Shown here: positions 1-64,000 of the stretch, piece after piece | Numbering within the stretch: the first letter of the stretch is position 1 | Layout: the number at the start of each line of letters is the position of its first letter | Translations under genes and position numbers: made by a program | Source: Riemerella columbina | GTDB lineage: Bacteria; Bacteroidota; Bacteroidia; Flavobacteriales; Weeksellaceae | Assembly: GCF_030517065.1 (NCBI RefSeq) | Contig: NZ_CP103950.1 | Span: forward strand, 310,001-374,000 | Reading direction: 5' to 3' | Length of the DNA: 64,000 bases | Notes under the pieces: generated by a model | The model's input: the letters and a program-made list of their open reading frames with translations, nothing else | What the model was told of the DNA's origin: nothing | Database searches by the model: none

Positions 1-270
1 ATTTTCAAGCTGTGGTTTAATGGAAGGTTCGTTTTTTTTGTGGCGCCCTACAATCAGTTGGTATAGGATTTTTTTGTCTGTGGTGTAAGCTGCCGTTTCG
101 GAAAGCATAGGTTGATAGAGTTCTGGCTGAAACTGGTGAACACCAATCAGTTTGAGCGCCCGCAGGGACTGCAGATAGGGATAATGATCCAGCTCCTTTT
201 GCAAGAGGTCTAAATCTTCTTGTTGGAGGTTTTGGGGCTGTTTTATCAATTCTAAAATTCGTGTCTTCAT
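1..270 (-). CDS. Conserved hypothetical protein, N-terminal part (runs off the window start)
   Basis: The reading frame opens with ATG at 268-270 on the minus strand and stays open to base 1, giving 90 residues beginning MKTRILELIK. It is hydrophilic, rich in Leu, Gln and Glu, with no signal peptide. Only 3 bases separate it from the stop of the upstream lptE-like gene, so it is almost certainly the next gene of the miaB operon. I do not recognise a domain in the visible part. The regular amphipathic spacing (LLQKELDHYPYLQSLRALKLIGVHQF) would suit an alpha-helical repeat protein, but that is inference. The C-terminus is outside the window. Confidence 0.7.
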   Translation of the reverse strand, partial: MKTRILELIKQPQNLQQEDLDLLQKELDHYPYLQSLRALKLIGVHQFQPELYQPMLSETAAYTTDKKILYQLIVGRHKKNEPSIKPQLEN

Positions 271-273
271 AAT

Positions 274-801
274 TTACCAGTTAGCAACAATATCATTAAA
301 AATTTTATTGATAATCCTTTCATTAACGAGTTTTACCTGTGAGGCTTCTATTTGTGTGATGTCTAACTCACTACTGTAGGTGGCTTCATCGGTATAGGTT
401 CTATCAAAGTTAAGTTTGGGGTCTATGGCGTTTTCGTAGTGGACTTTTACGGTAATCACCAATTTGTTCTGTGCCGCTTGTACAATGCCGCCCTGAGCCT
501 CCACTCCAGAAGTGATGGTGGTAGGCTCGTTAAGGCGGTAGTCTGTGATTTCCCCTTCGATCAGCAAATCTGGATTTTGGTTGGTGCCTTTAAGCGTGGT
601 TCTTTGTAGAAAGCGGTTTTGTAATTCTATGGTGAACTGTTGGCTTAAGTCGGGATTAACCAAAGCGGCATTATTCGGGAAGTTTTTAATCTGTATGGTG
701 CGCATCTCTGGCGTTAGTGAGTTTCCTGTAAAGCTATAACAAGAAACCAAGAGCCACAGCGCGCCGAATATACCGCAGATGGAAAGGGAAGGTCTGAGCA
801 T
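274..801 (-). CDS. lptE: LptE-family LPS-assembly lipoprotein
   Basis: 175 residues. A lipoprotein signal ends in the lipobox LLVSC (Cys21), followed by YSFTG, as in LptE family proteins. The body is a small alpha/beta domain (TIQIKNFPNNAALVNPDLSQQFTIEL) followed by sheet-forming segments. LptE plugs the LptD barrel in the outer membrane and guides LPS insertion; this role comes from family knowledge. The C-terminus (ERIINKIFNDIVANW) is typical of the flavobacterial family. The start lies 10 bases after the preceding membrane-protein gene and the stop 3 bases before the next gene, so it is co-transcribed with miaB and the sigma-54 activator gene. lptD is not in the window. Confidence 0.8.
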   Translation of the reverse strand: MLRPSLSICGIFGALWLLVSCYSFTGNSLTPEMRTIQIKNFPNNAALVNPDLSQQFTIELQNRFLQRTTLKGTNQNPDLLIEGEITDYRLNEPTTITSGVEAQGGIVQAAQNKLVITVKVHYENAIDPKLNFDRTYTDEATYSSELDITQIEASQVKLVNERIINKIFNDIVANW

Positions 802-811
802 AATTTATATT

Positions 812-1465
812 CTAAAAAATAGTTGCTTTTGTTTTCGTTTGCTGGATGCCATCTTCATAAGAAGCGTATTGTATAGCATAAACTAAAGGGATTGATAAAA
901 TAATTCCAATACAGAATAGGATAAAACCAGCAGCACTTATCAATGAAACAATGATGGCAAAACCGATAATATTGAGTCCATTGCCTTTGCTCATCTGTTT
1001 AGAGAGTTTCCAGCTGTCCATTAGCGAATGTCTTTCTAACTCCATCAGAGCTACCACATAGTAACCTTTAATCAGGAAATAAATCGCCACCAGATACATG
1101 GCTAAAATATAAAGACTAAATAATGGGGTAGGCTCTTGATTGGCATCAGTAAGGATAGTTAATGGAATTTGAATCAGTAAAGAAAACCCCCAAACAATAA
1201 GGCTTAATTTTAAAAAGTGCCTAAAGTCAGAGAAGTCAAAAATATCGCCTGCAGAAGCGTTTTCGCCACGGTTGAGCTTGCGGCATAGTTTAATAAAATT
1301 GCCCAGCGCCATTATACCACAGAGAGGGATAATGCTCATCACGATCAGCGCTAAAAATGCCAAGATGATGGTGGACATATGGTTTTTAAATAATTCAAAA
1401 CCTTGGTTCAAATATTCTCCTAATTTGAACTTTACAGGGGCTGGAGTAAAAGAATGTGTACTCAT
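812..1465 (-). CDS. Multi-pass membrane protein of unknown function
   Basis: 217 residues with about four to five hydrophobic segments. They include TIILAFLALIVMSIIPLCG (about residues 32-50), LSLIVWGFSLLIQIPLTIL, LYILAMYLVAIYFLI and a C-terminal pair GFAIIVSLISAAGFILFCIG / IILSIPLVYAIQYASY. The N-terminal FKLGEYLNQGFELFKNH segment is a cytosolic amphipathic helix seen in Bacteroidota membrane proteins of this sort. No catalytic motif is visible. It sits 25 bases downstream of the sigma-54 activator gene and 10 bases upstream of lptE, so an envelope-related job is a reasonable guess but not shown. The start ATG at 1465 follows an A-rich leader. Confidence 0.7.
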   Translation of the reverse strand: MSTHSFTPAPVKFKLGEYLNQGFELFKNHMSTIILAFLALIVMSIIPLCGIMALGNFIKLCRKLNRGENASAGDIFDFSDFRHFLKLSLIVWGFSLLIQIPLTILTDANQEPTPLFSLYILAMYLVAIYFLIKGYYVVALMELERHSLMDSWKLSKQMSKGNGLNIIGFAIIVSLISAAGFILFCIGIILSIPLVYAIQYASYEDGIQQTKTKATIF

Positions 1466-1490
1466 AATAAATAATTTTTAATGGTTTATG

Positions 1491-2765
1491 TTAATCTTCT
1501 AAATGATATTGTTTAATTTTTCTATACAAAGTTCTCTGCGAAATTCCCAGCTCTTCTGCCGCCTTATTTCTGCGCCCTTTGTACTTTTCTAAAGCCTTTA
1601 TAATCAGCTCTTTCTCGTTGTTTTGTAACGATAATGAGGTGGCGGGCGCCTCTTCCGCTTCTATATCTTCTGCCTCTATATGCTCGTGCACAGGCTCTAC
1701 AATGCTGGGCTCTGCGTGGTGCGTAGGCGTTTCAAAATAAAGGAGCGAGTTGTTGCTAACGGGCGGTTGCTCTGGGGTATAAATTCGGTTGATCAGGCTC
1801 TTTTCTTGGAGGCTAAAATCCCCATTGCCACGGTTTTTAATCAGCTCTGAGGTAAGGGCTTTCAGGTCGTTAATATCATTGCGCATATCAAAGAGGATCT
1901 TATACATAATCTCTCTTTCGGTGTTAAACTCTGAGCTGGAAACCCCACTGCCGCCCTTCTGAACCACGGCAGGGAGGTTGGCTTGCATTGGGATGTATTC
2001 CGCTAATCTGGTTGCGCTAATTTCTCTATTGTGCTCCACCACCGTTAGTTGCTCCACCAAATTTCTCAGCTGGCGGATGTTCCCAGGGAACGGATAGTTT
2101 TCCAAATAGCGGATGCCATCTTCGGTAAGGTGGATTTCGGGCATTCTGTATTTTTCCGCAAAGTCTATCGCAAATTTTCTAAAAAGAAGGTGGATGTCGC
2201 CCTTGCGCTCACGGAGCGGCGGCATATCAATCTGGACAGTATTGAGGCGGTAGTATAAATCTTCCCGAAAACGCCCATCTTGTATGGCATTCATCATATT
2301 AACATTGGTGGCAGCCACTATTCTCACATTGGTTTTTTGGATTTGAGAAGAGCCCACTTTCATAAACTCGCCGCTTTCTAAAACTCTAAGCAAGCGCACT
2401 TGGGTTTGTAGGGGTAGCTCTCCCACTTCATCGAGGAAAATAGTGCCACCATCAGCCACTTCAAAATAACCTTTCCGCGTGGAAGTCGCTCCTGTGAAAG
2501 CGCCTTTTTCGTGTCCAAACAATTCGGAATCTATGGTCCCTTCGGGGATGGCGCCGCAGTTGACCACAATATAAGGTTGGTGCTTGCGCCGAGATTCTGC
2601 GTGGATGATTTTGGGGATGTGCTCTTTCCCCACGCCGCTTTCGCCAATCACCAAAACCGAAATGTCTGTGGGTGCCACTTGTATGGCTTTTTCTATGGCT
2701 CGGTTGAGGGCAGGGTAGTTCCCGATAATCCCAAATCTATTTTTTATGTTTTGAAGTTCTGTCAT
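1491..2765 (-). CDS. Sigma-54-dependent transcriptional activator (AAA+ plus Fis-type HTH, no sensor domain)
   Basis: 424 residues. The AAA+ domain begins almost at residue 15. Walker A is GESGVGKE (41-48), the sigma-54 contact loop GAFTGA is intact at 88-93, Walker B is GGTIFLDE (about 107-114), and the arginine-finger region reads FREDLYYRLN. The C-terminus (about 385-424) is a Fis-type helix-turn-helix (RNKAAEELGISQRTLYRKIKQY). There is no N-terminal receiver, GAF or PAS domain, so activity must be set by another protein, by expression level or by the Asp/Glu-rich linker at about 300-380. The family remodels RNA polymerase-sigma-54 from upstream enhancer sites. It lies 44 bases after miaB and is co-directional with lptE. 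Confidence 0.9.
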   Translation of the reverse strand: MTELQNIKNRFGIIGNYPALNRAIEKAIQVAPTDISVLVIGESGVGKEHIPKIIHAESRRKHQPYIVVNCGAIPEGTIDSELFGHEKGAFTGATSTRKGYFEVADGGTIFLDEVGELPLQTQVRLLRVLESGEFMKVGSSQIQKTNVRIVAATNVNMMNAIQDGRFREDLYYRLNTVQIDMPPLRERKGDIHLLFRKFAIDFAEKYRMPEIHLTEDGIRYLENYPFPGNIRQLRNLVEQLTVVEHNREISATRLAEYIPMQANLPAVVQKGGSGVSSSEFNTEREIMYKILFDMRNDINDLKALTSELIKNRGNGDFSLQEKSLINRIYTPEQPPVSNNSLLYFETPTHHAEPSIVEPVHEHIEAEDIEAEEAPATSLSLQNNEKELIIKALEKYKGRRNKAAEELGISQRTLYRKIKQYHLED

Positions 2766-2809
2766 CGTTTTTCCTTAATTTTAAAGGTTAATGGCGCACT
2801 GTGGCACGT

Positions 2810-4243
2810 TTAGTTTATTCTTCCCAAGAGCGTTCCTTGGGTGTTGTCATACACGAAAACCTCTACTAAATCGCCGATGTTTTGTCCTTCGGCTTTGTCA
2901 AAAACCACTACTGCATTTTGGGAATTTCTGCCTTTCCATTGGTTTTTATCTTTCTTGCTTTCTCCCTCTATGAGGACTTCGTGGGTGCGCCCTACATAAG
3001 ATTTCATCCGCTTTCTGGAGAGTTCTCCTTGTAGGTCTATGATCTCTTGCAGTCGGCGTTTTTTAACCTCGGCAGGCACATCATCTTCCATTTTTTTATG
3101 GGCAGGCGTGCCAGGTCTTTCCGAGTACGCGAACATATAGCCATAGTCGTATTCCACCTCTTTCATCAAAGATAAAGTGTCTTGGTGGTCTTGCTCGGTT
3201 TCGCCACAGAAGCCTGCAATCATATCTTGGGAAAAGGCGATGTCTGGCACAATGGCTTTGGCTTGTTTAATGAGGTCTAAATATTCCTCGCGTGTGTGCT
3301 GGCGGTTCATCGCTTTGAGGATGGCATTGCTTCCGCTTTGTACAGGCAGGTGCACATATTTGCAGATGTTGGGATATTTTGCCATCATTTTGAAGACTTC
3401 TATGCTCATATCCTGAGGGTTAGAAGTGGCAAAGCGAATTCTCATTTTCGGTAGTTCTTGCGCCACCATTTCTAACAATTGTGCAAAGCGAATGGCTGTG
3501 GCTTTCTGCATCTCGGAGGCTTTGTCAAAGTCTTTTTTAGGACCGCCACCGTACCAAAGGTAAGAATCTACATTCTGCCCGAGGAGTGTAATTTCTTTGT
3601 AGCCGTTGTTCCAAAGTTCCTTGCATTCTTCAATGATGGAGTGGGGGTCTCGGCTGCGCTCTCTGCCTCGGGTAAAGGGAACCACGCAGAAGGTGCACAT
3701 ATTATCACAGCCGCGGGTAATGGTCACAAAAGCGGTCACGCCGTTGCCTCCCAAGCGCACAGGGCTGATGTCAGCATAGGTTTCTTCTTTGGAGAGGATT
3801 ACATTGATGGCGTCTTTGCCGCCTTCAGTTTCTTTGAGGAGGTTGGGCAAATCTCGGTAGGCATCTGGGCCCACCACTAAATCTACCAAGTGTTCTTCTT
3901 CTAAAAACTTGGTTTTGAGGCGCTCTGCCATACAGCCTAAAACGCCTACGGTAAGGCTGGGCTTCTCGCTTTTGAGGTTTTTAAACTGTGAGAGGCGCAT
4001 TCTTACGGTTTGCTCGGCTTTCTCTCTAATAGAACAGGTGTTGAGGAGGATTAAATCGGCTTCCTCGGCTTTTAGCGTGGTGTTGTAGCCTTGCTCGCTG
4101 AGGATAGAAGCCACAATTTCGCTATCCGAAAAATTCATCTGGCAGCCATAGCTCTCTAAGAAGAGTTTTTTATGATTTTTGGGTTTCTCGGCAATGGCGT
4201 ATGCCTCGCCTTGTTTGGTTTCGTCTATATATTTTTCTTGCAC
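2810..4243 (-). CDS. miaB: tRNA-2-methylthio-N6-dimethylallyladenosine synthase MiaB
   Basis: 477 residues, the usual length. The N-terminal domain carries the three auxiliary-cluster cysteines in SYGCQMN, NTCSIRE and GVLGCMAE. The radical SAM CxxxCxxC motif is in RGCDNMCTFCVVPFTRGRE, and a C-terminal TRAM domain begins at SYVGRTHEVLIEG. The enzyme methylthiolates i6A37 of tRNAs reading UNN codons, after MiaA has added the dimethylallyl group; miaA is also in this window at 41334-42239. It is the first gene of the operon that continues with the sigma-54 activator, a membrane protein and lptE. A TATCTTTG element at 4321-4328 (minus) is its likely promoter. Confidence 0.96.
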   Translation of the reverse strand: MQEKYIDETKQGEAYAIAEKPKNHKKLFLESYGCQMNFSDSEIVASILSEQGYNTTLKAEEADLILLNTCSIREKAEQTVRMRLSQFKNLKSEKPSLTVGVLGCMAERLKTKFLEEEHLVDLVVGPDAYRDLPNLLKETEGGKDAINVILSKEETYADISPVRLGGNGVTAFVTITRGCDNMCTFCVVPFTRGRERSRDPHSIIEECKELWNNGYKEITLLGQNVDSYLWYGGGPKKDFDKASEMQKATAIRFAQLLEMVAQELPKMRIRFATSNPQDMSIEVFKMMAKYPNICKYVHLPVQSGSNAILKAMNRQHTREEYLDLIKQAKAIVPDIAFSQDMIAGFCGETEQDHQDTLSLMKEVEYDYGYMFAYSERPGTPAHKKMEDDVPAEVKKRRLQEIIDLQGELSRKRMKSYVGRTHEVLIEGESKKDKNQWKGRNSQNAVVVFDKAEGQNIGDLVEVFVYDNTQGTLLGRIN

Positions 4244-4320
4244 TGTGTTTTCTTTTATGGTTGTCCCCAGTAGGCTCGGCTTGGTGCTGTGCCTGTGGGG
4301 TTTATTTTTGGTTTTGTATG

Positions 4321-4328
4321 CAAAGATA
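4321..4328 (-). promoter_or_regulatory. -7 element of the miaB promoter
   Basis: On the minus strand this reads TATCTTTG, a full match to the Bacteroidota TAnnTTTG -7 consensus, 78 bases upstream of the miaB ATG. The -33 TTG is not clear at standard spacing. Confidence 0.5.
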
Positions 4329-4781
4329 ATAAAAATTAGGTCAAAATGGCAGAATAAAATAAATTGTAAAGAAAAAAATACAACGACTTATTTTGTCGGG
4401 GTCAGGGTTTATTTTTGCAAAGACTAATAAGGATTAAAAAAATACAGCCTGCGCTATGGGTTATTTGTGGTTTTTATATTATCTTTGTGAAAATTAAAAT
4501 TTAATGAAGATATAAGACAATAAAAGTAACATATAGAGCATAAAATGCAGACCATTATTTCATTTGGTTAAATCTGGTAAATTCAACTAAGAGATGAAGA
4601 GTAATGGGCGAAAGCATGGTTGCTCCCTTTTCCAAGGGACGCAGGCTGTTTTTTCCTATTTTCATCTCAGGCTTTACCAGAGCCCAACCGAATAATATGG
4701 ACAAAAGCAAGTGCTGTGTCCTTTTTTTTGTAGATGTTTGAGAATCAAAAACAAATATTAACAAATAAAAAAAATAAAACT
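4329..4781. other. Long intergenic stretch before the GTPase island; possible small RNA or leader
   Basis: Together with the 4244-4328 miaB leader this is about 540 bases without a convincing gene. It contains a plus-strand TATCTTTG at 4480-4487, then about 290 bases of leader before the first ORF. Within that are a small hairpin with TCCCTT/AAGGGA arms (4624-4639) followed by a T run at 4649-4655, and another T run near 4721-4732. Short ATG frames (for example 33 codons near 4594) end early and have no recognisable product. It could be a long 5' untranslated region, a small RNA, or debris from insertion of the island; I cannot tell which. Confidence 0.35.
4480..4487 (+). promoter_or_regulatory. 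Candidate -7 element for the GTPase island or a leader RNA
   Basis: TATCTTTG matches TAnnTTTG exactly. A TTTG lies upstream at 4464-4467, but the spacing (12 bases) is shorter than usual, so support is only moderate. The first downstream start codon is almost 300 bases away. Confidence 0.4.
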
Positions 4782-4994
4782 ATGTCCACACATTTATGGC
4801 GGGTTACCGCAAAGAGAAATATGAACCAAGTGGTTAAGGGAATGTCCGTAGAGGTGATCGTTAGAAACACCAGTAGAAAACCCAATCAAAAAGAGGTGAT
4901 TGCCGCTTTTGATGCCAAATATGGCGCTGGCATCGCGTATAATGGTATGCCCGTGAGCTCCACAATATATTTTGAAATGGTTGAAGTGAAATGA
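4782..4994 (+). CDS. Small conserved-looking protein upstream of two GTPases
   Basis: 70 residues from the ATG at 4782 (MSTHLWRVTAKRN). An in-frame ATG at 4734 would add 16 Lys/Asn-rich residues and is less likely. The sequence is compact and basic at the N-terminus, with a strand-like pattern (GMSVEVIVRNTS... then a C-terminal IYFEMVEVK). It resembles small Bacteroidota proteins of unknown function (my recollection is a DUF6140-like family; unverified). It is 25 bases upstream of the first GTPase gene on the same strand, so they probably form one transcript. No membrane segment or known toxin/antitoxin motif is visible. It may be a partner or regulator of the GTPases. Confidence 0.6.
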   Translation: MSTHLWRVTAKRNMNQVVKGMSVEVIVRNTSRKPNQKEVIAAFDAKYGAGIAYNGMPVSSTIYFEMVEVK

Positions 4995-5019
4995 GAATAA
5001 AATTAAAAAAAAATAAACT

Positions 5020-6141
5020 ATGAACATTAATACCAATGAAAAAGAATTAAGCAAACAATTTCAAAGAGAATTTGAAGAGCTTAAAAAAAACATTAAAAGC
5101 CCTAATGTTTTAGTTTTAGGGCAAACAGGTGTAGGAAAAAGTAGCCTTATTAACACCATTTTTGGAAAAGATCTGGCAGCTATATCGCATACAAAACCAA
5201 AAACCAGAGGTTTTTACAGATACTCTTCAGATAAAGAACCAGTTAATATTATTGATAGTGAGGGCTATGAATTAGAAAAAACTTCTAATTTTGAAACGGC
5301 CTTAAACAAGTATATTGATGAAAATTTTTCTAATATAGAAGATCAAATTCATATTGCGTGGTATTGCATCAGCCTTGCCAACGGAAGAATTCTCCCGTTT
5401 GATATTGAGAATATTAAATTTTTAATAGAAAACAAAAAAATACCTACCGCTGTTGTGTTTACACAATGTGATAATGATGACGAAGAAGGGAGTGATGCCA
5501 AAGCCCTAAAACAAGTTGTAAAACAACATTTTCCAAATCTTAGATGCTTTGAGGTAAGCAATGATCCAGAATTAAACAAGAAATTAGAATTAGACCAGTT
5601 AATAGAATGGTCTGAAGATAATATAAGCGATGAAAATGTAAAATTAGGCTTTATCGTTGCTCAAAAAGCCAACCTAAAACTTAAAAGAAAAAAAGCCGAT
5701 AATGCAATTAAATTAGCGGCAGCTGCTGCCATAGCCGTAGCCGCTTCTCCGATACCAATCTCTGATGCTCCTTTGCTTTTAGGAGTGCAAACCACTATGG
5801 CAATGCGGATTTTTAGTATCTATGGGCTTAATTATGGAATTTCTGATGTGGTGAAAAATGTAATAGGAAACCAAGTGGTCTCTATGATAGGGAAAACTTT
5901 AGCGGGGAATTTACTCAAATTGATTCCATTAGTAGGAAGTATTGCAGGAGCTTTGATAAATGCGACGGTAGCAAGTACCATTACTTATTCTATAGGGTAT
6001 GCCTTGATTAAAATTTCTGAGAAAATTGTCAATGAACAATTAGAAGGTACTTTCAATGAAAGCGCAGTTAAAGAGCTATTGACCAACGGAACTTTTGAAT
6101 CATTAATAAAATCATATAATGACAGCAAGAAAAAATCTTAA
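5020..6141 (+). CDS. Era/septin-like GTPase with C-terminal DUF697-like membrane-associating region
   Basis: 373 residues. The G domain has G1 GQTGVGKSS (34-42), a G3-like DSEG (79-82) and a G4-like TQCD (148-151). After it come two hydrophobic segments, about 229-262 (an Ala-rich run into ASPIPISDAPLLLGVQ) and about 298-328 (LLKLIPLVGSIAGALINATVAS). Their spacing and the Pro/Asp pattern resemble DUF697 (YcjF-type), which associates with membranes. Family members of this architecture are poorly characterised. The 3' end overlaps the next GTPase gene by 23 bases, implying translational coupling. Base composition is more AT-rich than flanking genes, which fits horizontal acquisition. Not recognised as a named housekeeping GTPase (Era, Der, EngB). 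Confidence 0.85.
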   Translation: MNINTNEKELSKQFQREFEELKKNIKSPNVLVLGQTGVGKSSLINTIFGKDLAAISHTKPKTRGFYRYSSDKEPVNIIDSEGYELEKTSNFETALNKYIDENFSNIEDQIHIAWYCISLANGRILPFDIENIKFLIENKKIPTAVVFTQCDNDDEEGSDAKALKQVVKQHFPNLRCFEVSNDPELNKKLELDQLIEWSEDNISDENVKLGFIVAQKANLKLKRKKADNAIKLAAAAAIAVAASPIPISDAPLLLGVQTTMAMRIFSIYGLNYGISDVVKNVIGNQVVSMIGKTLAGNLLKLIPLVGSIAGALINATVASTITYSIGYALIKISEKIVNEQLEGTFNESAVKELLTNGTFESLIKSYNDSKKKS

Positions 6142-7573
6142 TATCGTAGTTGCAGGAAAATCGGGAGTTGGGAAAAGCTCCCTCCTTAACTATCTGGTGG
6201 GTAAAAAAGTTTTTGAAACAGGGATAGGAATGCCTGTTACCCAAGAATATTTTGATATTCACACTTATAGAGATCCTAAAACCAAAATACGCTATCACCT
6301 CTATGATACCAAAGGTATAGAACCCGATACCACCGAAGAGTTTGAAAAAGCCTTTGAAGAAAAAATAAAAGAAACTCAAGAGTTTGATGATTTTTTTGAG
6401 CACTTGCATACGCTGTATTACTGTATTGCAGCGAGTAGCAAACGCTTAGAGACTTTTGAGATAGATTTTATAAATAAGATGAAGAAAATCATCAATGTGG
6501 TGATTATTCTAACCAAAAGTGATCTGGTGGGAGATAAAGAATTAGAAGAGTTTTGCCATGTCCTTAATACCGAGTTAAAAGCCTCTGTTGATGACAAAAA
6601 TGCAGATATAAAAATTATAAAAGTTTGCAATGAAGAGAAAAAAACGCGTAAAGGATCTTCTAAGCCATTTGGACGAGAAGAGGTGTTGAATTATAGCTTT
6701 GTAGGTCTTTGGGAAACTTTTTGCAATATCTATCCAGAAAAAGATATGTATGCAATAATATTGAACCTCCCTAAAATTCCGATAAAATTAGAAAGGAGGG
6801 AAATAGCAGATTATTGTATTTCAAATTATAGAAAATATTATGAGAAAAAATGGGATTTTTTAAGTAGTGAATATCATGAAGAAAAATCGGTTGACTATTA
6901 CCAGTTGTTTGATCTTCCTCATTTACCAGATTTAGGAGTAGAAAAATTAAAACAAAACGAAAGAAATAGTCTACAGGCCATATTAAATGGGCATATTGAA
7001 TTATTAACCTCAGAACAGTATAATGAAAGAATAAAAGATAATGCGGAGCAATATTTTGCAAAGCTTATTACAACAGCACAAAGTTTAATAGACTTTTATG
7101 CCAATATTATGGGGGAATCTTTTAAACACCAATTGGTAATTAAAGAGACCAAAAAAGGGATAAATCAAATAATCGAATTTCTAACGCAGGAATTCCCCTC
7201 TACACATGTGGAATATCTAACTAAAGTAAGTGATTCTCTTGAGAAAGTTAAAGAGGAAGGAGATGGCTTTTTTGGACTTTCAGGATCTGATAAAGATAAG
7301 ATAAGAGATTGGTATAAAGATGCGGTTCGATCATCAGATGAAGCTTTCGTAAAATTAATAAAATTAATTGAAAAGTATGAGAATACCTGCATAACAGAAC
7401 TCAAACAATTTGGAACTCTTTTATTGCAGGTTAATTTAGATGAGGCTTTTCATGAACCTAAAACGGGGCTCAATCTTTCTGCAGAAGAGAAATACGCTAA
7501 GAAAGTCAGGAATGCTTTAGAAGACAACTATATAATAGAGGAGGTTTTTAGGGCAAAAGAGAATAACTTATGA
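6119..7573 (+). CDS. Second GTPase with a long helical C-terminal region
   Basis: 484 residues. G1 is GKSGVGKS (13-20), G3 DTKG (63-66), G4 TKSD (132-135). The G domain ends near residue 200. The remaining ~280 residues are Lys/Glu/Leu-rich and predicted mostly helical (for example about 380-450), without transmembrane segments, so this half is soluble while its partner has hydrophobic segments. The start ATG lies inside the 3' end of the first GTPase gene. A pair of unlike GTPases, one membrane-associating and one soluble, recalls paired dynamin-like or immune-type GTPases, but I see no diagnostic dynamin motif. The AT-rich composition matches its partner, not miaB or the RNA-ligase operon. 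Confidence 0.85.
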   Translation: MTARKNLNIVVAGKSGVGKSSLLNYLVGKKVFETGIGMPVTQEYFDIHTYRDPKTKIRYHLYDTKGIEPDTTEEFEKAFEEKIKETQEFDDFFEHLHTLYYCIAASSKRLETFEIDFINKMKKIINVVIILTKSDLVGDKELEEFCHVLNTELKASVDDKNADIKIIKVCNEEKKTRKGSSKPFGREEVLNYSFVGLWETFCNIYPEKDMYAIILNLPKIPIKLERREIADYCISNYRKYYEKKWDFLSSEYHEEKSVDYYQLFDLPHLPDLGVEKLKQNERNSLQAILNGHIELLTSEQYNERIKDNAEQYFAKLITTAQSLIDFYANIMGESFKHQLVIKETKKGINQIIEFLTQEFPSTHVEYLTKVSDSLEKVKEEGDGFFGLSGSDKDKIRDWYKDAVRSSDEAFVKLIKLIEKYENTCITELKQFGTLLLQVNLDEAFHEPKTGLNLSAEEKYAKKVRNALEDNYIIEEVFRAKENNL

Positions 7574-7634
7574 GCTTCCAGAAGCGCAAGCCGCAGAGAT
7601 AGAGCAACAAGTAAAAAAAGCAATGAACCTCTAA
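7539..7634 (+). pseudogene. Orphan C-terminal tail, possible remnant of a displaced gene
   Basis: An open frame without a start codon at its beginning overlaps the end of the second GTPase gene in another frame and runs to a TAA at 7632-7634. It encodes ...TYELPEAQAAEIEQQVKKAMNL. The part after 7574 has GC-richer, host-like codon use (GAA GCG CAA GCC GCA GAG) unlike the AT-rich GTPases. This would fit a 3' end left behind when the GTPase island replaced or interrupted a gene. I do not recognise the parent protein. Confidence 0.3.
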
Positions 7635-7665
7635 AAAAACGCCACCGCTGCAAGCAGCGGTGGCG
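7634..7665 (-). terminator. Intrinsic terminator of the UDG-like gene
   Basis: An 11-bp perfect stem (7640-7650 with 7655-7665) around a CAAG loop is followed on the minus strand by a run of seven T (7633-7639 region). The T run lies only on the minus-strand exit, so it serves the gene ending at 7679 and not the GTPase operon. Confidence 0.85.
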
Positions 7666-7678
7666 GAGGTTCTTGTCC

Positions 7679-8281
7679 CTACACCCGCCCCATATACAGC
7701 CGGAGTTCTTGGTATGCTGCTTGGGCATTTTTCGTGAGGCTACTCGGGTGTGGCACCACAAAAAGAGCATAATCACGGTCGTAAGACAGGGTGTGGATCC
7801 CGTTGTTATTATGGTAGGCATCTTTAGGAAAATGGTTCCAGAGGCGGTGTCCCCAGAAGATGATGAGGTTGGGGGAGAGCTGTTTTAAAACCGTTTTAAA
7901 AGCCGCTTCGCTTTGGGTAAAATCGGCGGCGGTAGGAGCTTGGCGAGGACCTCCCATAGGCGTTTGCACAAAGTTATAAAAAGCCAAAGTCTCCCACAGC
8001 GCGCCCAGATCTGCGTTAGACAGCTTTTCACCTTTCAGTAAGTTAGAAAATTTAGTAAAAGTGCGCATCCATGCGGCGCCAGCACCTTGCCCTCGTTTGT
8101 AGGCTAAAAACTCGTGCACCACTTTTTGAGTAACGCCAGCCAAGGCAGCGAGGTTACCGCTATTAAAAGTCTGCCAATCCTCAGTGCCAAAATAATGGCT
8201 CTCGCCCAAGACTAAAATTTTAAACGCTTGTTGATGAAATTGCGAGCCCACATAAGGCTCAAAAGTAACAGGGAAATCCAT
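7679..8281 (-). CDS. Uracil-DNA glycosylase superfamily-like protein
   Basis: 200 residues from the ATG at 8281 (MDFPVTFEPYVG). An upstream ATG at 8362 would add 27 residues, but a TATTTTTG -7 element (8305-8312, minus) lies inside that extension, so I prefer the shorter start. Features of the UDG-like fold are visible: KILVLGESHYFG as the first strand with the catalytic-loop position, NFVQTPMGGPR, the strand LIIFWGHRLWNHF, and VVPHPSS near the C-terminus, which resembles the minor-groove/catalytic His-Pro-Ser motif. It may excise damaged bases, but the family also includes members of unknown activity. It is divergent from the RNA-repair operon, with about 130 bases between starts. Confidence 0.6.
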   Translation of the reverse strand: MDFPVTFEPYVGSQFHQQAFKILVLGESHYFGTEDWQTFNSGNLAALAGVTQKVVHEFLAYKRGQGAGAAWMRTFTKFSNLLKGEKLSNADLGALWETLAFYNFVQTPMGGPRQAPTAADFTQSEAAFKTVLKQLSPNLIIFWGHRLWNHFPKDAYHNNNGIHTLSYDRDYALFVVPHPSSLTKNAQAAYQELRLYMGRV

Positions 8282-8304
8282 ATCGTATCCAATTATAATT
8301 TCCA

Positions 8305-8312
8305 CAAAAATA
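8305..8312 (-). promoter_or_regulatory. -7 element that fixes the start of the UDG-like gene
   Basis: The minus strand reads TATTTTTG, a full TAnnTTTG match, 24 bases upstream of the ATG at 8281. It falls inside the alternative longer reading frame. Confidence 0.5.
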
Positions 8313-8382
8313 AGACTTGCTTCGGACAAAAGGTGTCGTTGTAAAAATTTTTTAACGGACATAGTTTGTCGCTATACCACCC

Positions 8383-8390
8383 TAATTTTG
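8383..8390 (+). promoter_or_regulatory. -7 element of the RNA-repair operon
   Basis: TAATTTTG matches TAnnTTTG and lies 25 bases upstream of the methyltransferase ATG at 8416. A TTTG at 8365-8368 is a possible -33 element, with slightly short spacing. Confidence 0.5.
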
Positions 8391-8415
8391 TCCCAGAATT
8401 TAAAAAACAAAAATT

Positions 8416-8904
8416 ATGTTAGATTATCCTAATGCTTACCCTTACCCTAAAACAAAAGGTTTCTGGGGAATTGGAATTGAGAATGTACGCTCCACAAAAA
8501 ACATCGGTACCATATGGCGTTCCGCCTACATTATGGGCGCCAACTTCATCTTCGTTATCGGCGAAAGTTACAAGCGGATGCGTACGGACACCATTGCGGC
8601 GTATCGGCAGTTGCCCCTTTTCCATTACGATACTTTGGAGGAATTCTACCGCGCTATGCCGATGGAGAGCCAGCTGATTGGCGTAGAATTAGACGAACGA
8701 AGCGTTCCAATTGTAGATTTTAAACATCCTAAGCGCGCGCTTTACCTTATGGGCTCCGAGTTTTACGGCTTATCCGATGAGGCTAAAGGTTACTGCGATC
8801 ATATTGTTCAGCTCCCAGGGACGCTCTCGCTCAATGTTTCCGTGGCGGCCTCTTTGGTGATGTATGACAGGCTGATGAAAGCCTTGCCAGAGTATCAAAA
8901 ATAA
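8416..8904 (+). CDS. TrmH/SPOUT-family RNA 2'-O-methyltransferase (TrmL-sized)
   Basis: 162 residues, about the length of TrmL, i.e. a bare SPOUT domain without an RNA-binding extension. Motif 1 is NVRSTKNIGTIWRSA (23-37), motif 2 ALYLMGSEFYGLSDE (about 108-122), and the knot motif 3 LSLNVSVAASLVMYD (137-151). The family methylates ribose 2'-OH with S-adenosylmethionine; TrmL acts on the wobble base of tRNA-Leu, other members on different sites. The stop TAA (8902-8904) is immediately followed by the ATG of the RNA ligase gene at 8905, so the two are translationally linked. That linkage suggests an RNA-repair context, but the substrate is unknown. Confidence 0.88.
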   Translation: MLDYPNAYPYPKTKGFWGIGIENVRSTKNIGTIWRSAYIMGANFIFVIGESYKRMRTDTIAAYRQLPLFHYDTLEEFYRAMPMESQLIGVELDERSVPIVDFKHPKRALYLMGSEFYGLSDEAKGYCDHIVQLPGTLSLNVSVAASLVMYDRLMKALPEYQK

Positions 8905-9648
8905 ATGTTTCATTCAAAAAAATCTCAGATGAAACCCCTAAATATCAAAAATTACGATGCTATTGGGCACTTCCCCAACTCTAAGTTAGGCGAGGGCGAC
9001 CACCACATTAGCGCAGGGCACATTCGGATTTTTACCCAGCAGAAAAGAGACCACTGGGACACCATTTGGGTTCACGAAAAGTACGACGGCTCTAATGTGG
9101 GCATCATCAAACATCAAAACCAAATTTTGGCACTCACACGCTCGGGGTTGTTGGCAAAAAATAGCCGCTTTCTACAGCACAGGCTCTTTGCCCATTGGGT
9201 TGCACAGCGCGAGCGTCTCTTCGCCGAAATTTTAGCCGAAGGCGAGCGTTTGGTGGGCGAGTGGATGGCGCAGGCACACGGCATACGCTATAAAATCAGC
9301 ACGGAGCCTATCGTTTTTTTTGATTATTTTAGCCCTGAAAATGAGCGCTATCTACAGCAAGATTTCCTCGCCAAAGTGAAGCCCCACGGTCTCAACACCC
9401 CACGGAAACTCCACGAAGGCGATGCCATTCCGCCAGAAGATTTAATCCCCATTCTGAACCAAAAAACACCAGAAATAGAGAGCGTAGAAATGCCCGAAGG
9501 GATGGTGTACAGGGTGGAGCGGTGCGGCAAAGTGGATACTCTCGCCAAGTGGGTACGCTCGGATTTTAAGAATGGACAATACATTAAAAATGTAGCGGAA
9601 GCCGATTTCGTTTGGAATGTGCCTCCCGCTACGCTGACTGAACGATGA
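8905..9648 (+). CDS. RNA ligase family protein (Rnl2-like nucleotidyltransferase)
   Basis: 247 residues (a second ATG at 8929 would give 239). The covalent nucleotidyltransferase motifs are all visible: motif I KYDG with the predicted adenylated Lys59, TRSG as the Ia region, GEWMA and FFDYF for III/IIIa, EGMVYRV for IV and LAKWVR for V. The enzyme should seal RNA 3'-OH/5'-phosphate ends with ATP. It lacks a long C-terminal domain, so partner proteins may supply specificity. It starts directly after the methyltransferase stop and overlaps the next gene by four bases (ATGA, 9645-9648). This is a tight operon whose products likely process, seal and modify broken RNA. Confidence 0.85.
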   Translation: MFHSKKSQMKPLNIKNYDAIGHFPNSKLGEGDHHISAGHIRIFTQQKRDHWDTIWVHEKYDGSNVGIIKHQNQILALTRSGLLAKNSRFLQHRLFAHWVAQRERLFAEILAEGERLVGEWMAQAHGIRYKISTEPIVFFDYFSPENERYLQQDFLAKVKPHGLNTPRKLHEGDAIPPEDLIPILNQKTPEIESVEMPEGMVYRVERCGKVDTLAKWVRSDFKNGQYIKNVAEADFVWNVPPATLTER

Positions 9649-9983
9649 AAAAGAAATTATTTTTAGACGATATCCGTACGGTGGAGATGGTGTATCCGCC
9701 TACCGAGGTGGCAAATTTCCATATAGTGCGCTCCTACAAGGCGTTTGTGGCATATATCCAAAACAATGGATTGCCAGATTTCATCAGTTTTGATAATGAT
9801 TTGGGCACCGATGAGGCAGGCAATATAGCGCCAGATGGTTTGGCGGCGGCTAAGTGGCTCGTGTACGAATCAGGCTGTGATTTAAGCCAACTTCAGTTTT
9901 TTGTTCACTCTGCCAATCCCGTGGCGGCGGAACAGATTAGAGGTTTGCTGAACAATTATATCGCATTTTTAAATCAAAAATAA
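9645..9983 (+). CDS. Cyclic-phosphate-processing receiver-domain protein (cREC)
   Basis: 112 residues. It has a receiver-like fold with LFLDDIR at the N-terminus, SFDNDLG in the middle and FFVHSANPVAAEQI near the end. These are the hallmarks I recall for the cREC family described by comparative genomics of RNA-repair systems, where it is predicted to open 2',3'-cyclic phosphates left by ribonucleases. The acidic D-D and H-S residues would form the active site; this is family knowledge, not shown here. It overlaps the RNA ligase stop (ATGA), so ligase and end-processing protein are probably made in fixed proportion. No phosphotransfer partner kinase is nearby, which argues against a classical response regulator. 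Confidence 0.75.
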   Translation: MKKKLFLDDIRTVEMVYPPTEVANFHIVRSYKAFVAYIQNNGLPDFISFDNDLGTDEAGNIAPDGLAAAKWLVYESGCDLSQLQFFVHSANPVAAEQIRGLLNNYIAFLNQK

Positions 9984-10007
9984 AGCGGATATTTCGGTAG
10001 ATTAAAA

Positions 10008-10148
10008 ATGAAGAATCCGATTGAGTCAGTGCCGCTATGGTGCAGTGAGATGAGGTTTGGACAAGATAATTCTACCAATGATGCAAAAGAAAATGCGAGG
10101 GTGCATAGTCCAAATCAAATGATATTAAATAAAAAAATAAACCAATAA
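10008..10148 (+). CDS. Possible 46-residue peptide between the repair operon and the WYL gene
   Basis: A short frame from ATG 10008 to TAA 10146-10148 encodes a polar peptide (MKNPIESVPLWCSEMRFGQ...) and occupies most of the gap between the cREC and WYL genes. There is no clear ribosome binding site. Its end is 10 bases before the WYL ATG, a spacing that would suit a leader peptide or a small co-expressed protein. I do not recognise it; it may be chance or the remnant of a larger gene. Confidence 0.25.
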   Translation: MKNPIESVPLWCSEMRFGQDNSTNDAKENARVHSPNQMILNKKINQ

Positions 10149-10158
10149 TTATAAAAAA

Positions 10159-11088
10159 ATGGCAGTTTTAGAACATATTTTAAGAATTCAATATATAGGA
10201 GAATTTTTGCGAGAGCGTGGAGATAGAGGCGCTTCGTTTGAGGAAATCCAAGACCATTTAGATGAAAAATTTACCCAGCGAGATATGCTGTTGAGTTATG
10301 ATAAAAGGACTTTTCAACGAGATAAAATCCTGATTCAGGAGGCTTTAGGGTTAGAAATTAGCTACAGCCGAAAGCGAAAAGTCCACTTTATCAGCCGTGA
10401 AGAGTTAGACCTCCATCAGGAAAAAGCCCTTGAAAGCGCCATCTTGCTGGATGCCTACCGCAGCTCCAAGAAAAATGCGGAGGTGATGTTTTTTGAAAAT
10501 AGAACCTCGCTGGCTTTAAACGAAAATTTGACGGGCATTCTCCACGCCATTATCAACAAACGGCTCCTCAGCTTTCAGCACCAGAGTTTGTGGGATAGTG
10601 AGGCGAAAGCCAGCCGAAAAACCGTGCAACCCTATGCGCTCAAGGAGTTTCGACACCGTTGGTATCTTTTAGCCAAGCCTTTCAAAGCGGGTGGTGAGCC
10701 TTCGGAAATGAGAGCCTACGGCTTAGATCGGATTAGAGATCTGGAATTTTCAAACTCCAAATTTACCCCAGAAAAAATAGACTTCGCCCACCTTTACGAA
10801 TATTCTTTTGGCATTGTGGCACCGAATGGAGCGCAGCCAGAAGATATCGTGCTGGCTTTTGATCGACAACAGGGCAGTTATGTCAAAAAATTACCGCTCC
10901 ACGCCACGCAGAAAGTAGTCACCGAAACGCCAACGGAAACCATCATCACCCTGAAGTTGGTGCCCACTTATGATTTTGAGCGTGAACTCCTCTCTATGGG
11001 CAGTCGCGTGAAAATCCTCGCCCCAGAATCCCTAAAAACCAGAATGAGAAAGGAAATAGAAAAAATGCTGGAAAACTATTCGGCGTGA
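10159..11088 (+). CDS. WYL-domain transcriptional regulator
   Basis: 309 residues. The N-terminal ~75 residues form a winged-helix domain (SFEEIQDHLDEKF... DKRTFQRDKILIQEALGLEI). The WYL domain follows, with the signature RHRWYLLAKPF at about 165-175, and the C-terminal WCX-like extension reaches residue 309. WYL domains are thought to sense nucleotides or nucleic-acid fragments and often control defence or DNA/RNA-repair genes. Its position 175 bases downstream of the repair operon makes it the likely regulator, possibly responding to broken RNA; that is inference. Its last 18 bases lie inside the first copy of a 19-bp direct repeat (11072-11090). Confidence 0.88.
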   Translation: MAVLEHILRIQYIGEFLRERGDRGASFEEIQDHLDEKFTQRDMLLSYDKRTFQRDKILIQEALGLEISYSRKRKVHFISREELDLHQEKALESAILLDAYRSSKKNAEVMFFENRTSLALNENLTGILHAIINKRLLSFQHQSLWDSEAKASRKTVQPYALKEFRHRWYLLAKPFKAGGEPSEMRAYGLDRIRDLEFSNSKFTPEKIDFAHLYEYSFGIVAPNGAQPEDIVLAFDRQQGSYVKKLPLHATQKVVTETPTETIITLKLVPTYDFERELLSMGSRVKILAPESLKTRMRKEIEKMLENYSA

Positions 11089-11090
11089 AA
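11072..11090 (+). repeat. 19-bp direct repeat, left copy
   Basis: Bases 11072-11090 are identical to 13180-13198. This copy includes the last codons and the TGA of the WYL gene. The two copies bracket the outer-membrane protein gene exactly. Next to each copy, on the inner side, is the octamer AAGTATAG (11091-11098 and 13170-13177). Confidence 0.9.
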
Positions 11091-11227
11091 AAGTATAGAA
11101 AATATTTTTTAGTTAATTTTTTATTTTGTAAACTTGTAACAGTATAAAGGGTTTTAAAATAGCAATAAAAAGCGGTTTTTTATTATCTTTTAACTTTTAT
11201 ATCATGCAAATTTAAATAAATTAACTT

Positions 11228-13171
11228 ATGGTGGGGTTCAATAGATTACTGGCTTTCTTATTGTGTTTTGCGCTTGTGGGGCGTGGGTATGCTCAGATAA
11301 AAGATTCGGCAAGGGTGAAAAATATAGATAGTATTTTTATAAAACAAAATACCAAAAGCGCTTATAAATCTACTTTTACGATTAAAAAAGATAAATTTAT
11401 AAAAAATACTAAAATATTAGAGGTGATATCCAGTATTCCTCATATTTCTGTAGGAAATAATAATGTGGTCCACTATAAAGGCAACGCTATCCAGACCATA
11501 CTCATTAACGATATCAAAGCTTCTATGGAAGAGTTTAAATCCATTCCGATAGAAGAAATAGCCAGTGTAGAGCTGTTGCATGCTTACATCAATACCTCTA
11601 ATGGAGAAACGGAATTGGCACTCAATGTAAAGACGAAGTTCAAACCAGGGGTTAAGGGCTATTTAGATTTTTCACCAGGTGTTTTGCAAGAATTTTTTTA
11701 TGGTGGCACCAGTGTTTCGGTTAAAAGTAGGAATACCATCGTGAGGTTGATGCACTCTAATCTATGGAATTCTAACGAAGGGGAAACGGTGCAAAGGTAC
11801 CTAAATCAAGCGGTGGATTATAAAATGAAAAGAAACCTATATCAGCCATTTGGTATGTTGTCGGTTAATCATCATTTGTCTGATAATCAGTCGTTAAATT
11901 TAAAATTTCTATACTCTGGGATTAATGAACAGGGGGAAGCACTAGACAATAATCATCCGTTGAAAAAAGAGATGAACCTGAACTACTACGGCGTTAATTT
12001 TTTATATGACTGGTCTTTTGGGAAATATGTATTTAAACTTAATTCTGACTACATATTGAATAATCAAGATTATGAAAATAAGAGCCCTTTGGAGCGCTAT
12101 ACTTCTCACCAGAATTTTAAAGAATTTGCAATTAGCCCTTTCCTTTCTCGTAAATTAGAAAAAGGAACCGTGGATTTGGGTATAATTTATACAGATAGAC
12201 ACTTTGATGTTCAAAATTTGATGAATGGGCAATCACAACCTCATTCTTTTAATCAATCATTATTCAATATAGTGCTAAAAGCCAATTATGATATTACTAA
12301 AAAACTCTCGGCTACAGCCAATATAAGATATCAAGCTTATCAAGATGCTTATACTAAAAACGAAACATTTTTGCCATATATTAAAATATTACAAGGAATA
12401 GGTGATAAAACAGAAATAGGATTGGCGTACCATAAGAAAATCTACCGCCCTAATATTTATACTCTATCTGGCGGGGTTTATAAAGAAACCAATGGGATCA
12501 CCACGCTCACCAATCCTTTATTGAGTTTTCAGACTTCTCACTATTACGAAACTTCTTTTTCTCATCAGTGGAATAAAGTTAATATCTCATTATCAGGTTC
12601 TTATGAGAAAATTAAAAATCATCTTTCTATCTTAGGAAGGGTAGAGCAAGGCGCGGTGATCAACCAGATGGTTAATGCGGATAGGGAAGAATTTGGACCT
12701 TTAATTTCATTATCTATTCCATTATTAAAAACATTAGATTTGAATACCTACTATGGGTATCAATATAGCAATAGAGAATATCAAAATCAAGTTTATTCGG
12801 GGGATTATTATAGATTAGGGGTGTCTTTGAGGGGTAAACTGAAGAATTATAATTTTTATGTCAATACAGATTATAGAAATAAAATTTATGATGTGAATTA
12901 TTATAGAGCGCTAAAACCAGATATTTCTTTTTCTATATCAAGAAACTTTTTTAAAAACTTAATATATGCCTCTTTAGCGGTTCGGAATATTTTAGATAAC
13001 GATGCTACGCAAGAGTTTACATTTGAAGATCAATCAAGTATGAAGTTAAAAAATACCACTTATATGAATTCAAGGTTGATATTGTTGACTTTATCATATA
13101 ATTTTGGCAAGAACTTTAATTCTCAAACAAAAAATATCAACAAGATAAATAATGACTTGTTACCCAACTAA
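11228..13171 (+). CDS. Outer-membrane beta-barrel protein (TonB-receptor-like, short plug, no carboxypeptidase-like domain)
   Basis: 647 residues. A signal peptide (LLAFLLCFALVGRGYAQ) is followed at once by a short plug-like segment (KILEVISSIPHISVGNNNVVHYKGNAIQTILINDIKAS, about 63-100). The rest alternates aromatic and polar residues as in a large barrel, ending in YNFGKNFNSQ and a polar tail. The usual flavobacterial relatives (OMP_b-brl_3 type) carry an N-terminal carboxypeptidase-regulatory-like domain, which is missing here. Relatives are often paired with a GLPGLI protein; the only one in the window is at 18891. Codon use is clearly more AT-rich than the WYL gene or serS, and 19-bp direct repeats flank it. 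It is very likely acquired. Confidence 0.75.
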   Translation: MVGFNRLLAFLLCFALVGRGYAQIKDSARVKNIDSIFIKQNTKSAYKSTFTIKKDKFIKNTKILEVISSIPHISVGNNNVVHYKGNAIQTILINDIKASMEEFKSIPIEEIASVELLHAYINTSNGETELALNVKTKFKPGVKGYLDFSPGVLQEFFYGGTSVSVKSRNTIVRLMHSNLWNSNEGETVQRYLNQAVDYKMKRNLYQPFGMLSVNHHLSDNQSLNLKFLYSGINEQGEALDNNHPLKKEMNLNYYGVNFLYDWSFGKYVFKLNSDYILNNQDYENKSPLERYTSHQNFKEFAISPFLSRKLEKGTVDLGIIYTDRHFDVQNLMNGQSQPHSFNQSLFNIVLKANYDITKKLSATANIRYQAYQDAYTKNETFLPYIKILQGIGDKTEIGLAYHKKIYRPNIYTLSGGVYKETNGITTLTNPLLSFQTSHYYETSFSHQWNKVNISLSGSYEKIKNHLSILGRVEQGAVINQMVNADREEFGPLISLSIPLLKTLDLNTYYGYQYSNREYQNQVYSGDYYRLGVSLRGKLKNYNFYVNTDYRNKIYDVNYYRALKPDISFSISRNFFKNLIYASLAVRNILDNDATQEFTFEDQSSMKLKNTTYMNSRLILLTLSYNFGKNFNSQTKNINKINNDLLPN

Positions 13172-13179
13172 GTATAGAT

Positions 13180-13198
13180 AAAACTATTCGGCGTGAAA
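13180..13198 (+). repeat. 19-bp direct repeat, right copy
   Basis: Exact second copy of 11072-11090, immediately before the strong hairpin at 13197-13235. Joining the two copies would restore a WYL gene followed directly by that terminator, so the 2108 bases between them look inserted. Confidence 0.9.
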
Positions 13199-13235
13199 CA
13201 ACATCGGGCGGGGTAAACCCCCGCCCGATGTTGTT
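13197..13235. terminator. Strong hairpin, probably the original terminator of the WYL gene
   Basis: A 15-17 bp perfect stem (13199-13213 with 13219-13233, extendable by two A-T pairs) surrounds a 5-base loop. It is GC-rich and ends in TTGTTATAAT on the plus strand. It lies between the convergent outer-membrane protein and serS genes and may serve both directions. Confidence 0.75.
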
Positions 13236-13256
13236 ATAATATACAAAATCTGATGC

Positions 13257-14528
13257 TTATACAATTTCATCAAAACGCGTATAAGTCCGCAATTTTTCAG
13301 GAATACGGATGCCGTTTTCCGTTTGGTTATTCTCTAATAGTGCAGCCATAATTCGTGGTAGAGCCATAGCAGAGCCGTTGAGGGTGTGTACCAATTGTGG
13401 CTTTTGGTCGCCAGCTTTGTAGCGGCACTTCAAACGGTTGGCTTGGAAATTTTCAAAATTAGAAACCGAAGATACTTCTAACCATTTTTGTTGCGCTGCG
13501 CTCCATACCTCAAAATCGTAGGTAAGGGCAGAAGTGAAGCCCATATCGCCACCGCAGAGCCTTAATATTCTAAATGGCAACTCTAAATCTTCCAAAATAG
13601 ACTGTACATGAGCCACCATTTCCTCCAAAGCATCATAAGAATGCTCAGGCTTTTCTAATCTTACAATTTCCACTTTCTCAAACTGATGCAATCGGTTGAG
13701 TCCTCTCACATGGGCGCCATAGCTCCCTGCCTCCCTGCGGAAACACTGCGAAAAAGCCGTATTTTTAATCGGCAATTCCTTTTCATCTAAAATGGTATCT
13801 CGGTAGATGTTGGTCACGGGCACTTCCGCCGTTGGGATCAGATAAAGTTGATCTTCGTTAATGTAATACATCTGTCCTTCTTTGTCTGGCAGTTGCCCTG
13901 TGCCGTATCCAGAAGCCTCGTTGACCACCTGTGGCGGGTTGATTTCTAAATAGCCAGCGTCGGTATTTCGGTCTAAAAAAAACTGAACCAATGCCCGCTG
14001 TAGCCTCGCACCTTTGCCTAAATAAACAGGAAAGCCAGCGCCAGCAATTTTAACGCCCAACTCAAAATCGATTAAGCGGTATTTTTTGGCTAACTCCCAG
14101 TGGGGCAGAGCGTTGCTGTCCATTTCAAACTCGTTTTGAGATTGATAAACCACCTCGTTGTCTTCCGCGGAAACGCCTGATTTTACGGAATGATGAGGAA
14201 TGTTGGGGATTTGATAAAGAATTTGTAAAAGCTGTTCCTCTTTCTCTTTTAGCGCTTGTTGTAGCTCTTGAGATTTCTGTTTATAAATGCTGGTTTCAGC
14301 TTTTGCAGCCTCGGCTTCTTCTTTTTTACCTTCTTTCATCAGCCCTCCAATGGCTTTAGAAATTTTATTCATCTGAGCCAAATTTTCATCTAACTCAAAC
14401 TGTATTTTTTTTCGCTCATCATCAGTATTGATGGCGTCTTCTATCAAGTGTAGCGCTTTAAAGTTCCTTTTTTCAAGGCCTTGTAGCACGCGGTTTTTTT
14501 CATCTTTTAAAAATTGAACTTGTAGCAT
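13257..14528 (-). CDS. serS: Seryl-tRNA synthetase
   Basis: 423 residues, the normal length. The N-terminal ~110 residues form the antiparallel coiled-coil arm that grips the tRNA-Ser long variable arm. The class II catalytic core follows. Motif 2 is FRREAGSYGAHVRGLNRLHQFEK, and motif 3 NGSAMALPRIMAALLENNQ ends in IRIPEKLR. It charges tRNA-Ser with serine in the cytosol. A TAATTTTG promoter element lies at 14557-14564 on the minus strand, 28 bases upstream. It is convergent with the inserted outer-membrane protein gene. Confidence 0.97.
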   Translation of the reverse strand: MLQVQFLKDEKNRVLQGLEKRNFKALHLIEDAINTDDERKKIQFELDENLAQMNKISKAIGGLMKEGKKEEAEAAKAETSIYKQKSQELQQALKEKEEQLLQILYQIPNIPHHSVKSGVSAEDNEVVYQSQNEFEMDSNALPHWELAKKYRLIDFELGVKIAGAGFPVYLGKGARLQRALVQFFLDRNTDAGYLEINPPQVVNEASGYGTGQLPDKEGQMYYINEDQLYLIPTAEVPVTNIYRDTILDEKELPIKNTAFSQCFRREAGSYGAHVRGLNRLHQFEKVEIVRLEKPEHSYDALEEMVAHVQSILEDLELPFRILRLCGGDMGFTSALTYDFEVWSAAQQKWLEVSSVSNFENFQANRLKCRYKAGDQKPQLVHTLNGSAMALPRIMAALLENNQTENGIRIPEKLRTYTRFDEIV

Positions 14529-14556
14529 ATCTTTAGGTTAAAAATTAAATTTCTGA

Positions 14557-14564
14557 CAAAATTA
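14557..14564 (-). promoter_or_regulatory. -7 element of the serS promoter
   Basis: The minus strand reads TAATTTTG, matching TAnnTTTG, at a suitable distance from the serS ATG at 14528. It lies just before the end of the upstream lipoprotein gene. Confidence 0.45.
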
Positions 14565-14568
14565 AGAA

Positions 14569-15072
14569 TTATTTTAGGATTTCCACAGTATTGGGCGCAT
14601 CATTTTGCTTGGAAAAAATAAGCGCTTGGTTCAGCCATATATTTTTGATTTGAAATAAAGTAGGCGTCCATAAATAATTGATTTGCAGGGTGTCTACTGT
14701 GGTAATATGGGTAGAATCATTGATTTTCTGTTGATAAGTTAGGGCAATGTCGGATTGATAATATTTAAGCTCTGGATTGATGGAATCCATAATATTTCTT
14801 GTTGCTCCTGAGATATATTGTATAAAATACAACGAATCTGCATCAACCAAAGTCCGGAATCCTGATAAATTGGTATTGGAATAACGGCCACCCAAATCCG
14901 AGAGGCTAACGCTGGAAATCGACTGTGGATGCTTGGGGTTGAGCAAATCTCGGTGCAAAGAATCCTTGATGTAAATATTTAAAATTTGGTCGATCTGTTG
15001 CGGCTCGGCATCATTTTTTCGGCAAGAAATCAAGCCTAAACCAAGTACGATAAATAAAAAAATCATTTTCAT
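14569..15072 (-). CDS. Lipoprotein of unknown function
   Basis: 167 residues with a clear lipoprotein signal (MKMIFLFIVLGLGLISC, lipobox LISC, Cys17) followed by a polar stretch. The remainder is a Ser/Thr/Asp-rich globular domain with alternating strands (SLYFIQYISGATRNIMDS ... TVDTLQINYLWTPTLFQIKNIWLN). I recognise no family. It is encoded just downstream of the flippase and glycosyltransferase genes (14 bases after the flippase stop) and so may be part of that operon. Its promoter, if separate, is not evident. Confidence 0.65.
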   Translation of the reverse strand: MKMIFLFIVLGLGLISCRKNDAEPQQIDQILNIYIKDSLHRDLLNPKHPQSISSVSLSDLGGRYSNTNLSGFRTLVDADSLYFIQYISGATRNIMDSINPELKYYQSDIALTYQQKINDSTHITTVDTLQINYLWTPTLFQIKNIWLNQALIFSKQNDAPNTVEILK

Positions 15073-15086
15073 AGAGCAAAGATAGG

Positions 15087-16313
15087 TTAAAGTTTTTGAA
15101 TTTCTACGCGGTAGGCCATTGCGGTCAGCAAGCCCGAAAGTGCAATATTAAATAAAGTGAAATACGCGACGCCCTCAATACCGTATTGAGGGATGATGAA
15201 GTATAACCCTAAGAAAGTCAGGGTGTTAATGAATATTGCGATTTTTAAATTCCAATGGGATTGACCTAATGCCGCCAAAAGATAGCCAAAAGGCATCCTC
15301 AGCATTAAGCCTAAAATAGTGGAAATCAGTAAGATTCTAAAAATAGGCACCACGCGATAATCTTCTCCAAATAAGGATAAAATCAGTTGAGATTGCCAAA
15401 AACCAATGCCAAGAATCAGCACCGAGAACAAGGCGATCACCTGCCAATAATTTTTTAAATATTGCTGAAAATGCTGCTTGTTTTTTGAGGATTTGCAAAG
15501 TTTAGCGTAATCGGTTTGTAAAAAAATATGTCCAATAAATAACAAATTGAAGGGCAGAATAGAAGCTACCCTATAATTGGCAACATCGGCGGAAGTGAGG
15601 TACCAGCCAATCATCAAGAGGTCTATCATAAAAATCCAACCCGAAACTTGGGAAGTTAGAGCGGTGGTCCACGAAAATTGCCATAAATCTCGGCGTTCTT
15701 GTTTTGTCTTGTTGGGGAGCGCCCATTGGCATTGGTATCGGTCTAAAAATAAAATGAAAAACGGCGCAATACACAGGGCTAAAACGAAGCCATAAACGCC
15801 CCAAAAATAAGTGAAAATAATGCTCAACAGGAGAGAAAGCGTAGCAAAAATAATATCGTACCACGCAAAGGTTTTATTGTCTAATAAGGCTCTGCGGCGG
15901 GCTTTGGAGAACTCTAAAAAATAAAATCCTAAAAACCGACTACTGAGCAATAGAATGAGCCAAAACACCTCAATATGATTCCAATAAAACACCAAGGCGA
16001 GTGCCAACATCAGAATATTCACGAGTCCCTGCCGAACTAAGCCTATGGAAAACAGGTAGTTAAAAAGCATTTTTCTACTGGTATAGGGTTCCAAGGCTCC
16101 AAATCTTAACACGGCTTGATAGTTACCCATTCCCACCAATGCTAAGAAAAAACCAAGAAAATTGAGCGCCAACATTACCGTGCCATAATCGCTTTTAGAA
16201 AGCATACGGATGGCCCATAAGTTCATCAAGAAGAAGAACGCTTTAGAAAGTCCTTGTGCCAAAAACACCCACAAGCCATTATTCTGAACAAAGTAGCTGA
16301 GGAACTTTTTCAT
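15087..16313 (-). CDS. Polysaccharide flippase (Wzx/MATE-like membrane protein)
   Basis: 408 residues with roughly ten to twelve transmembrane helices spread over the whole length. It opens with VQNNGLWVFLAQGLSKAFFFLMNLWAIRMLSKSDYGTVMLALNF, a typical start of the polysaccharide-synthesis (Wzx-type) family of lipid-linked oligosaccharide flippases. The start overlaps the stop of the upstream glycosyltransferase gene by four bases (ATGA, 16310-16313), so the two act in one pathway, most likely surface glycan export. The particular glycan cannot be inferred. It is the only flippase in the window and no polymerase gene is adjacent. Confidence 0.82.
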   Translation of the reverse strand: MKKFLSYFVQNNGLWVFLAQGLSKAFFFLMNLWAIRMLSKSDYGTVMLALNFLGFFLALVGMGNYQAVLRFGALEPYTSRKMLFNYLFSIGLVRQGLVNILMLALALVFYWNHIEVFWLILLLSSRFLGFYFLEFSKARRRALLDNKTFAWYDIIFATLSLLLSIIFTYFWGVYGFVLALCIAPFFILFLDRYQCQWALPNKTKQERRDLWQFSWTTALTSQVSGWIFMIDLLMIGWYLTSADVANYRVASILPFNLLFIGHIFLQTDYAKLCKSSKNKQHFQQYLKNYWQVIALFSVLILGIGFWQSQLILSLFGEDYRVVPIFRILLISTILGLMLRMPFGYLLAALGQSHWNLKIAIFINTLTFLGLYFIIPQYGIEGVAYFTLFNIALSGLLTAMAYRVEIQKL

Positions 16314-17446
16314 CGGTGGAGTAGGGTTTGATAAAGTTGATGAAATTGCTGCGCTATCGCCTGTTGCGAGTATCTTGCTTCAGCATTTTGATGTTTATTT
16401 TTCTTGTCACTGAGTGAATTTGGCGTTGGCAAGAGGTCTTGCATAGCTTGGCGGAGGGCATCTTCATCTCGTGGTGGAACGAGGACTCCCCAATCTGGAT
16501 GATTGATAATTTCCGAAACGCCGCCCACATCAGTCGCAATGATTTTTAGCCCACAAGACAACGCCTCAATAAGCACGCACGGCAGATTTTCGTAATCGCT
16601 GAAGAGGATAAAGGCATCGGCGTTTTTCATACGCTCGGCAACCTCGGTGTGGCTTAGAGTACCAAAAGTTTTAATGTAATGTTGAGCGTCCCATTCTTCA
16701 ATGCGTTGCTGGATGGGCGCTAAATCACCATCGCCACCGATGTGAAGCTCAAAATTAGGATAATCTTGGTGAAGTTTATGGGCAGCGTTGATGATGCCCG
16801 CCGTATTTTTTAGAGGAATTAAATTGGAAATATGCAAAAAGATGAAGGGCTGCGCATTATTTCTTTCAGAAGGGCAGAATAGTTGCGTATCCACCACATT
16901 GGGCACCACTTGCATCTTTTTTGGGGGTAATAATTTTTCCAAATCCCTTTTGAGCCGATGGCTTACAGGGCTGATGAGTGCGGCGTGCTGGGCTATGATT
17001 TGGGCGGTCCAGCGCTGGAATAGGCTCAACTGCACTTGGTTTTCTTTTAAAAATCCTGACCAATGTTCGGTCAAGAGCATCGGCACCCGCCAGCGTTTTT
17101 TAAGATAGACCGCAAAGAGCATCGGCTTTTGCATAATGTGGGCGTGGATGAGGTCTGGGCGGCTGATGTGCTTTAGGCCTTTAAGGTAAGCCCGAAAGCG
17201 CCGCAACGGATTGAGCCACGCATATTTTGATTTTTGGTAATACACCAGCACGGTGCGTACGCCGTTCGTGGTCTCTTCTTGAATGGTATAAGTTGTCGCT
17301 TGCTGAGCCCTGCCCACGGCATAGAGCACTTCCACTTGGTGGAGGCATGCCACCGCTTCGGCGTGGCGTTGTACAAAATTACCATTCGTAGGTTCTTCCT
17401 GAGAGGGGAACCACGAGGATAGAAACAAAATTTTACGGCGCTCCAT
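16310..17446 (-). CDS. Glycosyltransferase family 4 protein
   Basis: 378 residues of GT-B fold. The N-terminal domain begins ILFLSSWFPSQEEPTNGNFVQRHAEAV, typical of GT4 enzymes. The C-terminal nucleotide-sugar domain carries LHIGGDGDLAPIQQRIEEW and the E-x7-E signature region DYENLPCVLIEALSCGLKIIATDVGGVSEII. It would transfer a sugar from a nucleotide-sugar donor to a lipid- or glycan-linked acceptor at the inner membrane. Linkage and donor are unknown. It is 18 bases downstream of the 17465-17956 gene and overlaps the flippase start. Confidence 0.9.
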   Translation of the reverse strand: MERRKILFLSSWFPSQEEPTNGNFVQRHAEAVACLHQVEVLYAVGRAQQATTYTIQEETTNGVRTVLVYYQKSKYAWLNPLRRFRAYLKGLKHISRPDLIHAHIMQKPMLFAVYLKKRWRVPMLLTEHWSGFLKENQVQLSLFQRWTAQIIAQHAALISPVSHRLKRDLEKLLPPKKMQVVPNVVDTQLFCPSERNNAQPFIFLHISNLIPLKNTAGIINAAHKLHQDYPNFELHIGGDGDLAPIQQRIEEWDAQHYIKTFGTLSHTEVAERMKNADAFILFSDYENLPCVLIEALSCGLKIIATDVGGVSEIINHPDWGVLVPPRDEDALRQAMQDLLPTPNSLSDKKNKHQNAEARYSQQAIAQQFHQLYQTLLHR

Positions 17447-17464
17447 AGTGGGGTTTATGATGTT

Positions 17465-17956
17465 TTAACCCACATAAAGCCCTGCCCAACTTCTTTTAAG
17501 AGGCAACAGAAAATCCGAAAGATAAGCCACATAAGTAGATTTTGAGAAATCAAAAACTTCAATATCTTCGGAGAGGGTACCGTTTTTTAAGGCTTGGCGG
17601 AAGTCTTGGAGTTTCATGGTTTTAACCTCGCTATTTTCTATAAAGCAAGCTTTCATTCGGTCAAACAATCCGAGTTGGTAGTTGGCATCAATTTTACGCA
17701 TTACCCCATTCAGCGCATCTATGGAACAGCCCGAAGCGGTTTCTTTTTCCTCATCTACGGTGATGATGATAAACTGGTTTTTATCAATTTTAAACGATGA
17801 AGATAGCGGCTTGCCGTGTGCTGCCCAAGTGGAAAGAAAATCAAATAATTGCTCGGTAATGGCTTTGCTTTCCTTAGCCGTAAACGGTCGTGAGGCTGGG
17901 TAAATCAGCACTCTATAATCGTTGGTTTCTACAACTTCTGAAGATTCTATTTTCAT
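17465..17956 (-). CDS. Conserved flavobacterial protein (often mislabelled 'ABC transporter ATPase')
   Basis: 163 residues, soluble, without P-loop, signature or any other ATPase motif. Homologues in flavobacterial genomes are, as I recall, sometimes named ABC transporter ATPase, but nothing in this sequence supports that name. Visible features are an alpha/beta pattern (DYRVLIYPASRPFTAKESKAITEQLFDFLSTW ... FIIITVDEEKETASGCSIDALN) and a conserved-looking C-terminus (LLPLKRSWAGLYVG). It lies between an Fe-S protein gene and the glycosyltransferase gene on the same strand. Function unknown. Confidence 0.75.
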   Translation of the reverse strand: MKIESSEVVETNDYRVLIYPASRPFTAKESKAITEQLFDFLSTWAAHGKPLSSSFKIDKNQFIIITVDEEKETASGCSIDALNGVMRKIDANYQLGLFDRMKACFIENSEVKTMKLQDFRQALKNGTLSEDIEVFDFSKSTYVAYLSDFLLPLKRSWAGLYVG

Positions 17957-17997
17957 AGGATAGTTTTTTAAGGCTTGTCTTGATAGAAAATTTAAGG

Positions 17998-18777
17998 CTA
18001 CAAATCATCGGCTTCGGCTAAAAGCTCTACGATGTCTTTTACCGCTACTTCGGTGTTTTTGTTGAAGTGTTTTACGCCATCGGTCATCATAGTGTTGCAG
18101 AATGGGCAGCCTGTAGCGATGATTTCTGGGTGCGTAGATAGTGCCTCTTCGGTTCTTTCAATGTTGATGTCTTTTTTACCTTTTTCGGGTTCTTTAAACA
18201 TCTGGGCGCCGCCAGCACCGCAGCAAAGCCCGTTTTGTTTGCAGCGTTTCATTTCTACCAGTTCGGCATCCAGCTTTTCAAGGATTTGGCGTGGTGCTTC
18301 GTATTCATCATTGGCTCTGCCGAGGTAGCACGGGTCGTGGAAGGTGATTTTTTTGCCTTCAAACTTGCCGCCTTCTACTTTGAGCCTTCCTGTTTCTAAC
18401 AGATGTTTTAAAAACTGAGTATGATGGAGAACTTCATACTTGCCGCCCAATTCTGGATATTCATTTTTGAGGGTATTAAAACAATGGGGACAAGCCGTTA
18501 CAATTTTTTTGACTTCGTAAGCGTTGAGGATTTCAATATTGGTGAGTGCCATCATTTGGAAGACAAACTCGTTGCCAGCGCGCTTGGCAGGGTCGCCAGT
18601 GCAGCTTTCTTCTTGCCCTAATACTGCAAATTCTACCCCAATTTGGTTGAGGATTTTACAAAAAGCACGAGTGATTTTCTTGGCTCTATCATCAAAGCTT
18701 CCAGCACAGCCTACCCAGAATAAAACTTCTGGTGCTTTACCTTCGGCGGCATACTCTGCCATTGTTTTTATTTCCAT
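17998..18777 (-). CDS. (Fe-S)-binding protein with two CCG (heterodisulfide-reductase-type) domains
   Basis: 259 residues from the ATG at 18777 (MEIKTMAEYAAEG). An upstream ATG at 18801 lies within a TATATTTG -7 element (18801-18808), so the shorter start is preferred. Two cysteine-rich CCG-type modules are visible: ACPHCFNTLKNEYPELG, and later DPCYLGRANDEY, NGLCCGAGGAQMF and TGCPFCNTMM. The family (HdrB/GlpC/LutA-like) binds unusual Fe-S clusters in electron-transfer complexes. Its likely partner is the membrane-bound 4Fe-4S protein at 19764-21101, from which it is separated by an opposite-strand GLPGLI gene. The electron donor and acceptor are unknown. Confidence 0.88.
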   Translation of the reverse strand: MEIKTMAEYAAEGKAPEVLFWVGCAGSFDDRAKKITRAFCKILNQIGVEFAVLGQEESCTGDPAKRAGNEFVFQMMALTNIEILNAYEVKKIVTACPHCFNTLKNEYPELGGKYEVLHHTQFLKHLLETGRLKVEGGKFEGKKITFHDPCYLGRANDEYEAPRQILEKLDAELVEMKRCKQNGLCCGAGGAQMFKEPEKGKKDINIERTEEALSTHPEIIATGCPFCNTMMTDGVKHFNKNTEVAVKDIVELLAEADDL

Positions 18778-18800
18778 ACTATTTGCATTATTCGTAAGCA

Positions 18801-18808
18801 CAAATATA
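18801..18808 (-). promoter_or_regulatory. -7 element that fixes the start of the CCG Fe-S protein
   Basis: The minus strand reads TATATTTG (TAnnTTTG). Transcription would begin about 18795, just upstream of the ATG at 18777 and downstream of the alternative ATG at 18801. It shows that this gene now has its own promoter rather than only read-through from 19764. Confidence 0.55.
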
Positions 18809-18857
18809 TAAAACTTTTTTGAATAAAATTATTCTAAAATGGAACCTGATTTTTTAT

Positions 18858-18865
18858 TATATTTG
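18858..18865 (+). promoter_or_regulatory. -7 element of the GLPGLI gene
   Basis: TATATTTG matches TAnnTTTG and lies 25 bases before the ATG at 18891. A -33 TTG at the standard distance is not obvious. Confidence 0.45.
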
Positions 18866-18890
18866 AGACATCAATTTTTTAAAATTCAAT

Positions 18891-19718
18891 ATGAAATATA
18901 TTTTTTTAATACTCACTTTAATGGGTTTAAATTTTTTTAATGCCCAGATGATCCCCATTGATAGTTTAAAGATACAGTGTGAATATTCACTAAGCTATCA
19001 AATTGATTCTACGGATACTTATAGTAGAAAGAATGAAATGTTTTTACTATTCATCGGTAAAGATCAATCTCTTTACATAAGTAAGAATAAATATAAGAGA
19101 GATTCTATAAAAAATTCATTTATTGAACAATCTAATAATATGGGAATGTTGGATTTAGCAAAATTTCCTAAAACAGCATTTTCTTATAAAATTCTAAAAG
19201 ATTTTTCTAATCGTGATATTATATTTTATGATGATATTTCAGCTAAACTTTCTGTAAATTATACTGAACGCCCTAATCTGATATGGAAGATTTCTGATGA
19301 AAAAGATCAAATTTCTGATATAAATTGCGGTGTAGCCTATACAAGTTTTGCGGGAAGAAAATACAAAGCTTGGTATGCCATAGACATTCCTTTGTCAGAA
19401 GGACCTTACAAATTTAATGGATTACCTGGGCTTATCATTAAAATTGTAGATACAAAAGGGTACTATAATTTTGAAATTGTAAGTATTAAAGATAGGTCTA
19501 TGTATAATGAAACGATTGATTTAGACACTAAGCAAATCAATAGTAAAAATGTAACAAAGAAAGAATACTTAAACGCTAAGAGAAATTATCTAAATAATTT
19601 AGGAGAAGAACTTAGAAATTCTGGTATTTTTATTGGCTCAGATGCTATAAAGAAAGTTCAAGAGAGAGCGAAAAGGAAAAACAACCCCATAGAATTGATA
19701 GATACTGATAGATTGTAG
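18891..19718 (+). CDS. GLPGLI family protein
   Basis: 275 residues. A signal peptide (MKYIFLILTLMGLNFFNAQ) precedes the domain, and the family-naming motif GLPGLI is present in YKFNGLPGLIIKIVDTKGYYNFEI, about residues 176-199. GLPGLI proteins are exported Bacteroidota proteins of unknown function, commonly encoded beside TonB-receptor-like outer-membrane proteins. Here no such partner is adjacent; the nearest is the inserted barrel gene at 11228. It is AT-rich and lies on the opposite strand inside an otherwise minus-strand Fe-S gene cluster, with its own promoter element (18858) and terminator (19733-19761). It was probably acquired as a single-gene cassette. Confidence 0.88.
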   Translation: MKYIFLILTLMGLNFFNAQMIPIDSLKIQCEYSLSYQIDSTDTYSRKNEMFLLFIGKDQSLYISKNKYKRDSIKNSFIEQSNNMGMLDLAKFPKTAFSYKILKDFSNRDIIFYDDISAKLSVNYTERPNLIWKISDEKDQISDINCGVAYTSFAGRKYKAWYAIDIPLSEGPYKFNGLPGLIIKIVDTKGYYNFEIVSIKDRSMYNETIDLDTKQINSKNVTKKEYLNAKRNYLNNLGEELRNSGIFIGSDAIKKVQERAKRKNNPIELIDTDRL

Positions 19719-19732
19719 TCAAATAATAAGAT

Positions 19733-19764
19733 GCTCTTCTTTCACGATAAGAAGGGCTTTTTAT
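19733..19764 (+). terminator. Intrinsic terminator of the GLPGLI gene
   Basis: A 9-bp stem with one G-U pair (19733-19741 with 19749-19757) and a 7-base loop is followed by TTTTTA. It overlaps the region just after the convergent Fe-S gene's stop codon at 19764. Confidence 0.7.
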
Positions 19765-21101
19765 TAGTTTTCGTTAGCCCAATTGAGGCGGTCGGCTTGG
19801 TTGTATTGCCACGGCGCGCCGTTGTTTTCTACATTGGTCATCATCAGGTTGAGTTCTTGAGGGGCGGATGATTGCTCCATTACCAAAAATCTTCTCATCT
19901 CAAAAATGATGGATAACGGGTCTATCAGCACAGGACAAGCCTCCACGCAGGCGTTACAAGTGGTACACGCCCAAAGTTCCTCGCGGGAGATGTAATCATC
20001 TAAGAGTTTCTTGCCATCATCTACAAATTTTCCATTTTTGTTGATATTTCTGCCCACTTCTTCCAAACGGTCTCTGGTCGCCATCATAATGCGGCGTGGG
20101 GATAATTTTTTCCCTGTAATATTGGCTGGGCAGTTGGCTGTACAGCGCCCACATTCTGTGCAAGTATAGGCATTGAGCAACTGCACTTGGTTTAAATCAA
20201 ACACATCTTCTGCCCCGAATTTGGCTGGCGGCTCTGCATTTTCGGCAGGTGCAGCGTAAGGGTCAGCATTGGGATCCATCATCAGCTTGATTTCTTGGGT
20301 CACAGAAGCGAGGTTGTTGAACTCGCCTTTGGGTTTTAAATTGGCGAACCAAGTATTTGGAAAGGCTAATAAAATATGCAAATGTTTGGAGTAATAGAGG
20401 TAATTCATAAAGAATAAAACACCCAAAATATGCAGCCACCAAGCGCCTCTTTCTAAGAAGACTAAAAAGCCAGTATCAAAGCTGAAAACATTAACGATAG
20501 GGGCAAAAAGAGCCTCGCTAATAGGGAAATAGCCATGGAGATGATAGCCCTCGGCGCCACGACTTTGGAGGATGAAATCCGAAGTGTTCATCGTGAAGAA
20601 TGCCATCATCAAGACAAATTCTATCACCAAAATCCAGTTGGCATCTTCTTTTGGCCAGCCGAACATTTCCTTCATATCAAACCGCTTAATGTGCATCGCA
20701 TTTCTCCGAATAAAAAATGCCACCACGGCGATGCTCACCAAAAGCGCCATCACTTCCAAAGTGGCGGTAAAGCTTTTGTATAGGGTGTCTCCTAAAACGC
20801 TGGCTAAAAATCGGTGGGAGCCAAACAGTCCATCTACGATGATTTCTATCATCTCTAAATTGATGATAATGAAGCCCACATAAACCAAAATATGCAGAAA
20901 GCCAGCAATGGGGCGTTTGGTCATTTTGCTTTGCCCGAGGGCTACATTGGCCATTAGTGCCCAGCGCTGTTTAGGGTGGTCTGTTCTATCAATAGGTCGC
21001 CCTAATTTAATATTTCTATAAATCTCTCTAAGGCTTTTTGCGAATAATCCAAAGCCAACGATTAAAAATGCGAGAAAAATAAAATGAACAAGGTACTGCA
21101 T
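19764..21101 (-). CDS. Membrane-bound 4Fe-4S dicluster protein (HdrD/NarI-like)
   Basis: 445 residues. The N-terminal half has about five to six transmembrane helices (VHFIFLAFLIVGFGLF, FLHILVYVGFIIINLEMIEIIV, MALLVSIAVVAFFI, ILVIEFVLMMAFFTM, WWLHILGVLFFMNYLYY), resembling a quinone-reactive b-type subunit. The C-terminal half has two ferredoxin motifs, CTECGRCTANCPANITG and CTTCNACVEACPVLIDP. It likely passes electrons between the quinone pool and its soluble CCG partner at 17998. It is encoded 19 bases after the MCE gene, so the original order was MCE, this gene, then the CCG protein. Confidence 0.88.
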   Translation of the reverse strand: MQYLVHFIFLAFLIVGFGLFAKSLREIYRNIKLGRPIDRTDHPKQRWALMANVALGQSKMTKRPIAGFLHILVYVGFIIINLEMIEIIVDGLFGSHRFLASVLGDTLYKSFTATLEVMALLVSIAVVAFFIRRNAMHIKRFDMKEMFGWPKEDANWILVIEFVLMMAFFTMNTSDFILQSRGAEGYHLHGYFPISEALFAPIVNVFSFDTGFLVFLERGAWWLHILGVLFFMNYLYYSKHLHILLAFPNTWFANLKPKGEFNNLASVTQEIKLMMDPNADPYAAPAENAEPPAKFGAEDVFDLNQVQLLNAYTCTECGRCTANCPANITGKKLSPRRIMMATRDRLEEVGRNINKNGKFVDDGKKLLDDYISREELWACTTCNACVEACPVLIDPLSIIFEMRRFLVMEQSSAPQELNLMMTNVENNGAPWQYNQADRLNWANEN

Positions 21102-21120
21102 AGCTTTCCGAGGTTTTTAG

Positions 21121-22059
21121 TTATTTCCCAAACACTGAGATGTTGAGGTATTTTTTAGGATTATTTTTGATGTCTTCAATCAAGCTATTAAGATTGGCAG
21201 AGGTCTGGTTGAGGTTCTGATACAGTTGCTCATCTTTTGTGAGTTTCCCTAACGAGCCTTCGCCTTTCTCTATGCCAGAAATAATTTGATTTAGTTTATC
21301 CGAGGTAGTGCTGAGTTTAGAAATGGTGGCATTCAGCTGGTTCACATCAATCTGTTCCGCTACATTGCCGTATTTGTCCAACGCAGTTTTAGCACTTATG
21401 GTTGCCAAGTTGGCATTATCCAACATTTGTTGAATTTTAGGATCGTTATTGGCTAAAAGTCGGTTGGTTTGTAGAGAGGTTTCTCTAAACGAGCTCACGG
21501 TTTGATTAAGGTTGTTGAGGAGCGCCGCAATCTCTTTTCGGTTCTGCTCATCTACGATTTTATTGGTGCTGATGAGGGTAGAATCTAAACGGCTAAGCAC
21601 GGTGGAGAGCTGGTCTTTTACAGGCTTAACTTCCGAAGAAAGGCTGCTGAATAGAGAAGTCTCTAATGTCCCCGAAAGGGTATCGCCGTTGGTTGCCATA
21701 GGTCCATCATACACCAAGTTGAGTTTGGCTTCTTTACCAGACATTAGCCCCGGTTCAAAAATTTCAACGGTGGTTTTCTTAGAGAACTGAAATTCATCAT
21801 CTACCGAAATTTTAACTAAAAAAGAAATGTGCCCTTGGGCGTTTTTTATCGGGTTGATTTCCTCCACTTGTCCTACCTTTAAACCATTGATAGACACAGG
21901 ACTGGAGGCGGCTAAACCTTGTACATTATCATATTTTACATAATAAATATCATCTGTAGAAAATATGTTTTTCCCCTTCATAAACTGGTAGAGGAAGATA
22001 AATCCAACGATAGCCAATAGGGCAATGAGCCCCGCTTTTAATTCTTTTGAAAACTTCAT
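21121..22059 (-). CDS. MlaD/MCE family lipid-transport protein
   Basis: 312 residues with a single N-terminal membrane anchor (LKAGLIALLAIVGFIFLYQFM, about 8-28). The MCE domain follows (DDIYYVKYDNVQGLAASSPVSINGLKVGQVEEI, about 36-70). The C-terminal ~180 residues are long helices (coiled-coil, Asn/Ser/Leu-rich) as in other MCE proteins that form periplasmic tubes or rings. These proteins bind phospholipids moving between the membranes. Permease and ATPase genes of an Mla system are not adjacent. A TATCTTTG element lies 22-30 bases upstream (22082-22089). Confidence 0.9.
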   Translation of the reverse strand: MKFSKELKAGLIALLAIVGFIFLYQFMKGKNIFSTDDIYYVKYDNVQGLAASSPVSINGLKVGQVEEINPIKNAQGHISFLVKISVDDEFQFSKKTTVEIFEPGLMSGKEAKLNLVYDGPMATNGDTLSGTLETSLFSSLSSEVKPVKDQLSTVLSRLDSTLISTNKIVDEQNRKEIAALLNNLNQTVSSFRETSLQTNRLLANNDPKIQQMLDNANLATISAKTALDKYGNVAEQIDVNQLNATISKLSTTSDKLNQIISGIEKGEGSLGKLTKDEQLYQNLNQTSANLNSLIEDIKNNPKKYLNISVFGK

Positions 22060-22081
22060 TTTAAATTCTTAATGATAACGA

Positions 22082-22089
22082 CAAAGATA
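22082..22089 (-). promoter_or_regulatory. -7 element of the MCE/Fe-S operon
   Basis: The minus strand reads TATCTTTG, an exact TAnnTTTG match, 23 bases upstream of the MCE protein ATG (22059). Confidence 0.55.
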
Positions 22090-22108
22090 GTGTTTTTAAT
22101 TTTTAACA

Positions 22109-22138
22109 TCAAAAAAGCGACCATAAAGCCGCTTTTAT
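22109..22138 (-). terminator. Intrinsic terminator of the PpiD-like gene
   Basis: A 7-bp AAAAGCG/CGCTTTT stem (22113-22119 with 22130-22136) and a 10-base loop are followed on the minus strand by TTTTTT. It lies 27 bases past the stop at 22165. Confidence 0.7.
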
Positions 22139-22164
22139 TTTGAATTTATACTGATTCTAAATTA

Positions 22165-24288
22165 CTAATCCTGAGAAGCGGTTTTGTTATACACTTCTAT
22201 TCTATAGTCTTTAATATCAGCGTTGTTTTGTAGGCTACGCATCAAGCTTTGGGTAAAGATTTGAGCGTTTTGTTGCTGCATCATTTGCAGCACTTGGTTG
22301 ATGTCACCAGGTTGCTTGTTTTCGGTGATTTTTTTCTTAACCACCACATAAACGCCTGTGTTGCCTTCTATCGGTTGAGAAACTTTGTTGGCGACTACAC
22401 CAAATGCCGCTCCAGCCACCTTAGGCTCCATTGCCATATTGAGGTTGGGTGATAGCATATTGATTTGCGCTGATACTTTAGTGGTGCCGAACTGTTTCGC
22501 AATGGCATCTAACGATGCTGAAGGCTGGATTTTTTTAGCTATTTCCTTCGCGATAAGTTGATTTTTCACCAAAGGTTCTATCTGTTCTCTCACGGATTCT
22601 GGGTCGGCTAAACCAGCGTCTTGCTTACCGTTAAGGTACGCCACGATATAATCGCCGTTGCTGGTGGTAAAGATGTTGGTGTCGCCTTTTTCTGTTTTTT
22701 TGTTGAACGCCCACGCTAATACATCTTCATCTTTATCCGTGCCTAAACCTTGGATTTGCCCTTGGAAACGCTGTACGGTTTTAGGGTTCGCAAATTGGAA
22801 TTGGCCTTTCTTCGCGATGTTCGCAAAATCGTTAAAGGATTTCCCTTGAATTTGCTGAATGAAAGTGTTGGCTTGCGTATACACTTTATTTTGGGTTTCC
22901 TTAGAAGCGCGGATATCCTTCGCTAAATTGGCAATTTTATAAACAGGCATTTTGTTTTCATTCACGATGATGTGGTAACCGAAAGGCGTTTCTACCACGC
23001 CTACATCGCCCTTAGGATGGCTGTCTACCCAATCTGCAAAAGGCTTTACGAAACCGCTTTGCCCTGGAAGTACCCAACCGAGAACCCCGCCTTGGCGCGC
23101 CGAGTTGGCATCAGAAGAAAGGTTCACAAACTGGTTGAATTTAGAGGCATCAGCTCTGACTTGTGTGGCAATGCTATCGGCTAATTTTTTAGCTTCTTCC
23201 TTTGTTCTTTTAATGGTAGGGTCTTGCTTAGCCACATCTGTTCCCGCGAAAGAAATTAAAATATGCTTAGGCAGCGTGGCTTCAGACTTGCCCTCTAACT
23301 TGGTGACATAGTATTTGTTGTCAGATTTATAAGGTCCAAAAACTTGACCGATGGAGGCAGATTTGATGAAAGCTTGCGCTTCTTGTGGCAATTCTTGTTC
23401 AGAAACCATACCGTATTTTATCGGTGCTTCGGAGTTGATTTCCACATACATAGAGTCGTTTGGTGTGTTGAGGAAGTTCTCTGCATTTTCTTTGTAGAGT
23501 TTGTTGAGTTCCTTCAATGCTAAACTATCATCATTGGCACTTGGCTGCGCAGGGAAGAGCACCACGCCTAAATTTCTGGTGGCTTCGGTTTTGAACGCAA
23601 TAGGGTGTTTTTTGATGAAATCCGCTAAATCTTGCGTAGTGACCTTTACAGGGTGCTTTTTATCGTATTCGTTATAGTCAATTTTTACGAAATCAATATC
23701 CGCCACTTGGTCTCTATTTTTGATGAGTTCTGTGGCTTCTTTTTTATTCACGGTAAGCCCATTGCTGATGTTGCCGAACAACTGGCGCGCCATCATTCTG
23801 TACTCAATGGTCTTTTTAAGGTTAAGCCATTGGTTGTACTCTTGTGCTTTGCCGCTTTCTCTTAAACTTTCAATTTGCTTTTTGACTTCCTCCGCTTTAA
23901 AGTTGCCCTTGGCATCAAACGCTTCTGGATTTTGAGCGAACATAGGGTCGTACTGCAACTGGTTCCAGAAAAATTCATCATTCATCTCTAAGCCCATTTT
24001 TTCAAACTGTTGTTTGATGAGTTTAGACTGCACCAGAGTCTGCCACGCTTGCTCTTCTAAGCCTGTAGTAGGCTGCCCTTGGCTCTCCGCTTGGTTGCGC
24101 ATAATTAAAAGTTGCTCGTTAAATTCATCACGGGTAATATCTTCACCGTTCACCTTGCCTAAAATGTTAGGGTCTTTGCCAAATACTTTATCTAAACTAT
24201 CTGGATTAACTAAAAATGCTAATAGCGCAATGGCTATAAACCCTATTAAAATCCAAGGTCTTTTTCTAATTTCTCCTAAAACTGCCAT
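22165..24288 (-). CDS. PpiD-like periplasmic peptidyl-prolyl isomerase/chaperone
   Basis: 707 residues. The N-terminus has one membrane anchor (RPWILIGFIAIALLAFLVNP, about 9-28). A SurA-N-type chaperone region follows (GKVNGEDITRDEFNEQLLIMRNQAESQG). A parvulin domain is near the middle (LPKHILISFAG ... ARQGGVLGWVLPGQ ... DVGVVETPFGYHIIVNENK), then a second, degenerate-looking parvulin-type region and helical C-terminus. It should assist folding of proteins leaving the Sec translocon. This is consistent with the large load of outer-membrane barrels and T9SS cargo in this organism. It ends at a clear terminator. Confidence 0.9.
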   Translation of the reverse strand: MAVLGEIRKRPWILIGFIAIALLAFLVNPDSLDKVFGKDPNILGKVNGEDITRDEFNEQLLIMRNQAESQGQPTTGLEEQAWQTLVQSKLIKQQFEKMGLEMNDEFFWNQLQYDPMFAQNPEAFDAKGNFKAEEVKKQIESLRESGKAQEYNQWLNLKKTIEYRMMARQLFGNISNGLTVNKKEATELIKNRDQVADIDFVKIDYNEYDKKHPVKVTTQDLADFIKKHPIAFKTEATRNLGVVLFPAQPSANDDSLALKELNKLYKENAENFLNTPNDSMYVEINSEAPIKYGMVSEQELPQEAQAFIKSASIGQVFGPYKSDNKYYVTKLEGKSEATLPKHILISFAGTDVAKQDPTIKRTKEEAKKLADSIATQVRADASKFNQFVNLSSDANSARQGGVLGWVLPGQSGFVKPFADWVDSHPKGDVGVVETPFGYHIIVNENKMPVYKIANLAKDIRASKETQNKVYTQANTFIQQIQGKSFNDFANIAKKGQFQFANPKTVQRFQGQIQGLGTDKDEDVLAWAFNKKTEKGDTNIFTTSNGDYIVAYLNGKQDAGLADPESVREQIEPLVKNQLIAKEIAKKIQPSASLDAIAKQFGTTKVSAQINMLSPNLNMAMEPKVAGAAFGVVANKVSQPIEGNTGVYVVVKKKITENKQPGDINQVLQMMQQQNAQIFTQSLMRSLQNNADIKDYRIEVYNKTASQD

Positions 24289-24424
24289 TTATTAAATCGT
24301 TTTTAAAATCAATTTGCGAAAATACACATTTTTAGAATAATATGAAATAATATTTTTATTTTTTATAGCGCTTCTGTTTTGGTAAGGTTTAGAAAACAAG
24401 GTGTTGATTCTATTTTGAGGCATA

Positions 24425-24452
24425 GAAAAACCACCTCGGTGAGGAGGTGGTT
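24425..24452 (-). terminator. Intrinsic terminator of the S46 peptidase gene
   Basis: A 9-bp perfect stem (24429-24437 with 24444-24452) around a 6-base loop is followed by a T run on the minus strand. The stop codon is at 24483. Confidence 0.85.
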
Positions 24453-24482
24453 GGTGGTATTAAAATCAAAACCAATTGTGGT

Positions 24483-26627
24483 TTATTTGACTAATTTTAA
24501 TTCTTGAATTAAGTTGTGAGCCCCAGCGTATTTATCTACAACCCAAAGCAAGAATCTAACATCTAAATTGATGGTTTTCTGTAGTTTAGGTTCAAAAACG
24601 ATATCACCGCTTAGCGCCTCGCTGTTGCCATCAAAAGCCAAGCCGATCAGGTGTCCATCTGCATTGATTACTGGAGAACCAGAGTTTCCACCAGTGATAT
24701 CATTGTTAGATAAGAAGTTGATTGGCATATAACCTGCTTTGTCTGCATACATTCCGAAATCTTTCTCTTTGTAGAGTTTTAGCACGCGCTGTGGGAGGTC
24801 AAATTCTTCATCGCCTTTTTTGTATTTGCCAATTAAGCCTTCCATAGTGGTGTAGTAGTTGTTGGTTACACCGTAATAATTTCTATCTGAGCGGATAGGT
24901 AGAGTGTCCACAGTACCGTAAGTTAAACGCATAGTAGAATTGGCATCTGGATAGAATTTTTTCTCTGGCTGAGATTTGATCAATCCATTTAAGAATAATC
25001 GGGTATTCTTTGCAAAAAATTCATCTACTTTGCTGTATTTCTTCCCTTGATTTTGTTGCTCTGTCACATAAGTGTTTACCCAAGTGTAAAGCGGATCAGC
25101 GGCTAATTTCTGAGCATCAGGCTGGCTTAAGAAATTAAGGGCAGCTTGCTTGTTCGCGAATACAGAACTAAACGCTTGAGTCGCCAAGTCGGCAGGGTTA
25201 GCCTTTGCGATGGCTTCTATTTGCGCACTTTTAGCCACTCTTGCTTGGTAAAGAGAAGTGAGTGTGGATAGCATCTCACCCTCCAAAGCGGTGTTAAAAT
25301 GCTCGTAATAACCCTCAATGGCTTTTTCTACTTCAGACTTCATTTTAACTTGCCCTGCAGCATCTTGTGCCGCGTAAGACTTGAATAAACTACCCAAATG
25401 GAACGCTACAGAAATGTATTTGGCGTTTCTTTGTAAAATCGCGTTATAGTTTCTCTCAACATTTCTGTCAGAAACTTGCTCATAATAAGCTTTAATGTTA
25501 TCTAAAACAGGGCTGTAAGTTTTTTCATTGGCAGGTTGTAGCGCCCAGCTCATAAACTTTTGCTCTAATTTTTGCTTTTCAGAAATGGTTCCATTTTGAT
25601 TAACCGCTTCTATGGTTCCTGCTCTGTTTTTCCAATAGTTGGCAACAGAAGCGTATTGAGAAGCATATCCTAATCTGGTAGCATCGTCTTGGTTCATATA
25701 CTTTTTCATGACATCCATCGCCGCTTTAGAAGCCTCTACCCAAGCTGGATAGTCTCTATCTACCAACTGCGAAATGCCGTAAGAAGTTAAGTAACGGTTG
25801 GTTCTTCCTGGATAACCTAAAATCATTGCGAAATCCCCTGGTTTTACCCCTTTTAGAGAAATCGGTAAGAAGTGTTTAGGCTTTAAAGGAACATTGTTCA
25901 TATTGTATTCAGAAGGCTCGCCATTTTGGTCAGCATATACACGGAAGATACTGAAATCAGCAGTGTGTCGTGGCCATTCCCAGTTGTCGGTATCGCCTCC
26001 GTATTTCCCCAAAGAAGCTGGTGGAGTACCTACCAAACGCACATCTTTGTAGTCTCTATAAACGAAATAATAAAACTCATTACCGTTGAAAAAATCCTTT
26101 ACCACTACGGTGTATTTTCCGTTTTCAGAATTTTCCTCTTGGATGGCTTTGTATTCCGCTTTGATGATGCCTTCGCGTTCTTCGGCAGACATATCGTTAT
26201 TAAGTTTCGCGTTGATGCGTTCTGTAGCATCGCCCATTCTTTCTAAAAATCTTACATAGAGACCTTTGGCGTTGAGTTCTTCGCTTTTTTTCATTGCCCA
26301 GAACCCGTTGGTTAGGTGGTCTTTTTCAGGCGTAGATAGAGCGGCGATAGCGCCATAGCCGCAGTGGTGGTTGGTAAAAATCATCCCTTCTGGAGAAACG
26401 ATTTCCCCCGTACAGAAGCCACCAAAACTCACGATGGCATCTTTTAAACTGGAATGGTTTACGGAATAAATTTCCTCAGGAGTCAGGTGTAGCCCTTCTT
26501 TTTGCATATCTACACCGTTTAACCTTTTCACGAGCATCAGAAGCCACATCCCTTCATCGGCTCTCATTTGTACAAAACTCAACAAAAAAGTGAGTGCAAG
26601 AAATATTCTTTTCATAAAATTAAACAA
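24483..26627 (-). CDS. S46 family dipeptidyl-peptidase, DPP7 type
   Basis: 714 residues (an ATG five codons in, 26615, is also possible and gives a better signal peptide, MKRIFLALTFLLSFVQMRA). The chymotrypsin-like catalytic pieces are visible: His in TNHHCGYGA and Ser649 in TGGNSGSPVIN. Eighteen residues after the Ser, the S1 specificity position is Gly (LAFDGN), which in this family marks DPP7 (hydrophobic P1). DPP11 has Arg there (Asp/Glu P1). The enzyme releases dipeptides from peptides in the periplasm and supports growth on protein. The gene is monocistronic, with a TATATTTG element at 26673-26680 and a terminator. Confidence 0.92.
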   Translation of the reverse strand: MFNFMKRIFLALTFLLSFVQMRADEGMWLLMLVKRLNGVDMQKEGLHLTPEEIYSVNHSSLKDAIVSFGGFCTGEIVSPEGMIFTNHHCGYGAIAALSTPEKDHLTNGFWAMKKSEELNAKGLYVRFLERMGDATERINAKLNNDMSAEEREGIIKAEYKAIQEENSENGKYTVVVKDFFNGNEFYYFVYRDYKDVRLVGTPPASLGKYGGDTDNWEWPRHTADFSIFRVYADQNGEPSEYNMNNVPLKPKHFLPISLKGVKPGDFAMILGYPGRTNRYLTSYGISQLVDRDYPAWVEASKAAMDVMKKYMNQDDATRLGYASQYASVANYWKNRAGTIEAVNQNGTISEKQKLEQKFMSWALQPANEKTYSPVLDNIKAYYEQVSDRNVERNYNAILQRNAKYISVAFHLGSLFKSYAAQDAAGQVKMKSEVEKAIEGYYEHFNTALEGEMLSTLTSLYQARVAKSAQIEAIAKANPADLATQAFSSVFANKQAALNFLSQPDAQKLAADPLYTWVNTYVTEQQNQGKKYSKVDEFFAKNTRLFLNGLIKSQPEKKFYPDANSTMRLTYGTVDTLPIRSDRNYYGVTNNYYTTMEGLIGKYKKGDEEFDLPQRVLKLYKEKDFGMYADKAGYMPINFLSNNDITGGNSGSPVINADGHLIGLAFDGNSEALSGDIVFEPKLQKTINLDVRFLLWVVDKYAGAHNLIQELKLVK

Positions 26628-26672
26628 TTATTATATTGAGTGGGCTAAATTAAACATTTATGCTTAATGCGC

Positions 26673-26680
26673 CAAATATA
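26673..26680 (-). promoter_or_regulatory. -7 element of the S46 peptidase gene
   Basis: The minus strand reads TATATTTG, an exact TAnnTTTG match, 46 bases upstream of the first ATG and 58 upstream of the second. Confidence 0.5.
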
Positions 26681-26753
26681 AAGGTGCTAAATCGGTTTTT
26701 GGTATAAAAATTGAACGGTTTCTACCACAAAATAGACTTTAAAATAAAAGATA

Positions 26754-27182
26754 ATGCTTACCAAGATTTTTAAATTAGGGATCGGTTGGGCGCTCCTGTG
26801 TTGCTTGGGTTGTAATAGTGCTGCGCCTACTTTTCAGATGAAGCATCGGGATTGGCTATTGGTTGGGTTTTCCAATTTCTCTAAGGCAGAAATGGTTGCA
26901 CAAAAAATCCATTTGGATATGAGTCCCACGATGTCAAAAGCCCACCAATATCCTCTATACATCGCAAATCAGAAATTTTATTTTCATATTGAAATGAAGG
27001 ATCACGGGCGTATTAAAATCTTAAAATTAGGCGATGATGCGGCGCTTTCTACAACGGATTTGGGCACAGCTTTATTGGCTCAATTGCCCCAATTTGTCAA
27101 ATACGAAATTAAAGGTCAGTTTTTGTATTTATATGATAATCAAGGTGGCGTGATAAAATTTGTCGCTGCCGATTGGGATTAA
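26754..27182 (+). CDS. META/HslJ-like small lipoprotein
   Basis: 142 residues. A lipoprotein signal ends at LLCCLGC (lipobox, Cys20). The mature part reads like a META domain: an opening tryptophan strand (RDWLLVGFSNFSKAEMVAQKIHLDMSP), a central F/Y-rich strand pair, and the closing strands QFLYLYDNQGGVIKFVAADWD. META-domain proteins (HslJ-like) are periplasmic and linked to stress tolerance in enterics; the function here is unknown. The assignment rests on pattern recognition of the ends. Confidence 0.65.
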   Translation: MLTKIFKLGIGWALLCCLGCNSAAPTFQMKHRDWLLVGFSNFSKAEMVAQKIHLDMSPTMSKAHQYPLYIANQKFYFHIEMKDHGRIKILKLGDDAALSTTDLGTALLAQLPQFVKYEIKGQFLYLYDNQGGVIKFVAADWD

Positions 27183-27216
27183 AGAAAATTTGACTATATT
27201 AGCGAAAAAATAAAAA

Positions 27217-27567
27217 ATGCAAACGTTATCTAAACAAGAAGACCGAAACATATTGTTTCTTATGCACTTATCGCAGTTGTTGTCGCTCATTTCAGGAATT
27301 GGCGGTTTTGTGGTGCCACTCATCATTTGGCTGATGAAAAAAGACCAAATAAAAGGCGTAGATGAGCAAGGCAAAGAAATCCTTAATTTTCAAATCACGA
27401 TGTTTATTGCTTTGTTGGTATCAAGTGTGCTGTGTTTGGTTTTTATTGGAATGATTTTATTGCCAATTGTTGGGCTGATTATGATTATTGTACCGATTAT
27501 CCAAGCTTTCAATGCCAAAGAAGGTCGCCCCGTGCGTTATCCTTTTACCATTAGATTTTTATCTTGA
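27217..27567 (+). CDS. DUF4870 family membrane protein
   Basis: 116 residues. A short soluble N-terminus (MQTLSKQEDRNILFLMHLSQLL) leads into a first transmembrane helix (LSLISGIGGFVVPLIIWLM). The loop KKDQIKGVDEQGKEILNFQ, diagnostic of the family, follows, then two more helices ending in IIVPIIQAFNAKEGRPVRYPFTIRFL. DUF4870 proteins are small membrane proteins of unknown function, common in Bacteroidota and Firmicutes. Its stop precedes the folC start by about 14 bases, so folC may be co-transcribed. Confidence 0.9.
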   Translation: MQTLSKQEDRNILFLMHLSQLLSLISGIGGFVVPLIIWLMKKDQIKGVDEQGKEILNFQITMFIALLVSSVLCLVFIGMILLPIVGLIMIIVPIIQAFNAKEGRPVRYPFTIRFLS

Positions 27568-27580
27568 TTTTTCTACGGTG

Positions 27581-28828
27581 ATGATGGAAAAGCGCTATCA
27601 ACAGGCTTTGGAATGGCTCTACGCACAGATGCCTAACTATCAAATCAACGGCAAAAAAGCCTATAAACCAGGGTTAGAAAATATTAAAAAACTCTGTGAT
27701 TTTTTTGGAAATCCGCAAGAGGGTATTCCAATGGTGCACATCGGCGGAACTAATGGCAAAGGCTCTACCAGCAATATGCTCGCTTCGGTGTTGCAGGAGG
27801 CGGGTTATCGTGTGGGGTTGTATAATTCGCCGCATTTGGTGAATTTTACGGAACGCATAAAAATCAATGGTGTGGAGGCAGACCCCGCCTTTGTGCTTGA
27901 TTTTATAGAGCGATTGAAACACCTGCCCTCGGAGATTAAACCTTCCTTTTTTGAATTCACAACAGTTATGGCTTTTGAGTATTTTAAACGCCAACAAGTG
28001 GATATAGCGATGATTGAAGTCGGTTTGGGTGGGCGTTTAGATGCCACGAACATCATTCAGCCAGTGCTCACGGCGCTGACCAATGTCGCCTTGGATCATC
28101 AAGATATTTTAGGCGAGACCATAGAGGCGATTGCGGTGGAGAAAGCGGGCATCATCAAGCCTCATATTCCCATAATTTCTGGCGAGGAGCAAGCAGACAT
28201 CAAAACCATTTTTAAAACCAAGGCGGAGGCGTTGCAAGCCCCTTTTATTGATGCCACTCAGATTGATACCATTCATTTTTCATCAGATTTACAAGGGGAT
28301 TATCAGCGGAAAAATATCAAAGTGGTTTTGGCGGCGGTGGCGGAATTAAAGCGGCAAGGTTTTACCATTTCCGAAGAGCATATAGCGCGTGGTTTGTCCC
28401 ATGTACAGCGGAATACAGGCTTTTTAGGGCGTTGGTTTCAGTTTTCGGATGCGCCATTGACCATTTGCGATACAGGACACAACCAAGCGGGGTTGGAAGC
28501 GGTGTTGGTGCAACTTTCTCGCTATGAAGAAAATAAACACATCGTTTTAGGCTTTGTGAAGGATAAAAAAATAGAGTCTATCATAGCGTTTTTGCCTCAA
28601 TCGGCAGATTATTACTTTGTGAAGCCCCAAATTGAGAGGGGACAATCACCAAAAAACTACGAAGAAAGCCTAAAAAAATCAGGACTTCGGTATAAAATTT
28701 TTGATTCTGTAGAAGAAGGCTATCAGTCGGCAAAGTCCCACTGCAAGGCAGATGAGATGATTTTTATAGGCGGTAGTAACTTTGTGGTAGGAGAATTTTT
28801 AGAAAAAAATTTGTCAGTTTATAAATAA
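27581..28828 (+). CDS. folC: Bifunctional folylpolyglutamate synthase / dihydrofolate synthase
   Basis: 415 residues from the first of two adjacent ATGs at 27581/27584. An in-frame ATG at 27488 lies inside the DUF4870 gene and is unlikely. The Mur-ligase-type P-loop GGTNGKGSTSNMLASVL, the ATP/folate motif GLGGRLDATNII, LDHQDILGETIEAIAVEKAGIIK and the C-terminal-domain DTGHNQAGLEAVL are all visible. The enzyme adds glutamate to dihydropteroate and then to tetrahydrofolates in the cytosol. The gene ends 38 bases before the start of the first tRNA-Val gene, and a new promoter lies between them. Confidence 0.95.
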   Translation: MMEKRYQQALEWLYAQMPNYQINGKKAYKPGLENIKKLCDFFGNPQEGIPMVHIGGTNGKGSTSNMLASVLQEAGYRVGLYNSPHLVNFTERIKINGVEADPAFVLDFIERLKHLPSEIKPSFFEFTTVMAFEYFKRQQVDIAMIEVGLGGRLDATNIIQPVLTALTNVALDHQDILGETIEAIAVEKAGIIKPHIPIISGEEQADIKTIFKTKAEALQAPFIDATQIDTIHFSSDLQGDYQRKNIKVVLAAVAELKRQGFTISEEHIARGLSHVQRNTGFLGRWFQFSDAPLTICDTGHNQAGLEAVLVQLSRYEENKHIVLGFVKDKKIESIIAFLPQSADYYFVKPQIERGQSPKNYEESLKKSGLRYKIFDSVEEGYQSAKSHCKADEMIFIGGSNFVVGEFLEKNLSVYK

Positions 28829-28840
28829 CTCGTATATTTG
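28811..28840 (+). promoter_or_regulatory. Promoter of the tRNA-Val pair (-33 TTG and -7 TATATTTG)
   Basis: TTG at 28811-28813 and TATATTTG at 28833-28840 are separated by 19 bases, the consensus arrangement for the Bacteroidota housekeeping sigma factor. The tRNA begins at 28866. The -33 box lies inside the 3' end of folC. Confidence 0.8.
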
Positions 28841-28865
28841 CACCACTCAAATGTGAAAACATTGA

Positions 28866-28943
28866 GGGCGGTTAGCTCAGTTGGTTCAGAGCATCTGGTT
28901 TACACCCAGAGGGTCGGGGGTTCGAATCCCTCACCGCCCACCA
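28866..28943 (+). tRNA. tRNA-Val (anticodon TAC), CCA encoded
   Basis: All arms pair: acceptor GGGCGGT with ACCGCCC, D arm GCTC/GAGC, anticodon stem TCTGG/CCAGA around TTTACAC, T stem GGGGG/CCCTC (with a G-T-type pair) around TTCGAAT. The discriminator base is A (28940), and CCA follows in the DNA at 28941-28943. The anticodon TAC reads GUN valine codons. Five bases separate it from the second tRNA-Val. Confidence 0.95.
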
Positions 28944-28948
28944 GAGTA

Positions 28949-29023
28949 GGGCTCTTAGCTCAGTTGGTTCAGAGCATCTGGTTTACACCCAGAGGGTCGG
29001 GGGTTCGAATCCCTCAGAGCCCA
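28949..29023 (+). tRNA. Second tRNA-Val (anticodon TAC), CCA not encoded
   Basis: From the D arm to the T arm this gene is identical to its upstream neighbour, but the acceptor stem is GGGCTCT/AGAGCCC, with compensatory changes on both sides. The DNA after the discriminator A reads CAAA, so CCA must be added by the nucleotidyltransferase. It is followed directly by a strong terminator. The paired changes argue for a functional gene rather than a decayed copy. Confidence 0.93.
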
Positions 29024-29025
29024 CA

Positions 29026-29059
29026 AAAGCGCTCAGCACAAGTGCTGAGCGCTTTTTTT
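29026..29059 (+). terminator. Intrinsic terminator of the tRNA-Val transcript
   Basis: A 12-bp perfect stem (28-39 with 42-53 of the 29000 block) with a two-base AA centre is followed by seven or more T. It begins a few bases after the second tRNA. Confidence 0.92.
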
Positions 29060-29159
29060 ATTTGCTTCTATTCTCGCGGAAGGCGACTATTTCCCTATTT
29101 CTCCTCAAAAAAATTTCATAAGCATTAAACACTCTAAAAAACTCCTACGGTCTTGCCTT

Positions 29160-29265
29160 AAATTTCTAACGGGGAGAAAATTTTTTTCCGTCGGCATCGA
29201 AGAAAATTTGGATGCCGATGGAAAAATTCTTCCATCAGCATCGCGTAAAATTTCCGTTAGGGAGG
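29160..29265. repeat. Nested inverted repeat cluster in a gene-free stretch
   Basis: The interval 29060-29521 holds no gene. Within it, a 16-base arm (29184-29199) pairs with 29211-29226 with one mismatch around an 11-base spacer, centred on GGCATC/GATGCC. A third, partial copy of the arm (TTCCATCAGCATCGC) follows at 29229-29243. An outer CTAACGG/CCGTTAG pair (about 29165-29171 and 29254-29260) encloses the whole. The pattern suggests a degenerate REP-like or structured-RNA element; no coding potential is seen. Confidence 0.55.
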
Positions 29266-29521
29266 AAAATGAACACCCTTGGGATAGCGGTTTTCTGGGG
29301 GCTGTTTTTTGTAAGGTGTAAAAGTTTCGTATGATGATGAAATTGATCTATAAAAATAAATCAAAGACCACGATTGGCATTAAATATTGAAGGCGATTAA
29401 AATTCATTTTATAAAATTACATTTAGGGTTAAATCTGTATTTTATTACAAGTAAAAAAAAATTGTTATTTCCAAAGAAAATCATATTTTTACAATGCTTT
29501 AATAACCAAAACGATTTAATT

Positions 29522-30939
29522 ATGAAGAAAATTTTATTTTTACTTGTATCAGTAATGATGTTTACCGCTTGCCAAACCACTCAAACCACTGTGCAACAAG
29601 CGAATGCCTCTAAAATGCCGATCAAAACAACCATTCCTCAACGCCCTGCAGGGCAACAAGATGTCATTAATTTGGTAACGCCCAAACTCGAAACCGTGCG
29701 TATTGGGGTGATCGGTTTAGGAATGCGAGGACCAGGAGCGGTGGAGCGTTTTATGCATATCCCTGGAGCTAAGGTCGTTGCGCTTTGTGATATTGAAGCT
29801 TCGAGAGTGGAAAAAACTCAGAAAATTATAGAAAAAGCGGGTCAGCCTCGTGCTGCAGCCTATTCGGGCTCTCAAGACGCTTGGAAACAGCTTTGCGACC
29901 GAGATGATGTAGATTTGGTATATATCGTAACCGACTGGAAGACTCACGCAGAAATGGGAGTTTACGCCATGGAAAAAGGAAAACATGTCGCCATCGAAGT
30001 GCCAGGAGCGATGACTTTGGATGATATTTGGGCGTTGATCAACACTTCCGAAAAGACCCCGAAAGCATTGTATGATGTTGGAAAATTGCGTGTATGACTT
30101 CTTTGAATTGACCACCTTGAATATGGCTCAAAAAGGCGTATTTGGTGAGATTTTGCACGCCGAGGGGGGCTTATATCCACAATTTGGAAGACTTTTGGGG
30201 TGCTTATCACGACAATTGGCGTTTGGACTACAACCAAGCCCACCGAGGCGATGTGTACCCTACGCACGGTATGGGACCTGCCTGCCAAGCACTTAACATT
30301 CACCGAGGGGACAAAATGAATGTATTGGTGTCAATGGATACCAAAGCGGTGAACGGTCCTGCCTATATTAAGGAGAAAACAGGAAAAGTGGTTACCGATT
30401 TTAAAAATGGTGACCAAACTACCACTCTCATCCGCACAGAGCAAGGAAAAACGATGTTAATTCAACACAATGTAATGACGCCTCGCCCTTATAGCCGTAT
30501 GTATCAGTTGGTGGGAACGGATGGTTTTGCCAACAAATACCCTATTGAACAGTATGCTCTTCGCCCTTCGCAAGTGGGGAGTGATGAAGTGCCTAACCAC
30601 GAGGATTTGAATGCGCACCGTGCCGTTTCAGAAGAAACCAAAAAGGCTTTGATGAAGCGTTATAAACACCCTATTCAAATAGAATTGGAAGAGCAAGCCA
30701 AGAAGGTTGGCGGCCACGGAGGGATGGATTTCATTATGGATTACCGCCTGATCTATTGCCTACGAAACGGACTTCCTTTGGATATGGATGTGTATGATTT
30801 GGCTGAATGGTCTTGCTTGGCGCCACTTTCCGCAATTTCTTTGGAAAACGGTTCTGTCCCAGTGGAAGTCCCTGATTTCACACGAGGAAGTTGGAACAAA
30901 GTAAAAGGGTATCAGCATGCCACCTTAGAAAATAAATAA
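29522..30939 (+). pseudogene. GH109-type Gfo/Idh/MocA lipoprotein gene with two frameshifts
   Basis: The product would be about 471 residues: a lipoprotein signal (MKKILFLLVSVMMFTAC), the NAD-binding Rossmann domain (VRIGVIGLGMRGPGAVERFM) and the GH109 body ([53 protein letters not shown]). The family includes NAD-dependent alpha-N-acetylgalactosaminidases. The frame breaks twice. The run of C at 30057-30060 has one base too many before the expected RKHCMM, and the run of G at 30164-30169 has one too many before GAYIHNL. Frame one stops at 30097. Either the gene is decayed or both are homopolymer sequencing errors. The start at 29522 gives the lipoprotein signal. Confidence 0.85.
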
Positions 30940-30960
30940 AGATTTAATCCATTTTTAAAA

Positions 30961-30996
30961 GAAAATCCCAAGTGTGTACGCTTGGGATTTTTTGTT
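30961..30996 (+). terminator. Intrinsic terminator after the GH109 gene
   Basis: An 11-bp stem (30962-30972 with 30981-30991) around an 8-base loop is followed by a T run. The terminator remains intact although the gene is frameshifted. Confidence 0.85.
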
Positions 30997-31147
30997 GATA
31001 GATAGCTCGACATCATTGGTCGGAATTTATTATAGATAATATTGAGGATTTATTAAGTTTTGTTTCAATAGATTGTAACTAAAAAAAATACTATCGGTTT
31101 ATAAGATTTGTAGGTTATTTTATAGAGAAAGCCAAACGAGGCAAAAC

Positions 31148-31768
31148 CTAAGAGGAGAGCAATAGTTTCGTTAGGAAATCTTTGTCGCCGTTGCCTCTGG
31201 CAGGGGAATATTCTCTGCCGTAGAAAATGATTTGAAGGTGGAGGGTATTCCATTTCTCTTTGGGGAACCACTTTTTAGCATCTTTTTCCGTTTGTACCAC
31301 ATTTTTTCCAGAAGTCATTTTCCATTGGGTCATCAGTCGGTGGATGTGGGTATCCACGGGAAATGCAGGCACGCCGAAAGCTTGGCTCATCACCACGGAA
31401 GCCGTTTTGTGCCCCACGCCAGGGAGGGCTTCCAGCTCCTCAAAAGTCTGTGGAACCACGCCATTATGCCGCTCTACTAAGAGCTCTGCCATCGCTTTTA
31501 GGTTTTTGGCTTTGGTGTTAGAGAGCCCTATTTCTTTGATGAGTTCCTTAATTTCTGCCACCTCTAAATCCTTCATTTTAAAAGGCGTATCTGCCACGGC
31601 GAAGAGTTGGGGTGTGACTTCGTTCACTTTTTTATCCGTAGTCTGTGCCGAAAGTGCAACGGCAACTAATAGAGTATAAGGATCTTGATGATCCAGTGGG
31701 ATAGGCGTTTCAGGGTAGAGGCGCTCCAATTCTCGGATGATAATTTCAGCTTTTTGTTTTTTGGTCAT
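31148..31768 (-). CDS. nth: Endonuclease III homologue lacking the Fe-S cluster cysteines
   Basis: 206 residues. The HhH-GPD core is intact: the helix-hairpin-helix LPGVGHKTASVVMSQAFG carries the catalytic Lys and is followed by FPVDTHIHRLMTQW with the catalytic Asp. The enzyme would excise oxidised pyrimidines and nick abasic sites. The usual C-terminal C-x6-C-x2-C-x5-C cluster motif is absent. Where the first Cys is expected, the sequence reads YSPARGNGDKDFLTKLLLSS and ends. A promoter element TATTTTTG lies at 31786-31793 on the minus strand, back to back with that of bcp. Confidence 0.9.
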   Translation of the reverse strand: MTKKQKAEIIIRELERLYPETPIPLDHQDPYTLLVAVALSAQTTDKKVNEVTPQLFAVADTPFKMKDLEVAEIKELIKEIGLSNTKAKNLKAMAELLVERHNGVVPQTFEELEALPGVGHKTASVVMSQAFGVPAFPVDTHIHRLMTQWKMTSGKNVVQTEKDAKKWFPKEKWNTLHLQIIFYGREYSPARGNGDKDFLTKLLLSS

Positions 31769-31775
31769 TTTAAAC

Positions 31776-31783
31776 TAAATTTG
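31776..31783 (+). promoter_or_regulatory. -7 element of the bcp gene
   Basis: TAAATTTG matches TAnnTTTG and lies 16 bases before the bcp ATG at 31800. It is only two bases from the opposing nth -7 element, so the two promoters overlap. Confidence 0.4.
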
Positions 31784-31785
31784 GA

Positions 31786-31793
31786 CAAAAATA
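31786..31793 (-). promoter_or_regulatory. -7 element of the nth gene
   Basis: The minus strand reads TATTTTTG, a TAnnTTTG match, 17 bases upstream of the nth ATG at 31768. Confidence 0.45.
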
Positions 31794-31799
31794 AACATT

Positions 31800-32258
31800 A
31801 TGATTCACATAGGCGATCAGCTTCCGACTTTCCAAGGGCTTAACCAAGAGGGCGAGCTCGTAAAATCATCAGATTTTAAAGGACAAAAACTCATCATTTT
31901 CTTTTATCCGAAAGCCAATACCCCTGGCTGTACTGCCGAGGCATGCAACCTGAGCGACCATTATACTGAGCTTAAGAAGCAAGGTTACGCCTTGTTGGGC
32001 ATTAGTGCAGACTCGGTGGAGCGGCAGAAAAAATTCCATGATAAGTTCCACTTTCCTTATGATTTAATCGCTGATGAAAGTAGGGCTATCATAGAGCAAT
32101 TTGGCGTGTGGCAGCTTAAAAAATTTATGGGGCGAGAGTTTATGGGCATCGTGCGGACTACTTTTATCTTTGATGAAAATGGCACTTGCATCAGAATTAT
32201 CGATAAAGTAAAGACCAAAGACCACGCGGCACAAATTTTAGAAAACGAAACCAAATAA
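31800..32258 (+). CDS. bcp: Bcp-type thioredoxin-dependent peroxiredoxin
   Basis: 152 residues, the family's usual length. The peroxidatic Cys44 lies in NTPGCTAEACNLSD, with the resolving Cys49 five residues later, the arrangement of atypical two-Cys Bcp/PrxQ enzymes. The conserved structural stretches FYPKANTPGC and DLIADESRAIIEQFGVW are visible. It reduces hydroperoxides in the cytosol with electrons from thioredoxin. The stop is 8 bases before the S9 peptidase start, so the two are probably co-transcribed, although their functions are unrelated. Confidence 0.94.
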   Translation: MIHIGDQLPTFQGLNQEGELVKSSDFKGQKLIIFFYPKANTPGCTAEACNLSDHYTELKKQGYALLGISADSVERQKKFHDKFHFPYDLIADESRAIIEQFGVWQLKKFMGREFMGIVRTTFIFDENGTCIRIIDKVKTKDHAAQILENETK

Positions 32259-32266
32259 TCCATATT

Positions 32267-34381
32267 ATGAAGATCAAAACCCTTTGTATAGGTACGGCAG
32301 CGCTGGCGCTAAGTGCGTGCAGTACCCAACAGAAGCTAACCAAAACTATGTATCCAGAAACCAAGAAAATCAACCAAGAGGAGGTTTATTTCGGAACCAA
32401 AATCGCAGACCCTTACCGCTGGTTAGAAGATGATAGAGCCGAGGACACCAAAGATTGGGTAAAGCGCGAGGTAGCGTTTACACAAGACTATTTAGCTAAA
32501 ATTCCGTTCCGTGAAAACCTCAGAAACCAACTCCGTGAGATTTGGAATTACGAGAAAATATCGGCGCCTTTTCAGGAGGGCGACTATACTTATTTCTATA
32601 AAAATGATGGCTTGCAGGCGCAGTCGGTGCTGTATAGAAAGGACAAAAACGGCAAAACGGAAGTCTTTTTAGACCCTAATCAATTCTCCAAAGATGGCAC
32701 CACCTCTTTAGCGGGCATTGCTTTTAATAAGAAAGGTAATTTGGTGGCTTACAAAATCTCCGAAGGCGGCAGCGATTGGAATAAAATCATCATCCTAAAT
32801 GCCGAAACCAAACAGCCAATAGACCAAACTCTGGTAGATGTAAAGTTCAGCGGTATTGCGTGGCTTGGCGACCAAGGTTTTTTCTATTCCAGCTATGATA
32901 GACCCGATGGCAGCGTGCTTTCCGCCAAAACAGATATGCACAAAGTCTATTTTCATCAATTGGGGACCCCACAATCTCAAGACCAGTTGATTATCGGTGG
33001 CGAGAATTTTAAACGAAGATACATCAGCGCTTCGGTGTCGGAAGATCAGCGTTTTTTGATTATTTCGGCAGCCAATGCCACCAATGGTAATGAGCTCTAT
33101 ATTAAAGATTTAAAACAAAATTCAGATTTTATCCCAATTCAAACGGGCTATGAGTATAACACCGATATTATAGACACCAAAGGCGATGTGATTTATGCCC
33201 TTACCGATAAAAACGCCCCTAATATGAGGTTGGTTAAATTCAACATCCAAAAGCCAACAGTTTGGGAAGAGGTGATTCCAGAAACGGAGAATGTCCTCAG
33301 CGTATCTAAGGGCGGTGGCTATCTTTTCGCACATTATATGAAAGATGCCATCACGCAAATTCAGCAATTGGACTACCAAGGCAAGAAAATCCGAGAGATT
33401 AACCTACCAGGCAAAGGAACAGCAGGCGGTTTCTACGGTAAAGATGAGGAAAAAGTGCTCTATTACTCCTTTACCAACTACATTACGCCCAATACCATTT
33501 ATCAGTTTGATGTGGCACAGGGCGCTTCCAAATTATACCAAAAACCGAATTTAAAATTCAACCCTGATGATTTTGTTTCGGAGCAAATTTTCTACACCAG
33601 TCAAGATGGCACCCGCATTCCGATGACCATCAACTATAAAAAAGGTTTGAAGTTGGACGGCAAAAACCCAACGATACTCTATTCTTACGGTGGATTTAAC
33701 ATCAGTTTAAAGCCTGCTTTTTCCGTAGTTAATGCCATTTGGATGGAAAACGGTGGCATCTACGCGGTGCCGAATATTCGTGGCGGTGGCGAATATGGCA
33801 AGGCGTGGCACGATGCAGGCACCAAAATGCAAAAGAAAAATGTCTTTAATGATTTTATAGCCGCAGGGGAGTACCTCCAAAACCGAGGCTATACCTCGCC
33901 AGAGTTTATGGCGCTTTCTGGACGTTCTAACGGCGGACTTTTAGTCGGCGCTACGATGACGATGCGTCCTGATTTGGCGCGTGTGGCATTCCCTGGGGTT
34001 GGCGTGTTGGATATGTTGAGATACCACACCTTTACCGCTGGTGCGGGCTGGGCGTACGATTATGGCACCTCGCAAGACAGCCGAGAGATGTTTGAGTATC
34101 TCAAATCTTACTCGCCGGTGCATAATGTAAAAAAGGGCGTGTGCTATCCTTCCACTATGATTATCACCAGTGACCACGATGACCGTGTGGTGCCAGCGCA
34201 TTCCTTTAAATTCGGGGCTGAGTTGCAAGAGAAACAATCTTGTGCGCGTCCTATTTTGATCCGTATCGAGACTAATGCAGGGCACGGAGCAGGGCGCTCC
34301 ACAGAGCAAGTGATTGGCGAAAATGCCGATTTGCTGAGCTTTGCTTTATATGAAATGGGGATTCGCCAATTGCAGAAATAA
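32267..34381 (+). CDS. Prolyl-oligopeptidase-family serine peptidase (S9A), lipoprotein
   Basis: 704 residues. A signal peptide ends in a lipobox (ALALSAC, Cys18), so the enzyme is probably membrane-anchored in the periplasm. The N-terminal POP segment (DPYRWLEDDRAEDTKDWVKREVAFTQDYL) and beta-propeller repeats precede the C-terminal hydrolase. The triad is visible as Ser in SGRSNGGLLVG, Asp in TSDHDDRVVPAHS, and His in TNAGHGAGR. It cleaves after proline in short peptides and complements the DPP7 peptidase at 24483 in peptide use. The gene ends before a very strong hairpin terminator. Confidence 0.94.
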   Translation: MKIKTLCIGTAALALSACSTQQKLTKTMYPETKKINQEEVYFGTKIADPYRWLEDDRAEDTKDWVKREVAFTQDYLAKIPFRENLRNQLREIWNYEKISAPFQEGDYTYFYKNDGLQAQSVLYRKDKNGKTEVFLDPNQFSKDGTTSLAGIAFNKKGNLVAYKISEGGSDWNKIIILNAETKQPIDQTLVDVKFSGIAWLGDQGFFYSSYDRPDGSVLSAKTDMHKVYFHQLGTPQSQDQLIIGGENFKRRYISASVSEDQRFLIISAANATNGNELYIKDLKQNSDFIPIQTGYEYNTDIIDTKGDVIYALTDKNAPNMRLVKFNIQKPTVWEEVIPETENVLSVSKGGGYLFAHYMKDAITQIQQLDYQGKKIREINLPGKGTAGGFYGKDEEKVLYYSFTNYITPNTIYQFDVAQGASKLYQKPNLKFNPDDFVSEQIFYTSQDGTRIPMTINYKKGLKLDGKNPTILYSYGGFNISLKPAFSVVNAIWMENGGIYAVPNIRGGGEYGKAWHDAGTKMQKKNVFNDFIAAGEYLQNRGYTSPEFMALSGRSNGGLLVGATMTMRPDLARVAFPGVGVLDMLRYHTFTAGAGWAYDYGTSQDSREMFEYLKSYSPVHNVKKGVCYPSTMIITSDHDDRVVPAHSFKFGAELQEKQSCARPILIRIETNAGHGAGRSTEQVIGENADLLSFALYEMGIRQLQK

Positions 34382-34405
34382 ACCTTATTTAAGGCGTTGA
34401 TACAG

Positions 34406-34446
34406 AGTTAGCTCCGACCGCTTAAGCGGTCGGAGCTAACTTTTTG
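34406..34446 (+). terminator. 36-base perfect palindrome acting as terminator
   Basis: Bases 34406-34441 form a perfect palindrome (18-bp arms, effectively a TTAA loop), followed by TTTTT. It lies 25 bases after the S9 peptidase stop. Confidence 0.88.
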
Positions 34447-34587
34447 GCAGACCAATGAAGACGCTTTAAATTTCATCAAAAATACAACTGGCAGTGGTAT
34501 GCGCCATAGGATTTTATATTTTGCTTTTAATTTAAAATAAACCTCGAATCTGTTGGTTTTTTATCAGATTTTTCGGTTTATTCCTCG

Positions 34588-34595
34588 TATATTTG
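34588..34595 (+). promoter_or_regulatory. -7 element of the ABC ATPase gene
   Basis: TATATTTG matches TAnnTTTG, 15 bases before the ATG at 34611. It overlaps the alternative upstream start at 34593, which supports the 34611 start. Confidence 0.5.
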
Positions 34596-34610
34596 CCAAA
34601 ATTTAAAACA

Positions 34611-35777
34611 ATGAACAAACACCAAGCAAGGATAGAGGAGGTGCGGGGGCATTTTCAGAATGGGGATATTGCCATTGGGTTTCGGCGGTTGTTAGATGTG
34701 GCGATGGATACCCAAAATATGGACATCTACCAACAGTGCATCGCATTTACCGACTGGAAATCTCAACACGAAGACGATACCGAGGGCATCTGCAACCAAG
34801 CGTTTCAGCTGTTGGAGACCATTGCCCAATGCCCTGTAAAAGCCGTTTCTACCGAAAACCCCGTGATAGAAGCCAAGAACATCATCAAAAGTTATGGACT
34901 GAAAGCCTTTTCTATGGGGCCTGTTTCGCTCTCAATAAAAAAAGGCGAAGTCTATGGATTGGTGGGCGAAAATGGCAACGGAAAAACCACGCTGTTGCGG
35001 ATTTTGGCACAGGAACTCTCGTATGATGCGGGCAGCATCCGCTATCGGTTTGAGCAGGAACCCACTTCGGAATATGAGCTGAGAACGAAGTTGGCGTACA
35101 TTCCGCAGCGCACGCAAAAATGGTACGGCAGTTTGCTGGATAACCTCCGCTTTGTCCTCGCCAACTATGGCACGCCGCCGCAGGAAATAGAACCTCGGGT
35201 GCTGATGATGGTGGCGCGCTTGGGGCTTTGGCAATACAAACATTTGGAATGGAATGCCCTTTCTTCGGGCTACAAAATGCGCTTTGAACTCGCACGAACC
35301 CTCCTCCGCAAGCCAGAATTATTGCTTTTAGATGAACCTTTGGCGAATTTGGATATTCTGGCACAGCAAATCATTTTGGAGGATTTGAAATCCATAGTGC
35401 AGTCGCTCACGCAGCCTGCTGCGCTTATTTTCTCATCGCAACAGCTCTACGAGGTGGAGAAAATTTCCAACCAAGTGATTTTCCTGAAAAAAGGTCGTTA
35501 TCAAGACCTCAACCCTCGCTCGGATACGCCAAACGAGGCAGAGATTCCGCCTGCGCTGGTGGTAGAATTGGAGGTGAACAACACCAAAGAAGCGTTGCTC
35601 CGCACCTTTGCCGATATGCCTGCGATGAAAATTACCGATAACGGAGGTATGTTCGTGCTGGAGATAGAAGATGGCACCACCTTCCACCAATTGTTGGCAA
35701 AACTGGCGTCCAGTACTCTATCCATCGTGTATGTGCGGGATATTTCTCGCTCTACCAGAAGATTTTTTATCAACTAA
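34611..35777 (+). CDS. ABC transporter ATP-binding protein with N-terminal helical extension
   Basis: 388 residues from the ATG at 34611 (MNKHQARIEEVRGHF). About 80 mostly helical residues precede the ABC domain. Walker A is GENGNGKTT (about 118-126), the signature region reads ALSSGYKMR (LSSGY instead of LSGGQ), and Walker B is LLLLDEPLANLD. The switch position, normally SSH, reads FSSQQLYEVE, so the His is Gln. The last ~95 residues form a separate small domain. The gene is 12 bases upstream of a large membrane protein gene, its probable transporter partner. The substrate is unknown; the altered signature and switch may slow hydrolysis. Confidence 0.88.
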   Translation: MNKHQARIEEVRGHFQNGDIAIGFRRLLDVAMDTQNMDIYQQCIAFTDWKSQHEDDTEGICNQAFQLLETIAQCPVKAVSTENPVIEAKNIIKSYGLKAFSMGPVSLSIKKGEVYGLVGENGNGKTTLLRILAQELSYDAGSIRYRFEQEPTSEYELRTKLAYIPQRTQKWYGSLLDNLRFVLANYGTPPQEIEPRVLMMVARLGLWQYKHLEWNALSSGYKMRFELARTLLRKPELLLLDEPLANLDILAQQIILEDLKSIVQSLTQPAALIFSSQQLYEVEKISNQVIFLKKGRYQDLNPRSDTPNEAEIPPALVVELEVNNTKEALLRTFADMPAMKITDNGGMFVLEIEDGTTFHQLLAKLASSTLSIVYVRDISRSTRRFFIN

Positions 35778-35789
35778 AAAACTCACTTT

Positions 35790-37508
35790 ATGTTTGCAAA
35801 ATACAACCAATGGCTCTTAAAAAGATACCCGAATATTTGGAATTATAAACTCTTTCCGTTCCTGCCTATCGCTTTGTTAATCAATCTATTGAATTTCATA
35901 TTAGGAATGCTCTATGCCCAAGACAACAAGCTGTTACAGAATGGAGGTATTTATTTCAGTGAGTTTGATAGTTCCCTTGCGATGATCAATGGCATTGCCT
36001 CCATCGTGCTACTGGTACTGTGGATTAGCCGTGTCGTGAAGAATAATGCGTTCAAAAATTATTACCCGATGAAACACAGGCAGTTGTATGGGCAATTTTT
36101 GATGGTCTTTCTGATGTTTTTCGTGTCGGTTTCCTTTTATTATAGTTTTTATTTGGGCAAAAAAACGGTGGTAGAATACCGATTTTCCGATGAAAAAATG
36201 GCGAAAATGACAGAAACGATTAACCTTGGGGGGGCATTTTTGGGCGATGATCTTACGCTCTATGAATTGGACCAACGCCGCTATTCTAAAATTTTTGAGG
36301 AAATCGAATGCATTACTACCCCAGAGGACATCATCAAAACTGAAAAATATTACCAATTTGCGGATCGTTATTACCAATTTGTAACTTTAAAAAAGGTAAA
36401 AAGAACCCATAAACCTGAGCCTATCGAAGAGGAGGACGATGAGGCTCCCGATCAGCCTAAGTCAATCCATAATAATATCATTCGGCGAAATGGCAGTGCC
36501 TATGTGGTGGACAAAGTGGTGGATATGGATGCTTATGTGAAAACCGCAAAACCCTCATACCGAAATTATTCTACAGAGTTGATTAGCCCCAAAAATAACA
36601 AGTCGGGTTGGCTCTATTATCGGTATAGGGAGCCTTCTGCGGCGATGAATCAGAAAATCAATGCGTTATTGGATCGTAATGACCCGAAAGAGATTCAGAA
36701 AGTATTACAAGACTTCCTTGATCTGTCCAAAGAGCTTAAAATAGACCATAAATTATCGGCAGAAGCGTGGCTAAAAATGGTATATCACCCCGATAATTTT
36801 GAGGTGAAAACCATTATTGGAGAGAAGTTGGATGTGTCCAATGTAACGCCTACAGCCATATCCAAAACAGATGATGATGAGCTTGTAGCGCTTATTGAAG
36901 ATGGGGGAGATCGCTATTCCAATCAGCTTTTATCTAAAAATAGTTGGTATGAATTATCGCAATTGCGGGATTTGATGAATGTCGTTTCGGATATAAAAAG
37001 TGAGGGTATTTGGACGATCTTAGGGATTGTGCTGTTGTGGATTGCGTTTGGTTTTTCCACGCTATTTTTCACTTACCGAGTGCTGAATTTCCGAGCTATT
37101 CTCTTAGGGATCGTTACCTCAGGGGTGCTGAGCATCGTGAATGGACTTTTTGCCTTGGTGTCCTTTAGTGGCACTTCGATAGTATTTACCGCGTTCATTA
37201 CTTGGAGCATCTTGGCTTTATTCCCAGTGCTGAGCCGTATTGATGGCTCCAAAAAGCTCAATTCCGTTGCGATTGCCATTACGCTAAACGCCTTCCCACT
37301 GATGATCCTCAATGGGATGCAGCTCCACGATTTAATTAAAGATGCTTTGTATCCAAAACCCGATACCCGCCCTTACGATAGAGATCTCTTTTTATTTATA
37401 AAATCTCTATCACCAGAGCATATTTCCCTACTGATACTGGTGCTCTCTTTCGTGCTGATGCGCCTCTATATCCCCATCCTCTTCAAATGGCAACAAGCGA
37501 AGGAGTGA
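35790..37508 (+). CDS. Large membrane protein, probable ABC-transporter permease partner
   Basis: 572 residues. Three hydrophobic segments near the N-terminus (LFPFLPIALLINLLNFILGM, INGIASIVLLVLWIS, LMVFLMFFVSVSFYYSF, within the first ~120 residues) are followed by a ~250-residue soluble domain rich in Asp/Glu/Lys. A C-terminal bundle of about four to five helices (GIVLLWIAFGFSTLFF through LLILVLSFVLMRLYIPIL) closes the protein. I recognise no named family; the layout (membrane-soluble-membrane) is like MacB/FtsX-type permeases in reverse. It is encoded directly after the ABC ATPase, and a terminator follows at 37566. Substrate unknown. Confidence 0.7.
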   Translation: MFAKYNQWLLKRYPNIWNYKLFPFLPIALLINLLNFILGMLYAQDNKLLQNGGIYFSEFDSSLAMINGIASIVLLVLWISRVVKNNAFKNYYPMKHRQLYGQFLMVFLMFFVSVSFYYSFYLGKKTVVEYRFSDEKMAKMTETINLGGAFLGDDLTLYELDQRRYSKIFEEIECITTPEDIIKTEKYYQFADRYYQFVTLKKVKRTHKPEPIEEEDDEAPDQPKSIHNNIIRRNGSAYVVDKVVDMDAYVKTAKPSYRNYSTELISPKNNKSGWLYYRYREPSAAMNQKINALLDRNDPKEIQKVLQDFLDLSKELKIDHKLSAEAWLKMVYHPDNFEVKTIIGEKLDVSNVTPTAISKTDDDELVALIEDGGDRYSNQLLSKNSWYELSQLRDLMNVVSDIKSEGIWTILGIVLLWIAFGFSTLFFTYRVLNFRAILLGIVTSGVLSIVNGLFALVSFSGTSIVFTAFITWSILALFPVLSRIDGSKKLNSVAIAITLNAFPLMILNGMQLHDLIKDALYPKPDTRPYDRDLFLFIKSLSPEHISLLILVLSFVLMRLYIPILFKWQQAKE

Positions 37509-37565
37509 GAACCATCGGCTACTGAGCTGTAATTTATGGCTTTTCAATAAATTTTAAAATCAACT

Positions 37566-37594
37566 AAAAACCGCCTAAATTGGGGCGGTTTTTT
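37566..37594 (+). terminator. Intrinsic terminator of the ABC operon
   Basis: A 9-bp AAAACCGCC/GGCGGTTTT stem (37567-37575 with 37584-37592) with an 8-base loop, then TT. It lies about 60 bases after the membrane-protein stop. Confidence 0.82.
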
Positions 37595-37691
37595 ATGCTT
37601 CTATAAAACGCCAGAGCAACGCTCCGAAAAGAGGGTTGCCCTGACTTTGAAAAAATAAAAAGTAAAATGAAAAACTTATTTTTAGTGTTTT

Positions 37692-39881
37692 TTAAAACTG
37701 ATAATTGAGCTGTACCGCAAAATTTCTTGGGTCGTTTCTGTTGATATAACCGCCTCGGTAGTAGGCATTATAGCCGATAGCGTCCGTTAGGTTGTTCGCG
37801 AAAATTTTAACCCCCATATTTTTATAAGTATAGCCTATTTGGGCATTGAGCGTGGTGTAGGCTTTCAGCATAAAAGGCTCTTTATCAGGGACGGTATTGT
37901 GGATGATTGGCTTTTGTGTGTATTCATTCACAGGTCTTTCGCCCACATAATAAACGCCACCTCCGAAGTTAAGCCCTCTCAAAAAGCCCTCTCTCACGGT
38001 ATAGTTAAGCCAGCCATTGGCGGTATGTTTGGCAGCCATCATCGGTCTGGAGCCATTAACATAAGCGGGGCTGTCGTGGTATTGCGCATCAAGGTAGGCA
38101 TATCCAGCCATCACCTCCAGCTCTGGAAGGATTTTCCCGATGAGGTCTATTTCTACCCCTTTTCTCGTGCGGTTCCCAGCTAAGGCATAGAGATTTTTAA
38201 TCGGGTTACCGCTATTATCCACCACATTATAAGACAGGTTGTCCATCTTCATATAATAGAGGTTGAGGTTAAACCTTAATTTTTCATCCAACCAATCGGA
38301 TTTAAAACCGCCTTCCCATTGTTGGGTGGTAGAAGCTCCCACTGTGTTGCCATTTTCCAATAGGCGGTCGTTGCCTCTTAGGCTGGTAATGGTGGTGTAA
38401 GAAGCATAAAAATTGATGTTTTCCATCGGCGATAGCATTAACCCTAACGAAGGATCCCAAGCATGTTTTTGTCCCGCTTGATTGTTCCCAAGATATTGGC
38501 TGTATCTAACGCCCATAATGGCTTTTACATACTTACCGATATGTATCACCTCTTGCGCTGTAGCCCCAATAATCGGCGATTTTGGACTACTGGTTTCACC
38601 AATTTGTTTCAGTTGAGACCAATCAAAATTTTGAGGAAGGTGGTTGTTTACCGTTTGCGTAACATCGATAATATCTACATTGATGAAGTTATTTCTCGGG
38701 TTATTATTGGTGCTGTATTGTTTAGAGGTGGTGTAAGACTCTTTCCAGTCAAAGCCCAATTGGAAAGTGTGTTTCAAAATTCCAGTTTGGATGTCTTGCC
38801 CAATTAAATCCACTTGGAAGACCTTGCTATGGTCAGAACCGTCGGATATGGAAACGCTCCGCTGGCGCAGATTGTACGCTTGACCTTTTACAGGAGCGAG
38901 GCGCCCAGAGGCGTGGCTATTGCTATAATTGTCAGAAGCCATATAAGCTGCGCGCACCTTTAAGAAATCGCCCAATTTCCTATCAATAGCAGTGTAGAAA
39001 TTCATTGATTTTACTTTGGCTTCATCTGTGGCAAAACCTAAGAATTTATTTTTAGGCAAATCATAAATGGCATAAGTATCATCATCAGCGAGGTTCACTG
39101 TGCCTCTGTTGGGCGTTCTTACATCATCAAGGTAGTCCATTTGCACCACAATATTGGTTTTATCATCAGGGCGAAAAGCCGCGGAAGGGTTGATGTAAAT
39201 TCTTTCGCCTTTCACAAAATCGGCAAAAGAGTGGTTGTTTTGATAAGCGGCATTAAAGCGGATGGCTACTTTTTCATTAGCATCTAACACACGCTGGATG
39301 TCCACCGTTGGGCGGTACATCTCCCAGCTGCCATAGCGGAAACCAATGTTAGAAGCATTATAGAACCGTGGGGTTTTGGTCACGAGGTTGATCACGCCAC
39401 CAGCGGCACCCAGCGCACTCCCAATACCTTGAGTAATGGCTGCAGAACCTCTAATCACTTGGATGCTCTCCACACCTTGCATATCGGTGAGCATAGAGCT
39501 GGTGCGGAAATCCGAGTTCATTAATACCCCATTTTTAAGAACGGGTGTTCCTCTATAACCACGGATAGACATACTCTCTGCGCCGCCGCCATAAGTACTG
39601 AATAGCACCACACCAGGGATATTTTTGGCGGCATCGGTTACGGTTAGCGCTCCCATTTCTGAAATGGCTTTATCCGAAATAATGGAGATACTTTGAATTT
39701 GGTCACGAGGTTGGAGCGGCAGCCTTGTGATGATTTCTAAGCCTTTTTGTTGCTTTTTAGAGGTTCCAAAGAGTTGGACTTCTTCTATATTTTTTCCGTT
39801 TTTAATGGTATCCTTGGCGGTTTGAGCCTGCGCAATCCCAAAGCCTAAGACCAATAATGCACAAATGTGTACCTTGTTCAT
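37692..39881 (-). CDS. TonB-dependent siderophore receptor
   Basis: 729 residues from the ATG at 39881 (MNKVHICALLVLGFGIAQAQ); an in-frame TTG two codons upstream is not needed. The plug domain is plain (ISEMGALTVTDAAKNIPGVVLFSTYGGGAESMSIRGYRGTPVLKNGV... then GVESIQVIRGSAAITQGIGSALGAAGGVINLVTKTP). The barrel runs to the end, and the last residues NFAVQLNYQF finish with the usual aromatic. It imports an iron-siderophore with energy from TonB. A perfect palindromic Fur box at 39938-39951 lies directly upstream, which fits iron repression. Which siderophore is used cannot be told. Confidence 0.94.
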   Translation of the reverse strand: MNKVHICALLVLGFGIAQAQTAKDTIKNGKNIEEVQLFGTSKKQQKGLEIITRLPLQPRDQIQSISIISDKAISEMGALTVTDAAKNIPGVVLFSTYGGGAESMSIRGYRGTPVLKNGVLMNSDFRTSSMLTDMQGVESIQVIRGSAAITQGIGSALGAAGGVINLVTKTPRFYNASNIGFRYGSWEMYRPTVDIQRVLDANEKVAIRFNAAYQNNHSFADFVKGERIYINPSAAFRPDDKTNIVVQMDYLDDVRTPNRGTVNLADDDTYAIYDLPKNKFLGFATDEAKVKSMNFYTAIDRKLGDFLKVRAAYMASDNYSNSHASGRLAPVKGQAYNLRQRSVSISDGSDHSKVFQVDLIGQDIQTGILKHTFQLGFDWKESYTTSKQYSTNNNPRNNFINVDIIDVTQTVNNHLPQNFDWSQLKQIGETSSPKSPIIGATAQEVIHIGKYVKAIMGVRYSQYLGNNQAGQKHAWDPSLGLMLSPMENINFYASYTTITSLRGNDRLLENGNTVGASTTQQWEGGFKSDWLDEKLRFNLNLYYMKMDNLSYNVVDNSGNPIKNLYALAGNRTRKGVEIDLIGKILPELEVMAGYAYLDAQYHDSPAYVNGSRPMMAAKHTANGWLNYTVREGFLRGLNFGGGVYYVGERPVNEYTQKPIIHNTVPDKEPFMLKAYTTLNAQIGYTYKNMGVKIFANNLTDAIGYNAYYRGGYINRNDPRNFAVQLNYQF

Positions 39882-39897
39882 AATCAAATTTTTTCTG

Positions 39898-39905
39898 CAA
39901 AGATA
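39898..39905 (-). promoter_or_regulatory. -7 element of the siderophore receptor gene
   Basis: The minus strand reads TATCTTTG, an exact TAnnTTTG match, 17 bases from the ATG. The -33 region lies adjacent to the Fur box. Confidence 0.55.
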
Positions 39906-39937
39906 TAATTTTTAATCATTCCAAATAGATTTTACAA

Positions 39938-39951
39938 ATGATAATTATCAT
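39938..39951. promoter_or_regulatory. Fur box upstream of the siderophore receptor
   Basis: The sequence ATGATAATTATCAT is a perfect 14-base palindrome, matching the core of the Fur consensus (GATAATGATAATCATTATC). It lies 57-70 bases upstream of the receptor start, just upstream of the -33 region, where Fe-Fur would block transcription. It is also about 48 bases upstream of the opposing metallo-hydrolase -7 element. Confidence 0.75.
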
Positions 39952-39998
39952 CAATTTTAAATTAACGATAGAAAAAGGGCTTTATAGAAAAAAAAGAC

Positions 39999-40006
39999 TA
40001 CCTTTG
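39999..40006 (+). promoter_or_regulatory. -7 element of the metallo-hydrolase gene
   Basis: TACCTTTG matches TAnnTTTG, 23 bases before the ATG at 40030. Confidence 0.5.
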
Positions 40007-40029
40007 TGGGCATATAAAATCGTGATGCT

Positions 40030-40671
40030 ATGCTTGCTATACAGCCGTTTATCTTCAATCCTTTTTATGAAAATACTTATGTGGTTTATAATGCATCAGG
40101 CGAGGCTTTTTTGATAGACCCAGGGAACCAAACGCCAGAGGAAACACGGCAGCTATCGGATTTTATAGAAGAACATCATTTAAAGATTAAGTATATTCTA
40201 CTGACCCACGCGCATATAGACCATATTATGGGACTCCAGTGGGCGTATGATACTTACCAAGTGCCAGTACTGATGCACGAAGCCGACCGAGAAATTTTGG
40301 AAATGTGCTCATTAACAGCGCAAAAATATGGCGGACAGATGGCAGTGCCACAAGTGGCAATAGACTATTTGAAAGAAGGCGACAAGCTTCAGTTGAGAGA
40401 GGCGGTTTTAGAAGTTTTGCACCTGCCAGGGCATTCGCCAGGGAGCATTGGTTTTTATCATCCAGCGGCGCATTGGATTATTTCTGGCGATGTGCTATTC
40501 CAAGGCAGTATAGGGCGCACCGACCTTTACAAAGGCGATTATCATCAATTGATAGACAGCATTAAATCTAAACTTCTCAACTTAGCACCACAAACACAAG
40601 TGTTCTCTGGGCACGGCGAAGTGACCACCATTGGTTTTGAAAAAGAGCACAATCCATTCTTAGTGGATTAG
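40030..40671 (+). CDS. Metallo-beta-lactamase-fold hydrolase (glyoxalase II-like)
   Basis: 213 residues. The zinc-binding HxHxDH motif is THAHIDHIMG (residues about 60-66). Later metal ligands appear in LHLPGHSPGSIGF, the Asp in ISGDVLFQGSIGRTDL, and the C-terminal His in VFSGHGEVTTIGFEK. The protein is the length of the small glyoxalase-II-like hydrolases of Bacteroidota that act on thioesters or similar bonds; the exact substrate is not inferable. It starts with its own promoter and ends at a terminator. Confidence 0.9.
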   Translation: MLAIQPFIFNPFYENTYVVYNASGEAFLIDPGNQTPEETRQLSDFIEEHHLKIKYILLTHAHIDHIMGLQWAYDTYQVPVLMHEADREILEMCSLTAQKYGGQMAVPQVAIDYLKEGDKLQLREAVLEVLHLPGHSPGSIGFYHPAAHWIISGDVLFQGSIGRTDLYKGDYHQLIDSIKSKLLNLAPQTQVFSGHGEVTTIGFEKEHNPFLVD

Positions 40672-40700
40672 AATTGCTGCACATTTAATATAAAATCAAC

Positions 40701-40735
40701 AAAAAAACACCCCAATAAAAAAGAGGTGTTTTTTT
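40701..40735 (+). terminator. Intrinsic terminator between convergent genes
   Basis: An A-rich arm ending CACC (40701-40711) pairs with GGTGTTTTTTT (40725-40735). The T run on plus and the A run on plus (T on minus) mean it can serve both the metallo-hydrolase gene and the convergent thioredoxin gene. Confidence 0.75.
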
Positions 40736-40767
40736 GCTTTAAAATAAAGCTATATAAAAAGGATAAG

Positions 40768-41331
40768 TTAAGCTTCTTTCCATTTGATATTACAGCCTAA
40801 ACTTGGCTTTTGTAAGTCCTCTTGAGGCTGACCAGCCAAAAGATTTTCAAACGCGATGATGAGGTCCTCCCCAGTGACTTCATTTTGGTTGCCAGGGCGA
40901 GCATCATCCATCTGTCCGCGGTAGACCAAATCTAATTTATCATCAAAGAAATAAAAATCTGGAGTACAAGCGGCATCATACGCTTTCGCAATGGCTTGGC
41001 TTTCATCATAAAGATAAGGGAAATGCACGCCGTGCTCCTCCGCAAAATCTGGCATCAACTCTGGCGAATCGGCAGGGTAGTTGAGCACATCGTTGGAGTT
41101 AATAGCGATAAATTCTATACCTTTGGCTTTGTAATCATCATAAAGTTCTGCCAGTTGGTCTATCACATGAACCACAAAAGGACAGTGGTTGCACATAAAA
41201 ATTACCAGTGTTCCTTTTTCCCCTTTCAGGTCTTCTAAAGACTGTATTTCGTTGTTTTTTGCAGGGTTAGGAAGTTCAAAAAAAGGCGCTTTAGTGCCTA
41301 AAGCGAGCATATTAGAGGGTGTTCTTGCCAT
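40768..41331 (-). CDS. Thioredoxin-fold peroxiredoxin-like protein
   Basis: 187 residues, cytosolic (no signal peptide). A thioredoxin fold with redox motif CNHCPFVVHV and the Pro-cis segment DAACTPDFYFFDD place it in the AhpC/TSA-like thioredoxin group common in Bacteroidota. It lacks the peroxidatic PxxxTxxC arrangement of true peroxiredoxins, so it is more likely a thiol oxidoreductase. It is the last gene of the DUF4290-murA-CDF-miaA operon, 2 bases after the miaA stop. Physiological target unknown. Confidence 0.85.
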   Translation of the reverse strand: MARTPSNMLALGTKAPFFELPNPAKNNEIQSLEDLKGEKGTLVIFMCNHCPFVVHVIDQLAELYDDYKAKGIEFIAINSNDVLNYPADSPELMPDFAEEHGVHFPYLYDESQAIAKAYDAACTPDFYFFDDKLDLVYRGQMDDARPGNQNEVTGEDLIIAFENLLAGQPQEDLQKPSLGCNIKWKEA

Positions 41332-41333
41332 TT

Positions 41334-42239
41334 TTATCGAATTGATTGGAGCAAAGATAATAAATTTTTATCAGAATAGAGGTAGGGCAGCTCGGCATCT
41401 ATCGCTAATTTGCGGTTCCAAGTCAGCTGGCGTTTGGCGTAGCGCCGAGAGTTTTTCTTGATTTCGGAAATGGCAAAATCCCAATCCCAAGTGCCGTTAA
41501 GGTATTGAAACAACTCTCTATAGCCCACAGTTTGTAGCGCCACGAGGTGTTGTAGAGGCTCTAATGCTCGTACCTCTTCTAAAAGCCCTTGGGTTATCAT
41601 ATGCTCCACGCGTTGGTTAATGCGCTGATAGACCACCTCCCGAGGGGCAGAAATCTGAACTCTAAAAGTTTTGAAATCCCGCTGTGATGGCTTTTTCGCT
41701 ATGATTTTGGAATAAGGTTCTCCCGTTTGCCAGATGATGTCTATCGCACGCAAAAGCCGCCGTGGATTGTGAAAGTCTACAGTTTGGTAATACGCAGGGT
41801 CTAAGGTGCTGAGTAGATTTTGTAAGGCTTCTATTCCTTCGGTTTTTAAGAGATGCTCTAATCGGTGTTGATGTTCTGCATTGGCTTCTGGGAGCGTGTT
41901 TAATCCTTCTACTACAGCTTTTTCATACATCCCGCTGCCGCCTACCATCACCACTACGGAATGGCTTTCAAAAAGTTCGGATAATTTTGCCAAAGCATCT
42001 ACTTCATATTGCCCGATGGAATAATTTTCCGCTACAGAGCGGTGCCCAATAAAATGATGCGGTGCTTCGGAAAGTTCTTCCGCTGTGGGTGCTGCCGTAC
42101 CAATAGGCATTTCTCTAAAAAACTGCCGAGAGTCACAAGAGATAATTTCGGTTTGGTAGTGCTGAGCCATTTTAATCGCCAGTTTGGTTTTGCCAATGGC
42201 GGTAGGTCCAATGATAGAAATGAGCGTTTTCTGTTGCAC
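41334..42239 (-). CDS. miaA: tRNA dimethylallyltransferase MiaA
   Basis: 301 residues. P-loop GPTAIGKTKLAIKMA (about 11-25), the DSRQFFREMPIGTAAPT substrate-binding segment, and the C-terminal FRVQISAPREVVYQRINQRVEHMITQGLLEEV motif are all present. It adds the dimethylallyl group to A37 of tRNAs reading UNN codons, giving i6A, which MiaB (2810-4243) then methylthiolates. It lies 9 bases after the CDF transporter stop. The short family length fits a bacterial enzyme without extensions. Confidence 0.96.
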   Translation of the reverse strand: MQQKTLISIIGPTAIGKTKLAIKMAQHYQTEIISCDSRQFFREMPIGTAAPTAEELSEAPHHFIGHRSVAENYSIGQYEVDALAKLSELFESHSVVVMVGGSGMYEKAVVEGLNTLPEANAEHQHRLEHLLKTEGIEALQNLLSTLDPAYYQTVDFHNPRRLLRAIDIIWQTGEPYSKIIAKKPSQRDFKTFRVQISAPREVVYQRINQRVEHMITQGLLEEVRALEPLQHLVALQTVGYRELFQYLNGTWDWDFAISEIKKNSRRYAKRQLTWNRKLAIDAELPYLYSDKNLLSLLQSIR

Positions 42240-42248
42240 GATACAATT

Positions 42249-43160
42249 TTATTTTGATGCCGAACAATGGTCGTCAGAATGATAAGGTGGCGTTTCAATT
42301 TCGATGGTGCTATGCTGGATGTTGAAATGCTCCAACTCGTGCTTGACTTGGTTTTTTAACGCTTGCAAAGCTTCATCAGAAAAATAGTTTTTTACCACCA
42401 AATGCCCTGTTAGAGCGTTTTCTGTGGTGCTCAGTGCCCAAATGTGAATATGGCGAAAGTCTGCCACGCCGTCTATGTTTTTAATGGTGGTTTGGATTTT
42501 TTCAATCTCAATATCATCAGGAATGCCATCCATCGCCAGCCTAAAACTGGATTTGAGCAACTGCCAAGTGCTGACCAACACAACAATAGCGATGATAATG
42601 CTGACCACCCCATCTACCCAATACCAGTGCGTGAACATCACCAAAATGCCCGCAAGAACCACGCCCAAAGACACCAAAGCATCTGCCACCAAATGCAGAT
42701 AAGCGCTTTTAACATTAAGGTCTTGGTCTTTATTGCTCATAAATAAATAGGCAGTAATGCTGTTGATGAGAATTCCAATAAAGGCGACAATGGCCACGGT
42801 TTTCCCTGCGATGGGTTGCGGCGTGTTCAGCCTTATAATGGCTTCGTAGATGATGCCGCCCACGGCAAAAAGCAAAATAATCGCATTAAATAAAGAGGCT
42901 AAAATGGTAGATTTTCGGTAGCCGTAAGAGTAGCGTGGCGTAGATTTTACCTTTGCTAATTTAAATGCCAATAGAGACAGCGCCAAGCTTGCCACATCGC
43001 TTAAGTTATGTCCAGCATCTGATAACAGAGCCAGAGAATCGGTGTAGAAACCCACCGCCACCTCGATGATCACAAAGCCCATATTGAGGATAATCCCAAT
43101 GATAAAAGCCCGATTGACCACCGTGGCGGTGTGCGTGTGATGATGGTGCTGGTGTCCCAT
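42249..43160 (-). CDS. Cation diffusion facilitator (CDF, CzcD/ZitB-like metal exporter)
   Basis: 303 residues with six transmembrane helices. The His-rich N-terminus (MGHQHHHHTHTATVV) and C-terminus (PPYHSDDHCSASK) are typical of zinc-handling CDFs. The metal site HxxxD pair is seen in SDAGHNLSDVASLALS and in HLVADALVSLGVVLAG. The C-terminal cytosolic domain has the ferredoxin-like fold pattern (DGVADFRHIHIWALSTTENALTGHLVV). It exports Zn(II) or similar divalent metal using the proton gradient. It starts one base after the murA stop, an unusual partner for a metal exporter. Confidence 0.93.
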   Translation of the reverse strand: MGHQHHHHTHTATVVNRAFIIGIILNMGFVIIEVAVGFYTDSLALLSDAGHNLSDVASLALSLLAFKLAKVKSTPRYSYGYRKSTILASLFNAIILLFAVGGIIYEAIIRLNTPQPIAGKTVAIVAFIGILINSITAYLFMSNKDQDLNVKSAYLHLVADALVSLGVVLAGILVMFTHWYWVDGVVSIIIAIVVLVSTWQLLKSSFRLAMDGIPDDIEIEKIQTTIKNIDGVADFRHIHIWALSTTENALTGHLVVKNYFSDEALQALKNQVKHELEHFNIQHSTIEIETPPYHSDDHCSASK

Positions 43161-43161
43161 A

Positions 43162-44469
43162 TTATATGCGTTCTATATCGGCACCTAAGGCTTTTAGTCT
43201 GCCATCAATATTTTCGTAGCCTCGGTCTATTTGTTCTATATTATGAATGATGGATTTTCCCTCGGCAGAGAGCGCCGCGATGAGCAAAGCATTCCCCGCA
43301 CGGATGTCTGGTGAGGTCATCACGGTGCCTCTAAGCGGTGTTTCTTGGTTGAGCCCAATAACGGTGGCGCGGTGCGGGTCGCATAAGATGATCTGCGCTC
43401 CCATATCGATGAGTTTATCCACGAAAAATAACCTTGATTCAAACATTTTTTGATGAATGAGCACGCTGCCTTTGGCTTGGGTAGCCACGACCAAAATAAT
43501 GGAAAGTAAATCTGGCGTGAAGCCTGGCCATGGCGCATCAGACACCGTGAGGATGGAGCCATCAATAAACTTTTGTACGCGGTAATGCTCTTGTGCAGGG
43601 ATGAGAATGTCATCTCCACTTTTTTCTAATTGGATGCCTAATTTTCTGAAAACACTCGGGATAACGCCCAACTGGTTCCAGTGTACATCTTTAATGGTGA
43701 TTTCGGACTTGGTCATAGCGGCAAGACCTATCCACGAGCCTATTTCCACCATATCAGGGAGCATCGTGTGCTCGGTGCCGTGGAGGTGAGACACGCCCTC
43801 TATGGTCAGTAGGTTAGAGCCGATGCCAGAAATCTGCGCCCCCATACGGTTGAGCATTTTGCAGAGCTGTTGTAGGTAAGGCTCGCAGGCGGCGTTGTAA
43901 ATTCGGGTTTTGCCTTGTGCCAGCACGGCAGCCATAATGATATTTGCTGTTCCCGTTACAGAGGCTTCTTCTAACAAAATAAATTTGCCGTGCAAAGAGG
44001 CGGCTGTTAGGCTATAGAAGCTTTCTTCTTCATTAAACTGAAAGCTGGCGCCGAGTTCTACAAAACCTTGGAAGTGGGTATCTAACCGCCGTCTGCCTAT
44101 TTTGTCGCCGCCAGGGGTTGGCATATAAGCCTCGCCGAAGCGTGCCAACATAGGACCGAGGAGCATAATGGAGCCTCTGAGTTTGGCGCCTTCTTTTTTA
44201 AATTCTTTGGATTTGAGGTAATCAAAGTTGAGTTTGTCGGCTTGGAAGGTAAAATCTCCAGCGCCATTTTTGGTGACTTTAACGCCTAAATCTCTTAGAA
44301 TATCGATGAGTTTATTAACATCTTGTATATCTGGGATGTTTTTGATCCTTACCTCTTGGTCTGTTAGAAGTACGGCACAGAGGATTTGTAAGGCTTCGTT
44401 TTTGGCGCCTTGTGGGGTAATTTCGCCGTGGAGTTGTTTTCCTCCTCTAATTTGAAAAGAGCCACTCAT
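43162..44469 (-). CDS. murA: UDP-N-acetylglucosamine 1-carboxyvinyltransferase MurA with Asp in place of the active-site Cys
   Basis: 435 residues, the normal length, with good conservation of the EPSP-synthase-like inside-out barrels (QGAKNEALQILCAVLL; PDIRAGNALLIAALSAEG). The enzyme starts peptidoglycan precursor synthesis. The catalytic-loop motif usually written GGCAIGARPVDLH reads GGDKIGRRRLDTH, so Cys115 (E. coli numbering) is Asp (residue 122 here). In other bacteria this change keeps activity but prevents the covalent adduct with fosfomycin. The gene is 3 bases from the DUF4290 gene and one base from the CDF gene, in a five-gene operon. Confidence 0.96.
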   Translation of the reverse strand: MSGSFQIRGGKQLHGEITPQGAKNEALQILCAVLLTDQEVRIKNIPDIQDVNKLIDILRDLGVKVTKNGAGDFTFQADKLNFDYLKSKEFKKEGAKLRGSIMLLGPMLARFGEAYMPTPGGDKIGRRRLDTHFQGFVELGASFQFNEEESFYSLTAASLHGKFILLEEASVTGTANIIMAAVLAQGKTRIYNAACEPYLQQLCKMLNRMGAQISGIGSNLLTIEGVSHLHGTEHTMLPDMVEIGSWIGLAAMTKSEITIKDVHWNQLGVIPSVFRKLGIQLEKSGDDILIPAQEHYRVQKFIDGSILTVSDAPWPGFTPDLLSIILVVATQAKGSVLIHQKMFESRLFFVDKLIDMGAQIILCDPHRATVIGLNQETPLRGTVMTSPDIRAGNALLIAALSAEGKSIIHNIEQIDRGYENIDGRLKALGADIERI

Positions 44470-44472
44470 TGC

Positions 44473-45105
44473 TTATTTTCTATTTTTATGTTTGGTGTTG
44501 TTGTTATGGTTGTATCTTCGTTTGTTGTTTTTCTGGTTTCTATTGTGGTTGTTATTGTAATAGATTTTACTTTTTTCCAGCGCTTCTATGTTGGTCAGGT
44601 CTAAACGATTTTCGGACAGCTCTTTTAGGTGGCGAAAAATCACGGCATCTTCCACATGCTCTTTATTATAGACATTGTAAGATTTTTTCATATTGTTGGC
44701 AATGACCTCTATCAGAGCATCTTTTTCATCGCCTTCTTCTAATTCTAAAGCCCGTTCTATGAGCTGCAGGATGCTTTTTCCGTAGAATTTATAGTCGCCT
44801 TGTAGTTTGGGGTAATCCATTTTTTTCGGCTTCTGGTGGAGTTCTTCCAAAGTGGGGAAAGGGTATGGTGATTCTACATCTAAATCATAACCTGATAAAA
44901 TATAGAGGTGGTCCCAGAGTTTGTGCACATAGTTTTCCTCATCTCTAAGGTGCGGATTTCTCACGCCCATAAAGTTGATGATTTCATAAGCCATAGCTGT
45001 GCGAGCCTCTCGTGTAGGCTGTTGTTTACAGTGGGCAACCAGTTCTTGTATAATTCTGCCGTACTCTGGCATATACAGAGGCGGTCTTTCGGTATTATAT
45101 TCCAT
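44473..45105 (-). CDS. DUF4290 family protein
   Basis: 210 residues, soluble. It opens with MEYNTERPPLYMPEYGRIIQELVAHCKQ, the hallmark start of the Bacteroidota DUF4290 family, whose function is unknown. The last ~30 residues are an Asn/Lys/Arg/His-rich low-complexity tail (residues about 180-210), which suggests RNA or nucleic-acid contact but is not proof. It is the first gene of the operon with murA, the CDF transporter, miaA and the thioredoxin, driven from the TATCTTTG element at 45111-45118. Confidence 0.85.
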   Translation of the reverse strand: MEYNTERPPLYMPEYGRIIQELVAHCKQQPTREARTAMAYEIINFMGVRNPHLRDEENYVHKLWDHLYILSGYDLDVESPYPFPTLEELHQKPKKMDYPKLQGDYKFYGKSILQLIERALELEEGDEKDALIEVIANNMKKSYNVYNKEHVEDAVIFRHLKELSENRLDLTNIEALEKSKIYYNNNHNRNQKNNKRRYNHNNNTKHKNRK

Positions 45106-45110
45106 AGGTG

Positions 45111-45118
45111 CAAAGATA
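45111..45118 (-). promoter_or_regulatory. -7 element of the DUF4290-murA operon
   Basis: The minus strand reads TATCTTTG, an exact TAnnTTTG match, only 6 bases upstream of the ATG at 45105, so the leader would be very short or absent. Confidence 0.45.
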
Positions 45119-45211
45119 GAAAATTTAAAAATAGGTTAGGCGTTTCGGTTTTTTAATTAAAATGAAGTTAAGGATAAACGAGGGCGAGCGCCTTTCCCAT
45201 CGGGCAATCCA

Positions 45212-45925
45212 TCAATACAAAAGCGAAATTTCTTTATGATAAAAAGCTTGTAGCTCGGGGGCGTTTTCTAATTGAATCCAAAGGTAGCCGTTTTCATCCG
45301 CTTGTTGGATAATGCCATTTTGTCTGATTCCGTTTTTTTCAAATACCGCTACTTGCCCTTTTTTATACAGATGTTTATTAAAATCAGCCAAGATTGCCTC
45401 TTGAGAGGTTGTCTCACTGATGCATCGGCTAAAAAACTCAAAAAAAGCGGTTGCCAACTGATGTGGATTGTACTTTTGTTGGGTTTGGGTGTAGAGAGAA
45501 CCCGCTTTGGTAATATCTTGAAAATCATCTTGTAAAACATTGATGCCGATGCCGATAATCAAATGCTGATGTTTTTGCTCTAAGAGGATGCCGCAGATTT
45601 TTTTATGTTTCAAAATGATGTCGTTCGGCCACTTAATATCGGGTTGCACATCAGTCAAATTGGCAATAAAATCCCTTAAAATAACAGCGGTATAGTAATT
45701 GATGAGAGAGAGGTTGTGGCTAAAAGTTTGAGGATTAACCGCAAAACTCATCGCAATGTTCTGGTCTTCTTGGCTCTGCCAAGTGTTGCCATACTGCCCT
45801 TTGCCGCGTTTTTGCCTTAGGGTGTAGAGGGCTAAAATCTCGCCTTGTCTTAGCGGAGGATTAAGCAAGTGGATGATTTCATCATTTGTAGAAGAACACT
45901 CGGGAATGTGGAGGAGTCTTGGCAT
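45212..45925 (-). CDS. birA: Biotin-[acetyl-CoA-carboxylase] ligase
   Basis: 237 residues, a catalytic domain without the N-terminal DNA-binding domain of E. coli BirA, so it is probably not a repressor. The biotinyl-AMP-binding segment (KRGKGQYGNTWQSQEDQNIAMSF) takes the place of the classic GRGRxGRxW motif. DIKWPNDIILKHKKICGILLE and LIIGIGINV follow as expected. It attaches biotin to carboxylase subunits. It is divergent from rsfS; the 78-base gap holds the rsfS promoter element. Confidence 0.93.
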   Translation of the reverse strand: MPRLLHIPECSSTNDEIIHLLNPPLRQGEILALYTLRQKRGKGQYGNTWQSQEDQNIAMSFAVNPQTFSHNLSLINYYTAVILRDFIANLTDVQPDIKWPNDIILKHKKICGILLEQKHQHLIIGIGINVLQDDFQDITKAGSLYTQTQQKYNPHQLATAFFEFFSRCISETTSQEAILADFNKHLYKKGQVAVFEKNGIRQNGIIQQADENGYLWIQLENAPELQAFYHKEISLLY

Positions 45926-45975
45926 TCGTTAAAAATTAAAGCCACTAAAATAGACAAAAATTCAAGAAAAAACAA

Positions 45976-45983
45976 TAATTTTG
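45976..45983 (+). promoter_or_regulatory. -7 element of the rsfS-ftsH operon
   Basis: TAATTTTG matches TAnnTTTG, 20 bases before the rsfS ATG at 46004. Confidence 0.5.
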
Positions 45984-46003
45984 CAGACCATACATTTAAT
46001 TAA

Positions 46004-46369
46004 ATGAATAATACAAACGAAAAGCAACAACTTCTGATAGACACCATCGTAGGCGCTATACAAGATACGAAAGGCGAAGATATTCAAATCCTTAACCTGA
46101 CCCAGATCGAAAATGCTGCCGCAGATTATTTCATTATTTGCAGTGGTAATTCGAACACGCAAGTCGCCGCCATTGCTGGGAATATAGAAAAAACCGTGAG
46201 AAACGAACTCAAAGAACGCCCTTGGCATACGGAAGGTACGGAAAATGCACTATGGGTTCTGGTGGACTATGTGTCTGTGGTGGTGCATGTGTTCCAAAAG
46301 CACATCAGAGATTATTATGAGATAGAAGAACTTTGGGGCGATGCCGAAGTGACCAAAATTGAAGATTAA
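46004..46369 (+). CDS. rsfS: Ribosomal silencing factor RsfS
   Basis: 121 residues, standard length. The family core is visible: DIQILNLTQIENAAADYFIICSGNSNTQVAAIAGNIEK, then RPWHTEGTENALWVLVDYVSVVVHVFQKHIRDYYEIEELWGDA. It binds uL14 on the large ribosomal subunit and blocks subunit joining under starvation. It lies 28 bases upstream of ftsH, the common flavobacterial order (rsfS-ftsH-LUD). Confidence 0.94.
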   Translation: MNNTNEKQQLLIDTIVGAIQDTKGEDIQILNLTQIENAAADYFIICSGNSNTQVAAIAGNIEKTVRNELKERPWHTEGTENALWVLVDYVSVVVHVFQKHIRDYYEIEELWGDAEVTKIED

Positions 46370-46397
46370 GAATAATTGATATAATTAAAATTGAACA

Positions 46398-48428
46398 ATG
46401 AAAAAAGAAAATAAAGGGTTTAATTGGTTTTATCTGTTGGTATTAGCAGCCTTGGGCGCATTATTTTTGCCTAAGCTCTTCTCATCAACGAACACCAAAA
46501 GCATCAATGAAGACGCCTTTTTCCAGATGATGAAAGAAGGAAAAGTAGAAACTTTGGTGCTGATGAAAGACACCCAAGAGGGCGAGGTTTTCTTAACCAA
46601 AGAAGCCAAAGCCGCCTCTAAAACCACAACCAAATCATCAGAAAATCCGTTGATGGCACTGCAGCCCGCACCAGACTATCAGTTTAAGTATGGGGATTTG
46701 CAGTACTTCCAGCAACGGTTTAGCGAGGTAAAAAAGGAAAATCCGCAAATTACCACCGCAATAGATTTTGACAATTCAGACTCTCCAATGCAAGGCTTTT
46801 TAGTGCAAGCCATATTCTGGTTAGCGCTAATGTCGCTCTTCTATTTCGTTATTTTTAGAAAAATGATGGGCGGAAGCGGCGGCGGAAGCCAGATTTTTAA
46901 CATCGGAAAATCAAGAGCCAAATTGTTTGATGAGAATGATAAAGTACAAGTGACTTTTAAAGATGTGGCAGGTTTAGAAGGCGCCAAAGAAGAGGTGCAA
47001 GAAGTGGTAGATTTTCTTAAAAATTCTGAAAAATACACCAAATTAGGTGGTAAAATTCCGAAAGGGGTACTTTTAGTAGGGCCTCCAGGAACAGGGAAAA
47101 CCCTATTGGCAAAAGCCGTAGCGGGCGAGGCTAAGGTGCCATTTTTCTCATTGTCGGGTTCAGATTTTGTGGAAATGTTTGTGGGCGTAGGTGCCTCACG
47201 GGTGCGAGATTTATTTGCGCAAGCCAAAGCCAAGTCACCAGCCATCATCTTCATTGATGAGATTGATGCCATTGGTAGAGCCAGGGGTAGAGGCGCTATT
47301 ACTGGTGGAAATGATGAACGCGAAAATACCCTCAACCAACTCTTGACCGAGATGGATGGTTTCGGGACTGATACCAATGTGATTGTGATGGCAGCCACCA
47401 ATCGCGCCGATATTTTAGATAAAGCTTTAATGCGTGCTGGGCGTTTTGACCGCTCTATTTATGTGGACTTGCCAGAACTGCACGAGAGAAAGCAAATTTT
47501 CAATGTTCACTTGGCTAAGATTAAATTAGACTCATCGGTAGATGTGGAATTTTTAGCCAAACAAACACCAGGGTTTAGCGGGGCAGACATTGCCAATGTG
47601 TGTAATGAAGCGGCGCTGGTTGCAGCAAGAAATGGCCATGAAGCGGTAGAGAAACAAGATTTCTTAGATGCTGTAGATAGAATTATCGGAGGTTTGGAAA
47701 AGAAAAATAAAGCTATAAAACCATCGGAAAAGAAAAGGGTGGCGTTCCACGAGGCAGGCCACGCCAGTGTAAGTTGGCTGTTAGAGCACGCTGCACCATT
47801 GCTCAAAGTGACCATTGTACCGAGAGGGCGCTCGTTAGGGGCGGCTTGGTACTTGCCAGAAGAGCGACAACTGACCACTACCGAGCAAATGTTGGATGAA
47901 ATGTGTGCGACTTTGGGTGGTAGAGCGGCGGAAGAAGTGGTCTTCGGTACCATTTCTACAGGTGCCCTGTCCGATTTAGAGCGTGTAACTAAGCAAGCGC
48001 AAGCCATGGTAACCATCTACGGATTGAGCAAAAAAGTGGGGAACATCTCTTATTATGATAGCTCAGGGCAGCAAGAATACAGTTTCGGTAAGCCTTATTC
48101 TGAGGAAACAGCAAAGATGATAGATGAGGAAATCTCGGAAATTATAGAAAAGCAATACCAAAGAGCGGTGGAAATCCTTAGGAATAACAGAGATAAGTTA
48201 GATGCTTTGGCAGAAAAACTTTTGGAGAAAGAAGTGATTTTCAGAGAAGACTTGGAGGCTATTTTTGGGAAAAGAGCGTGGGATCCAGAGTTGACAGAAG
48301 CGCCTGTGACCAATGTGGTAGAAGGGCAATTGAACCAAGAAGAAGTGCCCGCTTCCTCAAACGAAACCCCTCAGGTGGATACGCCAGAAGAAGGAAATGT
48401 AACTGATAATCAGAATGTAACAGGATAG
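46398..48428 (+). CDS. ftsH: ATP-dependent zinc metalloprotease FtsH
   Basis: 676 residues. Two N-terminal transmembrane helices ([15 protein letters not shown] and [20 protein letters not shown]) flank a periplasmic domain. The AAA+ domain has Walker A GPPGTGKT, Walker [12 protein letters not shown], and second region of homology ([20 protein letters not shown]). The zinc motif is HEAGH in [18 protein letters not shown]. It degrades membrane and some soluble proteins. The C-terminus after about 630 is a Glu/Pro/Asn-rich low-complexity tail. A terminator follows at 48469. Confidence 0.97.
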
Positions 48429-48468
48429 ATTTAATAATCGGCTTTAGGAATGCTGAAGCCTATACGAT

Positions 48469-48503
48469 AATAAATCCCGATATTTTTCGGGATTTATTTT
48501 TTT
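48469..48503 (+). terminator. Intrinsic terminator of the rsfS-ftsH operon
   Basis: A 12-bp stem (48469-48480 with 48487-48498) around a 6-base loop is followed by TTTTT. Confidence 0.88.
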
Positions 48504-48507
48504 ATGC

Positions 48508-48537
48508 TTTGTATATAATAAATATTTATTATTTTTG
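48508..48537 (+). promoter_or_regulatory. Promoter of the LUD gene (-33 TTTG, -7 TATTTTTG)
   Basis: TTTG at 48508-48511 and TATTTTTG at 48530-48537 are separated by 18 bases, the consensus arrangement. Transcription should start about 48543, downstream of an in-frame ATG at 48509, so that ATG cannot be the start. Confidence 0.72.
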
Positions 48538-48559
48538 TTGTTTATTAAAACCCAATGCG

Positions 48560-49156
48560 TTGAGTTGGATTAAAAACATAGTTAATAAATTTTTTAACCC
48601 AGAAACGGAACCCTCTAAGCCAGATGTTATTGGCTTAGGGAACCAATTGAGTTCGGCAGATTTAGACTATAAATTTGCCCAATTGTTTACGCACGCAGGT
48701 GGGGTGTTTAATTATTGTGAAAACGAGGCAGAAGCGCTGCAAGTGCTGGCAAGCATTATAAAAGTGGAAGATTTGAAATCTATTTTCTGTTGGGATGAAG
48801 ATTTAAAAAACTTCCTTAATGTTATTAAAACGCCTTATACCGAAGATTTAGAACTGTTTAATGATGCCGCTTTTATCACTTGTGAGTATCTCATTGCATA
48901 TGATGGTAAGGTGATGCTCTCTCATCAAAATATTAAACATTACAGCTCTGCCAAATTACCGAATAAGATTATCATTATGGCTACTGTATCTCAGATTGTT
49001 ACCAACTTAGCCGAGGCGATGATGAAAATCAAAAGGAAAAAAGCCGCCCTTAAAAACCTGACTTCCATTAGTGGCAGTGGTGCGGATTTAGATGGCTTAG
49101 CCAAAGGCAATACCAAACTTTTCTTACTTTTATTAGAAGACCAAGAACCCTCTTAA
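48560..49156 (+). CDS. LUD-domain protein (LutC/YkgG-like)
   Basis: 198 residues when read from the TTG at 48560 (LSWIKNIVNKFF). The only in-frame ATG upstream is above the promoter's predicted start point, and the next ATG lies well inside the domain. The LUD-type alpha/beta domain shows ALQVLASIIKVEDLKSIFCWDEDL, ITCEYLIAYDGKVMLSHQNIKHY, KLPNKIIIMATVSQIVTNLAEAM and a C-terminal LTSISGSGADLDG. LutC proteins form an Fe-S complex for lactate oxidation with LutA and LutB, which are not adjacent here. A TTG start may reduce expression. It precedes cdsA (12-base gap). Confidence 0.78.
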   Translation: MSWIKNIVNKFFNPETEPSKPDVIGLGNQLSSADLDYKFAQLFTHAGGVFNYCENEAEALQVLASIIKVEDLKSIFCWDEDLKNFLNVIKTPYTEDLELFNDAAFITCEYLIAYDGKVMLSHQNIKHYSSAKLPNKIIIMATVSQIVTNLAEAMMKIKRKKAALKNLTSISGSGADLDGLAKGNTKLFLLLLEDQEPS

Positions 49157-49167
49157 ATCATTTTATT

Positions 49168-50046
49168 TTGGATAAAAATTTAATACAGCGTATCATTTTC
49201 GGATTAGTATATGCCTTGGTTATTACGGCTTGTACTACGCCATATGGCGCTCAAGTGATCAATAATATTGCGGGAACGCAGGTGGTTTTTCCAGAATATC
49301 TTTATTTTGGGCTGATGAGTTTTTTCCTTTTTGTGGGTGTTTGGGAGTGCGTTAGGATAATGAAGTTTGATGCCTCGTTTTGGAAATGGCTGGTGCTGCC
49401 CGCAGTGCTGGTGGTGTATTACCGCTTTGCCCATAAATATTTTTATAGCGGTTTTTATGCACAAATCAAACTTTCGGAAATTTTAGGGCTTTCACTATTG
49501 CCGATTGCGGCGGTTACGCTCTTCCGCTATCCTAAGGAGCTTTATTATGAAAATGGAAAATTCATTTTTACGGTGGTTTATACCGCCATTCCTTTTAGTT
49601 TTGCTTTGGGGCTGCCTCATTTTATTTCGGGGATTCCAGAAACTTTCTCTACCGAAGTGTTTTGGCTATTTGTGCTCATTTGGAGTAGTGATTCCTTCGC
49701 GTATATTTTTGGAAGGTGGTTAGGAAAACACAAAATGGCACCGAAAATCAGTCCTAAAAAAACTTGGGAAGGCTACATCGGTGGGTTGGTTTGTACTCTT
49801 ATTTTGGGTTATATTATTGAAATCAATATGCCAGATTTAAAAGGCAATTGGATAGTGGTGGGCGGTTTAGTAGCGCTATTTGCACCGTTGGGAGATCTGT
49901 TAGAAAGTCAGTTGAAAAGAACTTTTGGCATAAAAGACAGCGGCAATATCATACCTGGGCATGGCGGCGTTTTGGACCGTTTGGATAGTTTTATGGTCTG
50001 TGCGCCAGTGGTGTATTTGTATTTTGCGCTATCATCACTTTTTTAA
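49168..50046 (+). CDS. cdsA: Phosphatidate cytidylyltransferase
   Basis: 292 residues, starting at a TTG (49168) that gives MDKNLIQRIIFGL; no in-frame ATG precedes it. Seven or eight membrane helices are visible. The CDS-family signature is complete in SQLKRTFGIKDSGNIIPGHGGVLDRLDS (about 250-277). It makes CDP-diacylglycerol from phosphatidic acid, the precursor of phosphatidylserine and cardiolipin. It is followed, 48 bases later, by psd, so the two steps of phosphatidylethanolamine synthesis are co-encoded, though the synthase pssA is not in the window. Confidence 0.95.
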   Translation: MDKNLIQRIIFGLVYALVITACTTPYGAQVINNIAGTQVVFPEYLYFGLMSFFLFVGVWECVRIMKFDASFWKWLVLPAVLVVYYRFAHKYFYSGFYAQIKLSEILGLSLLPIAAVTLFRYPKELYYENGKFIFTVVYTAIPFSFALGLPHFISGIPETFSTEVFWLFVLIWSSDSFAYIFGRWLGKHKMAPKISPKKTWEGYIGGLVCTLILGYIIEINMPDLKGNWIVVGGLVALFAPLGDLLESQLKRTFGIKDSGNIIPGHGGVLDRLDSFMVCAPVVYLYFALSSLF

Positions 50047-50094
50047 TTGATTTTCATCACTTTAATAAAAAATATTAAGAAATAAAAAACGATA

Positions 50095-50748
50095 ATGAAA
50101 TTACACAGAGAATCTAAAGGAACCTTATTGGTGGCAGGAATCAGCATTGCGGTATTGAGTGTGTTAGCCATCAGGTATTTGGCGCTATGGTCGTTGGTGG
50201 TGATTATTCCGATGTTTGTCATTTTAGGGCTTATCCTTTGGTTTTTTAGAGTGCCGAACCGAACAATTTTAGAGCATAAAGAAAATGTAATTGCTCCTGT
50301 AGATGGCAAGGTGGTAATGATTAAAGAGGTGGAAGAAAATGAATTTCTAAAAGAAAAGTGCCTCCAAATTTCTATTTTTATGTCGCCGCTCAATGTTCAT
50401 ATTTGTCGCTATCCCGTGAGTGGCAAGGTCATTTATAAAAAATACCACCCAGGGAAATATTTGGTGGCGTGGCACGAAAAGTCATCTACGGATAACGAGC
50501 GCACCTCGGTGGCGATAGAAACGGCAACCCAGCACAAAGTGCTTTTCCGACAGATTGCAGGCTATGTGGCACGCCGTATTGTGTTCTATTGTAACGAAGG
50601 CGACGAGGCTAAAGCTGGGCACGAATTTGGCTTTATAAAATTTGGCTCAAGGATGGATGTCTTTTTGCCTTTAGATACTGAAATTTACTGTAAAATAGGT
50701 GATAAAACCAAAGGTGGATTAGATGTTATCGCCAAATTAAAAATATAA
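50095..50748 (+). CDS. psd: Phosphatidylserine decarboxylase family protein
   Basis: 217 residues, the short prokaryotic form. Two N-terminal hydrophobic segments (TLLVAGISIAVLSVLAIRYLALWSLVVIIPMFVILGLILWFF) anchor it. The decarboxylase core shows VIAPVDGKVVMI, SIFMSPLNVHICRYPVSG and the self-cleaving GS in IKFGSRMDVFLP, where the pyruvoyl group forms. It converts phosphatidylserine to phosphatidylethanolamine. It lies in the cdsA-psd-DUF389 run, 4 bases before the next ATG. Confidence 0.95.
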   Translation: MKLHRESKGTLLVAGISIAVLSVLAIRYLALWSLVVIIPMFVILGLILWFFRVPNRTILEHKENVIAPVDGKVVMIKEVEENEFLKEKCLQISIFMSPLNVHICRYPVSGKVIYKKYHPGKYLVAWHEKSSTDNERTSVAIETATQHKVLFRQIAGYVARRIVFYCNEGDEAKAGHEFGFIKFGSRMDVFLPLDTEIYCKIGDKTKGGLDVIAKLKI

Positions 50749-50752
50749 AACA

Positions 50753-52060
50753 ATGGTGAGAGAGCGGTTGCAGAAGCTAATAGAGGTATTTAGCTTAATA
50801 TCACAAAAGGAAACCTTTGATACCGTAAAAGAAAATGTAGCGGCAAGCATTCCTTTTAAGGGGACCAATTTGTGGATTTTGATTTTTGCTATTTTCATTG
50901 CGTGCTTAGGGCTTAATATGAACTCTACTGCGGTGATTATCGGTGCGATGTTAATTTCCCCACTGATGGGACCTATTATGGGCATCGGTTTTTCTGTGGG
51001 CATTAACGACCCGTGGATGCTTAGAGATGCCATTAAAAATTATGCCTTTGCCACAGGCGTGGGCTTGGTGACCTCTACCATTTACTTCCTCATCTCTCCG
51101 ATTGATGATGCCTATTCTGAAATTTTAGCCCGTACCTCGCCGAATATTTATGATGTGCTGATTGCCTTTTTTGGCGGCGCGGCAGGTTTTGTGGCAACTT
51201 GTAGTAAACTCAAAGGGAATGTGATCCCTGGGGTGGCTATTGCCACAGCGCTCATGCCGCCACTCTGTACTGCAGGCTTCGGCTTGGCGACAGGCGAGTT
51301 CAGCTTCTTCTTTGGGGCGCTTTATCTTTACCTGATCAATACGGTTTATATTGCGGTGGCTACCTTTATCATTCAGAAAATATTGGGCTTTCCGCAGTAC
51401 CATTTCAAAGATGAAAAAATAGAAAAGCGCTCCCAGAAAATTATGTGGGCATTGGTGATTTTAACCCTCATCCCGAGTACCTATTTTGGGTATGTTATGG
51501 TGAATAAAAATAAATTTGAGCAAGATGCCTCTCGTTTCATCAATACCGAAGCCATTTTCCCGAACAACTTCCTTTTGAATAAGAAAATCAATTACGAAGA
51601 TAAGGCTTTAGAACTGACCTATGGCGGGGAGAAATTAGATGAAAAAAGCAAAAAAATGTTGGAGGAAAAAGCCCTCAATTACGGTTTAGATGGTGTGAAA
51701 ATCATTATTAAACAAGGGTTTAATTTTATCCCGTCGAATGGTGCGGCTAATGCGGTTCCTGCCAATAATGATGCTGAGCAACAACTCAAAAAAATGCTCG
51801 TAATGCGCAGCGACAGTTTGAAGGCACAAGCCCAGCAAGTTAAACAATTGTATAGAGAGCTTAAAGTTCAGAATATCAATATTAAAGAAGTGGCTTTTAG
51901 CAAAATGGATGAAGCCAAAGACACCACCATAATCAAGAAAAATGTGATGGTCATCGGTACGGATAAACCACTGCGAGAGGAGGAAAGAAAACAGTTGGAC
52001 AGATGGCTTAAAATCAGAGTGAATGATGACAAGGTGCGGATTATTTATTATACAGAATAG
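50753..52060 (+). CDS. DUF389 membrane protein
   Basis: 435 residues. The N-terminal half has about five to six helices with the family motif LNMNSTAVIIGAMLISPLMGPIMGIGFSVGINDPW and GNVIPGVAIATALMPPLCTAGFGLATG. A periplasmic or cytosolic Lys-rich domain of ~200 residues follows, with a coiled-coil-like stretch (DSLKAQAQQVKQLYRELKVQNINI). DUF389 proteins are widespread, with unknown transport or sensing function. It starts 4 bases after psd, so it is the last gene of the cdsA operon. The lipid-synthesis context does not reveal its job. Confidence 0.92.
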   Translation: MVRERLQKLIEVFSLISQKETFDTVKENVAASIPFKGTNLWILIFAIFIACLGLNMNSTAVIIGAMLISPLMGPIMGIGFSVGINDPWMLRDAIKNYAFATGVGLVTSTIYFLISPIDDAYSEILARTSPNIYDVLIAFFGGAAGFVATCSKLKGNVIPGVAIATALMPPLCTAGFGLATGEFSFFFGALYLYLINTVYIAVATFIIQKILGFPQYHFKDEKIEKRSQKIMWALVILTLIPSTYFGYVMVNKNKFEQDASRFINTEAIFPNNFLLNKKINYEDKALELTYGGEKLDEKSKKMLEEKALNYGLDGVKIIIKQGFNFIPSNGAANAVPANNDAEQQLKKMLVMRSDSLKAQAQQVKQLYRELKVQNINIKEVAFSKMDEAKDTTIIKKNVMVIGTDKPLREEERKQLDRWLKIRVNDDKVRIIYYTE

Positions 52061-52112
52061 CCGAAATGTGTTTTTTAACGCTTTTTTAAGACAAGGCTAT
52101 ATTTAAAAATTT

Positions 52113-52120
52113 TATATTTG
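52113..52120 (+). promoter_or_regulatory. -7 element of the porG-uppS-bamA operon
   Basis: TATATTTG matches TAnnTTTG, 38 bases before the porG ATG at 52159. Confidence 0.55.
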
Positions 52121-52158
52121 CACATTGTTTATTATCTGTTAATGAAACAATTATTTTT

Positions 52159-53037
52159 ATGAGAACAAGAATTCTTAGCGTTTTATGCCTCATTAGCACC
52201 TTTGTTATGTCTTTTGGACAAAGGCATGAGTTGGGCTTGCAAATAGGTGCCACCAATCTGGTGGGGGATATAGGGCGCACCAATTATGTCTTACAAAAAC
52301 CGATGTCGCTTACTCATATATCAGAATTCGGAGTTCCTTTTTATTTCGGTGCTTTATACCGAATGAATTTTAACCCATACCAAACGCTAAGATTTAATTT
52401 AGGCTATGTCAATATTCAGTTTAACGACCAATTAGCACAAGAAAACTACCGAAACCAAAGGCATAACTACGGTGCCAATAGTTTATATATGGCGGAAGCT
52501 TTGTTTGAATACAACTTTCTTCCCATCAATAATGAGCAAAAAACACCGATGTTCAGCCCTTATTTGTTCGCAGGTATAGGCGGGATGATGTATTCCACTA
52601 CGCAACACACTTTAGACTATGGCAATACCCCAATGGTAGATGCTTCGGGGGATTTTGTACCACCAACAGATACCCCAGACATCAAAAAAAAGATGAACAA
52701 CAGTCTAACGGTTGCAGTGCCCTTTGGTGTTGGTTTGAAGTATAAATTCAATTACAATTGGACGATTTTCGGCGAGTTTACCTTCCGCCCTACATTCTCC
52801 GACAATTTGGATTATAGCCATTTATCAGAAAAACAAGTGAAAATCATCTATGATAAAGAAGCCGTAGCCGCCATAAGAGGGGCTAAGAAATACCTTACCA
52901 AAGATGAAATTAATCAATTGATAACCCCTTATTTAGAAGCCAACCGCGTGGGCAACTTGCAGTCCAAAGATTGGGCAAATAGCATTACCTTAGGGATTTC
53001 TTATTCCTTTGGGCGTCCACCGTGTTATTGTGATTAA
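52159..53037 (+). CDS. porG: Outer-membrane protein PorG-like (DUF6089)
   Basis: 292 residues. The signal peptide (RILSVLCLISTFVMSFGQ) is followed by a small barrel pattern: LGLQIGATNLVGDIGRTNY, FYFGALYRMNFNPYQTLRFNLGY, VPFGVGLKYKFNYNWTIFGEFTFRPTFSDNLDYS and the closing NSITLGISYSFGR. DUF6089 proteins encoded directly upstream of uppS-bamA are known as PorG, an outer-membrane component of the type IX secretion system in Bacteroidota. That fits the T9SS cargo gene at 59631. It is the first gene of the outer-membrane biogenesis run. Confidence 0.8.
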   Translation: MRTRILSVLCLISTFVMSFGQRHELGLQIGATNLVGDIGRTNYVLQKPMSLTHISEFGVPFYFGALYRMNFNPYQTLRFNLGYVNIQFNDQLAQENYRNQRHNYGANSLYMAEALFEYNFLPINNEQKTPMFSPYLFAGIGGMMYSTTQHTLDYGNTPMVDASGDFVPPTDTPDIKKKMNNSLTVAVPFGVGLKYKFNYNWTIFGEFTFRPTFSDNLDYSHLSEKQVKIIYDKEAVAAIRGAKKYLTKDEINQLITPYLEANRVGNLQSKDWANSITLGISYSFGRPPCYCD

Positions 53038-53044
53038 AATAGAG

Positions 53045-53791
53045 ATGTCAGAAATAAAAAACAAAATCAATAGAGCGCAGTTGCCGCAGCATGTTGCCAT
53101 TATTATGGATGGCAATGGGCGCTGGGCAAAATCCAGAGGCGAGCATAGAACTTTTGGGCATAAAAGTGCCATAAAAGCCGTTCGTAATGCCATCAATGCG
53201 TGCAACGAAATTGGGGTGCCTTACCTCACCCTCTACACCTTCTCCACAGAAAATTGGGGGCGCCCATCTGATGAGGTAGATACTCTGATGAGCCTCCTCT
53301 CCGAAACTTTGCTCCAAGAAGCAGAAGAGATTTTTTCTAAAGGCTTGAGAATGCATGTGATTGGGGATATAGACCGCCTCCCAGCTATGGTTAGAGACCA
53401 GTTGATGAATGTGGTAGAGCTGACCAAAGAGAATACCAATGGTAATTTAGTATTGGCACTGAGCTACGGCTCCAGACACGAAATCTTGAAAGCCGTACAA
53501 CAGATAGCGAAGCAAGCAAAAAATGGCGAGATAGCACCAGAAGAAATTACCGAGGATACCATAGCTCAGCACCTTTATACCAAAGAGATTCCAGATGTAG
53601 ATTTGCTCATCAGAACCAGCGGCGAGGTGCGCATTAGTAATTTCTTGCTTTGGCAAATAGCCTACGCCGAGTTGCAATTTTTAGACATCTTGTGGCCAGA
53701 TTTTACAAAAGATGATTTTTTCCAATGCATCGTAGATTATCAAGCCAAAGAAAGGCGCTACGGCAAAACCAGTGAACAGATAAACCCTTAA
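53045..53791 (+). CDS. uppS: Isoprenyl transferase (undecaprenyl diphosphate synthase)
   Basis: 248 residues from ATG 53045 (MSEIKNKINRAQLPQHVAIIMDGNGRWAK); an in-frame ATG at 53009 lies in the 3' end of porG and is less likely. The catalytic Asp22 is in MDGNGRWAKSRGEHRTFGHK, and the conserved TLYTFSTENWGRP, LALSYGSRHEI and DLLIRTSGEVRISNFLLWQIAYAEL segments follow. It makes the C55 lipid carrier for cell-wall and O-antigen synthesis. It lies 7 bases after porG and 20 bases before bamA. Confidence 0.95.
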   Translation: MSEIKNKINRAQLPQHVAIIMDGNGRWAKSRGEHRTFGHKSAIKAVRNAINACNEIGVPYLTLYTFSTENWGRPSDEVDTLMSLLSETLLQEAEEIFSKGLRMHVIGDIDRLPAMVRDQLMNVVELTKENTNGNLVLALSYGSRHEILKAVQQIAKQAKNGEIAPEEITEDTIAQHLYTKEIPDVDLLIRTSGEVRISNFLLWQIAYAELQFLDILWPDFTKDDFFQCIVDYQAKERRYGKTSEQINP

Positions 53792-53811
53792 AATAAAGAA
53801 TCCATTTTATC

Positions 53812-56358
53812 ATGAGATATAAATTTTTACCCGTCCTATTTTTTGCAGCTACAGCCTATTTGTATGGACAGAACACCCCAGAAGTGCCGCAGACCGTATC
53901 TACGGAAACTACAGCGCAACTGCCTGCCACAGATGGTCCTTATATTCTGAAGGACATCGTGATCGATGGGGCTAAAAAATACAGTGCCGATCAAGTCCTC
54001 AGATTCACAGGACTGCGGAAAGGCGAAATGGTGGAAGTGCCAGGACAAAAAATCAGTGAAGCCATTAAAAAACTTTGGAACTCGGAGTATTTCTCTGAGG
54101 TAGAAGTTTATGTGCAGAGCATAGAAGGGCAGAATATTGTGCTCAGATTTCTTTTAGAAGACCTTAAAGACCTCGGCGAGGTAAAAGTGGTTGGGGTAGA
54201 TAAGAAAGTCAGTAAGTCTAAGGCGGAAAAAATCATCAAAGATAACCACCTGAAACCAGGCATTAAAATCACCAATGACCTCATTTCTTCCGTTAAGCAT
54301 AATGTTGCGAAACAATATGTGGACAAAGGCTTTGCCGATGCCAAAGTCGCTATTAAAAACCAACCCAATCCCAAAGATACCAATATGATGGATTGGACCA
54401 TAGAGGTGCAGCGCGGCAAACGGATCAAGATAGACCATATAGAGTTTGAAGGCAATGATAATGTGAGCGATGCTAAATTGAGAAAAAAAGCCTTCAAAGA
54501 AACCAAGCAAAAACGCTTCTTGTTAGGAATTTTCAAACCATCACGCTTCATTAAAGAGAAGTACGAAGAAGACAAGAAAAATTTGGTTAATTATTACAAC
54601 TCGTTAGGGTATAGAGATGCCACCATTGTTGCGGATTCTGTATGGCGCAACAAGAACAACAATTACGAAATTAAAGTCAAACTGAACGAAGGTAAAAAAT
54701 ACTACATCGGCGATATTAGTTTCGTGGGGAATACCGCTTATACTACAGAGTTTTTACAAAAAGTTTTGGGCTATAAAAAAGGCGACATCTACGATGCTGT
54801 GGGCTTTAACAAGAAAGTAGGCGAAGACGGCGGTAAAGAAGATGATTCTGACATCCGCTCCGTTTATCTTAATAATGGTTATCTCTTCTCGCAAGTTACC
54901 CCAGTGGAAAAAGCGGTAAAAGGCGACACCATAGACTTGGAAATCCGCATTAAAGAAGGCGAAAAAGCCACTTGGGATAGAGTCACTTGGAGTGGCAATA
55001 CCACCACGCACGACCATGTGATTCTCCGCTCATTACAAACCCGCCCTGGGGATTTGTTCTCCAAACGAGACCTCAGAGGGACTATGTTTGATTTAGCGGG
55101 AATGCAATTCTTTGATCCACAACAAATTAAACAAGATATTAAACCTGACCCAACCAATAACACGGTAGATATCAACTGGAGTTTGGTAGAAAAAGGCTCA
55201 TCACAAGTGCAGTTGCAGGCGGGCTATGGGGGAAATTCCTTCATCGGGACTTTAGGTTTAACATTTAACAACTTCTCACTAAAAAATTTCTTGAGAGGTA
55301 AGGACTTTAAGCCAGTACCTCAGGGTGATGGGCAGGTGCTTTCGTTACAAGCGCAAGCTGGGCAATATTTCCAAAATTATAGCATTGCCTTCACAGAGCC
55401 TTGGCTATTCGGAAGCCGTCCTACAGCGCTTTCGGTGGGGCTTAACCATTCCAGAGTGAAATATACAGATTATGATGGCGCCGCACAGAAACTCAATATC
55501 TTTTCTGCCAGCGTAGGTTTAAATAGAAGGTTATTATGGCCAGATCAATATTTCTCACTATATACTGGCGTTTCTTACCAAGGTTATGATTTCCAGAACT
55601 ATCCATTCCAGTTCGGTACAGAGCAGGTGAATAATGGTACGGCGAACAATTTCAGTTTTAATATTTCATTAAGCCGAAATTCCGCAGGATACGACCCTAT
55701 TTTCCCTACCCAAGGGTCTAATATAGAAGCATCTTTGAAGTTTACACCGCCATATTCTGCCTTTAATAATAAGGATTACGCCAATCTATCTTCGGCAGAA
55801 AAATACAAGTGGTTAGAGTTCTACAAAATCAAGTTAAAAGCGGATACTTATAACACGGTTATTGGCAAGCTCGTGCTGCGTTCTACGGCAGAAATGGGTT
55901 TTATGGACGGTTATAACAAAGTATTGGGCGCACCACCATTTGAAAGATTTTACTTAGGTGGAACGGGACTTTTCGGAGGTAGATATGATGGTAGAGAACT
56001 CATTCCGTTGCGTGGTTATGAGAACGCCTCTACTTACGGAGGGCTTTCCGAAGATGTAACGCCAGTGGGCGGAGGTACGCTCTACAACCGTTTTGCGGTG
56101 GAGCTAAGATATCCAATCTCTATGAACCAAACGGCGAAAATCTATGCTTTAACCTTTGCAGAAGGTGGTAACACTTGGAATGGCTTTTCATCTTACAATC
56201 CGTTCCAGTTGAAGCGTTCCGTAGGTTTAGGGATTAGAGTTTATATGGGAGCCTTTGGGCTTATCGGTTTTGATTTTGCTTATGGCTTTGATAGCACATT
56301 GGGCAACCAACAGCCATCAGGATGGAAAACCCACTTCCTAATGAACCAATCATTATAA
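53812..56358 (+). CDS. bamA: Outer membrane assembly factor BamA
   Basis: 848 residues with a signal peptide (MRYKFLPVLFFAATAYLYGQ). Several POTRA domains occupy about 45-480, starting with YILKDIVIDGAKKYSADQVLRFTGLRKG and ending near WDRVTWSGNTTTHDHVILRSLQTRPG. The Omp85 barrel follows and closes with the lid-loop region RFYLGGTGLFGGRYDGRELIPLRGYE, where VR(G/GF)-type RGYE is seen, and a final SVGLGIRVYMGAFGLIGFDFAYGFD strand. It inserts barrel proteins into the outer membrane. It is adjacent to two Skp-like chaperone genes, its usual partners. Confidence 0.96.
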   Translation: MRYKFLPVLFFAATAYLYGQNTPEVPQTVSTETTAQLPATDGPYILKDIVIDGAKKYSADQVLRFTGLRKGEMVEVPGQKISEAIKKLWNSEYFSEVEVYVQSIEGQNIVLRFLLEDLKDLGEVKVVGVDKKVSKSKAEKIIKDNHLKPGIKITNDLISSVKHNVAKQYVDKGFADAKVAIKNQPNPKDTNMMDWTIEVQRGKRIKIDHIEFEGNDNVSDAKLRKKAFKETKQKRFLLGIFKPSRFIKEKYEEDKKNLVNYYNSLGYRDATIVADSVWRNKNNNYEIKVKLNEGKKYYIGDISFVGNTAYTTEFLQKVLGYKKGDIYDAVGFNKKVGEDGGKEDDSDIRSVYLNNGYLFSQVTPVEKAVKGDTIDLEIRIKEGEKATWDRVTWSGNTTTHDHVILRSLQTRPGDLFSKRDLRGTMFDLAGMQFFDPQQIKQDIKPDPTNNTVDINWSLVEKGSSQVQLQAGYGGNSFIGTLGLTFNNFSLKNFLRGKDFKPVPQGDGQVLSLQAQAGQYFQNYSIAFTEPWLFGSRPTALSVGLNHSRVKYTDYDGAAQKLNIFSASVGLNRRLLWPDQYFSLYTGVSYQGYDFQNYPFQFGTEQVNNGTANNFSFNISLSRNSAGYDPIFPTQGSNIEASLKFTPPYSAFNNKDYANLSSAEKYKWLEFYKIKLKADTYNTVIGKLVLRSTAEMGFMDGYNKVLGAPPFERFYLGGTGLFGGRYDGRELIPLRGYENASTYGGLSEDVTPVGGGTLYNRFAVELRYPISMNQTAKIYALTFAEGGNTWNGFSSYNPFQLKRSVGLGIRVYMGAFGLIGFDFAYGFDSTLGNQQPSGWKTHFLMNQSL

Positions 56359-56382
56359 TAAAACGAATTAAAAAGATTAAAA

Positions 56383-56910
56383 ATGAAATACATTAAACAT
56401 ATCATTGGGCTGGTTTTATTTTTAGGCTACTTTGGCGTGGCTTCAGCCCAGAAAATCGGTGTGGTGGATACCCAATATATCCTTGAAAAATTACCACAAT
56501 ACAAAGCCGCAGAGTCTCGGCTAAGTGCTCAGGTGAAAACTTGGGAGACCGAAATTAGCCAACTCCAAAGCGAGTACGAAACTAAAAAAGCCGCCTTGGA
56601 GAATGAAAAAGTCCTCCTCATTGGGGAGCAACTTAAACAAAGGGAAAAAGAGGTTGCGGATTTAGAACAAAGCCTAAAAACCTTGATTACCAAAAGATTT
56701 GGCACCGATGGCGAAATCAATCAGCTTCGGGTTTCTTTGGTTAAGCCCTTCCAAGATCAGATTTGGAATGCCATAAAAACCGTTAGCGAAAAAAGCAGCT
56801 TGGGCATAGTTCTTGATAAAGGTAACGCCGCAAGTGTTCTTTTTCTTGATAAAAAATACGATTATACAGATAAAGTGTTAGATGTATTACTGAAAAATCA
56901 GAAAAAATAA
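56383..56910 (+). CDS. OmpH/Skp family periplasmic chaperone (first copy)
   Basis: 175 residues. The signal peptide ends at VASAQ, and the mature N-terminus reads KIGVVDTQYILEKLPQYKAAESRL, the Skp/OmpH start. A long coiled-coil (about 45-115, TWETEISQLQSEYETKKAALENEK...) forms the jellyfish tentacle. It would hold unfolded outer-membrane proteins for BamA. It lies 24 bases after bamA. This copy has slightly longer tentacles than the second copy and a different C-terminus, so the pair is not a recent duplication. Confidence 0.92.
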   Translation: MKYIKHIIGLVLFLGYFGVASAQKIGVVDTQYILEKLPQYKAAESRLSAQVKTWETEISQLQSEYETKKAALENEKVLLIGEQLKQREKEVADLEQSLKTLITKRFGTDGEINQLRVSLVKPFQDQIWNAIKTVSEKSSLGIVLDKGNAASVLFLDKKYDYTDKVLDVLLKNQKK

Positions 56911-56965
56911 GTATAATTGCAACTTAAATAGAAAACAATAAAAAATTAAAATTTAAACAATCATT

Positions 56966-57466
56966 ATGAAAAAATTAAGCGTATTATTTGCAGCAGTAGC
57001 TATGATGTTCACTTTCGGTAACGCTAAAGCACAAAAGATTGCCACTATGGATTTAGCGGGAATCATCAATGCGATGCCAGAAAAGAAAAAAGCCGATGAG
57101 CAACTTCTATCTACTTTTAAAGTAAAGCAAGCCGAAATAGAAAAACAAGCCAAAGCTTGGCAAGACGAAGTAGCCGCTTACCAAAAAGGCGCTGCAGCGA
57201 TGACAGAAGCTCAGAGATCTGCAAAAGAGCAAGAACTCCAAAAGAAACAACAGAACTTGCAGCAATTATCAGAGCAAGCACAGAAAGATTATGCTGAAAA
57301 GCAACAAGCCGCTTATGCGCCTATCGACAAAAAATTAATGGACGCTACTGAGAAAGCCGCTAAAGCGAACGGTTGGGATTTCATCTTTGATGCCAACACC
57401 GTGGGGCTTATCTACAAAAATGGCGCAGACGCTACTGCAGCTGTTAAAAAAGAATTAGGACTTTAA
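56966..57466 (+). CDS. OmpH/Skp family periplasmic chaperone (second copy)
   Basis: 166 residues with signal peptide (LSVLFAAVAMMFTFGNAKAQ). The mature start is KIATMDLAGIINAMPEKKKADEQLL, and the Gln/Ala/Lys-rich coiled-coil (about 50-115) is typical. The C-terminal strand (NGWDFIFDANTVGLIYKNGADATAAVKKELGL) closes the trimer body. It is the last gene of the porG operon, followed by the terminator at 57489. Two Skp-like genes behind bamA are usual in flavobacteria. Confidence 0.92.
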   Translation: MKKLSVLFAAVAMMFTFGNAKAQKIATMDLAGIINAMPEKKKADEQLLSTFKVKQAEIEKQAKAWQDEVAAYQKGAAAMTEAQRSAKEQELQKKQQNLQQLSEQAQKDYAEKQQAAYAPIDKKLMDATEKAAKANGWDFIFDANTVGLIYKNGADATAAVKKELGL

Positions 57467-57488
57467 TCTTTTTTAGAAAACCTACTTT

Positions 57489-57517
57489 AAAACCACTCTT
57501 ATCGGGTGGTTTTTTTA
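57489..57517 (+). terminator. Intrinsic terminator of the porG-uppS-bamA-ompH operon
   Basis: An 8-bp AAAACCAC/GTGGTTTT stem (57489-57496 with 57506-57513) around a 9-base loop, followed by further T. It lies 22 bases after the second ompH stop. Confidence 0.85.
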
Positions 57518-57542
57518 ATCATCAACCTTTAAAAATCCACTT

Positions 57543-58025
57543 ATGCTCAAAGAATTTTCATCACTGGTAAAAATAAGATTTTCGGATTGCGACCCTTTGG
57601 GGCACCTCAATAATGTGAAGTATTTGGAATATATGCTCAACGCTCGGGAAGACCATGTGGAAGAGCACTATGGCTTCACTTACGAAGCCTACGCCCGCGA
57701 GCACGGCTGCACTTGGATTGCCATAGAAAACCAAATAGCCTACCTTAAAGAGGTGAGAGCCAACCAGAAAGTCCACATCACGAGTAAAACCATCGCGATA
57801 GATGACAGAACGGCTACAGTAGAGCTTTTGATGAAAGATGAACAACAGAAAAAACTCCACGCTGTCCTCTGGATTAAGGTGATTTATTTCAACCTCAAAA
57901 CCCGAAAATCAGAGCTACAACCTAAGGAAATCTTGGAACAGTTTGGACATTTTTTAGTGGAAATTCCAGAGACTTCTTTTCAAGAAAGAGTATTGGCGTT
58001 GAGAAAGAAAAACCGTGAGCATTAA
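57543..58025 (+). CDS. Acyl-CoA thioesterase, 4HBT (hot-dog) family
   Basis: 160 residues. The 4HBT signature is clear at the N-terminus: VKIRFSDCDPLGHLNNVKYLEYMLNAREDHVEEHYG, with the catalytic Asp in the DCDPLGHLNN segment. Then come AIENQIAYLKEVRANQKVHITSKTIAIDDRTATVELLM and a polar C-terminus. It hydrolyses acyl-CoA or acyl-ACP thioesters; chain length is not inferable. It begins shortly after the outer-membrane operon terminator and ends 12 bases before rfbD, so those two may be co-transcribed. Confidence 0.92.
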   Translation: MLKEFSSLVKIRFSDCDPLGHLNNVKYLEYMLNAREDHVEEHYGFTYEAYAREHGCTWIAIENQIAYLKEVRANQKVHITSKTIAIDDRTATVELLMKDEQQKKLHAVLWIKVIYFNLKTRKSELQPKEILEQFGHFLVEIPETSFQERVLALRKKNREH

Positions 58026-58037
58026 ACCAAACGAACA

Positions 58038-58895
58038 ATGAAAATTTTAATCACAGGTGGCGGAGGGCAGTTGGCACAATGTTTTAGAAAGTTGGAACCG
58101 CAATATCCATCATACGAATTGATATTTAAAACTTCGGAGGAGTTGGATATTACCGATAAGTCGGAGGTGGAAGCCGTTTTTGAGGAAGAAAAACCACAAT
58201 ATTGCATCAATACGGCAGCCTATACCGCAGTAGATTTAGCCGAAAAGGAAGCCGAAAAAGCCTTTGCCGTGAACAGAGATGGCGCACAGAATTTAGCCGA
58301 AATTTGCTACGAAATGAAGGTGTGTTTAATCCATATCTCCACGGATTATGTCTTTGATGGCGATACAGAATTGTCCTATACCGAAGACGATTTCACGGCG
58401 CCTTTGGGCGTATATGGCGCTTCCAAATTGGCAGGCGAAGAGGCGGTTTTGGAGGCAGCACCAGAGAGCATCATCATCAGAACCTCGTGGCTCTATTCTG
58501 AGTTCAACAAGAATTTTGTGAAAACGATGCTTCAGCTGTTTGCTCAAAAGGAAGAACTCGGCATTGTGAATGACCAGTTTGGACAACCTACCAACGCCAA
58601 TGACTTGGCAGAAGCTGTGATGAAAATCATCGCTACAGAGCCTAAAATCTCAGGAATTTACCATTTTTCCAATTATCCAGAGACCACATGGTTTCTGTTT
58701 GCGGAGAAAATTAAAGCATTTTCGGGGGCTAAGATAGGCCTAAACCCCATCACGACGACGGAATATCCTACGCCAGCGCAACGCCCACAGCGAAGCACTT
58801 TTTGTTTAGATAAAATAGAGCAAGATTATGGCGTAGAAATTCAGCATTGGGAAAATAGTTTAGAAGATTGTATTAAAATTTTGAACCATGATTAA
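58038..58895 (+). CDS. rfbD: dTDP-4-dehydrorhamnose reductase
   Basis: 285 residues. The NAD(P)-binding GGGGQLAQCF begins at residue 6, the SDR active-site region STDYVFDG and YGASKLAGE (Tyr-x3-Lys) are intact, and the rhamnose-specific RTSWLYSEFNKNFVKTML and GIYHFSNYPETTWFLFAEKI match RfbD/RmlD. It makes dTDP-rhamnose for surface polysaccharide. rfbA, rfbB and rfbC are not in the window, so the pathway is scattered. The gene overlaps the next by 8 bases (58888-58895). Confidence 0.93.
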   Translation: MKILITGGGGQLAQCFRKLEPQYPSYELIFKTSEELDITDKSEVEAVFEEEKPQYCINTAAYTAVDLAEKEAEKAFAVNRDGAQNLAEICYEMKVCLIHISTDYVFDGDTELSYTEDDFTAPLGVYGASKLAGEEAVLEAAPESIIIRTSWLYSEFNKNFVKTMLQLFAQKEELGIVNDQFGQPTNANDLAEAVMKIIATEPKISGIYHFSNYPETTWFLFAEKIKAFSGAKIGLNPITTTEYPTPAQRPQRSTFCLDKIEQDYGVEIQHWENSLEDCIKILNHD

Positions 58896-59562
58896 GATCA
58901 TCAAAATGATGTGCTTGCTGTGGGGTACCCTCGGCTGGGCGCAAACTTATCACTTGGTGGAAGCCAAAGGCCGCCACGAAAATACAGATGCCTTTTTCTA
59001 TCCACTCTCTGCCGAGGCGCAGCAAAAAGCCCAATATTTAGGGAAAATAGAAGTAACCCAAGCGGCGGCAGATGAGGTGCAGAATTTTGAACCGATTTAT
59101 AAAAAAGCCAAACTAACGGGCGCTAATGCTTACCGCTTGCATTTCCCGAACGATATGGAAGACCACCCGAGAAAAAAACACCACAACTACGAGGTTTTGC
59201 TTTATTACTACCCGTTCTCCACCGAAAGTTTTGAGCAAAATATAGCCTATTTTTTCAATTTAAATCAGGATAACCGCATCAAAATCAATGGTAAAAAAGT
59301 GGAAATTCCGAGTAGACATTATGTGGAAGTGCCACTCACGCCAACCATCACAGAGGTGGCAGTCGGTGGTTTTTTAGGTTCCAAAGTGCGGCTTCAAGAA
59401 AAGGAAAATGCGCCACAGCCGCCGCTTTATTTTTCCATTGGTGCTTCTCGCCTCAAAGGTCAGGAGGGCAGCCTCCAATTTAAGACAGGAGATATAGAGC
59501 GCTTAGATGATTCTTTAGCCCAGTTTTTAATGTTATTTTATGAGAAAGTGAGTGAGAATTAA
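58888..59562 (+). CDS. Exported protein of unknown function
   Basis: 224 residues with a signal peptide (MIKIIKMMCLLWGTLGWAQ). The mature part has no family I recognise. It contains Tyr-rich strand segments (YEVLLYYYPFSTESFEQNIAYFFNLN) and an internal IKINGKKVEIPSRHYVEVPLTPTITEVAVGGFLGSKVRL that looks like an immunoglobulin-like or jelly-roll sheet. It overlaps rfbD by 8 bases, so translation may be coupled. Periplasmic or surface location is likely. It is not obviously part of dTDP-rhamnose metabolism. Confidence 0.7.
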   Translation: MIKIIKMMCLLWGTLGWAQTYHLVEAKGRHENTDAFFYPLSAEAQQKAQYLGKIEVTQAAADEVQNFEPIYKKAKLTGANAYRLHFPNDMEDHPRKKHHNYEVLLYYYPFSTESFEQNIAYFFNLNQDNRIKINGKKVEIPSRHYVEVPLTPTITEVAVGGFLGSKVRLQEKENAPQPPLYFSIGASRLKGQEGSLQFKTGDIERLDDSLAQFLMLFYEKVSEN

Positions 59563-59604
59563 ATAGTAAATGATGTTTTTTCTGTTTATATCAATAAAAA
59601 GTAA

Positions 59605-59612
59605 TAATTTTG
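59605..59612 (+). promoter_or_regulatory. -7 element of the giant T9SS cargo gene
   Basis: TAATTTTG matches TAnnTTTG, 18 bases before the ATG at 59631. The region is AT-rich, so chance matches are possible. Confidence 0.45.
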
Positions 59613-59630
59613 AACTTTAAAAAAATACAG

Positions 59631-62600
59631 ATGAAAAAACATCATTTACTTTTTTTCTTTGGTTTATTATTATCCTTTCAGTCCATTTATATTAAAGCTC
59701 AAAATTGCCCTAGATTAAAGAGTGAATCTGGGGAGGAGGATAAGGTGTTAATCAATTGTTCTAATAGTGCCAACTCTTGTGTTAATTTAGTCGCTGATTT
59801 TCCAGTGCTTAAGGGTACGGAGGTTTACCAAGTTCAGTCACGGTCTTTTTCCCAGAGTAAGGCATTGGATGATGGCACTTCTATTGGGATGTACCAAAAT
59901 GAAACTAAAGTAAAAGATGCTTATGTTAAGAAAATTAGCTTTTCTGATGCCTCTATTTTTGGTGCGCATCCGTTTAAGTTTTCCTATTTTGGCAAGGTCT
60001 ATTCTTCATTTTTGATTAGTAGTAATGGTTTTATCACCTTTAATGACCTTTTAGAAGTAGGAGATTTTAGTAGTCCTTATATTTCGGGGGCACAAATACC
60101 GTCACAATATCTCCCAAAGTTATCCATATTTGGTGTATTCCAGAGTTTGGAATTTGATAAAGGGGTAGGGGATATTAAAGTAAAAGTGGAAGGTGTAGCG
60201 CCGTGTAGAAAACTTATCATCAGCTTCTATAAAGGAAAAATAGCAGAGACCAATCATTTGGTGTCATCTCAAATTATTCTTAATGAACTGTCTAGTGATG
60301 TGGAAGTTTATGTAGAGAATAGACCTATAATCACAGGACGGGCAAAGAGTAAAGATGCCGTAATTGGACTAACGGATGATGCCAATAGCGGCATAGCGGC
60401 ACCGAGAAGAAATACAGGGAACTGGGCAGCAACAAAGGACGGCTGGCTCTTTAGAGGCGCAGGGGAAGAAATGAAGAAAACCATATTCTGGTTTGAGGAT
60501 GGGCAGCACCTCAACAGTGGTGCGTATAATAACCGTACGACTGTCAAAGTATGTCCACAGAATTTATCACAAAAATATAAAGCGAAGGCTCAATATGAAA
60601 CTAAATTTGGCTTTGTCTTAGAAACGGATAAGAGTATAGAGGTAGGTTTTGATTCGTATTATCCATTTTCAAAAAACTATGTTGAGGTTTTTTGCGGCGC
60701 TTCAAGAACGCTCTACCAGTCAGAATATAATGCTAAAATAACACCTAACCCAGTTGCTAATTTTAATTTTAAATATTATCCTACCGAGGAAAAAGCCAGA
60801 AATGGAGACGCCGATTATTTGAATCCAGCACAGCCAATTACCGCGAATGAAGTTTATTATGTAAGGGTGGAAAATAAAAATAACCCTTCTTGTTTTTCTG
60901 TTGCATCTTTAAAGGTAGGGGATGCCCAAGCCGCACAGAAAACCAATACAGTTCGGGTCTGTGAAGATGATAAGAAAGGTTTTAAACTCAGCAAACTACT
61001 CTGTCAGCTATTAGATTCGGGGTTAGAATATCAGTCGCCACGGTTTTTTATTAACTCACCAAACTCAGAAGAGGTAAGAGAAGCTGATTTAGAAAACAAT
61101 ACGAAAATCTACCTTAAGGTGACCATCCCTTCTTGTGGGGAAGTGACTTATGGACCAATAAGCGTTAATTTTTCGCCAGGGCCGCCTATAGAAGATATAC
61201 CACAGCCTATCTTGATCAACTTATGCGATATTGTGACCCAAGGCAACCCTACTTTAAAAGAGACTAATTTTAATTGGGTTCAGTTTTTTGAAGACAGCAA
61301 CATTGTGATTACTCAAGAACCGGATGTCAATATTACAGTGCACGCGACAGAGAAAGAGGCTAAGAACAATCAAAACCCAATGAGTTATATATTGGAGAAA
61401 AAAGGCAATGGTGATTATACCTATGATGTTTGGGTGCGCGTACAACCGATGGTGACCACGGCAAGCACTGATGATTGCGATGCGCCTTGTTTCAGTATTG
61501 TTCAGTTATCTATAAAAGTGATTTTTGATAAAATTATAATCAATGTAGAAGATGCGGATGAAGATAGAGCTCCAGACGACCCAGAGGTATTTGATGATGA
61601 AAGTGCGGACATCTATTTGTGTAAAACAGACCAAGCCACCAGAACAGTAGATATATCGGCAGATGCAGATCAGGTGATCAAGCTCATTACCACGGGAAAT
61701 AACATCAAAAGAACATTCCACGAAAGCTATAGAGATGCTGATAATTTAGACCAAGTAGGCATTTCTGACCAACAAACAATTCCGGCTAACCAGAATAAAA
61801 CCTATTATATAAGATATAAAATAGATGATGGGACACTCACCTCTCCTGATGACCCAGGTTGCTATGTAGTGGTGCCATTAAATTATAATATTATTGATTT
61901 TCCTATTAAAGCTGCGGGAACGATATTTCCTATTTGCTCTAGTACACAGAACGAAACGGTTCAGTTAAAAGATTATGATAGAGCTATATTAGGAAATATG
62001 TGGAGAGAGTTACCACAGCCCACCATTTTATATTATGATAATGCGGCAGCTAGCGGCGCGCCAATCGATAATTTAACATTAACAGAATATAATCAACCTA
62101 AAAGCGTTTGGACGGTGGTTACTTCGGGCTATAATCCAAGTTGCCAGTCTGAACCTACAGAATACCAATTTAGAATGGTTCAGAATCCAGTTTTGGACCA
62201 GAACCAACAATCTATATTAATAGAATGCGATAATAATAATGATGGAGTTACCAGATTTAATCTAACTGATCTTAATGATGGATTTGTTAGCAATTCTAGC
62301 CAATATGAGATAAAATACTACCGTAGTTATGATAGAAACACCAATAGGCTAAGTGGAGAGATTTCTGCAGAGCAAGCTCAAAATTTTGAAATTGATGCAT
62401 CAGGAGAGCAGAGCATATACTATAGTTTTTCATTGCCAGGTACACCATGTTTTTCTGTAGCGCAGGCAGATTTTAAAGTTAATATAACAAAGCGCCCAAT
62501 AGTACTTAAAGCTCATAAAGGACTGATTAAGTGTACAGGTTATACCTACGAAGTGAAATTTAATTTGGAAAAAATTATCCCAAAGGTATATGATGATTCT

Positions 62601-64000
62601 AATTTAGATTATGATACTTTTATTACCAATGTAACATTCTACGAAACTGAAGCAGACGCCAACCAAGGGCTAAATGCTATCAGTGGTTATCAAAACTATA
62701 CCCTTAATACGAGTGATGTTAAAAAGATATTTTGGGTAAGGTTTGAGTCTACAGAAGGTTGCTACTCGGTTGTTTCTTTCATTATTAAGGTAGTGAATGC
62801 CACAGATTTAAAATTCTCTAATGAAGAAATGGAAGTTCACCTTTGTGAGTACCAATTTAGTGGCGCATTTAAGATTGATTTAAGAGCGTGGCTTGACCAA
62901 CAGATAGAAAATAGTGAAGAAGGCAACAGCTTCCTAAATGATTATGAAGCCACATTGAGTGCTGAATATAATTTCTATTTAGAAAATCCAGTAGCTAATG
63001 CAATGGCGGTCGCTTTAACTTTAGATGAAGAACACCATTTTCAGCCAGACGCCCAGCATTATCCATATATTTATATAAAAGCTAGGGCAGATGACGAAGA
63101 CTGTTTCCAAATTGCTAAAATAACTTTTAGCTTTGCAGATACTGCATTTATAGAAATTCAATCTCCAGAGATATGTAGAGAAGATACCATAGACCTCACC
63201 TTTGTAAAGCAAGATTCAAGAATTAACCCTAATTCAGAATTAACATTTTATAGAAACCAAGAAGATTTAATTCAGGATAAAAACGCTATAGAGACCCCCG
63301 AAAGCTATCAATATGAAGAAGGCATTGATGAAATCATCGTGAAAATTATAGATAGCAATGCACCATGTCCTCAAAAAGCGAAAATTAAGTTGAGATTAAA
63401 GCCTGCACCAGAATTCTCCATTGAACCAGAGTTTTTTATATGCCCAACCGCACCAGGGATAGAGGTAGCGCCAGACTTATCTCAAACAGCAGCCGTGGGG
63501 CTCACACCAGAATTATTGATATGGGAGTTGCCAGATGGTAGTCAGGTGATCAAAAATTATCCAGAAACACAACTTAAAATCACAGAGGTCGGACAATATC
63601 AGTTAACCGTTAAAGCCAATAATGGATGCCAAGTTTCCAAAAGCTTTATAGTTACCCCTTATGATATTCCTACCATAGATCGTTTGATGGTGGATGGGAA
63701 TACTGTAACCGTTGTAGTAGATACACCAGAGCCAGATAAAACTCTGTTATACACTTATGAAGGATTAGGCGAGTGGCAGGAATCTCCTGTTTTTCACCAA
63801 GTGCCTTATGGGGTAGCCACATTCTATGCAAGAAATGATGGTATAGACTGTAATAGCCTGCCATACGCCACTTTGGTATTGCATAAAACCAATGTTATTA
63901 CCCCTAATGGTGATGGCAAGAACGATATTTGGACTTTGGATAACCTCCAAGTATTTGGAGGGCAGAAGGTGCAGCTCATTATTATAGATAGATACAACAG
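59631..64000 (+). CDS. Giant type IX-secreted surface protein with gliding-motility-associated C-terminal domain (3' end outside the window)
   Basis: The frame opens at ATG 59631 and stays open to the window end, over 1450 residues. The signal peptide (MKKHHLLFFFGLLLSFQSIYIKAQ) is followed by an N-terminal domain (ADFPVLKGTEVYQVQSRSF...). Then come many ~120-140-residue segments, each beginning near an ICD/LCD/VCED-type Cys and containing YYVR, typical of flavobacterial type B cargo. Near the end VVTPNGDGKNDIWTLDNLQVFGG starts the gliding-motility-associated (type B) sorting domain, exported by the type IX system and linked to SprF-like partners. It is probably an adhesin or surface-layer protein. 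The missing end should be about 60-80 residues. Confidence 0.88.
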   Translation, partial: MKKHHLLFFFGLLLSFQSIYIKAQNCPRLKSESGEEDKVLINCSNSANSCVNLVADFPVLKGTEVYQVQSRSFSQSKALDDGTSIGMYQNETKVKDAYVKKISFSDASIFGAHPFKFSYFGKVYSSFLISSNGFITFNDLLEVGDFSSPYISGAQIPSQYLPKLSIFGVFQSLEFDKGVGDIKVKVEGVAPCRKLIISFYKGKIAETNHLVSSQIILNELSSDVEVYVENRPIITGRAKSKDAVIGLTDDANSGIAAPRRNTGNWAATKDGWLFRGAGEEMKKTIFWFEDGQHLNSGAYNNRTTVKVCPQNLSQKYKAKAQYETKFGFVLETDKSIEVGFDSYYPFSKNYVEVFCGASRTLYQSEYNAKITPNPVANFNFKYYPTEEKARNGDADYLNPAQPITANEVYYVRVENKNNPSCFSVASLKVGDAQAAQKTNTVRVCEDDKKGFKLSKLLCQLLDSGLEYQSPRFFINSPNSEEVREADLENNTKIYLKVTIPSCGEVTYGPISVNFSPGPPIEDIPQPILINLCDIVTQGNPTLKETNFNWVQFFEDSNIVITQEPDVNITVHATEKEAKNNQNPMSYILEKKGNGDYTYDVWVRVQPMVTTASTDDCDAPCFSIVQLSIKVIFDKIIINVEDADEDRAPDDPEVFDDESADIYLCKTDQATRTVDISADADQVIKLITTGNNIKRTFHESYRDADNLDQVGISDQQTIPANQNKTYYIRYKIDDGTLTSPDDPGCYVVVPLNYNIIDFPIKAAGTIFPICSSTQNETVQLKDYDRAILGNMWRELPQPTILYYDNAAASGAPIDNLTLTEYNQPKSVWTVVTSGYNPSCQSEPTEYQFRMVQNPVLDQNQQSILIECDNNNDGVTRFNLTDLNDGFVSNSSQYEIKYYRSYDRNTNRLSGEISAEQAQNFEIDASGEQSIYYSFSLPGTPCFSVAQADFKVNITKRPIVLKAHKGLIKCTGYTYEVKFNLEKIIPKVYDDSNLDYDTFITNVTFYETEADANQGLNAISGYQNYTLNTSDVKKIFWVRFESTEGCYSVVSFIIKVVNATDLKFSNEEMEVHLCEYQFSGAFKIDLRAWLDQQIENSEEGNSFLNDYEATLSAEYNFYLENPVANAMAVALTLDEEHHFQPDAQHYPYIYIKARADDEDCFQIAKITFSFADTAFIEIQSPEICREDTIDLTFVKQDSRINPNSELTFYRNQEDLIQDKNAIETPESYQYEEGIDEIIVKIIDSNAPCPQKAKIKLRLKPAPEFSIEPEFFICPTAPGIEVAPDLSQTAAVGLTPELLIWELPDGSQVIKNYPETQLKITEVGQYQLTVKANNGCQVSKSFIVTPYDIPTIDRLMVDGNTVTVVVDTPEPDKTLLYTYEGLGEWQESPVFHQVPYGVATFYARNDGIDCNSLPYATLVLHKTNVITPNGDGKNDIWTLDNLQVFGGQKVQLIIIDRYN

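Follow-up and report, generated by a model that had tools for sequence, protein, structure and literature searches.

The window (the whole stretch of DNA that was analysed, 64 kb in length and part of a 2.04-Mb single-contig genome) carries an island in which genes for a SPOUT methyltransferase, an RNA ligase, a cREC protein and a WYL regulator follow one another on the forward strand, accompanied by a divergent gene, a conserved RNA, two GTPase genes and three predicted operators:

4382..4420 (+): predicted WYL operator/promoter ahead of the conserved RNA and the GTPase genes (matrix scan)
4530..4735 (+): conserved non-coding RNA, rod-shaped and including a terminator-like hairpin (five-species alignment and fold)
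5020..7573 (+): two dynamin/septin-like GTPase genes of the same island (Pfam)
7679..8281 (-): UDG-superfamily-like protein (weak PF03167, E 7e-5; listed ORF to 8362)
8302..8340 (-): predicted WYL operator/promoter for the UDG-like gene, which is divergent (matrix scan)
8355..8393 (+): predicted WYL operator over the SPOUT-ligase-cREC promoter (GGAC-N7-GTCGC, -33 TTTG, -7 TAATTTTG)
8416..8904 (+): SPOUT (SpoU/TrmH class) 2'-O-methyltransferase of a phage-type clade (PF00588, E 9.6e-22; 162 aa)
8905..9648 (+): ATP-dependent RNA ligase (PF09414, E 1.6e-19; 247 aa, a single nucleotidyltransferase domain)
9645..9983 (+): cREC, receiver fold, predicted 2',3'-cyclic-phosphate opener (PF20274, E 1.4e-22)
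10159..11088 (+): wHTH-WYL-WCX regulator, DriD-like (PF13280 and PF25583)

Coordinates and Pfam matches confirm the four genes, from the methyltransferase to the regulator, at the positions given by a first-pass annotation of this DNA; the methyltransferase that it had described as "fused", however, is encoded by a separate gene adjacent to that of the ligase. The ligase ATG comes immediately after the SPOUT stop codon (zero spacing), the ligase and cREC genes overlap by ATGA, and a gap of 175 bp separates cREC from the WYL gene. The UDG-like gene probably starts at 8281, and not at 8362, because its promoter lies inside the longer ORF; its orthologues in a sister species (G034) and in G052, where the same gene occupies the same position, score just above the Pfam cut-off.

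The nucleotidyltransferase motifs that had been named for the ligase are all there (EKYDG, VFFDYF, EGMVYR and LAKWV, together with the catalytic lysine) and are kept across 18 relatives, i.e., conserved across 19 sequences, as expected of a PF09414 RNA ligase. Its AlphaFold model (pLDDT 94) matches archaeal, trypanosome, T4 Rnl2, Naegleria and fungal tRNA ligases ahead of nearly all DNA ligases (an Aquifex entry labelled "putative DNA ligase" is found at rank 10), with TM-scores near 0.5, and both sequence and model suggest that the substrate would be RNA and not DNA. The ligase is present in 2 of 150 genomes of the family, 2 of 395 of the class and 1 of 398 of the order, the window genome being included in each count. 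Its relatives, to some of which (phage and prophage ligases) the window protein is 49-59% identical, are mostly lone genes of phages and prophages of Bacteroidota, Flavobacterium phages 2A and 6H among them, and the source of the gene was probably a flavobacterial phage.

In the cREC protein, a receiver-type domain (PF20274), the acidic residues D8, D9, D50 and D52 are conserved. Stand-alone cREC genes, 62-74% identical in product to that of the window and unaccompanied by a ligase, occur in three genus mates, in two of them just upstream of rpoB, and the 349-bp gap upstream of rpoB in the window genome holds no cREC, so that either relocation from rpoB or loss followed by regain could account for the window copy. 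The opening of cyclic phosphates by cREC is a published prediction (PMC7824862, PMC9503650), and operonic links between cREC and RNA ligases have likewise been published (PMC7824862), which, along with the RNA-ligase-like fold, makes the earlier view of the two proteins as an RNA-end repair pair plausible. As in the cREC-RNA ligase operons described there from jumbo phages and from bacteria, the window has a cREC beside an ATP-dependent RNA ligase; it adds a SPOUT gene and a damage-type operator, and none of the PNK, 2H, RlaP or Nudix genes was found as a neighbour of its ligase-cREC pair. The absence of a visible polynucleotide kinase, as remarked upon earlier, holds for the cassette in a Pfam scan of neighbouring genes, and, with no 5' kinase in the cassette, the ligase would need 5'-phosphate ends or the help of another enzyme.

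The methyltransferase has the three SPOUT motifs, including the catalytic Arg and the C-terminal Asn motif (residues N29, R35, E115 and N140 are intact), while deviating at residues that are near-invariant in its clade (K25R, R51S, Q55M, D116F, G145A). The wobble-nucleotide argument, for which it had been likened to TrmL-type enzymes, fails on both profile score and fold comparison: TrmL (TIGR00185) reaches 17.7 bits against a cut-off of 190.6 (E 0.0025), RlmB (E 4.8e-13) and TrmH (E 1.9e-10) score better, all three of these equivalog profiles stay far under their family cut-offs, and the nearest folds are AviRb, TARBP1, TrmH and RlmB. As a lone query, the protein found no match in viral contigs; the alignment used as a query retrieved 147 relatives (identity of the window protein to viral homologues up to 59%), and this small SPOUT 2'-O-methyltransferase clade is thus widespread in phages (viral loci L084-L163). 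Two phage members that were checked had no PHROG match. The gene is present in 18 of the 396 genomes of the phylum sample, the 17 besides the window belonging mostly to one genus of the order, and in the tree, in which many forks are unresolved, the window protein forms a long branch next to one of viral origin.

The first-pass annotation, in proposing one system of methyltransferase and ligase, had itself named widespread SPOUT relatives without the ligase as evidence that would tell against it; this is largely what the survey of co-occurrence shows, and a dedicated, conserved system is left unsupported. Close SPOUT relatives are common as phage and Flavobacterium-type genes that lack a ligase: none was seen beside the viral SPOUT genes (0 of 80 loci, kept from the 147, with DNA fetched up to 10 kb each side) or beside those of the 17 other Bacteroidota genomes, where the neighbours are unrelated, and the ligase cassette of the sister species has no SPOUT. 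Conversely, among 37 ligase loci, which include duplicates, 1 has a SPOUT gene, this one being, apart from the window, an Aequorivita prophage (L039 6016-9818) in which a ligase and a SPOUT homologue lie 2.6 kb apart. On these counts, a conserved SPOUT-ligase linkage is rejected, and, because the Aequorivita SPOUT falls in another viral clade than that of the window, the pairing may have arisen twice. Given the separate distributions of SPOUT, ligase and cREC, the trio is therefore to be seen as an assembly of separately travelling genes.

Where they assembled seems to be a variable slot. Sequence identity between G052 and G034 is 95.5% on each flank of a 1.3-kb insert, which in G034 carries the ligase and a PLD-family gene, whereas the slot of G052 is empty; in the window, SPOUT-ligase-cREC fills the equivalent slot, between the UDG-like gene and the WYL gene. 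The cassettes of this slot are thus exchanged, and the best reading is that the partners of the ligase are interchangeable, a PLD-family protein in the sister species and SPOUT plus cREC in the window. WYL orthologues of other genera have a PD-(D/E)XK nuclease, PLD, a dynamin-like GTPase and, nearby, a type I restriction gene as neighbours. PADLOC gave no assignment of the cassette; its matches were weak and confined to the WYL protein and a GTPase.

The new result is regulation, i.e., the predicted operator. Comparison of empty and filled slots revealed an inverted repeat that recurs, GAC-N7-GTC; it overlaps TTTG, with TAnnTTTG coming after it, and the window has three sites of the type ACGAC-N7-GTCGT over a -33 box, those of the SPOUT operon, the UDG-like gene and the conserved RNA. 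The exact pattern matches three times in the whole 2.04-Mb genome, always within the island (reversed control 0), but, because that pattern was written from the window sites, the independent test is a 39-bp matrix derived wholly from promoters outside the window genome, eight of WYL genes and one of the G034 ligase. This matrix ranks the three sites 1-3 in the 64 kb (28.7, 20.5 and 17.4), the third being the weakest as 17.4 is close to the 16.4 of the fourth-ranked site; the best of 30 simulated windows reached 14.9, and 1.5 Mb of unrelated loci contained one match of at least 17. A matrix made from other genera only puts the same three sites at ranks 1-3 (17.7, 15.7 and 13.8, the next being 7.6). 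A site at genome position 1554327 (one mismatch) was dropped for its low matrix score.

Outside the window genome, WYL genes of 9 genomes have the operator immediately ahead of them, as do the ligase of G034 and the UDG-like genes of G034 and G052, and the conserved RNA has it upstream in G034, G052, G066 and G077 (five genomes with that of the window). Sites on which the matrix had not been trained, those of cREC and of the UDG-like gene among them, include one 10-11 bp ahead of the stand-alone cREC gene in each of G001 and G066, one at the start of cREC in G077, one before a PD-(D/E)XK gene in G031 and one before recA in G010. The pattern search across the family gave 103 matches against 7 in the reversed control (sums of the table), and the genes behind it include recA (four genomes), rmuC, hsdM, cas6, one for an RNase_T/GIY-YIG protein, dynamin, patatin and many WYL genes. 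Among 59 related genomes, WYL orthologue and operator co-occur (17 of 20 against 5 of 39, p 7e-8, kinship uncorrected), but G001 and G066 have operator-bearing genes and no close WYL orthologue at 1e-40. The 175 bp before the window WYL gene contain no operator, and, with no operator of its own, its co-transcription with the operon is an assumption; recA of the window genome is not among the strong sites.

As to what might bind there, the window WYL protein matches nothing in the PDB but WYL proteins, 195-347 residues in length (over residues 131-301, at E 3e-8 to 1.5e-7), among them 7TZV and 9PFQ/9PFV/9PGA, which are named as DriD (PMC12340889), and it qualifies as a DriD-related WYL-WCX regulator. 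The published DriD consensus, ATACGAC-N7-GTCGTAT, is bound over the -35 element (PMC12340889), and the window operator, derived before that consensus was found, equals it, the predicted sites lying over the -35 region at a fixed distance to the -10 element. WYL control of the operon, as suggested earlier, is thus supported by the predicted operator and the DriD-like matches. DriD of Caulobacter crescentus is a WYL ssDNA-sensing damage activator (PMC12340889, PMC10693628) and, like PafBC, one of the ssDNA-sensing activators (PMC10693628, PMC11804915), so that by analogy the window protein may be an activator responding to ssDNA. Alike are the wHTH-WYL-WCX architecture, the ACGAC-N7-GTCGT site over the -35 region with its fixed -10 distance, and recA as a target in some genera; different are the Bacteroidota promoter elements (TTTG/TAnnTTTG) and a predicted regulon including RNA ligase, cREC, CRISPR and restriction genes, while the sequence match to DriD is confined to the WYL-WCX part and the window site is a predicted one.

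The best explanation, which we consider probable, with all evidence for it being computational, is that of an inducible RNA-repair cassette occupying the variable slot of a WYL-controlled damage/defence island and switched by a DriD-like damage sensor, with the SPOUT protein proposed to be a phage-type 2'-O-methyltransferase recruited into the ligase operon. The regulator, to judge from DriD, would sense single-stranded nucleic acid arising from DNA damage or phage attack, bind ACGAC-N7-GTCGT over the -33 box (the operator is computed, the activation presumed) and switch on the SPOUT-ligase-cREC operon, the divergent UDG-like gene, the conserved RNA and probably itself; going by what is known of the families, cREC would open the 2',3'-cyclic phosphates of cut RNA, and the ligase would seal 5'-phosphate to 3'-OH ends. 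The methyltransferase would most likely modify tRNA or rRNA, which we infer to be a separate protective function, independent of sealing.

Three other explanations are to be weighed against this one. That SPOUT, ligase and cREC are functionally independent (e.g., anti-phage or counter-RNase genes) and happen to share a hotspot and a promoter agrees with the separate distribution of each gene and with the variability of the slot, but seems unlikely when ligase and cREC each stand behind this rare operator on their own in different species, are ATGA-coupled in the window and are recurrently linked in the literature (PMC7824862). More doubtful still is the "repair then protect" reading of a tRNA system dedicated to that purpose, where SPOUT would 2'-O-methylate the ligase-sealed junction and so block its re-cleavage; the zero-spaced genes under one operator and the second pair in the Aequorivita prophage, albeit with a SPOUT of a different clade, would fit it, but the pairing is missing from the viral loci, the 17 Bacteroidota genomes and the sister cassette alike. 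Moreover, the protein is neither TrmL-type nor Hen1-type, the SPOUT and Hen1 folds being unrelated, and the operator match to a DNA-damage sensor suggests a gene set induced by damage or attack rather than a fixed machine of that sort. A DNA repair module, in which the UDG-like protein, the ligase and the damage operator would serve base excision or nick sealing, can be considered very improbable, for all that the UDG-like neighbour recurs in three species and recA and rmuC have the same operator, as the ligase groups with RNA ligases by sequence and fold (DNA ligases score lower), cREC and SPOUT indicate RNA, and the UDG-like assignment is weak.

Returning to the inducible cassette, its nearest counterparts differ in several ways. 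Pnkp1-Rnl-Hen1 (PMC4411300) also has a ligase gene adjoining a 2'-O-methyltransferase gene, whereas the window has SPOUT in place of Hen1, neither a Pnkp nor a Hen1 gene beside the ligase (Pfam scan of neighbour genes), and a linkage that is not conserved. The BrxR/CapW regulators of defence islands (PMC9122601) are WYL proteins with variable neighbours too, but BrxR is a repressor acting on 11-bp repeats and the window operator is DriD-type. The non-canonical LexA of Bacteroidetes (PMC8565304) similarly controls recA, UDG and splB-type genes, yet it does so as an S24 peptidase through GGA-N5-TCC or CTAA-N5-TTAG, from both of which the window operator differs, and the regulator here is WYL. 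Whether a wider DriD-type WYL regulon exists in the family of the window (Weeksellaceae-like flavobacteria), with recA, rmuC, CRISPR, restriction and ligase/cREC/SPOUT genes under a single ssDNA-sensing, LexA-independent switch for damage and defence together and RNA ligation being damage-induced, is about an even bet. If true, RNA repair would be linked to a WYL ssDNA sensor and the DriD operator extended from Caulobacter to Bacteroidota, a group whose damage control has so far been described via LexA-like repressors; inducible defence/repair cassettes would gain a searchable sequence signature, and the inducer of orphan RNA ligases and cREC proteins would become a directly testable question.

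Conservation of the RNA among species of the genus is about 81-87%, and its predicted fold is a long rod with the terminator-like hairpin. Against Rfam, it gave no family at gathering and one sub-threshold match; the 4476-4733 stretch reached no threshold for 6S or another known family, being 6S-like in shape only, and no tRNA/tmRNA integration site was found there. After the RNA, window positions 4782-4994 (+) encode a small protein weakly like DUF6140, a homologue of which in G032 (L289) is also behind an operator. Elsewhere in the family, recA genes of other genera (L213, L226, L227 and L286) lie behind a DriD-type operator, suggesting LexA-independent damage control, and in two genomes of genus g20 (L243-L262) several near-identical genes, whose large products look secreted and which may form a multi-copy family sharing this control, have the operator about 130-180 bp ahead of them.
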